Shown: in pieces, positions 1 through 34,124 of the stretch
Numbering within the stretch: the first letter of the stretch is position 1
How the letters are laid out: each line of letters starts with the position of its first letter
The notes under the pieces: model-generated
Database searches by the model: none
What the model was told of the DNA's origin: nothing
Seen by the model: the letters and a program-made list of their open reading frames with translations, nothing else
NCBI GenBank assembly: GCA_026416585.1
Contig: JAOAEV010000043.1
Location: 1 to 34,124 of the forward strand
Direction of reading: 5' to 3'
Source: Chlorobiota bacterium
GTDB lineage: Bacteria > Bacteroidota > Ignavibacteria > Kapaibacteriales > NICIL-2
DNA: 34,124 nucleotides
Translations under genes and position numbers: made by a program

Positions 1-254
1 TCCGCTGCGCAATGAATAATGCCGCCCACATCATATTCCTGGAGTACCTGTGAGACCGCTGCGGCATCCTCGACTCTGCCGTAAACGAACGCATAGCGGG
101 GATCGGATTCAACATCACGGAGATTTTCAAGATTGCCAGCGTAGGTAAGCGCATCCAGATTGATCACACGCCATGAGCGATGGTGGAGAATCCACCGGAT
201 CAAGTTACTGCCGATGAAACCAGCACCGCCTGTGACTAAAACAGTTGTGCTCAT
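1..254 (-). CDS. rfbB: dTDP-glucose 4,6-dehydratase, N-terminal part (runs off window)
   Basis: This is a partial gene: about 84 N-terminal codons are present and the rest lies beyond base 1. The protein begins MSTTVLVTGGAGFIGSN, an NAD-binding Rossmann nucleotide loop (GGAGFIGS) of extended short-chain dehydrogenases. It is followed by DALTYAGNLENL, which is characteristic of RfbB/RmlB rather than of other sugar-nucleotide epimerases. The family oxidises and dehydrates dTDP-glucose to dTDP-4-keto-6-deoxyglucose, the second step of dTDP-rhamnose and related deoxysugar synthesis in the cytoplasm. The ATG at 254 shares an ATGA overlap with the stop of the proline dehydrogenase gene, so the two are translationally coupled. 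The deoxysugar would suit the surface-polysaccharide genes at 17.6-24.7 kb, though they are in another operon. The active-site Tyr-Lys region is not in view. Confidence 0.85.
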   Translation of the reverse strand, partial: MSTTVLVTGGAGFIGSNLIRWILHHRSWRVINLDALTYAGNLENLRDVESDPRYAFVYGRVEDAAAVSQVLQEYDVGGIIHCAA

Positions 255-1168
255 CGGCGACTAAACCCATCGTAACGGAACAACGCACGGAAAACATGAC
301 CAGCAACTTGTGGGTTTTCTTTGAGCCGCCGCAGTGAGTAGCCGTACCAATCCTCACCATAGGGGACGTAGATGCGCACCGGATAGCCGCACCGAATCAA
401 TTCGTCTCGCTTCTGTTCACGCACGCCGAGTAGCATCTGGAATTCGTAGCGATCCCGCTCAAGCTGGCGTTCGGCGATGAGTTGCTCTGCATCGGCAATA
501 AGCACATCGTCGTGCGTTGCAATCCGGACGCTCATTCCTAATTCGACAATAAGTCGCAGCAGAGCACGGTAGTTGGCACGAATTCCCTCCCTGTCTTTGA
601 TTGCAAGCGAAGGATCCTCATTGTAGATGCCTTTGCACAATCGAATGTCGGCTTGATACGGCGCAAGCTGTCGCACATCATGCTCGCTGCGGTAAAGGTA
701 TGCCTGGATAACCACACCGATGTTATCGTAGCCGCTTTCACGCATGGTACGATAAAGTTCCAGTGTCGGCGTTGTGTAGGGCGAATTTTCCATATCGAGT
801 CGAACGAACAAGCCCAGCAACCGCGCCCGATCCAAAATATAGCGGAGATTCTGCTCTGCCAACCGATGATCAAGTGAAAGTCCAATGGAGGTGAGTTTGA
901 CCGAAAGATACGCCGGCAAATTATTCGCGGCGATCGCATCAAGCGTTGCTATTGCCTGCTGTGTTTCTTGCTCAGCCTGCTTGGCATTTTCAACAAATTC
1001 GCCCAGTGCATCGATGGTGGCTGTCGCACCGCGCCGAGCTAAATGGTGCACAATACCGACGGCGTCATCGAGTGTTGTACCCGCGATATAACGCCATGCC
1101 ACACGCCGGACAATCGGTTTGGGAACAAGCGGCAGCGACCGCGCAACGAGCATATCGAGCAAACTCAT
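251..1168 (-). CDS. Proline dehydrogenase (monofunctional PutB/PRODH type)
   Basis: The 305-residue product matches the FAD-dependent proline dehydrogenase TIM barrel, which oxidises L-proline to pyrroline-5-carboxylate and passes electrons to the quinone pool. Visible family motifs include KLTS near residue 91, RLDMEN near 123, QAYLYR near 155, LCKGIYNE near 177, IATHD near 216, EFQMLLGVR near 242, and YSLRRLKENP at 277-286, whose arginines bind the proline carboxylate in this family. The length fits the stand-alone form; no P5C dehydrogenase domain or neighbour is seen in the window. I chose the ATG at 1168 because the longer open frame upstream runs through tmk and has no family-like sequence. 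A perfect 7-bp hairpin lies just upstream (1179-1195). It is preceded by tmk (34-base gap) and followed by rfbB with an ATGA overlap. Confidence 0.9.
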   Translation of the reverse strand: MSLLDMLVARSLPLVPKPIVRRVAWRYIAGTTLDDAVGIVHHLARRGATATIDALGEFVENAKQAEQETQQAIATLDAIAANNLPAYLSVKLTSIGLSLDHRLAEQNLRYILDRARLLGLFVRLDMENSPYTTPTLELYRTMRESGYDNIGVVIQAYLYRSEHDVRQLAPYQADIRLCKGIYNEDPSLAIKDREGIRANYRALLRLIVELGMSVRIATHDDVLIADAEQLIAERQLERDRYEFQMLLGVREQKRDELIRCGYPVRIYVPYGEDWYGYSLRRLKENPQVAGHVFRALFRYDGFSRR

Positions 1169-1178
1169 CGAGCAATTT

Positions 1179-1195
1179 CTGGATGAAACATCCAG
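1179..1195 (-). promoter_or_regulatory. Short perfect hairpin in the leader of the proline dehydrogenase gene
   Basis: The bases CTGGATG and CATCCAG form a perfect 7-bp inverted repeat around a 3-base loop (AAA on plus, UUU in the mRNA). It fills much of the 34-base gap between the tmk stop and the proline dehydrogenase ATG, ending 10 bases before the start codon. No T-run follows on the minus strand, so it does not look like an intrinsic terminator. It could limit ribosome access or mark an mRNA processing site. A 3-base loop is tight, and the role is an inference. Confidence 0.4.
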
Positions 1196-1202
1196 CGCAA
1201 AA

Positions 1203-1841
1203 TTAGCCGACGCGCACAGCAGCCGAGACAGCAAGGCGCTGGCACACAATCGTGCGAATGCGCTCTTGCACTTCTGCGATCGGTGCCATTGCATCAAGCA
1301 TCTGCACGCGTGATGGCTCTCGCTCGGCAATTGCACGGTAGCCTCCGCGCACGCGTTCGAAAAACGCTAATGGCGCTTCTTCCATGCGATCGGTTGGAGT
1401 CGAACGCCGCTCTCCTCGTCGTGCCATCGCTGTCGGCACATCGAGATCGAGAACAAACGTTACCGTTGGCACTACATCTTCGATAGCATACGCGATGACG
1501 CGCTGGACCATGTCGAGATCAAGCTGCCGACCGTAGCCTTGATAGGCGAGCGTCGAATCGGCATACCGATCACAAATGACGATGTGCCCCCTGGCAATGG
1601 CTGGACGTATCGCCTCTTCGACTAACTGCCGGCGTGCAGCACAAAACAGAAACAACTCAGCAACTGGCGCAATGCGTTGACCAGCGTCGAGGAGAATAGC
1701 ACGAATAGCCTCCGAGAGTGGCGTGGCACCCGGCTCGCGCAGCACATGCACTACGTACTGCTGCACGCGAAGCCATTCGGCAAGCAACGCTACGTGCGTG
1801 GATTTTCCCGAGCCGTCAATGCCTTCGAATGTGATGAGCAT
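1203..1841 (-). CDS. tmk: Thymidylate kinase
   Basis: The 212-residue protein phosphorylates dTMP to dTDP in the dTTP pathway. The P-loop FEGIDGSGKST is at residues 5-15, the DRY nucleoside-binding motif is at 91-93 followed by DSTLAYQG, and an arginine-rich LID segment (RRGERR...DRMEE) is at 141-155. Length is normal for the family. The ATG at 1841 gives the typical MLITFEGIDG start; the 27 extra codons of the longer frame lie inside rsmI. It begins one base after the rsmI stop codon, so the two are probably coupled. Within this operon it makes a nucleotide and RNA maintenance group with the MutT-TadA fusion and rsmI. Confidence 0.95.
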   Translation of the reverse strand: MLITFEGIDGSGKSTHVALLAEWLRVQQYVVHVLREPGATPLSEAIRAILLDAGQRIAPVAELFLFCAARRQLVEEAIRPAIARGHIVICDRYADSTLAYQGYGRQLDLDMVQRVIAYAIEDVVPTVTFVLDLDVPTAMARRGERRSTPTDRMEEAPLAFFERVRGGYRAIAEREPSRVQMLDAMAPIAEVQERIRTIVCQRLAVSAAVRVG

Positions 1842-1842
1842 G

Positions 1843-2538
1843 CTAACTATCAGGGGTGCGTCCCTGCAAAAGTACCACGAACTCTCCTCGCACGGGGATG
1901 TCTTGACCGAAAGCAACTGCAATTTGGCTCAGTGTCCCACGATAAAACGATTCGTGCAGTTTAGTCAACTCACGCGCAATGACACAACGGCGTTCTGCTC
2001 CACACGCATCGGCAAGCTCGGTAATAGTGCGCACAATGCGATGGGGGGATTCGTAGAGGATTACGGTCTCCTCCATTGCGGCCACACGTTCGAAAAATGT
2101 ACGTCGTCCTTTTTTCTGCGGCGGAAAACCAACAAACACAAACGCATGAACAGGCAATCCGCTTGCAATCAGTGCTGTCAACGCTGCATTAGCACCGGGG
2201 AGCGGGACTACCCGGACGTTTCGCTCGATAGCGCATTCGACTAGCCGGTAGCCCGGATCGCTGACCAGCGGCATCCCCGCTTCACTACAGTACGCCAGCG
2301 ATTGCCCCGCAACGACGCGCTCGATAAGCTGATTGCAGCGTTGACGTTCGTTGTGTTCGTGGTAGGCAACAAGCATGCGCGGCTCAATAGCGTATAGAGT
2401 CAGCAATCGCCGGAGAGTGCGGGTATCTTCGGCTGCAATAACATCGGCATTTGCAAGAACGCGGAGTGCGCGAAGCGTAATATCCTCGCGGTTGCCAATT
2501 GGTGTCGGCACCAGATACAGCGCAGGTTCCAGAGCCAT
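1843..2538 (-). CDS. rsmI: 16S rRNA (cytidine-1402-2'-O)-methyltransferase RsmI
   Basis: This 231-residue protein is a tetrapyrrole-methylase-fold SAM methyltransferase that modifies C1402 in the decoding centre of 16S rRNA. Visible motifs are LYLVPTPIGN near residue 7, AAEDTRTLRRLL, YCSEAGMPLVSDPGY, PLPGANAALTAL and GFPPQKKGRR. The usual SDAGTP loop reads SEAGMP here, a mild deviation. The protein ends soon after the catalytic domain and lacks the roughly 50-residue C-terminal extension of E. coli RsmI, as in many short homologues. I chose the ATG at 2538, which places the family start eight residues before VPTPIGN; in-frame ATGs at 2556 and 2559 inside the upstream gene are possible. It overlaps or abuts the MutT-TadA fusion gene and is followed one base later by tmk. 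Confidence 0.92.
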   Translation of the reverse strand: MALEPALYLVPTPIGNREDITLRALRVLANADVIAAEDTRTLRRLLTLYAIEPRMLVAYHEHNERQRCNQLIERVVAGQSLAYCSEAGMPLVSDPGYRLVECAIERNVRVVPLPGANAALTALIASGLPVHAFVFVGFPPQKKGRRTFFERVAAMEETVILYESPHRIVRTITELADACGAERRCVIARELTKLHESFYRGTLSQIAVAFGQDIPVRGEFVVLLQGRTPDS

Positions 2539-2548
2539 TGAAGGTAGA

Positions 2549-3403
2549 TCAAGCATCATCGGCCTTGCCCCGACGCGTCCGAAAGAACTCTTGCAGCAGC
2601 GTCTGTGCGTGGTCGGCAAGAACACCACCTCGGACCGTAGCACGATGATTGAGTCGCCGATCGGCTGTGAGTGTGTAGAGTGTCTCACAAGCTCCAGCTT
2701 TCGGATCGTGGGCACCAAACACGACACGTGAAATACGAGCCAGCACGATCGCACCAGCACACATGGGACACGGTTCAAGTGTCACATAAAGTGTGCAGTC
2801 ATCAAGCCACTTGGTTTGGCGGCGTCGTAGTGCATCAGCGATAGCACCTACCTCAGCATGTGCGATCGCCGACCGAATTTCTTCGGTTCGGTTGTGGGAT
2901 GCACCAACGATTACATTGCCTGCGACAATAACGCACCCGACAGGCACTTCTCCTTTTCGCGCTGCTTGATGCGCAAGCTCGAGCGCGACAGACATGAACT
3001 GTTCATCGTCGCCGTTACTGAGCCGCTTGCAGAGATGCCCAATGATGCGACGATTTGCATCCAATAGTGCATAGTGTTCCAAGTCAGTCGGTGATACCCA
3101 TACGAATTCTTCCCAGATTGTTGGTCGGAGTTCACCACGCCAAGAGCGGACGAGGAAGTATCGCACGTGGAACTGGCCCCCGTCAGCGTACCGATGCTCG
3201 ATTGTCGTCAGCAATTCAATTTCGACAGCGATAATGCCAAGCTCCTCGCTCAGCTCACGTCGGAGCGCGTCAACGGCATTTTCGTCGGCTTCGATCTTTC
3301 CACCAGGGAATTCCCACATGCCCTCATAGCGTGCACCACGCTGGCGACGCCCAATGAGAACGCGACCATTTTCAACAAGCACACCGACAGCGACATCTTG
3401 CAC
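2549..3403 (-). CDS. Fusion of a MutT-like Nudix hydrolase and TadA tRNA adenosine deaminase
   Basis: The 284-residue protein joins two complete enzymes. Residues 1-130 are a MutT-like Nudix domain: FPGGKIEADENA followed by RRELSEELGI completes the GX5EX7REUXEEXGU box at 35-57, suggesting clean-up of 8-oxo-dGTP or a related nucleotide. Residues 137-284 are a TadA-type zinc deaminase: HAEVGAI holds the zinc His182 and the proton-shuttle Glu184, and PCPMC at 211-215 holds the two zinc cysteines. TadA makes inosine-34 in tRNA-Arg(ACG), normally an essential step. Met137 sits where a free TadA would begin (MSVALELAHQAARKGEVPVG), so the join looks like loss of a stop between two adjacent genes. 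The start is a GTG at 3403, three bases after the stop of the preceding metallo-beta-lactamase gene. Internal initiation at Met137 is possible. Confidence 0.9.
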   Translation of the reverse strand: MQDVAVGVLVENGRVLIGRRQRGARYEGMWEFPGGKIEADENAVDALRRELSEELGIIAVEIELLTTIEHRYADGGQFHVRYFLVRSWRGELRPTIWEEFVWVSPTDLEHYALLDANRRIIGHLCKRLSNGDDEQFMSVALELAHQAARKGEVPVGCVIVAGNVIVGASHNRTEEIRSAIAHAEVGAIADALRRRQTKWLDDCTLYVTLEPCPMCAGAIVLARISRVVFGAHDPKAGACETLYTLTADRRLNHRATVRGGVLADHAQTLLQEFFRTRRGKADDA

Positions 3404-3406
3404 TGC

Positions 3407-4786
3407 TCATAGCTCGATTGTTTCACCGCGTGTGGGGTTTGTGACACTCGACCAACCAAGCCCGCGCAGCCGATCAGCCAGATGTTGCTGTGGGTCAGGT
3501 TCGCCATGCACCAAGAAAAGGTGACGCACACTTTCTCGCAGCGGCGCCAGATAGTTTACAAGCTCTTCTTGATCAGCATGCGCTGACAGCGAATGGAGTG
3601 TCTCGATAGTCGCACGAACCAGAAATTCTTCGCCAAGAATGCGCACACGTTCGGCACCATCGGCTAAACGACGACCGAGCGTGTGCTCAGCCATAAAACC
3701 AAGCAAAAGGATCGTTGTCGTCGGATCCTCGATATTGTTCCGCAGGTGATGGAGGATACGTCCGCTTTCGCACATTCCCGATGCCGAGATGATGACCATC
3801 GGACCAGGTTTGCCATTGAGCGCTTTCGACTCATCAACGCTGCGAGTATAGCGTAGCGACTCAAAGCCGAATGGATCGGGATCGGAGAGCATCATGCGGC
3901 GTACCGCATCGTTGAAACACTCCGGGTGGGTTCGATAGACATGCGTCGCGTTTGATGACAGCGGCGAGTCCACAACAATTGGCACGTCGGGCAGCTGACC
4001 GAGATTGTGTAAGAGTTGGAGGTAGTACACTACGCTCTGCGTCCGCCCGACACTGAACGCCGGGATGATGAGCTTACCACGTAGGCTAACAACCCTCTGC
4101 AGCAGCATGCGCAACACCTCGATCGTTTTTTCCTGCGGCTCATGAATCTTTCCGCCGTAGGTAGATTCACTGATGACGTAGTCCACCCGTGGCGGCTCAT
4201 CTGGTGGTCGCAAGAGAACCGGTGTGGGGCGCCCGACATCACCGGTAAAGAGCAGACGCACGCGGCGGTCACCTTCGGTGAGCCATAGTGCAATCGCGGC
4301 AGAGCCGAGGATATGCCCAGCATCGTAGAACGCCGCTTCAATGCCTGGCAAAACAATAAATCGCCGTCGGTATGGCACGGTATGAAAAAGCTCCATCGTC
4401 CGAGCAACATCGCTGACATCGTAGAGTGGTTCAGCGGCATCTTTGCCATGCTTGCGCAGAAATTGTGCGTCGCTATCTTGGATGCGTGCACTATCGGCAA
4501 GCATGATGGCGCACAAATCGCGCGTAGCAGCAGTTGCGTAGATCAATCCCTGGAAGCCCCGCGTGGCGAGTGTCGGAAGATTGCCTGAATGGTCAATATG
4601 AGCATGAGACAGGAGCACTGCATCTATCGAGCGGGGATCGAACGGCAGATTGCGATTTCGGTCGTATGCTTCCGCACGGCGCCCCTGATACAGCCCGCAA
4701 TCGAGTAACACACGGTAACCGTTGCACTCAACAAGGTGCATCGAACCTGTGACAGTCTGCGCTGCACCGAGGAAGGTGAGTTTCAC
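3407..4786 (-). CDS. Metallo-beta-lactamase fold beta-CASP protein (predicted RNase)
   Basis: The 459-residue protein has the full set of metallo-beta-lactamase/beta-CASP motifs: HAHIDHSG at 61-68, AGHILGS near 156, TGDVGR near 181, SESTYGG near 206, IIPAFSVGRTQ, ISASGMCESGRI, LSAHADQEEL and a C-terminal LVHGEP. This is the RMMBL class related to CPSF73/Ysh1 and to bacterial RNases such as Thermus TTHA0252, so an RNA-processing nuclease is the likely role. It has no KH domain. The start is a GTG at 4786, supported by a strong Shine-Dalgarno stretch (GGGGAGATG) just upstream; the longer frame runs into porD. It begins four bases after the porD-like stop and is followed by the MutT-TadA fusion. 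Confidence 0.9.
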   Translation of the reverse strand: MKLTFLGAAQTVTGSMHLVECNGYRVLLDCGLYQGRRAEAYDRNRNLPFDPRSIDAVLLSHAHIDHSGNLPTLATRGFQGLIYATAATRDLCAIMLADSARIQDSDAQFLRKHGKDAAEPLYDVSDVARTMELFHTVPYRRRFIVLPGIEAAFYDAGHILGSAAIALWLTEGDRRVRLLFTGDVGRPTPVLLRPPDEPPRVDYVISESTYGGKIHEPQEKTIEVLRMLLQRVVSLRGKLIIPAFSVGRTQSVVYYLQLLHNLGQLPDVPIVVDSPLSSNATHVYRTHPECFNDAVRRMMLSDPDPFGFESLRYTRSVDESKALNGKPGPMVIISASGMCESGRILHHLRNNIEDPTTTILLLGFMAEHTLGRRLADGAERVRILGEEFLVRATIETLHSLSAHADQEELVNYLAPLRESVRHLFLVHGEPDPQQHLADRLRGLGWSSVTNPTRGETIEL

Positions 4787-4790
4787 AGGC

Positions 4791-5693
4791 TCATCTCCCC
4801 TCAATAGCGGCTTCGTACACCGATGCATTACTGGGATCAAGCAGACGGAGCATGTCGAGGACACGTTTATTTCGAGTGCCACGAAATACCTCGCACAGCT
4901 CGTTGATTTTCGCATCGAAAAACACGCGCAGAAGGTAACTCGACTGTGTCAGCTCGCGCTTGAAGGTAACCATGCGCAATAGCACTTGTTCAATTGCAGC
5001 ACGGGCACTATCGGGTGACCACGCATAGCGATTCATGCCGTCGTAGTGATAGTCGAAGATGAGCTTGCGGAATGCCTCAAAGCGAGGATTGAGCAACTCA
5101 GTCACAAGCGAAATGCGCGTCAGCTCACCTGGTTCTTGCACTACTTGACTGTAGCCCGGCGCGTTGTTCGATGCACCGAGCAAACACAGCTCCTGCGCGC
5201 GCTGGAAGTACGGCGTGCCCGCCAGGTACTCGTACGAATCAGCATCAAAACCGAGCGCGAGAAAATTGTAAAAGTCGATTAGTGTCGAAAATGGATCGAA
5301 ACGCAGCGATTGGAACGTTAGCTGTTGGTTGAGCGTGTATGGGAAGGTCCACTGCTGATCGAGTACGCGAAGAATCGGTGAGGTACGCCCACTGTCGAGA
5401 TTGATGCTCGAAGCATAGAGCAACCGTCCCGTGTAGCGACGAGTGGCGAGATTGCCGCCAGTGACATATATCGTTAGCTCGATGGGGATTCTCGGTCCAT
5501 CCCACTGTTTCCCTGTGTAGCTCTGCTGTCGTAGGTAAGTCAGGGCGTCACTTTGCATTGTCGAAACATCCTGACGCAGCTCAGGCGAGAGCATCGAGAC
5601 ATCCACGACCACGCGTGGTTCAAATTCCTGTGCACCAATCGCTGCAGCAGCAACGAAGGACAAGACAACAGCGAAACGATGTAATTTCGGCAT
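4791..5693 (-). CDS. porD: DUF4835 / PorD-like type IX secretion protein
   Basis: The 300-residue protein has a signal peptide (MPKLHRFAVVLSFVAAAAIGAQ) and then the DUF4835 pattern: an RIPIELTIYVTGG strand, FDPFSTLIDFYNFLALGFDADSYE, GTPYFQRAQEL, FRKLIFDYHYDGMNR and the C-terminal SSYLLRVFFDAKINEL. This family is annotated as the type IX secretion component PorD in Bacteroidota; I recognise the family from sequence pattern, not from a search. It should act in the periplasm or at the outer membrane. The ATG at 5693 gives a clean signal peptide; an in-frame ATG further upstream overlaps the divergent gene. It is the first gene of a seven-gene minus-strand operon, and a TATTTTTG box lies 42 bases upstream inside the divergent gene. 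Confidence 0.82.
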   Translation of the reverse strand: MPKLHRFAVVLSFVAAAAIGAQEFEPRVVVDVSMLSPELRQDVSTMQSDALTYLRQQSYTGKQWDGPRIPIELTIYVTGGNLATRRYTGRLLYASSINLDSGRTSPILRVLDQQWTFPYTLNQQLTFQSLRFDPFSTLIDFYNFLALGFDADSYEYLAGTPYFQRAQELCLLGASNNAPGYSQVVQEPGELTRISLVTELLNPRFEAFRKLIFDYHYDGMNRYAWSPDSARAAIEQVLLRMVTFKRELTQSSYLLRVFFDAKINELCEVFRGTRNKRVLDMLRLLDPSNASVYEAAIEGR

Positions 5694-5721
5694 GGTGATG
5701 CTGTGCGGTATGAGGTAAACC

Positions 5722-6543
5722 ATGAAACGCATGCCAAAAATACTCCGCATCGGCACGATCGCTACACTTGTCGGGATTGGCGTGCCTTCACAAGCACAAA
5801 CGCTCACTACCTCACCGCTAACCATCGTGAGCGCAGCAGCGCACACAACAATCGTACCATTTGGCAGTACAATCATTCCGGGATCGCTCCGTGCCGAGGA
5901 CTCTTCCGCTGCTGCTGCATGGGTTGTACCATCCCGATGGGGACTGCGGGAGCTCAGCACAGTGCATGCGCTGCTCCATCTACGCAGCAACACATGGTCT
6001 GGGGCAATTACTCTTTCCTCGCTGCCAATGGACCGGTACACTGAACTAACAGCATCCACACTTGGTGCCTTTGAGTTGAGTGAGAGACTGATTGCTGCCA
6101 TTGCTGCTGAGTACACCTTCGCTCGTGCGCGCGGATTTGCCGCTGAGCATCTTGTAACAGTCAATGCACACATGATCTTCACAATCGACTCGGGAACGGC
6201 AATCGGACTTGCCGCAACAAATCTTGGGCAGACACGGCGTGATGGTGCGCAGTCTGGTGCAGTCTCACACCTTCGTGTCGGTCTCGGACATCGCTTGACC
6301 CACGATCTGTCTGCCGATGCCGATGCGGTTCTACTGCTCCGGATGCCGGCAGGCATGAGTATTGCACTGCGATGGGATGCGACTCCTTGGCTTGTGCTAC
6401 GGGCAGCATACGCAACCATCCCGCAAAGCGCAGAAGCAAGCGTGCAGCTTCGAGCATTCAATGGCATTGCGATCATTGCGACCGTGCCCTATCACATCAC
6501 ACTCGGCGCAAGTCCCACTATCGGGGTTGCGTATCGATGGTAA
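5722..6543 (+). CDS. Secreted beta-barrel-like outer-membrane protein of unknown function
   Basis: The 273-residue protein starts with a signal peptide (MKRMPKILRIGTIATLVGIG, cleavage probably after PSQAQ) and continues with alternating hydrophobic/polar strands ending in YRW, a terminal aromatic typical of outer-membrane barrels. Strand-like segments include TWSGAITLSS, RLIAAIAAEYTFARA, GTAIGLAATNLG, HLRVGLGHRL, MSIALRWDA and TLGASPTIGVAYRW. The pattern recalls PorV/PorQ-like barrels, but I cannot name a family. The ATG at 5722 has a good Shine-Dalgarno sequence (TGAGGTAAACC). The gene overlaps the following HhH-barrel gene by 7 bases, so the two are likely made together and may form one outer-membrane complex. 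Confidence 0.7.
   Translation: MKRMPKILRIGTIATLVGIGVPSQAQTLTTSPLTIVSAAAHTTIVPFGSTIIPGSLRAEDSSAAAAWVVPSRWGLRELSTVHALLHLRSNTWSGAITLSSLPMDRYTELTASTLGAFELSERLIAAIAAEYTFARARGFAAEHLVTVNAHMIFTIDSGTAIGLAATNLGQTRRDGAQSGAVSHLRVGLGHRLTHDLSADADAVLLLRMPAGMSIALRWDATPWLVLRAAYATIPQSAEASVQLRAFNGIAIIATVPYHITLGASPTIGVAYRW
5735..5742 (-). promoter_or_regulatory. Bacteroidota-type -7 promoter box for the porD-like operon, inside the divergent gene
   Basis: The minus strand reads TATTTTTG, an exact match to the Bacteroidota sigma-factor -7 consensus TAnnTTTG. It is about 42 bases upstream of the porD-like ATG and within codons 5-7 of the divergent gene at 5722. I see no clear TTG/TTTG -33 element at the usual spacing. 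The same octamer is found just upstream of rsmG (30126-30133). The two divergent start codons are only 28 bases apart, so the promoter of at least one gene has to overlap coding sequence. Confidence 0.45.
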
Positions 6544-8462
6544 AAGTCGCGGCAGCTATCATGGTTGCACTATCAACTGGTGTCGTTGCTCAAGATGCTT
6601 TCCTCGAGCAAATCACTGGGGAGAGCATTCCGACTCCTGATCTCGATCGGATCGAATACTTCAGTGCAAATCCAATCCGACTTGATACAGCAACGGCGGA
6701 GCAACTGGTGCAACTGCCGTTTATGACACGCAGCACAGCACGACGCATCGTGCAGACCATGCGCACACAGAAACCAAACACGATCACCGAACTGTGCAAT
6801 GCTGTCGCGTGCAGCGACGAACAGCGCATAGTGCTCGAACGATGCACGCGCATCGGTGGGAGTCTTTCCATCAGCCTACCTATCAGTATTCGTACACGAG
6901 CGATGATCTGGGCAACACCACCACGTGCAGCGTATGATGGGCGCATGCGTGGGACAGCACATGAACTCTACACGCGAACGATAGCAACGACCGGGACAAC
7001 AAGCATTTCAGCTCTCTCCAACAAGGATGCTGGTGAACCACTGTTGGCAGATTTTACATCGCTATCGGTACGCATTGACATTGGAGGCACACGCGCAGTG
7101 CTTGGCGATTACACCACAGAATGGGGATTGGGGTTGATCGCATGGCGTCCGTTCGGTGCACGAAAAGGCACGGATGTCATCGGACCATGCACGGAGACTG
7201 GTCGCGGCATCGGGCAGTACCGGTCGGCACTCGAGTATCGCTTCTTTCGTGGAATCGCACTGGAACGACCCCTTCAGATCAGCGATTCCACCGCCGTCGT
7301 GTGCCGAGCAGGCTACTCACTCCTACCGCGCAGTGCATCAATTGACACCGTTGCTGGCACAATTCTTTCGCTTGCAACAGACGGCTACCATCGAACGGCA
7401 ACCGAGCTGGCTCGGCGCCATAACTCAACCGAGCGGGCTGCATTCGGCACACTGGAATATCGCAGTGGACCGATGATACTCGGCGCTGGTATCATCGCAC
7501 TCGACTATCCAATGCCCATCACGAGCAGCTCGACACTCGTCATGCCTGCACAGCGCGGGATGTTCAGCTCTCTGTTCGCAGTGTACACAGAAGAACCAAC
7601 AACTATTGCCGCTGAACTCGCTCGCGACTATGCCGGCAACATTGCAGCACGCCTCGGCGCAGAGTACCGTTTCAACCGCACGATAGTAGCACTGGGTTTG
7701 CGTTGGTATGCACCACACTATCGCGCTCCCTTTGGTTACAACTTCGGTGAATCCTCACAGCCCACAAACGAGAGTGGCACTTATATCGGTATCCGATCGC
7801 GGATCGGAAGAAATGTACAATATCTCGGCTACGCCGACATCTACCGCCACATTGAGCCGATCGGCGTACTGCCTCGCCTTCGGCGTGGGAGTGACCTATT
7901 CAACGAGTTGCGCATTCGACTCGACAAGGGAACGACCGTGTTTGTCCGTGTACGGCAAGAACATCGCACTGAGGACCTCTCGACCGACACCGGCACTGCT
8001 GCGGAAGAAATTCTCCGCACAACGCTTCGCTGCGAAGTGCAATACACGACCAATGCTGGGGCGTATGTGCGCTTTCGCGCTGAGGGTGTCTGGCGTATAC
8101 CGACGGATGCTGCTATCCAACGCGCTGAGCACGGTATCGCAGCTTTTGGCGAACTGAGCATCCCGATTGGACAGCAGGCAACATTCGGCGGACGAGTGAC
8201 GATGTATCGTACTGAATCGTTCAACTCGGCAGTGTACACCTTTGAGCAACTGGCACCAGGTTTTCTCGTAAGCGTGCCTCTCTATGGTGCAGGGAGTCGG
8301 TGGTTCGTCTTTGTGCGATTGGAACCACTGGAGCGCATTGCCCTCTGGCTACGATATGGTTCGACCGAGCGTCTCGACACACGCACGCTGGGCAGTAGTA
8401 TCACCGAAATAGATGGCAACCGCGATGCGCGTCTATATGTCCAGCTCGATGTTCGGTTGTAA
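6537..8462 (+). CDS. Exported helix-hairpin-helix protein with C-terminal barrel-like region
   Basis: The 641-residue protein has a signal peptide at residues 1-19 (MVKVAAAIMVALSTGVVAQ) and a ComEA-like helix-hairpin-helix region at about 47-100: PIRLDTATAEQLVQLPFMTRS, ARRIVQTM, then ITELC. The remaining roughly 530 residues are amphipathic strands (for example TIVALGLRWYAPHYR and GAYVRFRAEGVWRIP) ending in RLYVQLDVRL, which looks like an outer-membrane beta barrel. HhH domains bind DNA non-specifically; in ComEA this serves DNA uptake. Proteins of this layout occur in Bacteroidota-type genomes, and I know of no assigned function. The ATG at 6537 lies in the last codons of the preceding gene (7-base overlap) and gives a clean signal peptide; the longer frame upstream is antisense-like noise. 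Confidence 0.75.
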   Translation: MVKVAAAIMVALSTGVVAQDAFLEQITGESIPTPDLDRIEYFSANPIRLDTATAEQLVQLPFMTRSTARRIVQTMRTQKPNTITELCNAVACSDEQRIVLERCTRIGGSLSISLPISIRTRAMIWATPPRAAYDGRMRGTAHELYTRTIATTGTTSISALSNKDAGEPLLADFTSLSVRIDIGGTRAVLGDYTTEWGLGLIAWRPFGARKGTDVIGPCTETGRGIGQYRSALEYRFFRGIALERPLQISDSTAVVCRAGYSLLPRSASIDTVAGTILSLATDGYHRTATELARRHNSTERAAFGTLEYRSGPMILGAGIIALDYPMPITSSSTLVMPAQRGMFSSLFAVYTEEPTTIAAELARDYAGNIAARLGAEYRFNRTIVALGLRWYAPHYRAPFGYNFGESSQPTNESGTYIGIRSRIGRNVQYLGYADIYRHIEPIGVLPRLRRGSDLFNELRIRLDKGTTVFVRVRQEHRTEDLSTDTGTAAEEILRTTLRCEVQYTTNAGAYVRFRAEGVWRIPTDAAIQRAEHGIAAFGELSIPIGQQATFGGRVTMYRTESFNSAVYTFEQLAPGFLVSVPLYGAGSRWFVFVRLEPLERIALWLRYGSTERLDTRTLGSSITEIDGNRDARLYVQLDVRL

Positions 8463-8487
8463 GAGCTGATTGATAATTTCGCTCTTA

Positions 8488-8495
8488 TACTATTG
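8488..8495 (+). promoter_or_regulatory. Weak candidate -7 box directly before the exporter adaptor gene
   Basis: The bases TACTATTG differ at one position from the TAnnTTTG consensus and lie two bases before the ATG at 8498, in an AT-rich 35-base gap with no Shine-Dalgarno sequence. If it is used, the message would be essentially leaderless. No good -33 element is seen. Confidence 0.25.
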
Positions 8496-8497
8496 TT

Positions 8498-9589
8498 ATG
8501 CATATGTATCATTGGCGTGCGGCTGTTGGACTGTGTTGTTTATTGCTCGGGTGCACATCAAAGGAACACTACTACCGAGTTCATCCCACTGACTTAGTCG
8601 AAGCGGTATATGCCAGTGGAGTACTCCGCACTGCCGACGAATATCGAGTGTTTTCGCCAGTTCAAGGTGTCCTGACACGCCTGTATGTGTCAGTTGGCGA
8701 CAGTGTCGAGCGCGGCACGCTGCTGTTTGAGGTCAAGTCCGATGAACCGCTGGTACGACTGCGCAGCGCAGAGGAATTTCTCAACTACGCTCAACAGATG
8801 GCTGATACGCTTACCTCTCCTCAATTAGCAGAGCTGCGCGCGCAACGTGAAAGTGCACGTGTACGTTACGAGCTCGACTCGTCGTACTTTGATCGAATTC
8901 GTATCGCATACACTGCTGGAGCCATTGCTGTTGCTGACTATGATCGAGCGCGTGCAACAATGACGTCCTCGCGTACAGCCTACTTTGCAGCGCGCGAACG
9001 CTACGCAGCAGCTATTGCCAGTTCGCGGAACCAACTGCAGCAAGCTATGCGACAATATGAACTTGCCCGCACATCACTGGATAACTTCCGTGTCACGGCC
9101 GTTGTCAGCGGACGGGTCCTTGCACGGTATCGCAGCGTTGGCGAAATGCTCACCACACAAGCTGCAATTCTTGCAATTGGGCGAAGTGATGAACGCTATC
9201 TCGATCTTTACTGCGATGTCGCTGACGCGTACCGCCTTCGCGAAGGGCAAACCGTTCTCTACACACTCGAAGCATATCCCGACAGCATTTTCACAGCCAG
9301 AGTGACAACTATTTACCCGGCAATTGATGCTACAACACAATCCATTCACGTGGAAGCCCGGTGCCACAGTGCACCACCGCGACTTGTTACCGACATCCCG
9401 ATTCAAGCAAACATCATCATCGCTCAGCGTCCGAATGCGCTGGCTATACCGCGGCGCGCAGTGCATCCTGATACAACCGTCGTGCTCCGTAGCGGTGAGC
9501 GGCGAAAGGTGCGACTCGGCATTCGCTCGCTGGAATACGTTGAGGTAACCGACGGTCTTGGTAACGGCGATGAAGTCGTTCTCCCATAA
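8498..9589 (+). CDS. Lipoprotein periplasmic adaptor (MacA/HlyD family) of an ABC exporter
   Basis: The 363-residue protein has a lipoprotein signal (lipobox LLGC, cysteine 19), then the membrane-fusion-protein layout: a half lipoyl domain (FSPVQGVLTRLYVSVGDSVE, near 51-70), a long alpha-helical hairpin (roughly 80-190), the second lipoyl half (FRVTAVVSGRVLARYRSVGE), and a beta-barrel region toward ARVTTIYPAIDATTQSIHVEA. Such adaptors link inner-membrane transporters to outer-membrane ducts. It is followed within seven bases by an FtsX-type permease and then a LolD-type ATPase, so it is the MacA-like part of a tripartite exporter; no TolC homologue is in the window. ATG 8498 and ATG 8504 are both possible starts; neither has a visible ribosome site. 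Confidence 0.88.
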   Translation: MHMYHWRAAVGLCCLLLGCTSKEHYYRVHPTDLVEAVYASGVLRTADEYRVFSPVQGVLTRLYVSVGDSVERGTLLFEVKSDEPLVRLRSAEEFLNYAQQMADTLTSPQLAELRAQRESARVRYELDSSYFDRIRIAYTAGAIAVADYDRARATMTSSRTAYFAARERYAAAIASSRNQLQQAMRQYELARTSLDNFRVTAVVSGRVLARYRSVGEMLTTQAAILAIGRSDERYLDLYCDVADAYRLREGQTVLYTLEAYPDSIFTARVTTIYPAIDATTQSIHVEARCHSAPPRLVTDIPIQANIIIAQRPNALAIPRRAVHPDTTVVLRSGERRKVRLGIRSLEYVEVTDGLGNGDEVVLP

Positions 9590-9595
9590 TGCGGC

Positions 9596-10858
9596 ATGAC
9601 ATCAAGCTTGATCGTATATACACGCATTGTTGTCACTCACCTTCGCTCGCGACGGCGACAAACCATACTATCGGCATTGGGCATTACGCTTGGCATTGCT
9701 TTCTACATCGCGATGGTCAGCTTTATGACCGGTGTCAATCAATTTCTCGAGGACATTATGCTGAGCGCGACACCGCACATTCGGCTCTACAACGACGTGG
9801 TCCTTGATTCGGTCAGTATTGCACAGCGCTGGTTCGGCACATCTGCCTTTGTTTTTCTCCATCACCCTAAGGCTGCCCAACGCACACGTGCCATACGGAA
9901 TGCACCCGAGATCGTTGGCATCCTGCGACGGCAGCAACAAGAAGTATTCGGCGTCTCGCCACGTGTGACAGCACAGATATACTACACCCAAGGGATCACA
10001 GAGATACCCGGTACACTCGTTGGCGTAGATTTAATCGAAGAGAATAAACTGTTTGCTGTCTCCAGCAAGATCACCGAAGGATCGCTACGTAATGTCTTGA
10101 CAACCGACGATGGCATCATGATCGGTGGCGGACTCGCCGACAAACTCAATGTTCATGTTGGCGATCGTATTCCGATCACTCTCTCATCGGGCGTTCAACG
10201 GCTCATGACAATTGCTGCGGTAATGCGCTTTGGAATCGCACAAATTGACAATGTACAAGCATATACCACCCTAAAGACTGTTCAGCGTCTGCTCGGGAAA
10301 GACCAACGCTACATCACCGACATCTACATCAAACTGCACAATCGTAACGATGCACCGCGACTGGCAGGGCTCTACACACAGTTGTTCGACTGTACCGCCG
10401 AAGATTGGCAAACATTTAATGCAACAATTCTGGTTAGCTTCACAATTCGCAACATCCTTACCTACGCTGTTTCGATTTCTATGCTGACTGTCGCCGGCTT
10501 TGGTATCTACAACATTTTGACAATGATGATTCTGGAGAAACTCAAAGACATCGCCATTCTCAAAGCAACAGGATTTAGCCCACGAGACATTCGCATGATC
10601 GTTCTGGGGCAATCGTTGGTACTTGGGATCGCTGGTGGAGCAGTTGGAATGCTGCTCGGACTGCTTATGTCGTTTGGTATATCGCGCGTTCCTTTCCGGA
10701 ATGAATTCCTCCCAGGGATGGAGTATCTACCAGTAGATTTCTCCCCTGTGCATTATGTTGTTGCGGTCACTTTCGCACTATTAGCAGCAACTATAGCAGG
10801 CATTTTCCCAGCACGTCGAGCAGCACGGATAGACCCTGTAGCGATACTCCGCGGCTGA
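9596..10858 (+). CDS. FtsX-type ABC transporter permease (MacB/LolC-like)
   Basis: The 420-residue permease has the MacB/FtsX topology. One N-terminal membrane segment is near 22-44 (RRQTILSALGITLGIAFYI), a large periplasmic MacB-PCD domain runs to about 275, and three C-terminal segments lie near 285-310, 335-360 and 385-410. It ends with the FPARRAARIDPVAILRG signature typical of LolC/MacB permeases. The ATPase is a separate gene four bases downstream, as is usual in Bacteroidota, unlike the fused MacB of Proteobacteria. With the upstream adaptor it should export a peptide, drug or lipid, or move lipoproteins; the substrate cannot be read from sequence. Confidence 0.92.
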   Translation: MTSSLIVYTRIVVTHLRSRRRQTILSALGITLGIAFYIAMVSFMTGVNQFLEDIMLSATPHIRLYNDVVLDSVSIAQRWFGTSAFVFLHHPKAAQRTRAIRNAPEIVGILRRQQQEVFGVSPRVTAQIYYTQGITEIPGTLVGVDLIEENKLFAVSSKITEGSLRNVLTTDDGIMIGGGLADKLNVHVGDRIPITLSSGVQRLMTIAAVMRFGIAQIDNVQAYTTLKTVQRLLGKDQRYITDIYIKLHNRNDAPRLAGLYTQLFDCTAEDWQTFNATILVSFTIRNILTYAVSISMLTVAGFGIYNILTMMILEKLKDIAILKATGFSPRDIRMIVLGQSLVLGIAGGAVGMLLGLLMSFGISRVPFRNEFLPGMEYLPVDFSPVHYVVAVTFALLAATIAGIFPARRAARIDPVAILRG

Positions 10859-10862
10859 TGCA

Positions 10863-11549
10863 ATGACAATTCTTCGTGCAACTGACATCGTCAAGTATTT
10901 TACCGACCCAGTCCGCTTTCAGGTTTTGCGTGGTATCTCGCTGACCGTTGAACACAGGGAATTTGTCTCGATTATCGGCAAATCAGGATGTGGCAAGTCC
11001 ACGCTGCTATACGTCCTCTCAACCCTCGATACTGACTACGAGGGGACACTTGCCATCGCCGACACTGTTGTAACCGGACGCGACCAAGATTTTTTAGCTC
11101 ACTTTCGCGGTCAGCACATTGGTTTCATTTTCCAGTTTCACTTTTTGCTCCAGGAATTCACCATTCTCGACAATGTCATGCTACCAGCACTCAAACTCGG
11201 TAGAGAGTCACCAGCTACTATCGAGCACCGAGCAATGGATTTGCTTCAGCGGATGGGAATCGCCGACTACGCTCGACGACCAGCCAAACAGCTCTCGGGA
11301 GGTCAGCAACAGCGTGCTGCGATTGCGCGCGCACTGATCAACCAACCTACCCTCATCATCGGTGACGAACCCACCGGTAATCTTGACTCCGAGAATACAG
11401 CGATTGTGCTCGACTTACTTGATTCGATCTGCCATGAGATGGGACAAACCGTGATTATTGTCACGCATGATGCTGAAGTTGCTGCACGTAGCGATCGTAT
11501 TCTGACAATGGCTGATGGAAAGATCATCAGCGAACAAACGCTGCGCTAA
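10863..11549 (+). CDS. LolD/MacB-type ABC transporter ATP-binding protein
   Basis: The 228-residue ATPase has Walker A GKSGCGKST (39-47), a Q-loop in IFQFHFLLQEF, the ABC signature LSGGQQQRAAIARAL (144-158), Walker B LIIGDEPTGNLDS (164-176) and the H-loop THD (201-203). The long TGNLDSENT D-loop is typical of the LolD/MacB/FtsE subgroup that drives FtsX-type permeases by mechanotransmission. It is the last gene of the plus-strand operon with the adaptor and permease. Its stop codon overlaps the stop of the convergent yfcH-like gene by four bases, leaving no room for a terminator between them. Confidence 0.95.
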   Translation: MTILRATDIVKYFTDPVRFQVLRGISLTVEHREFVSIIGKSGCGKSTLLYVLSTLDTDYEGTLAIADTVVTGRDQDFLAHFRGQHIGFIFQFHFLLQEFTILDNVMLPALKLGRESPATIEHRAMDLLQRMGIADYARRPAKQLSGGQQQRAAIARALINQPTLIIGDEPTGNLDSENTAIVLDLLDSICHEMGQTVIIVTHDAEVAARSDRILTMADGKIISEQTLR

Positions 11550-12433
11550 ACCAAAAGCGCTGACTCCACCACAGCGTGCTCAAAGTGAAAGCCAGCCTCG
11601 AGCAATCGCGCCGGCAATACTCGAGTGCTATCAGTGAGTGTTTGTGCCATCTGGCCAAGCGCCAGCCGCAGCACCTGCTCTGGAATGTGAAACCACACTG
11701 GACGGTGATGGATGCGGGCGAGCGTGCGTATTAATTCCTCGATTGTCACTGGCTGTGGAGCTGTGATATTGACAGCGCCTGCAATCGAATCGCGATTGAG
11801 AAGCCATGCGATAGCACTGACGGCATCAGCCAATGCTACCCACGATTGCCACTGCCGACCGCTACCAGGTACAACTGCACCCACCGTTTTGACGATTGGT
11901 TCGAGTCGAGCAAGCATCCCTCCATCGCGTCCGATCACGACACCAAAACGCAACCGCACGACACGACAATACGACTCAGCTTGACGCGCTGCATTCTCCC
12001 ACACAGCACAGAGATCAGCTAAAAAGCCATTTCCTTTCGGGGAATTTTCCGTGAGAATTTCATCGTCGCGACTTCCATAGTACCCCACCGCCGAAGCATT
12101 GAGGAGCACGCGCGGTTTGGTCGCTGCAGTCCCGATTGCCTGGACAAGGCGACGTGTCGGCTCAATACGACTGGAGTACAGCACCGCCTTCCGTGGTGCA
12201 CTCCAGCGTGCAGCCGCGATATTCTCCCCACTGAAATTGACGACTGCATCGGCACTGGACACTGCACGCTCGACATCATCCCAGGTAATACTTTCAACAT
12301 CACGACCCAATACACGGTGCGCACGCTCAAGATCGCGCACTAACGCTATCGTCCGATACCCGCGGGAGCTCAGGTGCGCAATCGTTGCTCGCCCCAAAAA
12401 GCCAGTAGCGCCAGCAACAAGAATCGTTGTCAT
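11546..12433 (-). CDS. TIGR01777 / YfcH-like NAD-dependent epimerase family protein
   Basis: The 295-residue protein begins MTTILVAGATGFLGRA, a dinucleotide-binding Rossmann loop, and carries the TIGR01777 markers VVNFSGENIAAARWS, SSRIEPTRRLVQAI, NASAVGYYGSR, FLADLCAVWENAA, RLRFGVVIG and the C-terminal DUF1731-like stretch from about 245. This extended SDR family is widespread (YfcH, SDR39U1) but its substrate is not established. It lies 16 bases after the secreted FlgD-Ig-like gene and is the last gene of its minus-strand operon; its stop overlaps the stop of the convergent ATPase gene. Confidence 0.9.
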   Translation of the reverse strand: MTTILVAGATGFLGRATIAHLSSRGYRTIALVRDLERAHRVLGRDVESITWDDVERAVSSADAVVNFSGENIAAARWSAPRKAVLYSSRIEPTRRLVQAIGTAATKPRVLLNASAVGYYGSRDDEILTENSPKGNGFLADLCAVWENAARQAESYCRVVRLRFGVVIGRDGGMLARLEPIVKTVGAVVPGSGRQWQSWVALADAVSAIAWLLNRDSIAGAVNITAPQPVTIEELIRTLARIHHRPVWFHIPEQVLRLALGQMAQTLTDSTRVLPARLLEAGFHFEHAVVESALLV

Positions 12434-12449
12434 GAATTACGTCCGTTGT

Positions 12450-13184
12450 TTATCGAGGCTGCAACACGACACGTTTGCGTTGAGTTTCCTCGTTACCGAT
12501 CCGCACTTCGATGACGTAGTCACCAGCGGGTAAAAGCTGCCCTTTATCGTCACGCCCGTCCCATTCCAGTTCGTACACACCGGGGCGCAGCTCACGATCG
12601 AACAAACGCCGGATGACAAGGGCTGTCGTTGAGTACACGACAGCTTGCACGCGGGAGATTTGTCGCACCCGGTAACTGAGGCGTGGTGAGACGTCTTCGG
12701 TCAATCCTAGGAACGATCCAATTGCACTCATGGGTATGCTCACTGCACCGCTTTGACCGGCACGCCAGATGGGCATCGCAGTAGCGCTGGCTATCGCAAC
12801 CTGACGTTGAACAGCCTCGCGTGGGTCGGGTTGGAGTACCCGTTCGGACAGGGTCATATTCCGCAGCGCAGCCTGCCAGGGGGATTCCAACTCGGATTTC
12901 CGCCGAACGATTTCAAAATCGCTCAAGATGCGCTCGACATCGAGTGCCAGACGTACCGATGGTGGAATTTCTAATTGCAATGCGCGGAGATAGAGCGAAT
13001 CTTGTTCAGGCAGATATGTGCCGGGTTTTCCGCCTGGCAACGTATCGGGGCGAACCAACGGAAGTTTGCGCTCTTGCAACACCGATGCAGGGGATCTTTC
13101 CTGTGGGTTGAGCGGCGGTTGTATTTCCTGTGCAACAGCACAGAGTGCCGCTCCACACACAAGAATCAACAATGCCCATCGCAT
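12450..13184 (-). CDS. Secreted protein with a C-terminal FlgD-Ig-like domain
   Basis: The 244-residue protein has a signal peptide (MRWALLILVCGAALCAVAQ), a proline-rich stretch near 20-60, a middle helical region, and a C-terminal immunoglobulin-like fold near 195-240 with the FlgD-Ig signature LRPGVYELEWDGRDDKG followed by LLPAGDYVIEVRIG. Such domains occur at the ends of secreted and cell-surface proteins in FCB bacteria. I cannot assign a function. It lies 23 bases after the S1-domain gene and 16 bases before the yfcH-like gene, so all three are probably on one transcript. It is not a flagellar gene by context: no flagellar neighbour is present. Confidence 0.75.
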   Translation of the reverse strand: MRWALLILVCGAALCAVAQEIQPPLNPQERSPASVLQERKLPLVRPDTLPGGKPGTYLPEQDSLYLRALQLEIPPSVRLALDVERILSDFEIVRRKSELESPWQAALRNMTLSERVLQPDPREAVQRQVAIASATAMPIWRAGQSGAVSIPMSAIGSFLGLTEDVSPRLSYRVRQISRVQAVVYSTTALVIRRLFDRELRPGVYELEWDGRDDKGQLLPAGDYVIEVRIGNEETQRKRVVLQPR

Positions 13185-13207
13185 CGGATCGGTACACTGA
13201 CGCCGAA

Positions 13208-14731
13208 CTACTGCGGACGTCCGAAGAGACGCTGCCGCTCCTCCTCGCTGAGCATCTCGCCAATCGTAATACGCGTTGGATTCGACGGACGCTGACTCTG
13301 GCGCTGCTCCTGCTGCTTCGATGCATGCCCTGCCCGAGCATCACGTGGCGGACCAAAGAGTTCCTCTTCTGGCTCCACACGTGGTTCAACGATGAACGAC
13401 TCGTTTGTCGGGTCCACTTCGACAACTGTGACCGCGACAATGTCCCCCACTGCATACGGAATGCGCTTACCCTTGAGAACTGGCCGCATATGTGAGCGCG
13501 GCATGAATGCATCCACTTCACCACCAATGGTCAGTAGAACACCCGCACCCTTGACTTCTCGCACAATACCCGTCGTATGCAGTCCACGGGGATATTTCGT
13601 CACAAAACTGGGCCATGGATTTTCGGTCGTCTGGCGCAGGGACAGATCAATCTCTTCGCGATCGGGTTTGACCTCGATCACAACGACGTCAATTTGTTGT
13701 CCCTCTCGCAGAACTTCTGCCGGATCGCTAATGCGACGAGTCCACGAGAGTTCTCGTAACCGGAGCAACCCTTCGATTCCTGGCTCTAATTCGACGAATG
13801 AACCGAACGGTACTAACCGACGTACCACTCCTTGATAACGCTCTCCTGGTTTATAGCGCTCTGCTACCGCATGCCACGGCGATGATTCAAGCGCTTTCAT
13901 GCTGAGTGATATTTTATTGCTGGCTGGGTCTATCTCAATGATTTGTGCGCGAACGCGGTCACCAATATGGAACATCTCTGCCAGATGAGCTGGCGGACGG
14001 TGCGACACGCGGGTGATGTGTACCAAACCGTCGAATCCACCGATGTCCACAAAGAGTCCAAACTCTTTCACTGCAGTTATAGTACCTTCGACCACATTCC
14101 CGACGGCGATGCGGCTGTAAAACTCGTTGCGCAGGATATTCTGACGCGTAACGATGATCGAGATTCTGCCCGATTCATCTTTGGTGATTTCGGCAATGTG
14201 CACAGGAATATCTGTTCCGACTGCCGCTTGAAGCTCATCGTTCGTAGGCGATTTCTTCAAAAAGAACTGCGACGAGGGCAAAAACATCTTGACGCCTTCG
14301 TACAGGACTCGTAAGCCACCGCGAATCCGTTGTGCCACATGAACGGTGACCGTTTCGCCCTTCTCCATAATGTCGCGCAGGCGGGCGAGCAACTCATCAG
14401 TGACGACAACTGGCGCCGGTTTTTCTTCCGCTGGAGGCAGTTCGATTTTTTCGAATGGCTGGGGTTCCACTACCGGTTGAGTCTGAGCCGGAGTTGGAAC
14501 GGTTTGCTGCTCAGCAAGTGGTTGGTTGAGATTTGTCACATCCTCATGTACTGAGGCCTCGGACTGGGAATTTGCCGATGAAGACGGCAGCTCAGCCGCT
14601 GCAGCACTATCATCGGTTTGCGACGGCGCTGCATCAATCGTTGTGTTCTGTGTCTCATTGGCAGCAGATGCTGCATCTGGACGGAGTTCGTGTTCGCTCA
14701 TGGACGTTGTGGCGTTATGTGGTTGACTCAT
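13208..14731 (-). CDS. RNA-binding protein with four S1 domains (ribosomal protein S1-like)
   Basis: The 507-residue protein has a disordered, acidic Ala/Ser/Thr/Gln/Pro-rich N-terminus (1-110), four S1 domains at roughly 125-196, 208-279, 294-367 and 381-451, and a polar Gln/Arg-rich tail. Domain 2 (GTITAVKEFGLFVDIGGFDGLVHIT) and domain 3 (GVVRRLVPFGSFVELEPGIEGLL) are canonical; 1 and 4 are more divergent. True S1 in this group usually has five or six domains, so this may be a short S1 or a paralogue that binds mRNA on the ribosome. The ATG at 14731 has a GGGAG ribosome site that lies in the 3' arm of a hairpin (14732-14758), suggesting control at translation. The longer frame upstream overlaps the Nudix gene and is rejected. 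Confidence 0.85.
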   Translation of the reverse strand: MSQPHNATTSMSEHELRPDAASAANETQNTTIDAAPSQTDDSAAAAELPSSSANSQSEASVHEDVTNLNQPLAEQQTVPTPAQTQPVVEPQPFEKIELPPAEEKPAPVVVTDELLARLRDIMEKGETVTVHVAQRIRGGLRVLYEGVKMFLPSSQFFLKKSPTNDELQAAVGTDIPVHIAEITKDESGRISIIVTRQNILRNEFYSRIAVGNVVEGTITAVKEFGLFVDIGGFDGLVHITRVSHRPPAHLAEMFHIGDRVRAQIIEIDPASNKISLSMKALESSPWHAVAERYKPGERYQGVVRRLVPFGSFVELEPGIEGLLRLRELSWTRRISDPAEVLREGQQIDVVVIEVKPDREEIDLSLRQTTENPWPSFVTKYPRGLHTTGIVREVKGAGVLLTIGGEVDAFMPRSHMRPVLKGKRIPYAVGDIVAVTVVEVDPTNESFIVEPRVEPEEELFGPPRDARAGHASKQQEQRQSQRPSNPTRITIGEMLSEEERQRLFGRPQ

Positions 14732-14758
14732 CGCTCCCTGCCTATTAATTGGGGAGCG
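14732..14758 (-). promoter_or_regulatory. Hairpin enclosing the ribosome-binding site of the S1-domain gene
   Basis: In the mRNA the bases CGCTCCC and GGGAGCG pair perfectly over 7 bp around a 13-base AU-rich loop. The 3' arm contains the GGGAG Shine-Dalgarno-like sequence and directly abuts the AUG at 14731. It is a candidate on/off switch for translation, and S1 proteins are known to repress their own translation through leader structure in E. coli. A TATATTCG sequence (minus strand, 14771 to 14764) one mismatch from TAnnTTTG could be a promoter just upstream. Function is inferred. Confidence 0.5.
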
Positions 14759-14777
14759 GGATGCGAATATACAACGC

Positions 14778-15245
14778 TCATCGGATGCGGTAGAGTCGCG
14801 GCAACCAAGAATTATCGCTGTCGGAAAGAACGTAGTCAAAAACAATCGTTGCCTGCTGCTGTGCAAGGACAGGCAGGAAACCGATAGCAGCGGCACAATC
14901 GAACCAACGAAACTCTGCGTGTTCGCTCAAACAAGGAATAGCTTCGGATGAAACAACTGCACCGAAGACGACCGGCAGAACGACCGCATCCTCATGGCGG
15001 TCGAAGTACGTCCCGACGACGGGAAGCGACCACCATTGGAGTGCTTTGAGTCCTGTCTCTTCCACAAGTTCACGCTCGGCGGCGTCCAGTGCATGCTCAC
15101 CAGCACCAATACGACCGGTGATGCATTGCCACAGACCAGCATACTCTGCATCAGTGTCGGTACGCCGTAGGAGAAGGTGTTCCCACTGTTGGTCAGAAGG
15201 ACGCGCTACGTGGACTTGAACCAGCGTTGATACAACGCGTGCCAT
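14778..15245 (-). CDS. Nudix hydrolase (NudB-like pyrophosphohydrolase)
   Basis: The 155-residue protein has a complete Nudix box: GRIGAGEHALDAAE followed by RELVEETGL, residues 44-66. The N-terminus (ARVVSTLVQVHVARP) and the HEDAVVLPVVFGAVV and EHAEFRWFDCAAAIGFL segments resemble NudB, the dihydroneopterin triphosphate pyrophosphatase of folate synthesis, and related dNTP pyrophosphatases; the exact substrate is uncertain. The ATG at 15245 lies 40 bases inside the end of the RluB-like gene, a long overlap that implies coupled translation. A 46-base gap to the S1-domain gene follows. Confidence 0.87.
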   Translation of the reverse strand: MARVVSTLVQVHVARPSDQQWEHLLLRRTDTDAEYAGLWQCITGRIGAGEHALDAAERELVEETGLKALQWWSLPVVGTYFDRHEDAVVLPVVFGAVVSSEAIPCLSEHAEFRWFDCAAAIGFLPVLAQQQATIVFDYVLSDSDNSWLPRLYRIR

Positions 15246-16372
15246 GGCTCATCGGTAGCCAATTGCTCGATGGTTGCTGCAGGTACGGATTCAGGGAAAA
15301 TTTTCGTTAGTTCGACTTGCGAGAGTCTTCGCCAAGAACCTGGTGCAATGCCATCGTGCGTAATCGTTCCGATGCGATAGCGATCCATTGCGATTACTTC
15401 CAGGCCTGCTTCTTTGAAAATGCGGTAGAGGTCGTGCGGCGTGACTTTGGTAGCAACTACTGACAGCCATGCATAGCGCTTGGTTTTGCGTAGAAGCTCG
15501 ACACGCACCGACTCCTGATTGGCAGGATCGCGTTCTTGCAGCTCTTCTGCAATTTTTGTCAGGGTTCGCTTTGCGGGGTTTTTGTGAACCTTGATGTGGT
15601 ACTCTTTCTCCATCAAGTCGAAGAGGCTTTTGCCGGGGACACGTTGTTCTGCGTCATTGGTGACGATAACTAATCCACCGACGCTTTTTGACAGCGGACC
15701 AAGCGGAATGTACCAGCCGCGTTTTTTCATCAAGAAGTTGAACACATGGCGGCTGTTCGGCTCACGGCTACCAGCATAGTGACGCGGTTTATTGATAATG
15801 ATGTAAATGTTGCGCGGGGTATGGTGTAAAAGTAAGCCGTCCACGCGAACGGTATCGTAGAGCAATCGCACCGTATAGATCGGCTCACGAACGATTCGAT
15901 CATTGACCGTGACAACGTGTTCTTTGATCGCTTGTTTTGCGAGCTTGCGCGAGCAATACAGCAACCGCACAAGTGCACGCACAATCGTTGTCGGACGTGG
16001 CGTCAGGCGATTGCGGTCGGCTGGCTCAATAAATGGGATACGTCGGCGGAAGCGACTACGCCGGGGACGATCACGATCGGTACTGCGACCACCCCATCGA
16101 CGAGGTGTGCGTTCCCCACTGTATCGACTTCGCGACGGTTGCCACTCAGAAGATTGATGATAATCCCATGGGGGCTGTCGCCGTTGCTCTGTTGGCTCCG
16201 GCGGGAAAAACCGTCGTTGATCATCAGCCGCTGGATACGGCTCTTCCGGTTGGACTCGGAAAACCGATCGGATAATGCGGCGACGCGGCGGACGGTAGGA
16301 TTGCTGTTCGTCGGAGTCGTGATGCCCATTCGATGGCATTTCCGCGTCACTGTGCTCGTGTAAAGAATCCAT
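15206..16372 (-). CDS. RluB-family protein (S4 plus pseudouridine-synthase fold) lacking the catalytic aspartate
   Basis: The 388-residue protein has a disordered Arg/Pro-rich N-terminal extension (1-120), an S4 RNA-binding domain (about 124-185: LLYCSRKLAKQAI, VVTVNDRIV), and a RluB/E/F-type fold: NIYIIINKPRHYAGS, the motif II region GPLSKSVGGLVIVTND (225-240), EKEYHIKVHKN and a C-terminal PGSWRRLSQVEL. In active enzymes motif II reads GRLDxxTxGLLLLTND, with the Asp as nucleophile; here RLD is PLS, Ser228 in place of Asp. I checked the codons (CCG CTG TCA) and the frame is clean. It is therefore probably not a pseudouridine synthase in the usual sense but may still bind rRNA. The start at 16372 has a perfect GGAGGA ribosome site. 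Confidence 0.82.
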   Translation of the reverse strand: MDSLHEHSDAEMPSNGHHDSDEQQSYRPPRRRIIRSVFRVQPEEPYPAADDQRRFFPPEPTEQRRQPPWDYHQSSEWQPSRSRYSGERTPRRWGGRSTDRDRPRRSRFRRRIPFIEPADRNRLTPRPTTIVRALVRLLYCSRKLAKQAIKEHVVTVNDRIVREPIYTVRLLYDTVRVDGLLLHHTPRNIYIIINKPRHYAGSREPNSRHVFNFLMKKRGWYIPLGPLSKSVGGLVIVTNDAEQRVPGKSLFDLMEKEYHIKVHKNPAKRTLTKIAEELQERDPANQESVRVELLRKTKRYAWLSVVATKVTPHDLYRIFKEAGLEVIAMDRYRIGTITHDGIAPGSWRRLSQVELTKIFPESVPAATIEQLATDEPWHALYQRWFKST

Positions 16373-16642
16373 CGTTCCTCCAAATATCTACGTTATGCAA
16401 CATGTATAGATTCATCTGCTAGCCGGGGCGAACCCACGTGCCCCCGTCACACTGAGGCAGTACATGCGGCGAACACCCGTTTGCTCGACATTGTCACTTC
16501 CACAAAGAGCCACGATGACAGCGACAGGTATTCCCTTGTATCGGCACTCGTTGTGGTAGATCTCTGCATTGTGATTATTGCACTGGGAGCGTCGTGCTCG
16601 CTGATGCCTCCATTTGCTGCAATCAACGATTGTGCCACCCGA
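16373..16642. other. 270-base non-coding gap between accA and the RluB-like gene
   Basis: This is the longest stretch without a gene in a very compact window. On the minus strand it ends with a perfect Shine-Dalgarno (GGAGGA, 16381 to 16376) for the RluB-like gene and a possible -10 TATACA (16408 to 16403). A GC-rich stem of five bases (CGGGG/CCCCG) with a 13-base loop lies at about 16424-16446 and has no T-run after it. I see no convincing open frame with a ribosome site and no tRNA cloverleaf. It could hold the accA transcript end, the RluB promoter, or a small RNA. Confidence 0.5.
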
Positions 16643-17605
16643 TTATTGTTGCGTTGTAACCTCTTCCCACACGCCCATACGAGCAAATTTCTCATGCCGT
16701 CGGCGCACCAATTCTTCTGGTGAAAGTGCGCGCAGTAGCGGTAGCTCTTCGAGCAACGTTTGTCGAAGCGTGCGGAACATCATCTCGGGATCGCGGTGTG
16801 CACCACCGATCGGCTCAGACACAACCCGATCAATAATACCATGACGCAGCAAATCATGTGCACAAAGTTGGAGCGCTTCAGCTGCTTGCTCTTTGTAGTC
16901 CCAACTGCGCCAAAGAATCGAGGAACACGACTCCGGCGCGATCACTGAATACCAGGCATTTTCGAGCATCAAAATTCGATCGCCGACACCGATGCCCAAT
17001 GCACCACCCGATGCTCCTTCGCCGATGATGACGACGATTATTGGAACGCGCAGGCTCGCCATCACAAACAAATTCCGTGCAATCGCTTCTGCTTGTCCAC
17101 GTTCTTCAGCTTCGATTCCTGGGAATGCACCCGGAGTGTCGAGGAACGTCACAACAGGACGGCCGAACTTTTCGGCCAGCTCGAACACACGCCGTGCCTT
17201 GCGATATCCTTCCGGATTGGGCATACCAAAGTTTCGGAGCAAATTTGTTTTTGTATCACGACCTTTTTGATGACCGACGACAATGACTTTGTGCTCGCCG
17301 ATACGTGCCAAGCCACTAACAATTGCCGGATCGTCCCGATAGCATCGGTCCCCGTGCAGCTCGATGAACTCGTCGAACGAGTGTGCCAGATAATCAAGCG
17401 TGTACGGACGTTCGGGATGCCGCGCCAGCTGTACGCGCTGCCACCGAGTCAGCTTGGAATAAATCTCCACGCGCAATTCCTCGATGCGTCGCTCCAAGTC
17501 AGCGATCTGCTCGTCGAGATCGAGCGTGCCCGCCAGTGACTTCATTTCAGCAACTTTCTTTTCCAGCTCGAGGATCGGTTTTTCGAAATCAAGAATGTAA
17601 CTCAT
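16643..17605 (-). CDS. accA: Acetyl-CoA carboxylase carboxyltransferase subunit alpha
   Basis: The 320-residue protein matches AccA along its full length: an N-terminal coiled segment ([17 protein letters not shown]), [85 protein letters not shown] and [14 protein letters not shown]. With AccD it transfers the carboxyl group from biotin to acetyl-CoA to form malonyl-CoA, the first step of fatty-acid synthesis. AccB, AccC and AccD are not in the window. The ATG at 17605 forms an ATGA overlap with the end of the glycosyltransferase fusion gene, making accA the last gene of a long envelope operon and possibly tying lipid supply to surface-sugar synthesis. Confidence 0.97.
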
Positions 17606-19551
17606 CGCTCGAGTGTGCGACGGTGAATACTACGAACAAGAATTTCCAGGTCGAGTGACGGACTGTACTCCGTCACATAATACTCGTTGAGCCGCTCAAT
17701 AAGGGCATCGGTGCGGAGCTGTTCAGGAACAAGCATTGGTAAACTGACAAGCCCTTCCCGAATGCCGGCATAGTGCGAATTACCACTTGGATGCAATCCA
17801 ACAATCGTTCGCCGTCCGACCAGGACGCTCCACCACCGTTTCAACCATGCTTGAATGGAACGCCGCTTCAAAATTAGCACTACCCATCCAAGGAGCAGTA
17901 CCACAATCGCCACAAGCAGATCGGTCAGACGTTTGAGCAACCGATAACGCAGCCGAAGCAATGGTGGCAATTCCAGACGGCGAGCCCCAACATCAGCAAT
18001 GATTCGTTGGGCATGCAGTTCAACATCGTCGTAGGCGAAAAAGAACCGAACGCGGCGCGGCGCTAATGCCGCAAGCGTCCCAATAACATCGCTGCGCGGA
18101 ATGGTGCGATCAGTGATGATGACCTCCGAAACAGCATGCTGTTCAACAAGGCGCTCGATGTAGCCCCAATGCCCGACGATCGGAAAACCGGCGAAGGTTT
18201 CGTCAGTTGTCGGTTCAACGGCAACAATACCGACCACTGCAATTGGTGCACCATGCAACGCCATGGCGTGGAGAATCTCGCTGGCGGCATCTGTGGTACC
18301 GACTACCAATACTCGGCGTTGCGTGCTCTGCGCATACCCGCGCTGACGATATCGCAGCACAAAACGCACTGTCCCTGATCCAATCATCGATAAGCCAACT
18401 GTCATGAGCACCACCCCACGACTGAAGGCGTATTCCTTCCAGTAGTAGGTCAGCGACGACAGCACAAAAAACGCTGCCATGTACCCCATCACAACGTTGC
18501 GAACACGGTAGCTGAACTCAAAATACTCACCGACGGCGATCATACAGACGATCACCACGGCGCTGAGCACAACGAAGACTATCGGGTACGCATACGATTG
18601 AAACCCAAACGGCTCACCGAAACGAATTGTCGTTGCTATAAGCAACATCGCATTTGCGAGGGCGACATCAGCAAGCAACAGTAGCATGCCTTGGCGGTAC
18701 TGCGCCAGATGGGCGATCAACTCCCGCACGCGAATTGCAAACTGCAACAGCAGCAAGAACCAGCGTTTCGACCCATAATGTTTACGCGCGAACGTAACCA
18801 TTGCCTCGTAGAAAACGCGCACATCATTGATACGGCTGCGGCGCGTGCTCTCACCCTTGAAGTGTACGATGCTGCTCATCGGCACATAGGCTGTACGGTA
18901 CCCTGCCTTCGCCATGCGATAGCACAAGTCTAAATCTTCGCCGTACATGAAGTAGTCGGGATCGAAGCCGCCAATAGCTCGCAGCTGCTCTGTCCGACAA
19001 AACATGAATGCACCAATCACTGCATCCACGTAATACGTCTCGTCCGGACTGCGGAAGGATTGGTTGTACTGCGCAAAAAGCGGCGAACGTGGAAAGAGTG
19101 TCTGCAATCCAAACAGCTTGGAAAATGCCGCCCACGGTGTCGGGAATCCACGGCGACACTGCTCTTGAAATGTCCCATCAGCGTTGAGCACTTTGCACCC
19201 ACAGATACCGACCTCAGGATGTGTATCCATGTAGCGCATCATCGCTTCAATGGTGTCTTCGGATAGGATTGTGTCTGGGTTGAGAATCAGCGTATAGCGA
19301 CCGCGTGCTTGCTCGATGCCGAGGTTATTGGCGCGTCCGAAACCGATGTTGTCACGCAGCGCAATGAACTCTACCCATCGGAACTGGGGCAGTAACTGCT
19401 CGATGGTACCATCGTGCGATGCATTGTCCACGACAATAACTTGTAGGGAGTGTTTGCAGCGCACGCGTTCGATAGACTCGAGGCATTGCCGCACGTACTG
19501 CCGCACGTTGTAGCTGACGATAACGATCGTCACATCCACTGGTTGCTCCAT
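17602..19551 (-). CDS. GT2 glycosyltransferase fused to a degenerate phosphoglycosyltransferase
   Basis: The 649-residue protein has three parts. Residues 1-270 are a rhamnosyltransferase-like GT2 domain ([26 protein letters not shown] and the ED motif [11 protein letters not shown]). Residues about 285-400 hold four membrane segments, and 412-514 hold a Rossmann-like domain ([16 protein letters not shown]) as in the N-terminal half of WbaP-type enzymes. The C-terminus keeps the ends of the sugar-transferase domain ([41 protein letters not shown]) but lacks the lipid-facing segment, KFRSM and the catalytic Asp-Glu pair. The GT2 half looks active; the transferase half looks like a pseudo-enzyme or scaffold. 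ATG 19551 makes a TGATG overlap with the DPM1-like gene and has GGGAAAG upstream; ATG 19599 would add 16 residues. Confidence 0.85.
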
Positions 19552-20267
19552 CACAGCTTTCCCATCAGCGCCAGCAGTTTGAGTTTCCAAACAATCCATG
19601 CTGCTTCGTACACAATAGAGCGACTCATTTTCGAGACGCCATCAGTGCGGTCAACAAATACGATACTAACCTCCTCGATACGCGCGCCGTGTCGCCACGC
19701 CCGAAAGTTCATTTCGATTTGGAATGCATACCCGTTGGAGTGAATGGCACGGAGATCAATCCGACGGAGTACATCAGCACGAAATGCCTTAAATCCGCCC
19801 GTGGCATCTTTGACAGGCATCCCTGTGATCAAACGCGTGTAAAGATTGGCTGCGTAGCTCAGCAGCAGGCGGCTCATGGGCCAATTGACCACATTGACAC
19901 CGCTGACGTACCGTGAACCAATCGCAACGTCACAACCATCGAGTGCTGCTATCAAGCGCGGTAGATCGTCAGGATTATGGGAAAAATCTGCGTCCATTTG
20001 GCAAATGATTTCGTAGCCGCGCTCAAGTGCCCAAGAAAAACCGTGGCAATATGCCGTCCCCAGTCCCATCTTCCCGGCTCGTTCGAGCAGCGCTACACGA
20101 CGATCTTCTGCCGCAATCGTTCGCACAGCATCAGCGGTGCCATCGGGAGAATTATCGTCAACAACCAGCACGTCTATTTCCGGTAGCACCCGATGAATCG
20201 CTTCGATGAGCCGAACGATGTTACCGCGTTCGTTGTAAGTGGGAATAACGACGAGAATGCGCTGCAT
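19551..20267 (-). CDS. DPM1-like polyprenyl-phosphate sugar synthase (GT2)
   Basis: The 238-residue protein has the layout of polyprenol monophosphomannose synthase: ILVVIPTYNERGN at the start, VLVVDDNSPDGT, GLGTAYCHGFSWALERG, QMDADFSHNPDDLP (metal-binding DAD), VAIGSRYVSG, NWPMSRLLLSYAANLY, DATGGFKAFRADVL and NGYAFQIEMNFRAWRHG. It should move mannose or glucose from a nucleotide sugar to a polyprenyl phosphate at the inner membrane, giving a donor for periplasmic glycosyltransferases. No C-terminal membrane domain is present. I prefer ATG 20267, which starts just before ILVVIPTYN and 16 bases after the stop of the WbaP-type gene; ATG 20297 would overlap that gene. Confidence 0.92.
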   Translation of the reverse strand: MQRILVVIPTYNERGNIVRLIEAIHRVLPEIDVLVVDDNSPDGTADAVRTIAAEDRRVALLERAGKMGLGTAYCHGFSWALERGYEIICQMDADFSHNPDDLPRLIAALDGCDVAIGSRYVSGVNVVNWPMSRLLLSYAANLYTRLITGMPVKDATGGFKAFRADVLRRIDLRAIHSNGYAFQIEMNFRAWRHGARIEEVSIVFVDRTDGVSKMSRSIVYEAAWIVWKLKLLALMGKL

Positions 20268-20283
20268 GCGGCATGATTCCGTG

Positions 20284-21750
20284 TTAGGCGATTCCATGAC
20301 CTCGCAGCATCACGACAATTGTGCGAACGATGATTTCCACATCGAGCCGCAGCGACATGTTCTCGATGTAGTAAAAGTCATCCTGCAGTCGCGAGCGTAT
20401 CTCCTGGATCATATCTGGCAGAACTCGCCGTTCGCGCCGAACTTGCCACCATCCCGTTATCCCAGGTCGCACAATATGCCGGCGTGTGTAATAGGGTATC
20501 ACCTGGGCAAAGTGCTCGACTAATCCAACCTGTTCTGGACGGGGACCGACCAAACTCATATCGCCTTTGAGCACATTCCAGAACTGAGGTATTTCATCAA
20601 GGTACAGTCTGCGAATGATCGAGCCGACCTTTGTCACACGTGGGTCGTTGAGTTGCGTCCAGGTACCGTCCCATCGCCCATGAGTCATCGAGCGGAATTT
20701 GTAGAGCTTAAAGGGACGATTACCCCGTCCAACACGCCACTGTGTAAAGAGTACTGGTCCAGGTGAATCCAACTTGATGGCAACAGCAATGGCAAACCAC
20801 AACGGTATTCCAAGCAGGAGAACGCCCGCGCTGACAACAATGTCCAGCGTACGTTTGACAACCGCCTGCCATGGCGCCAGCAGGCTTGGGGAAATTTCAA
20901 TGAGCGGTACTCCATAGAGCGACAGCGCACGCACCGTTCCCATAACAACCTGGTACAGATCCGGCACAATCGTCACGCTCGCACCATTGGCAGTGGCGAT
21001 GCTTGCGAGTTCAAGCATTCTCTCGTGATCGGTGTGTCGAAATGCTACAATGCACACCGCTGGCTTTGTACGTACAATCGCGTGTGCTGCCTCTGATAGC
21101 GAGCCGAGAACCGGTACGTCGCTTGGAAGGACGCTGGCACCGTCGTCAGTGATGGCGCCGACCACTGCATAACCGTAACTGGCATGACGATTCGATTGCA
21201 TGAAAAAATCTGCAAGACCTTCCGCATCGCCAATAAGCATCGTGGGGAAAACTATCACACCTTCCGACCGCAAGTGCAACTGCAACCGACGCCCACCGTA
21301 CCGCGCCACGATCACCAATACTGCCAACAGGACAGTATAGGCAACCAACTTATAGCTGAACCAACCACTCTCGAGCAACATCGCCACAAGAGGGATTGCG
21401 CCTCCCACCACCGCAACTTTGAGCACTGCGAATGCTTCCTCGAACGGAGATCGTACCAGCCAATTGCGGTATAACCCACTGAGCCAGAACAAGCCGATCC
21501 AATACACCAGCGCTGCGCCAAGCACGCTCCAAAACAATTCATGAGTCGGAACCATAAGCGGCGATTGGTGTAAGCGCAGCAGGTAGAATACTACCACCGT
21601 CACGACAATGGCGACCACGTCGGCGCCAAGCTGGAATAGCGTTGGGCTAGCTTTTGCTAAGCGCAGTTTCCAGCTGGCATCCCCTGATGCACCAATCGCC
21701 AGGGGAACGCCGACGTGACGTTGATGTACCGGCTCAGCTGTTGCCATCAT
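20284..21750 (-). CDS. WbaP-type polyprenyl glycosylphosphotransferase (initiating sugar transferase)
   Basis: The 488-residue enzyme starts surface-polysaccharide repeat units by transferring a sugar-1-phosphate to undecaprenyl phosphate. It has four N-terminal membrane segments (about 40-60, 72-92, 108-126, 133-149), a Rossmann-like domain (about 165-275) and an intact catalytic domain from about 299: VKRTLDIVVSAGVLLLG, KLDSPGPVLFTQWRVGR, KFRSM at 351-355, the Asp-Glu pair in YLDEIPQFWNVLKGDMSLVG (385-386), GPRPE near 402 and RPGITGWWQV. The sugar cannot be told from sequence. The ATG at 21750 overlaps the stop of the SLBB exporter gene (ATGA). It is the intact counterpart of the degenerate domain in the fusion protein two genes downstream. 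Confidence 0.94.
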   Translation of the reverse strand: MMATAEPVHQRHVGVPLAIGASGDASWKLRLAKASPTLFQLGADVVAIVVTVVVFYLLRLHQSPLMVPTHELFWSVLGAALVYWIGLFWLSGLYRNWLVRSPFEEAFAVLKVAVVGGAIPLVAMLLESGWFSYKLVAYTVLLAVLVIVARYGGRRLQLHLRSEGVIVFPTMLIGDAEGLADFFMQSNRHASYGYAVVGAITDDGASVLPSDVPVLGSLSEAAHAIVRTKPAVCIVAFRHTDHERMLELASIATANGASVTIVPDLYQVVMGTVRALSLYGVPLIEISPSLLAPWQAVVKRTLDIVVSAGVLLLGIPLWFAIAVAIKLDSPGPVLFTQWRVGRGNRPFKLYKFRSMTHGRWDGTWTQLNDPRVTKVGSIIRRLYLDEIPQFWNVLKGDMSLVGPRPEQVGLVEHFAQVIPYYTRRHIVRPGITGWWQVRRERRVLPDMIQEIRSRLQDDFYYIENMSLRLDVEIIVRTIVVMLRGHGIA

Positions 21751-23486
21751 CGTGTCCGAAGAAAATTGATCAGCGATATGATGGAGAACACTAATCCCGA
21801 TAGCCCACCAGCAATACCAATGTAAGCGCTCAGTCGCTGGATTTGCGTACCGATCGGTTCATCAGGCGGATGTGGCACATAAATGCGGTCACCCGCCTCG
21901 ACAACCGTTTCATCAAGCGGCATCCAGACCCCACTACGCCCCTTGATGACACGCTCACGTCCACGGTCAGCAAGTTCCGTTCGTCCCCCAGCGCACGCGA
22001 TATAATACTCTGCGTCCTTACCAGGGCTGTACTCGACAAATCCTGCTTTATTGACCTGCCCATAGACCAGCACTGTTCGTGGAGTTGGAGGGACGACAAT
22101 CACATCGCCATCGGCAAGCGCAACGTTGTCTTGTTCACTGCCACCCATAAAGCACGCAAAGAAATCACATGCTACTGTCGGTCGGCGTGCTATCTCGTCA
22201 ATAAAAAAGCGCAGCGTATCTTCGATGATCAAGTTCGTGTACTGCAGGCGGCGTAGTCGCTCGATGTGTGGGTTGATCGGCAGAATTGTGTTTTCGGTGC
22301 TTTCGCCGGTAGGACGACGGAGAATGTACGCCAAATGCAACGCTGCACGATTGGTAAATCCACCCGCCTCGTCGATGATCTCCCGCAGGCGGGTCCCCCA
22401 CTGCACGATTGGATACGCACCGGGGCGCTGAACTTCGCCGACAATCCGCACACTACCAGTCGAGGTTGGCTCCGGTCGGATGCGCTCGACAAGCACAGCA
22501 GCACCTGGTTGCAATGCGATGTCCTCTGAAAGCAAATTCAATTGTGCATCGGCACGGACGGGAATGCGCTCACCACCTTGCACCAGCCAAATGGCACCGC
22601 TTTCGGGTAGCAGTGCACCTCCAAGCTTGAGCAAAAAAGAAAGCCGATCACCCTGACGGTACACCGTCGTGCGTGGTCGTGCAACCGCACCCTGAATGGT
22701 AAGGCGTGGCTGCTCCACCACCGGCTCGCGTGGAACGAATACAACATCGCCCTCACGCAGATACGGATTAGCAGAACTCTCCGGTTGTAGCAGCGCTTGC
22801 TCGCCATCAACGACGGTCGTCGTGGCGTCGCTATGACGCACCAATAGCGAGCGCAGCGATGACGGAGGAAGAAATTCGTAGTCACGCCAAAGCAATTGTT
22901 CCTCATGCCTCAAATCAGCAATTTGTCCAAAGGCACGCTGGACTGCTCGCTGCACCTCTGGCTCCGTCCGTTGCTGGGTGCTACCTTGCATTGCGAGCCG
23001 CAGTAATGTCAAGAGCCGCACCGATGCCGGCACAGAATAAACGCCGGGGAAGAGTACATTGCCCTGCACCGTCACGTACACTGTTCGTGTGCGGCGCAAG
23101 CCGATATACACCGGTATATTCGGCGTGCGCTGGCGATAGAGGGCAACAACCGTGTCGCGTAGCTGCCGAAGCGTCATGCCGCGGGCAGAGATCATCCCGA
23201 TTCGCGGTACGATTACCATGTTCTCTGGCGTTACCGTAACGTACTCCTCTTGTGCAAGAGCATCGAGTTTTTGAACCACGAGCACATCACCCGGACCCAC
23301 CTGATACTGCTCTGCATCAACGACGTTATCGGCGGGTGTTTGCTCGCCGCGTACAGAAGGATCTTGTTGCTGCCGGAGAAGCTGCTGCTGCGGCACAGTC
23401 AGTTCGCTCGGGGGAAATCCCGCTACTTGTGCCAATAGAACCGTCGTCACGGTTGTAGCGAGGGTAATAACCGACAGTGTTTTCAC
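21747..23486 (-). CDS. SLBB-domain polysaccharide export protein (Wza-like)
   Basis: The 579-residue protein has a signal peptide (VKTLSVITLATTVTTVLLAQ), a polysaccharide-export domain (YQVGPGDVLVVQKLDAL to VYIGLRRTRTVYVTVQGNV, about 62-150), several SLBB repeats (GAVARPRTTVYRQGDRLS, GEVQRPGAYPIVQWGTRL, GQVNKAGFVEYSPGKDAEY), and a C-terminal hydrophobic helix (AYIGIAGGLSGLVFSIISLI). It should form the periplasmic/outer-membrane conduit for capsule or exopolysaccharide. I chose the GTG at 23486 because it gives a normal signal peptide, but it has no ribosome site; an ATG at 23543 overlaps the wecB stop (ATGA) and would add 19 residues. No Wzc-type kinase, Wzx or Wzy is in the window. Confidence 0.9.
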   Translation of the reverse strand: MKTLSVITLATTVTTVLLAQVAGFPPSELTVPQQQLLRQQQDPSVRGEQTPADNVVDAEQYQVGPGDVLVVQKLDALAQEEYVTVTPENMVIVPRIGMISARGMTLRQLRDTVVALYRQRTPNIPVYIGLRRTRTVYVTVQGNVLFPGVYSVPASVRLLTLLRLAMQGSTQQRTEPEVQRAVQRAFGQIADLRHEEQLLWRDYEFLPPSSLRSLLVRHSDATTTVVDGEQALLQPESSANPYLREGDVVFVPREPVVEQPRLTIQGAVARPRTTVYRQGDRLSFLLKLGGALLPESGAIWLVQGGERIPVRADAQLNLLSEDIALQPGAAVLVERIRPEPTSTGSVRIVGEVQRPGAYPIVQWGTRLREIIDEAGGFTNRAALHLAYILRRPTGESTENTILPINPHIERLRRLQYTNLIIEDTLRFFIDEIARRPTVACDFFACFMGGSEQDNVALADGDVIVVPPTPRTVLVYGQVNKAGFVEYSPGKDAEYYIACAGGRTELADRGRERVIKGRSGVWMPLDETVVEAGDRIYVPHPPDEPIGTQIQRLSAYIGIAGGLSGLVFSIISLINFLRTR

Positions 23487-23539
23487 GCAAAACGGTATTG
23501 GGTGATACAACGAACTGGGCACACAAAAATACCCGATCC

Positions 23540-24664
23540 TCATCGGCGGCACACGCCAACCGAGAGGATTTGTTCGGCGATAATCGTTGCGATGCGCTCA
23601 GCAGCCCGACCATCCCACAGAGGTGGAATGAATCGCCTCTGCGGGGGCGCATCAAGCACCCGCTCAATCGCTGCAACAATGCGCTCGTGCTCCGGAGGTA
23701 CCAGAACGTTCGTTCCACATTCAATTGTCACCGGACGCTCAGTTGTAGTCCGCAGTGTGATGCACGGGACACCAAGAACAGCAGTTTCTTCTTGGATGCC
23801 GCCGGAATCAGTCAGCACGAGTGCCGCGCCGCGGACAAGTGCAACAAAGCGAACGTACCGCTGCGGTTCGAGCAACAGCATTCGCGGACAGCGTTCGACT
23901 ACATGCTGCAACCCGAATTGCTGGATGTTTTGCCGTGTCCGCGGATGGAGTGGAAAGACCACCGGCATACGAGTAGAAAGTTCAGATAGCACACCGAGCA
24001 ACATCGAAAGCTGGACCGGATTGTCTACGTTACTCGGGCGATGGAGCGTTACTACTGCGTAACGTCCGTGCTCAAGACCTAACTCGTGCACGATCGTGCA
24101 CTGCTCAATATGCGGCAGTGCTGCCAGAAGCGAATCAATCATGGTGTTACCCACCAAGAACACTTGCTCCGATGGCACACCTTCTCGCATGAGATTTTCG
24201 ACACCGCTTTGTTCGGTGCAGAAGTGCCAATCGCATATGGCATCGGTTGCAATGCGGTTGATTTCCTCCGGCATCGTGCGATCGAAGCTGCGCAAGCCTG
24301 CTTCGATATGCGCAGTGGGGATACCATGCTTAACCGCAACTAACGTGCACGCGATTGTCGAGTTGACATCACCGACGACGATCACCAGGTCTGGTTCCCA
24401 TTGGTCACAGACAGGTTCGAAGGCAAGCATGATACGTGCGGTCTGCTCTGCGTGCGAGCCACTACCGACGCCCAAGTAGAACCGTGGCTGTGGAAGCTGA
24501 AGATCCTCAAAAAACGCCTGACTCATTGCGTAGTCGTAGTGCTGCCCCGTATGACAAATGACGTGCTCGATGCAATCGGCATAGGATGCTAATGCACGAT
24601 CGAGCGGCGCAACTTTCATAAAGTTTGGTCGTGCCCCAACGACCGATAGAATGCGGCGTTTCAT
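23540..24664 (-). CDS. wecB: UDP-N-acetylglucosamine 2-epimerase (non-hydrolysing)
   Basis: The 374-residue enzyme interconverts UDP-GlcNAc and UDP-ManNAc, a precursor for surface polysaccharides. Family motifs are VVGARPNFMKVAPL at the N-terminus, CHTGQHYDYAMSQAFF, VVGDVNST, AHIEAGLRSFDRTMPEEINR, VGNTMIDSL, VTLHRPSNVD, PLHPRTRQN and TDSGGIQEE. Length and order are normal. The ATG at 24664 has a strong ribosome site (GGGGAGAG) and an ATGA overlap with the small barrel-like gene before it; the ATG 12 bases further upstream lies within that site and is less likely. It is followed by the SLBB exporter and the initiating transferase, so its UDP-ManNAc probably feeds the same polymer. No wecC-like dehydrogenase is nearby. 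Confidence 0.96.
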   Translation of the reverse strand: MKRRILSVVGARPNFMKVAPLDRALASYADCIEHVICHTGQHYDYAMSQAFFEDLQLPQPRFYLGVGSGSHAEQTARIMLAFEPVCDQWEPDLVIVVGDVNSTIACTLVAVKHGIPTAHIEAGLRSFDRTMPEEINRIATDAICDWHFCTEQSGVENLMREGVPSEQVFLVGNTMIDSLLAALPHIEQCTIVHELGLEHGRYAVVTLHRPSNVDNPVQLSMLLGVLSELSTRMPVVFPLHPRTRQNIQQFGLQHVVERCPRMLLLEPQRYVRFVALVRGAALVLTDSGGIQEETAVLGVPCITLRTTTERPVTIECGTNVLVPPEHERIVAAIERVLDAPPQRRFIPPLWDGRAAERIATIIAEQILSVGVCRR

Positions 24665-25218
24665 TGCTCTCCCCAACGGTAGCTCAGACCAATACGAATC
24701 GGCAGCAGCACCCCAACTTGATCACCAGCCATACATTCAAGCTCGGCAAACCATCCGACTGCAGCAGCAACACTGCCACGAAGACCGAATCCCCAATACA
24801 CCACCAGCGATCGTGTTGTCGTCCATGTCAGTGCAGATGTGGAGTCCCACTCGATCGCATGAGCAACGCGCTCCCCGATAGTTATTCCTGCACCAAGCCG
24901 CAGATATGGTGCAGTTCCTGAGCCGGCAAACCACTGCAGTGAGCCACGCAGAATCCACCCACGGTAGTCATCGAGCAACACGACAGTAGAGTGTGTCGGG
25001 CGGATGTATTCAGCGGCAGCAGCAATTGCCACTGGTAGATCTACAAGCGATGACAACACAGGAAGCTTCGAGCTGATTTCTATACCAGTGCTTGTGCCGC
25101 GCCATAAGCCATCGTTGAATAGCCGCGCAGCAGATGGAACGGTTCCTGCCCATACACCGACACTTGATTGCGCCCGCATCGCCACAGCAAGTAGCACCAT
25201 CAATGCAACATGCCGCAT
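24661..25218 (-). CDS. Small secreted outer-membrane barrel-like protein, unknown
   Basis: The 185-residue protein has a short signal peptide (MRHVALMVLLAVAMRAQ) and about eight amphipathic strands (for example LPVAIAAAAEYIRPT, WILRGSLQWFAGSG, PYLRLGAGITIGERV, LVVYWGFGLRGSV, IRIGLSYRWGEQ), which suggests a small outer-membrane barrel. I do not recognise a family. It begins inside the stop of the DUF4175 gene (TGATG) and ends inside the start of wecB (ATGA), so it is translated as part of this operon. The start is ATG 25218; a GTG one codon upstream is also in frame. Confidence 0.6.
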   Translation of the reverse strand: MRHVALMVLLAVAMRAQSSVGVWAGTVPSAARLFNDGLWRGTSTGIEISSKLPVLSSLVDLPVAIAAAAEYIRPTHSTVVLLDDYRGWILRGSLQWFAGSGTAPYLRLGAGITIGERVAHAIEWDSTSALTWTTTRSLVVYWGFGLRGSVAAAVGWFAELECMAGDQVGVLLPIRIGLSYRWGEQ

Positions 25219-28200
25219 CACTTGTTCTGCACGCGCTGGAGTTGCTCCATGTAGCGCTCGATCAGCTGCTCGTAGTCTTTGGTGTAGCCGAGCTGCGAAC
25301 GGCGCAAGAAATCCCGATAGCGTTGGAGCTGTTCGATCGCCTTCAGCCGTAGTTCCGAGGGGCTTTGGCGGGCAACATCTTCACCTGGCCGAGATTCTCG
25401 CGTTTTTTCGTAGTCGCGTTCGTGCATCGAGCGTGTCGCATCGAGCAATCGAGAAAGGATTCGCTCCATCCGTCGGCGTGTTTCTGGCGTGACAGTCCCA
25501 CTTTGCATGTCGGTGAGCACTTCTTTCATCTCGTCGGTGATGCGATCAAGATCGCCGAGGGCTTTGCGTTTGCCACCGACCTGTTTTTCCTCGTGCGCAA
25601 GCTCTTCGATGGATTTCATCACACGTCCTTGCTGTGCAGCGATGCGACCGAGCTGTTCGCGCTGCTCTTGGGAAAGCTGCCCCTCTGCGCCGAGCTGTTG
25701 CATTGCACTGTTGATTTGCTGCTGCATGCCAGCAGCCTCCATCAAACGTTGCATAAAGCTTGCGCCAGGCTGCATGCCACCGGGACGCATTTGATTACTT
25801 TCACCGTCGCCCTCGCCTTCGCCAGGATTGTTGCCGTTCATTTGCTCAAGCATGGCTTGCATTTGATTCATCGCGCGGTTCATCGAGCCCATCGCCGACT
25901 GTTGCATTTGGCATGCGCCGTAGCTGTTGCGCTGTTCGAGTGTACGTTGGGCATCCTGCATCTGGCGTAGTGCTTGCCCCAGCTCGCGTGCCATCTCCGG
26001 TGTTACCGCAGTCGTTTGCCGGGAGAGCGCATCGAGCCGTCTGGCAAGATTCATTAGCTGCTCGCGGAGCTGCTGCTGCCGCTGCATTGCACGATTCATC
26101 ATCGTCGAATTCGGATCGAGCCGTTGCGTCTCGTTTGCCAGTTGTTCCTGTTCTTTCGACAGCTCGGCTAAGTCCTGGAAAGTTTGCTGCATTTGGCGTG
26201 CGATCTGTCGCATTTCGTTTTTGCGCATTTCCTGCTTGGCACGCTGCATGGCTTGCGCAAAGCGTTGCATCCGTTCGGCACTGCGTTGCATCGTCTGGCG
26301 TGCACGCTGGAAGTCACCTTGCTCGAGGGATTGCTGACTTTGCTCCATCGAACGCTCGGACTGCTCCTGCTGCAATTGCTCGGCAGCTTGACGGAGCTGC
26401 TCCTGTACGTTGGAACGTTGGTCAAGTTTTGCTTCCTGCGCTAATCGTTCGAGCGCACGGTATTCTTCCTGTAGCTGTTCCTGCTGGCGTTGAAGCTGCT
26501 CCTGTTGGCGAGCAAGCTGGTCGCGTGCAGTTTTGTCGTTGGGATTAGTGTTCGCAGCTTTTTGCTCCAGCTCACGCTGTTGCTGGGCAAGTTGCTCGGC
26601 ACGGCGCTGAAGCTCGTCCATCTTCTGCTGCGCCTGAATTCGTTTGAGCAGTTCGACAGCACGCTCGACGTTTTTGCGGAACTGCTCCTCGTCGAAGCGG
26701 AAATTGCGCATGGCACGCTCGATATCCTGCGGAGTCATTTGCTGCATAGCACGCTGCATCTGTTCGATGGCCCGGCGCAGCTCTTCAGAATTGACTTGTT
26801 GCAGCAACTTCTGCAGCTCGAGATATTTCTGTAACGTCTCTGGTGAGATTGCCTTGTGCTCCTCGAGCATGCGAGTCATTTCCTCGAGCATCCGCTGTGC
26901 ATCTTGCATTTTCTGTTGTAGCTGTTCTTGCTGGCGGAGCGCGTTTTCAAGTGACTTCTCTGTTTGCCAGTTTGGTTGCTGTTGCTTCATCAGCTCGCGT
27001 TGGATTTCGTCCATCGAGCGTGCGAGTTCTTCAGCTTTGCGCTTGACTTCCTCGAGCTGTTGCTGGGTGGAACGCTGCGCCTGTTGTGCTTGGCGGAACA
27101 CTTCTTCCAGTGATGGCAAGCGCACACGCAGCGTTGCTGTGCGTGCGCTCTTGGGACCGCTGACGTTGTCGTTATCGAAAACCTCCAGGTAGAATTCGTA
27201 CTTATCCTGCGGTGAGATTCCAAGCAGGTTCAAATTCCACGCATACGACACCTCGCGCGTACCACCCTCGAGCGAAGGAAGAGGGATGTCTGTTGTGCGC
27301 CAGTTGCGCTCAGGATCAGCAAACCGCGATTCCGCCAGACGACTTTTGAGCACCAGACGCGAAAAGCCATAATCATCGCCAATCGTCACACGGATGGGCA
27401 AGAGGGCATCACGTCCGACGGTCGCATCACCAGTCGGCTCGATAAGAGCGATTGTCGGCGGTGTATCATTTTCCACTCGGACTGTGTACCGAATTGGATC
27501 GGGTGTTGTGCGGCCGGCACTATCACGCAGTTCGATCCACCACGTGCCGCTCCGCTGGATCGTGAAGCTACCCTCGGCGCGGTCACCATCTGCACGAAGT
27601 GCAAAGCGGAGTGTGTCGTGCGCCGCAGCACTATCGCCAACCGAAACGAACACGATCCATCCTGCTACGATGGGTTTATTGGCGACTACACGGAGCATCA
27701 CTCGCGAGCCACGGAGCGCGACGATATTGGCACTTGTTTCATCGAGGAGTAGTGCAGAACGGCGTGCATATGCCGGTTGTTCGACGCGCATCTGGAATGA
27801 CCGCACCATCGGATAGTCGCTGACGGTAATGCGGCCGATATTGGACCGGATTTCCTCGTCGTACCACTGTGCAGCTGCATAAAATTCGATTGAGCTTTTC
27901 AGTGCCGGTAGATCGAACACATAATGGCTACCGGTGTCGTGTCGCAACGGGTAGTGATCAGGGCGCTCTTGCTGCTCTTCACGAACATAGAGCTTGACAT
28001 CAAGCGGAGCCGTGCCGGTAATCTCCACGCTCACACGTACAGGTGTATTACGCAGAACCTCGGTTGCGCAAGGCTCAACACGGAGCGCGAATGGTGGCGG
28101 TGGCACAAATCGCTCGTACCAGTGGGCCAAGCGATATGTAGCATCCCGGAGTGGGGAGATACCGACGATCGTGCCAAGCGTGCCAAGCAAAAGCACCACG

Positions 28201-28676
28201 AGCAGCATGATACGCCGGCGGTGCTCAGGGGCAATGATGACGTCGAAGTGACGTCCTGCAATGGCGCGTTCCACCTGTTGAAAGGCTGCCAGCGCTAACT
28301 CCTGTGAACCGAATATCGGTTTGCCTGGGGCAACAAGCTGCAGTGCATCGAGCAGACGATCACGAATGTCTTCGTAGGCATTTCCGACGCGCCGTGCGAT
28401 ACTCTCGAGCGTCGGGCGTTTCGGCGATAAAACGCGCAGCCATAGCGTGCGCAGCGGTAATGCCACGAACGCTGCGAGCGTCCCTACTGTCCATGTGGCA
28501 GCCAGTGCTGTCCGGAACGGGATACCGCCACCTGCGAATGCTTCGATCGCGGCACACACCAGCGCGCCACCTGCGCTAAGCACAAGCGCCACTACAAGGT
28601 CACGCGTGACCAACACAAGTGTTTCTTTTCTGCGCGTCGCCTCCAGACGACGCATGATCGCAGCGTATGCGTTCAT
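25218..28676 (-). CDS. DUF4175-type large membrane protein with long Gln-rich coiled coil
   Basis: The 1152-residue protein has membrane segments near 25-46, 55-75 and 164-183, followed by a periplasmic-type region of beta-rich modules (about 190-515: FALRVEPCATEVLRNTPVRV, FYLEVFDNDNVSGP). A very long helical coiled coil from about 520 to 1080 is dominated by Gln, Glu, Arg and Met (QQQLEEVKRKAEELARSMDE, then repeated short Gln runs), before a short helical tail. This is the layout of DUF4175 proteins of Bacteroidota and relatives, whose function is not known. It follows the DUF4159 gene by six bases; the two families are often neighbours, commonly with MoxR ATPase and DUF58 genes, which are absent here. 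No ribosome site is seen before ATG 28676. Confidence 0.85.
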   Translation of the reverse strand: MNAYAAIMRRLEATRRKETLVLVTRDLVVALVLSAGGALVCAAIEAFAGGGIPFRTALAATWTVGTLAAFVALPLRTLWLRVLSPKRPTLESIARRVGNAYEDIRDRLLDALQLVAPGKPIFGSQELALAAFQQVERAIAGRHFDVIIAPEHRRRIMLLVVLLLGTLGTIVGISPLRDATYRLAHWYERFVPPPPFALRVEPCATEVLRNTPVRVSVEITGTAPLDVKLYVREEQQERPDHYPLRHDTGSHYVFDLPALKSSIEFYAAAQWYDEEIRSNIGRITVSDYPMVRSFQMRVEQPAYARRSALLLDETSANIVALRGSRVMLRVVANKPIVAGWIVFVSVGDSAAAHDTLRFALRADGDRAEGSFTIQRSGTWWIELRDSAGRTTPDPIRYTVRVENDTPPTIALIEPTGDATVGRDALLPIRVTIGDDYGFSRLVLKSRLAESRFADPERNWRTTDIPLPSLEGGTREVSYAWNLNLLGISPQDKYEFYLEVFDNDNVSGPKSARTATLRVRLPSLEEVFRQAQQAQRSTQQQLEEVKRKAEELARSMDEIQRELMKQQQPNWQTEKSLENALRQQEQLQQKMQDAQRMLEEMTRMLEEHKAISPETLQKYLELQKLLQQVNSEELRRAIEQMQRAMQQMTPQDIERAMRNFRFDEEQFRKNVERAVELLKRIQAQQKMDELQRRAEQLAQQQRELEQKAANTNPNDKTARDQLARQQEQLQRQQEQLQEEYRALERLAQEAKLDQRSNVQEQLRQAAEQLQQEQSERSMEQSQQSLEQGDFQRARQTMQRSAERMQRFAQAMQRAKQEMRKNEMRQIARQMQQTFQDLAELSKEQEQLANETQRLDPNSTMMNRAMQRQQQLREQLMNLARRLDALSRQTTAVTPEMARELGQALRQMQDAQRTLEQRNSYGACQMQQSAMGSMNRAMNQMQAMLEQMNGNNPGEGEGDGESNQMRPGGMQPGASFMQRLMEAAGMQQQINSAMQQLGAEGQLSQEQREQLGRIAAQQGRVMKSIEELAHEEKQVGGKRKALGDLDRITDEMKEVLTDMQSGTVTPETRRRMERILSRLLDATRSMHERDYEKTRESRPGEDVARQSPSELRLKAIEQLQRYRDFLRRSQLGYTKDYEQLIERYMEQLQRVQNK

Positions 28677-28682
28677 GAATTA

Positions 28683-29393
28683 TTAAGGCAATGCTTGCTG
28701 TTGACCGAGCACATAGACAACGATGTTTGTGCCGATTTTGAGCGCTGCTTCACGGCGCTCCGGCGGATCGTGATGCACGTCAGGATCAGCCCAACCGTCG
28801 CCCGGATTGGATTCGTAGGTGTAGAATACACAGAGTCGATTACCGCAGAACATTCCGAAACCTTGCGGCGGCTTCCCGTCGTGCTCGTGAATTTTCGGCG
28901 GTCCATAAGGGAAGTGAAAATGGCAATGATAAATCGGGTGCGAGAACGGAAGCTCGACGAACTCTTGGTCGGGAAAGACTTTTTTCATCTCTCGACGAAT
29001 GTATGGGTCGAGTCCGTAGTCATCATCAATGTAAAGGAATCCACCACTTTCAAGATATGCTCGCAACCGCCGCGCTTCTGCATCGGAGAAGCTCACGTTG
29101 CCATGACCTGTCAGAAACAGCATCGGGTAGAGGAAAATGTTGTCGCTGGCGATGTCCACATACTCGTAGCGCGGCTCGACGACGATGTTCGTGTTTTGGC
29201 GGATGTACTGGAGCAAATTGACTTCCGCTGATGGGTCGTTGTACCAATCACCACCGCCGCTGTACTTGAGCCGAGCAATTCGAAAGCTACTTTGCTGCTG
29301 CAACGGTAGGGATGGCGCAACACCTGGCACTTGCGCCAAGAGTGCCACCTGTAGCACCGTACAAACCCAAAACACAATCACTGTGATGTGCAT
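28683..29393 (-). CDS. DUF4159 domain secreted or membrane-anchored protein
   Basis: The 236-residue protein has a signal peptide (MHITVIVFWVCTVLQVALLAQ) and the conserved DUF4159 pattern: SFRIARLKYSGGGDWYNDPS, then FLYPMLFLTGHGNVSFSD, ESGGFLYIDDDYGLDPYIRR, REMKKVFPDQEF, LPFSHPIYHC, PPKIHEHDGKPPQGFGMF, VFYTYESNPGDGWADPDVH, and PPERREAALKIGTNIVVYVL. The fold resembles a glutamine-amidotransferase-like flavodoxin fold; no enzyme activity is established that I know of. The ATG at 29393 overlaps the end of rsmG by 16 bases and is supported by the signal peptide. It is followed by DUF4175 six bases on, so the two probably act together at the cell envelope. Confidence 0.88.
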   Translation of the reverse strand: MHITVIVFWVCTVLQVALLAQVPGVAPSLPLQQQSSFRIARLKYSGGGDWYNDPSAEVNLLQYIRQNTNIVVEPRYEYVDIASDNIFLYPMLFLTGHGNVSFSDAEARRLRAYLESGGFLYIDDDYGLDPYIRREMKKVFPDQEFVELPFSHPIYHCHFHFPYGPPKIHEHDGKPPQGFGMFCGNRLCVFYTYESNPGDGWADPDVHHDPPERREAALKIGTNIVVYVLGQQQALP

Positions 29394-30121
29394 TGCGATG
29401 CGATCTCGACGTGTGCCGATTGTGGAGTGCCACCCCAAGTAACGACGATAACCTTTTTTTGTTGCTCTTCTAACCACGGAGCACCAATCATGCGGAGAGG
29501 CTTTTCGACGATAGTTGCATCAGGAAACGCCATCTGCGCCTGAGCGATTTCAGCACGTAAATTGCCACCTTTGAGCAGCACGTGCATACCACTCGGGGCA
29601 ACCAGTGTACGTGTCCATTCAAGCAGTGTCCGTGTATCTGTCACTGCGCGCGCGAGCACGACATCGAATGCACCGCGGAGAACTGGCTGCTCCTCGGAAA
29701 GCTGTTCAACACGAGCGCAGATAGCATCCGTAAATCGATGCCCCGTGTGTTTGGCAAGCATTTCGGCAGTGTGGAGTTTTTTGCGAATTGAATCAACCAA
29801 CGTCATTCGCAGATCGGGACGGGCAATAATGAGCGGAATACCCGGCAAACCTCCCCCCGTGCCGACATCAATGCACCGTGCCTTTTGCGGAATCTCGACC
29901 ACCGTCAGTACTGCCAGTGAATGAAGGATGTGTCGCTCGAGGAGATGCTCGACGTCTTTGCGCGAGACTAAATTGATTCGCTCGTTCCAGTACCGCAACT
30001 CACGCTCGTAGCGCTCGATGGCTCGAAGTTGTTCCTTATCCAGTACGATACCGTTGGAAGAACAAACTGTCCAGAATTGTGCGATGTCCACGCCGAAAAG
30101 GGTGTCCGTAAGTTTGCACAT
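29378..30121 (-). CDS. rsmG: 16S rRNA (guanine-527-N7)-methyltransferase RsmG
   Basis: The 247-residue SAM-dependent methyltransferase modifies G527 of 16S rRNA. Motifs are YERELRYWNERINLVSRKD, HILHSLAV, the SAM-binding loop DVGTGGGLPGIPLIIARPD, LVDSIRKKLHTAEML, FDVVLARAVTD and LLKGGNLRAEI. The start at ATG 30121 gives a family-typical length. It is the first gene of a 13.5-kb minus-strand run that continues to accA. A TATTTTTG box ends four bases before the ATG, so the mRNA may be nearly leaderless. The divergent GT2 gene starts only 22 bases away. RsmG is often linked to gidA elsewhere, but no gidA is seen here. Confidence 0.93.
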   Translation of the reverse strand: MCKLTDTLFGVDIAQFWTVCSSNGIVLDKEQLRAIERYERELRYWNERINLVSRKDVEHLLERHILHSLAVLTVVEIPQKARCIDVGTGGGLPGIPLIIARPDLRMTLVDSIRKKLHTAEMLAKHTGHRFTDAICARVEQLSEEQPVLRGAFDVVLARAVTDTRTLLEWTRTLVAPSGMHVLLKGGNLRAEIAQAQMAFPDATIVEKPLRMIGAPWLEEQQKKVIVVTWGGTPQSAHVEIASQCTSQ

Positions 30122-30125
30122 CAAA

Positions 30126-30133
30126 CAAAAATA
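30126..30133 (-). promoter_or_regulatory. TATTTTTG promoter box for rsmG and the envelope operon
   Basis: An exact TAnnTTTG match on the minus strand lies in the 22-base divergent gap, ending four bases before the rsmG ATG. Transcription would begin at or next to the start codon. It is the same octamer as at 5735-5742. No -33 TTG element at normal spacing was found. Confidence 0.45.
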
Positions 30134-30143
30134 CACGTATTGA

Positions 30144-30797
30144 ATGAGCCAGCAGCAGACACCGATTTTTTCGGTCGTGCTGACAACGTACAACCGCGCC
30201 TGGTGTATCGAGCGCGCCATCGTCTCGGTTTTCGCACAGACCGAGCAGAGCTGGGAGCTCATCATCGTTGACGATGGGAGCACCGACGAGATAATTGACG
30301 TTGTGCGCCCCTACATCGGAAGGTCAGACCATGTGCGTCTCATTCTGCAAACCAATCAGGGTACCGGTGCTGCGCGCCAGGCTGGTATTCAGCTCGCCCG
30401 CGGGCATTTTGTAACATTTCTCGACTCCGACGACGAGTATCTGCCCGACCACTTGCTCACACGTAAGGCGTATATCACCAATAATCCCGACTACGACTTT
30501 TTCCACGGTGGCGTTTTGGTGGAAGGCGATCCTTACGTGCCCGACCGTAACGACCCAAGCAAGCTCATCCACATTGCGGAATGCGCTGTCGGCGGAACGT
30601 TTGTCGTGCGACGAACGCTTGCCCTGCAGCTTGGATTTGCGCCACTCCGCTACGGCGACGACGCCGATTTTTTCGACCGTGCCCGTGCGATCGGCATTCA
30701 TCCGTTCCGCGTGCCCGCTGCGACCTACCGCTATAATCGCACCAGCCCTGATTCGCTCTGCACGCAGATGGCGCGTCGCACAGGAGCGATTCGGTAA
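30144..30797 (+). CDS. GT2 family glycosyltransferase
   Basis: The 217-residue protein is a GT-A fold family 2 glycosyltransferase: FSVVLTTYNRAWCIERAI at residues 9-26, LIIVDDGSTDE, QTNQGTGAARQAGIQLARG, VTFLDSDDEYLP (the DxD metal site), then GGTFVVRRTLALQLGF and RYGDDADFFDRAR in the acceptor half. It is short but contains the full catalytic core. It is not in the minus-strand polysaccharide operon, but its start is only 22 bases from rsmG on the other strand. The malic enzyme gene follows 22 bases on. Acceptor and donor sugars are unknown. Confidence 0.9.
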   Translation: MSQQQTPIFSVVLTTYNRAWCIERAIVSVFAQTEQSWELIIVDDGSTDEIIDVVRPYIGRSDHVRLILQTNQGTGAARQAGIQLARGHFVTFLDSDDEYLPDHLLTRKAYITNNPDYDFFHGGVLVEGDPYVPDRNDPSKLIHIAECAVGGTFVVRRTLALQLGFAPLRYGDDADFFDRARAIGIHPFRVPAATYRYNRTSPDSLCTQMARRTGAIR

Positions 30798-30819
30798 CAC
30801 GATTGCACTACGATTGCCT

Positions 30820-32202
30820 ATGAGCGAAACCACACCAATTCTGCGTCCTCGCCTTCCTGATAACGACGTTGTATTTGTCGTGAAAAACCCACACCGACCG
30901 GGCATGCTTGGCAAGCTGTGTACGGTCATTGGTGAAGAAGGTGGACTGATTGGAGACACACGTGCGGTCTTTATCGGTCACGATCACATCATCCGCGAGA
31001 TTACCGTGGCGGTGTATGATGCGCCACACTTAGGCGCCATTGAACGCGCTATCCGTGAGCGAACACAAGCAGAGATCCTCGAAATCAAGGACGTCGTCTT
31101 CGAACAGCACCGTGAAGGCAAAATCTCTGTCGTTCGAACAAAATCAGCAACGACCGTCGGTGAACTCCGCAACCTCTATACCCCCGGTGTTGCGCGGGTC
31201 AGCAAAGCGATCCAACACGATCCCGAGCTTGCCTACAAGTACACAATGCTTGGCAACACTATCGGCATTTTCACGAACGGTACGCGCGTGCTGGGACTTG
31301 GCGACATCGGCCCGCTGGCGTCACTGCCAGTGATGGAAGGCAAAGCGATGCTCTACCATCAATTTGTCGGTCTCGGCGCCATGCCAATTTTAGTGGACAC
31401 CCGCGATCCGGAGGAGTTCGTTACGATCGTTGAAAAAACCTCTGTCGGATTCGCCGGCGTGCACTTGGAGGACATCCGCACACCCGATTGCTTTTACATC
31501 GAGGAAATGCTGATAAACCGGCTCCGCAAACCGGTCATGCACGACGACCAACACGGCACGGCAACAGTGCTGCTGGCAGCAGTCATCAATGCGCTGAAAA
31601 AAGTTGGACGCTTCGGCGACGATAGGCTGGTGTTCGCACAAATTGGTCTGGGTGCTGCCGGGTACGCTATCGCCAAACTGCTCGTTGAATATGGCTGCCA
31701 CGTTGTCGCGTTCGATCCTAATCCAGAAGCGCATGAGCGCGCTCGCAAAGCTGGCGTTGAGATTGTTTCGTTCGACGATGCTGTTGCCGCCGACGTGGTG
31801 ATTGCCACAACAGGGAAAGTGGGATTGATTACACGCGAGACAGTTCGCCCCGGCCAGATCATTTTCGCGCTGTCGAATCCAGTACCGGAAATTTTTCCCG
31901 AAGAAGCGCTCGACGCAGGCGCTGCCTTCGCCGCCGATGGCAAGTCGGTCAATAATGCACTGGCGTTTCCTGGTTTATTCAAAGCAGCAATCGAAACACG
32001 CGCTGACTCCATTACCAGCGCCATGAAAATCGCCGCCGCCGAAGCCATCGCTGCACTCGCCGAACCCGACGAACTAGTGCCCAGTCCGTTCAATCCTGCA
32101 GTGCACGAGAATGTCGTGGCACGGGTGCGAGCGGTCGTGCATGCTGCTCAGAACTGCACGTCCACACCGAACGAGAGCAGTGACCACGACCCCAGGTTGT
32201 AG
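30820..32202 (+). CDS. Malic enzyme with an N-terminal ACT domain
   Basis: The 460-residue enzyme converts malate to pyruvate and CO2 with NAD(P)+. An ACT-like regulatory domain is at about 15-85 (VVFVVKNPHRPGMLGKLCTV). The malic N-domain follows (LYTPGVARVSKAI, GNTIGIFTNGTRVLGLGDIG, VMEGKAMLYHQF, HLEDIRTPDCF, HDDQHGTATV), then the NAD-binding domain (IGLGAAGYAIAKLL, ATGKVGLITRE, FALSNPVPEI, NNALAFPGLFKAAIE). The ACT domain suggests control by an amino acid or similar small ligand. The ATG at 30820 starts ten residues before the ACT domain; the longer frame crosses the GT2 gene. Its last 18 codons, beyond the usual family end, overlap the tail of the convergent gene by 55 bases. Confidence 0.93.
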   Translation: MSETTPILRPRLPDNDVVFVVKNPHRPGMLGKLCTVIGEEGGLIGDTRAVFIGHDHIIREITVAVYDAPHLGAIERAIRERTQAEILEIKDVVFEQHREGKISVVRTKSATTVGELRNLYTPGVARVSKAIQHDPELAYKYTMLGNTIGIFTNGTRVLGLGDIGPLASLPVMEGKAMLYHQFVGLGAMPILVDTRDPEEFVTIVEKTSVGFAGVHLEDIRTPDCFYIEEMLINRLRKPVMHDDQHGTATVLLAAVINALKKVGRFGDDRLVFAQIGLGAAGYAIAKLLVEYGCHVVAFDPNPEAHERARKAGVEIVSFDDAVAADVVIATTGKVGLITRETVRPGQIIFALSNPVPEIFPEEALDAGAAFAADGKSVNNALAFPGLFKAAIETRADSITSAMKIAAAEAIAALAEPDELVPSPFNPAVHENVVARVRAVVHAAQNCTSTPNESSDHDPRL

Positions 32203-33404
32203 TCAACGCAGACCGTGACTGGTCCGAAGCTCCGTGCCAGACCGATCGTCCACTTGACGTTGCGAACAGTAATCTGCGCTGTGCTTTCCTGCACGACGTC
32301 ATCGCCGGGATAGCCGTTTGCAGGGTCGCGCACGACGCTGCCATCGGGTAGAACTTTAAGTAAGCCAAGTTGGATTTGCAACTCCTGCGGCAGTGTGTAG
32401 CGGTAGGACGAATGCGCCACGAGCTGTTCATAGCCGATGCCGGTATAGATATCAACAATTCCTTCGAAGCGCCGGCTCGCATGGATGTTGGCCAGTAGAA
32501 ATTCTCCGCGAGCTTCCAACTGTGCGTTGGTGACACCGACCGCTTTTCGCAGCAATGTGCCTTGATAACCAATCTGTACGGCGACGTCGAGAAACGGATC
32601 GCGGAGATACTGTGAAATCGAATGCCGCATACCAATACCCCAGAACGAAAAACGCCCGATGTTCTGGTCAAAGACCACTGGTGGAATGTATCGTAGGAGT
32701 AACTCGGTTCCCCACAGCGACCCAATTTCGATTTGCGGAACTGCTGCCACGATTGTTCGCATGTCCTGACCTGGCGGTAGCGACAGCGCCGACGGAAGCT
32801 TGAGCAGCAGGCTGTCGATCATATTCCGCGATGACTCTGGCAGCAACGCGTAGAGTGGCGCAAACTCCGGATCGTTCTGAATCAGCCAGTGAAGATACTC
32901 ACGATCTATTTCGATAGTGCTCGGTGCATAGCCAAAGACTGTTGGAGCTTGTGCGGGCACCCGCACGTGACCAGAATCTACACTTTTGTGAAAAAGGCGT
33001 TTGACCAAATCTACCGCCAGACCGGCTGTATCGCGGAGTACAAAGCTACCATTACGAAATTCAACGTATTTGGCGTATTCAACCGGTTGTGCCAGTGTCG
33101 GTAAAGTCGGACGATAAGTACGCTGATCGTCGCGCACAAAACCAAGCATTGAGTGAATGCCAAAGCGAATGTATGGTCGCTCGATCGAGTCCGGGATCGC
33201 TGCCTGCCGAAAAAAGCGTGCATTGCTGGTAGCGTTGACAGTCGTTACCAGTGGCTCCATGAACGGAATACTGTTTCGATCGAAAAGCTCTTTGGAGAGT
33301 CTTCGCGTAACGATGACCGCATTAGTGTCGTAGGCGCGTGGATCATTCTGCGCAGAGAGCGATAGCACACAGACAGCAGCAGCAATAAGTGTTCGTCTAA
33401 CCAC
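32148..33404 (-). CDS. Secreted outer-membrane-type protein, possibly DUF6588
   Basis: The 418-residue protein has a signal peptide if it starts at the GTG at 33404 (VVRRTLIAAAVCVLSLSAQ). The C-terminal half shows strand pairs typical of a barrel: VPQIEIGSLWGTELLLRYIP, FSFWGIGMRHSISQYL, LDVAVQIGYQGTLL, FEGIVDIYTGIGYEQL, WTIGLARSFGPVTV and LLSFGVDVQF with a terminal Phe. The GTELLLRYIP and GIGMRHSISQY region resembles DUF6588 proteins of Bacteroidota, a tentative link. Upstream ATGs at 33449 and 33467 would bury the signal peptide behind extra residues. It shares 55 bases with the convergent malic enzyme gene and is divergent from hldC. Confidence 0.7.
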   Translation of the reverse strand: MVRRTLIAAAVCVLSLSAQNDPRAYDTNAVIVTRRLSKELFDRNSIPFMEPLVTTVNATSNARFFRQAAIPDSIERPYIRFGIHSMLGFVRDDQRTYRPTLPTLAQPVEYAKYVEFRNGSFVLRDTAGLAVDLVKRLFHKSVDSGHVRVPAQAPTVFGYAPSTIEIDREYLHWLIQNDPEFAPLYALLPESSRNMIDSLLLKLPSALSLPPGQDMRTIVAAVPQIEIGSLWGTELLLRYIPPVVFDQNIGRFSFWGIGMRHSISQYLRDPFLDVAVQIGYQGTLLRKAVGVTNAQLEARGEFLLANIHASRRFEGIVDIYTGIGYEQLVAHSSYRYTLPQELQIQLGLLKVLPDGSVVRDPANGYPGDDVVQESTAQITVRNVKWTIGLARSFGPVTVCVDYNLGSWSLLSFGVDVQF

Positions 33405-33533
33405 AGCATATCCAAGCGTAATGGGACATAAACGATTTGCTGATGACATTCGTAATCTACGCAACATGCGGCGGCTACCTGTGGTAGAAACGTCGCAGCA
33501 CCAGTGGTGTGTCACCAACTGCGCCAGCGAGCG

Positions 33534-34004
33534 ATGATCTTATCACGCGATGAACTTGTCAAACGGCTCAAATCCTTACGAGCCGAGGGAAAACGTATTG
33601 TGTTCACCAATGGTTGCTTCGACATTCTTCACCGTGGACACGTCGCATATTTAGCAGCAGCACGTGCGCTTGGCGACGTCCTCATTGTTGGTCTCAACAG
33701 CGACGCGTCGGTCCGGCGATTGAAAGGTGCCTGGCGCCCCATCAACAGCGAGGACGATCGAGCCGCCGTACTCGATGCGCTGCGTGCAGTGGATTTTGTG
33801 ACAATATTCGAGGAAGATACTCCCGCGGCACTCATCGAGTTGATCGAGCCGGATATCCTGGTCAAAGGCGGTGACTATGCACCCGATGCAGTCATCGGTG
33901 CCGATACCGTCCGCAGCCGGGGCGGTCAGGTTGTTATTGTACCGCTATTGCCCGGCCGTTCGACAAGTGCTGTCGTTGCGAAAATTCGTGATCAGGCGAC
34001 ATAA
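33534..34004 (+). CDS. hldC: D-glycero-beta-D-manno-heptose 1-phosphate adenylyltransferase
   Basis: The 156-residue nucleotidyltransferase equals the C-terminal half of E. coli HldE (RfaE2). It has [18 protein letters not shown] with the HxGH motif at 33-36, [46 protein letters not shown] and the closing [16 protein letters not shown]. It makes ADP-heptose precursor for the LPS inner core, consistent with a Gram-negative envelope. The kinase half (HldA/RfaE1) is not in view. The ATG at 33534 is preferred to an ATG-less ten-residue extension upstream. Its last 71 bases overlap the tail of the partial kinase-like gene on the other strand. Confidence 0.93.
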
Positions 34005-34124
34005 GTTCCACCCCATAGGGGATGCTGAGCACAAAGCGTGTACCTCGTGGAAAGCGACGTTCGTGCCAGAGCACACCCATCATCGTTTCGGCAGCGAGTT
34101 TTGCCAGCGGCAGACCTAACCCCA
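33934..34124 (-). CDS. C-terminal end of a probable sensor histidine kinase (partial)
   Basis: Only the last 63 codons lie in the window. They read [20 protein letters not shown], then [11 protein letters not shown], which is the G2 box and final strands of a histidine-kinase-type ATPase domain, followed by a polar tail and a TAA at 33936-33934. The last 23 or so residues lie beyond the usual domain end and are encoded opposite hldC. The sensor and phosphoacceptor parts are beyond the window edge. Confidence 0.62.

Follow-up and report, generated by a model that had tools for sequence, protein, structure and literature searches.

The gene at 15206..16372 on the minus strand of the window, the 34,124-nucleotide stretch of DNA analysed here, encodes a catalytically degenerate homologue of the RsuA-type pseudouridine synthases, 388 amino acids long, recognised from its open reading frame and a fold model. 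The protein descends from this enzyme family, has its fold and has lost catalytic residues; its core is under purifying selection and its gene holds a conserved place. The best explanation, with a probability of about 0.6, is that it is a pseudoenzyme, retained because it binds RNA and probably serving in ribosome assembly. Modification activity would then be absent, RNA would still be bound, and the target would likely be rRNA.

The reading frame, with GGAGG just 5' of its ATG, contains GPLSKSVGG at residues 225–233, and the codons of Pro226, Leu227 and Ser228 are CCG CTG TCA, as the first-pass annotation had read them. The Arg-rich extension of about 120 residues described there is likewise present: residues 1–122 (16007..16372, minus strand), delimited by composition, include 26 Arg, 16 Pro, 13 Ser and only 4 Gly, at a pI of 10.8. 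The S4 RNA-binding domain, also proposed earlier, occupies residues 133–169 (15866..15976, minus strand) and is recognised by Pfam only, PF01479 passing narrowly at 23.0 bits against a cut-off of 22.8. Arg142 in this domain is the equivalent of RluB Arg17. The pseudouridine-synthase fold covers about residues 188–356 (15305..15811, minus strand; limits approximate), as placed by profile scores and the structural model.

Family profiles detect the protein below their cut-offs. PF00849 gives 14.8 bits (cut-off 26.8) and TIGR00093 55.9 bits (cut-off 109.3); among the NCBIfam models RsuA scores best at 61.3 (cut-off 275), followed by RluF at 36.2 and RluB at 22.7 (cut-off 290), all far below and none reaching its cut-off. 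Three of the four other subfamily members scanned pass the PF00849 cut-off (L012, L038 and L040; not L014), and by NCBIfam equivalogs one of three other members leans to RluB and two lean to RluF. The initial label RluB-like is too narrow and unjustified, because RsuA scores first, other members lean to RluB or RluF and no cut-off is reached. The best solved relative by sequence is also RsuA (phmmer 2e-13). An AlphaFold2 model of the core, built with 19 relatives from titled records, reaches a pLDDT of 85.6 and a pTM of 0.79, and Foldseek and VIA group it with RluF, RsuA, RluB and RluE. VIA gives eight entries at Z 17.2–19.2 (rmsd 2.1–3.0 over 155–174 residues) and one further entry, RluB in 9cl9, with Z 13.3, all for the synthase domain only. 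Whole-length Foldseek matches to S4-bearing chains have a TM of about 0.5 with a large rmsd and do not confirm where the S4 domain sits. With the S4 domain recognised by Pfam and the synthase fold predicted by the model, the protein would class as RsuA-type.

RluB numbering was mapped onto the protein through RluB in the PDB and the canonical paralogue L004 of the same genome, and the alignment places Asp110 on D, Tyr140 on Y and Arg194 on R. Ser228 (15689..15691, minus strand) stands at the site of the catalytic Asp, RluB Asp110, in agreement with what had been claimed from the letters. The first reading that the surrounding motifs are kept holds in part. The motif I lysine, Lys195 (15788..15790, minus strand), is retained here and in 42/42 aligned subfamily rows; Tyr258 (15599..15601, minus strand) is retained at the site of the active-site RluB Tyr140; and the GxL..G frame of motif II persists. 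The base-flipping Arg108 is replaced by Pro226 (15695..15697, minus strand), and motif III is eroded at residues 309–316 (KVTPHDLY; 15425..15448, minus strand), reading KVTPHDLYR against EGKNREVRR in L004, with Arg194 become His313 and Arg197 become Tyr316. Since the base-flipping Arg and motif III have gone as well as the Asp, the catalytic site has been dismantled rather than changed at a single residue.

The loss of the Asp is not a sequencing error, because the five other aligned members of the genus also lack it: the column reads S/A/G/P/G/A in the six members, with the window protein first. The same variability makes it very unlikely that Ser228 is a new nucleophile. Sections of one report on RluB (PMC3919597) state that its Arg108Ala mutant has 0.6% activity, that mutation of the Asp abolishes activity in TruA, TruB, RluA and RsuA, and that motif III contacts the RNA major groove. 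Because two residues with known mutant effects (Arg108 and the Asp) are replaced, the window protein is, by strong inference from these analogies, inactive. That it is still a pseudouridine synthase, working through another residue or a shifted site, is quite improbable. In its favour, Tyr258 and the motif I lysine are kept, and five of 43 subfamily members do have the Asp, two of them (L038 and L048) also with the Arg108 and Arg197 equivalents, so that activity may persist in some members. In the window protein, however, none of the equivalents of the Asp, Arg108, Arg194 and Arg197 remains, and the column of Ser228 varies within the genus. Nor does motif II or III offer an Asp peculiar to the subfamily as a substitute: the well-conserved Asp columns D173, D178 and D240 also hold Asp among the 10 nearest canonical rows, in nine, seven and all 10 of them.

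The loss extends well beyond this protein. A search of 61 genomes (that of the window included), all of one order by kinship label, found matches in every genome, falling into two classes: strong ones, in 43 genomes, and weaker ones, which are canonical RsuA-type paralogues. The strong class is the subfamily treated here (L006–L048); it is absent from 17 genomes and represented in one more (G058) by a shortened copy, L180, which is counted separately from the 43 members. The subfamily is monophyletic, its 42 rows lying on one side of a branch with 100/100 support in a main tree that contrasts them with 29 canonical rows. This tree and alignment A1 omit L048, a fragment at a contig end, and the tree uses 15 of the 46 RluB-like paralogues, a label of our own for L004 and L051–L095. 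As judged by sequence, the subfamily represents a degenerate branch of a known enzyme family, spread across the lineage.

Outside the order the subfamily was not seen in the phylum sample searched. In a sample of 395 genomes of the phylum, 34 of them belonging to the order by kinship label and with at most six candidates scored per genome, the matches listed at 244 bits or more come from 19 genomes, all within the order, and from 0/361 genomes outside it. Among the matches listed, the next, at 188 bits, is a canonical paralogue from the genome of the window; the best from outside the order reaches 172 bits and reads GRLDKDTSG, a normal motif. The nearest titled records, found by a profile search of genome contigs, are Candidatus Kapabacteria KatS3mg039 and KatS3mg040, Candidatus Kapaibacterium SKYG14, and Chlorobiota bacterium SKW43 and J074, with 79–82% identity. 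The titled set (L126–L144) holds the best 19 of 51 loci, the other 32 being weaker matches from other groups, and it is biased because the contig search sees only members with EKEY[HR][VIF]KV. In family f3, 10/10 sampled genomes (G009, G018, G025, G032, G037, G042, G047, G051, G055 and G059) are without the subfamily gene and have one RsuA-type match each to the window protein.

The check that had been suggested, whether the loss is lineage-wide, shows that it is, though not uniformly: at the catalytic position, 32 of the 43 members carry a residue other than Asp or Glu. The column holds T in 11 members, E in six, L and D in five each, S, G and P in three each, A, R and N in two each and V in one, against Asp in 58 and Glu in two of 60 canonical rows (49 paralogues within the order and 11 sequences from other orders). 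By entropy it ranks 237 of 242 in the subfamily, among the most variable columns. At the Arg108 site, Arg is found in 22 members (C in 10, P in seven, V in two, A and G in one each) compared with 60/60 canonical rows. Arg is retained at the Arg194 site in 3/43 members, at the Arg197 site Arg occurs in 12 and Lys in one of the 43, and Tyr remains at the Tyr140 site in 38/43. More broadly, 47 columns are at least 90% fixed in the canonical rows; at 16 of them the residue persists in 80% or more of the 42 subfamily rows, at the other 31 it does not.

All 11 members with Asp or Glu keep Arg or Lys at the RluB Arg197 site, as do 2/32 of the others. This correlation gives a Fisher p of 1.4e-8 with relatedness ignored. 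Only three independent pairs exist within the subfamily and four on the whole tree, and Arg197 goes with the acidic residue in about two of the three, never the opposite way; the correlation is not significant by itself, because a sign test on three pairs cannot reach 0.05. It is suggestive, at the level of sequence, of the acid and its Arg partner having been lost together. On the tree, the Asp members L038 and L048 sit in one clade and L040, L042 and L043 in another, and the six Glu members fall within a larger clade that holds the latter three and the branch of the window protein. The inferred number of acid changes depends on tree and model: with L048 included there are seven losses if the acid is never regained, or six changes if regain is allowed, and the main tree without L048 gives four changes, three of them within the subfamily. 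The living sequences resemble stages, from GRLD with Arg197 (L038, L048), through GCLD or GCLE with Arg or Lys at the 197 site and then Gly or Asn with Arg197 (L041, L037), to neither residue, as in the window protein.

Along with these losses, parts of the protein are strongly conserved. Among five members of the genus, including the window protein, dN/dS of the core is 0.03–0.13 in the nine of 10 pairs that were computable, values that are rough because synonymous sites are near saturation (pS 0.57–0.78). The core is under purifying selection, and pN is higher in the tail than in the core. Two lysines are invariant in 42/42 subfamily rows of the alignment: Lys261 (15590..15592, minus strand), which is not typical of canonical relatives, and Lys320 (15413..15415, minus strand), where 42 of 60 canonical rows have Glu. 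W347 is invariant as well (42/42), and R299 and W302 occur in 39/42 and 38/42 rows. A decaying gene on its way out is barely credible against this background. It would account for the absence from 17/61 genomes and for the shortened copy in G058, but it sits badly with the selection figures, with a frame that contains no stop inside the match in 43/43 members (L048 being a contig-end fragment) and with positions invariant across nine families of the order. From the selection figures and the conserved frame, simple decay is unlikely. The order can nevertheless do without the gene, since it is missing from those 17 genomes and cut down in one more.

The RNA-binding side of the preferred reading draws on the S4 domain and the tail. 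The S4 domain is kept, with Asn157 invariant and Asp173 present in 40/42 subfamily rows. A long tail is characteristic of the subfamily, with a median length of 131 residues (range 0–380, 42 rows) against 17 (0–159) in 44 RluB-like paralogues; these lengths are rough, being counted from the first Met of each reading frame and set to zero where no Met is in reach. Pooled over the 42 rows, the tails contain 16.5% Gly and 16% Arg, and they are Arg/Gly-rich in many relatives. Against an RNA function, the pI of the core is hardly above that of the canonical paralogues (median 9.8 against 9.7). Arg17, with which the S4 domain of RluB anchors RNA, has its equivalent in the window protein but in only 28/42 rows (nine have Pro and five His), and because motif III is gone as well, RNA would need a different mode of binding. 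That the protein is instead a structural part of a multi-protein complex, its fold kept for protein contacts with no RNA function, is improbable. The newly conserved W302, K261 and K320 could be contacts, and low-complexity tails can mediate protein contacts; the retention of the S4 domain, with its invariant Asn157 and near-invariant Asp173, speaks against this.

The protein descends from an S4-domain synthase of the RsuA/RluB/RluE/RluF type, whose catalytic site (the Asp, the base-flipping Arg and motif III) was taken apart within the order. Retained were the fold and the S4 domain together with the motif I lysine and the active-site tyrosine; new invariant Lys residues were gained and a long Arg-rich tail carried along. 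In the pseudoenzyme explanation favoured here, the S4 domain, the remaining RNA groove and the tail would most likely bind a structured RNA, probably a stem-loop of pre-rRNA, and so help it to fold, or keep hold of it while the ribosome assembles, leaving it unmodified. A more specific course of events can be drawn up tentatively: the subfamily would be a ribosome assembly factor peculiar to the order, or a protein associated with the ribosome, derived from an rRNA pseudouridine synthase whose centre was dismantled stepwise and repeatedly.

By analogy, the protein could plausibly act in rRNA binding or assembly, and reports on E. coli enzymes bear on this in both directions. In sections of PMC10525438, E. 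coli without RsuA has some defects that are absent with catalytically inactive RsuA (D102N); at higher streptomycin, though, that mutant suffered a loss as well, which means that catalysis also counts in this case. According to parts of PMC11301382, TruB can rescue a co-culture defect even when inactive, and it works as a tRNA chaperone. RsuA and TruB thus perform some function without modification (PMC10525438; PMC11301382, in these same sections), but their wild types are active enzymes, and the window protein is naturally without catalytic residues. Portions of PMC11194073 report that inactive RlmB still aided growth of a strain without ten enzymes, and, against the analogy, that RluB, RluE and RluF gave no rescue of the assembly defect of E. 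coli without 10 modification enzymes.

Comparable cases are known in eukaryotes. Human RPUSD3, a mitochondrial protein of the RluA family, is likewise a synthase homologue without the catalytic Asp: excerpts of PMC12716993 describe the Asp as lost (to Gly) and report that in cells the protein shows no noticeable activity towards rRNA or tRNA. Human TRUB2 and PUS1, of other families, are synthase folds with a role in mitoribosome assembly apart from catalysis. TRUB2 has no detectable activity and is suggested for assembly in the same excerpts (PMC12716993), and PUS1 is bound with its pocket facing away from the rRNA in parts of PMC13294482. PUS1 differs from the window protein in being an active enzyme elsewhere. 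Among bacterial structures, PDB 9cl9 (WT 12C IM fraction, B-b3 with RluB bound) is, as we take it from its title, a ribosome assembly intermediate; the RluB in it is a fold relative of the window protein, but its site is intact. In the open-access library searched, nothing was found that joins Kapabacteria with pseudouridine, and among the titles listed none was on such a bacterial pseudoenzyme family.

Set against the RsuA/RluB/RluF/RluE family itself (TIGR00093; the E. coli 16S and 23S synthases), the window protein has in common the S4 domain and synthase fold, the motif I Lys, the Tyr140 equivalent and the GxL..G frame of motif II; RluE is the exception in the family, without an S4 domain. 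It differs by lacking the catalytic Asp, the base-flipping Arg and motif III, by its sub-cut-off scores and by its Arg-rich tail. The subfamily offers a natural experiment on an old question: are rRNA-modifying enzymes retained for the modification they make, or for the way the protein handles RNA? Much of one order appears to keep the protein and discard the chemistry. As apparent intermediate stages are alive in different families, activity, RNA binding and any assembly role could be compared among natural members. The results also caution against annotating genes of this subfamily as rRNA pseudouridine synthases.

The genomic place of the gene is stable. The neighbouring accA (16643..17605, minus strand), identified by locus comparison, lies upstream on the same strand in 18/18 loci that hold that side; 20 were examined, and two contigs end first. 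This conserved adjacency is one reason to consider that the protein regulates another RNA, either an mRNA such as that of accA or a tRNA, rather than acting on pre-rRNA, and the Arg-rich tails, by our reading of their composition, might suit broad RNA binding. Such a regulator is unlikely. Glycosyltransferase-type genes before accA also keep their position, so the adjacency may just be old gene order, and the 270-base gap between accA and the gene has no unusual fold (z -0.36). In the 18 genomes that lack (17) or shorten (one) the subfamily gene, accA was found in 16, and their flanks (at most about 1.5 kb) contain no remnant of the gene except in G058. Absence from G056 is uncertain, because the contig ends soon after accA. 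The G058 copy beside accA (L180:1524-2261) is open and shortened, without the motif III segment, and retains the S4 part and a C-terminal GSWQRLT.

On the other side of the gene, close downstream on the same strand, an S1-domain protein (PF00575, 147 bits) is encoded at 13208-14896 of the window. That no other annotated neighbour points to RNA, and that this one was seen only in the window and five near relatives (6/20 loci), counts against the favoured reading. A NUDIX-domain gene (57.9 bits; 14778-15245 of the window, same strand) overlaps with its start the end of the studied gene by 40 bases.

The genome of the window has five other PF00849 matches. L004 is RluB/RluF-like with GRLDRNTTG, L003 is RsuA-type with GRLDKASEG, and L005 is short, without an S4 domain and with GRLDLDSEG, which we read as RluE-like. 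Given these GRLD-bearing paralogues, the usual pseudouridine chemistry may be covered by L003, L004 and L005. A further idea, that the enzyme died as its target uridine vanished, was rejected for the 23S sites checked. The 23S rRNA around U2457 and U2604/U2605 was compared in 15 loci from 15 genomes (23S was found in 9/30 genomes by exact pattern and in 9/30 by DNA search); these sites lie outside L215, the 23S fragment from the genome of the window itself. U2457 is present in 13/13 covering genomes and U2605 in 14/14. U2604 is replaced only in the genus of the window, in 3/3 covering genomes, and this change cannot explain an order-wide loss, because G011, G015, G016 and G036 have both the subfamily and U2604.

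In the three 23S sequences of that genus (L210, L212 and L213), the E. coli A2590-U2604 pair is C-G (ACAGGTCGG and AGACCG); the A-U pair is kept in 11/11 other covering genomes. The target uridine of an RluF-type enzyme is thus absent from the genus, yet the window genome keeps L004, which among the E. coli types matches RluF best and may then have U2605 as its target. Among the RluB-like canonical paralogues, two members of genus g7 in family f5 (L081 and L090) have GRLE for GRLD, and L093 and L095 of the same genus keep the Asp, so that within the order this residue changed a second time, apparently more recently.
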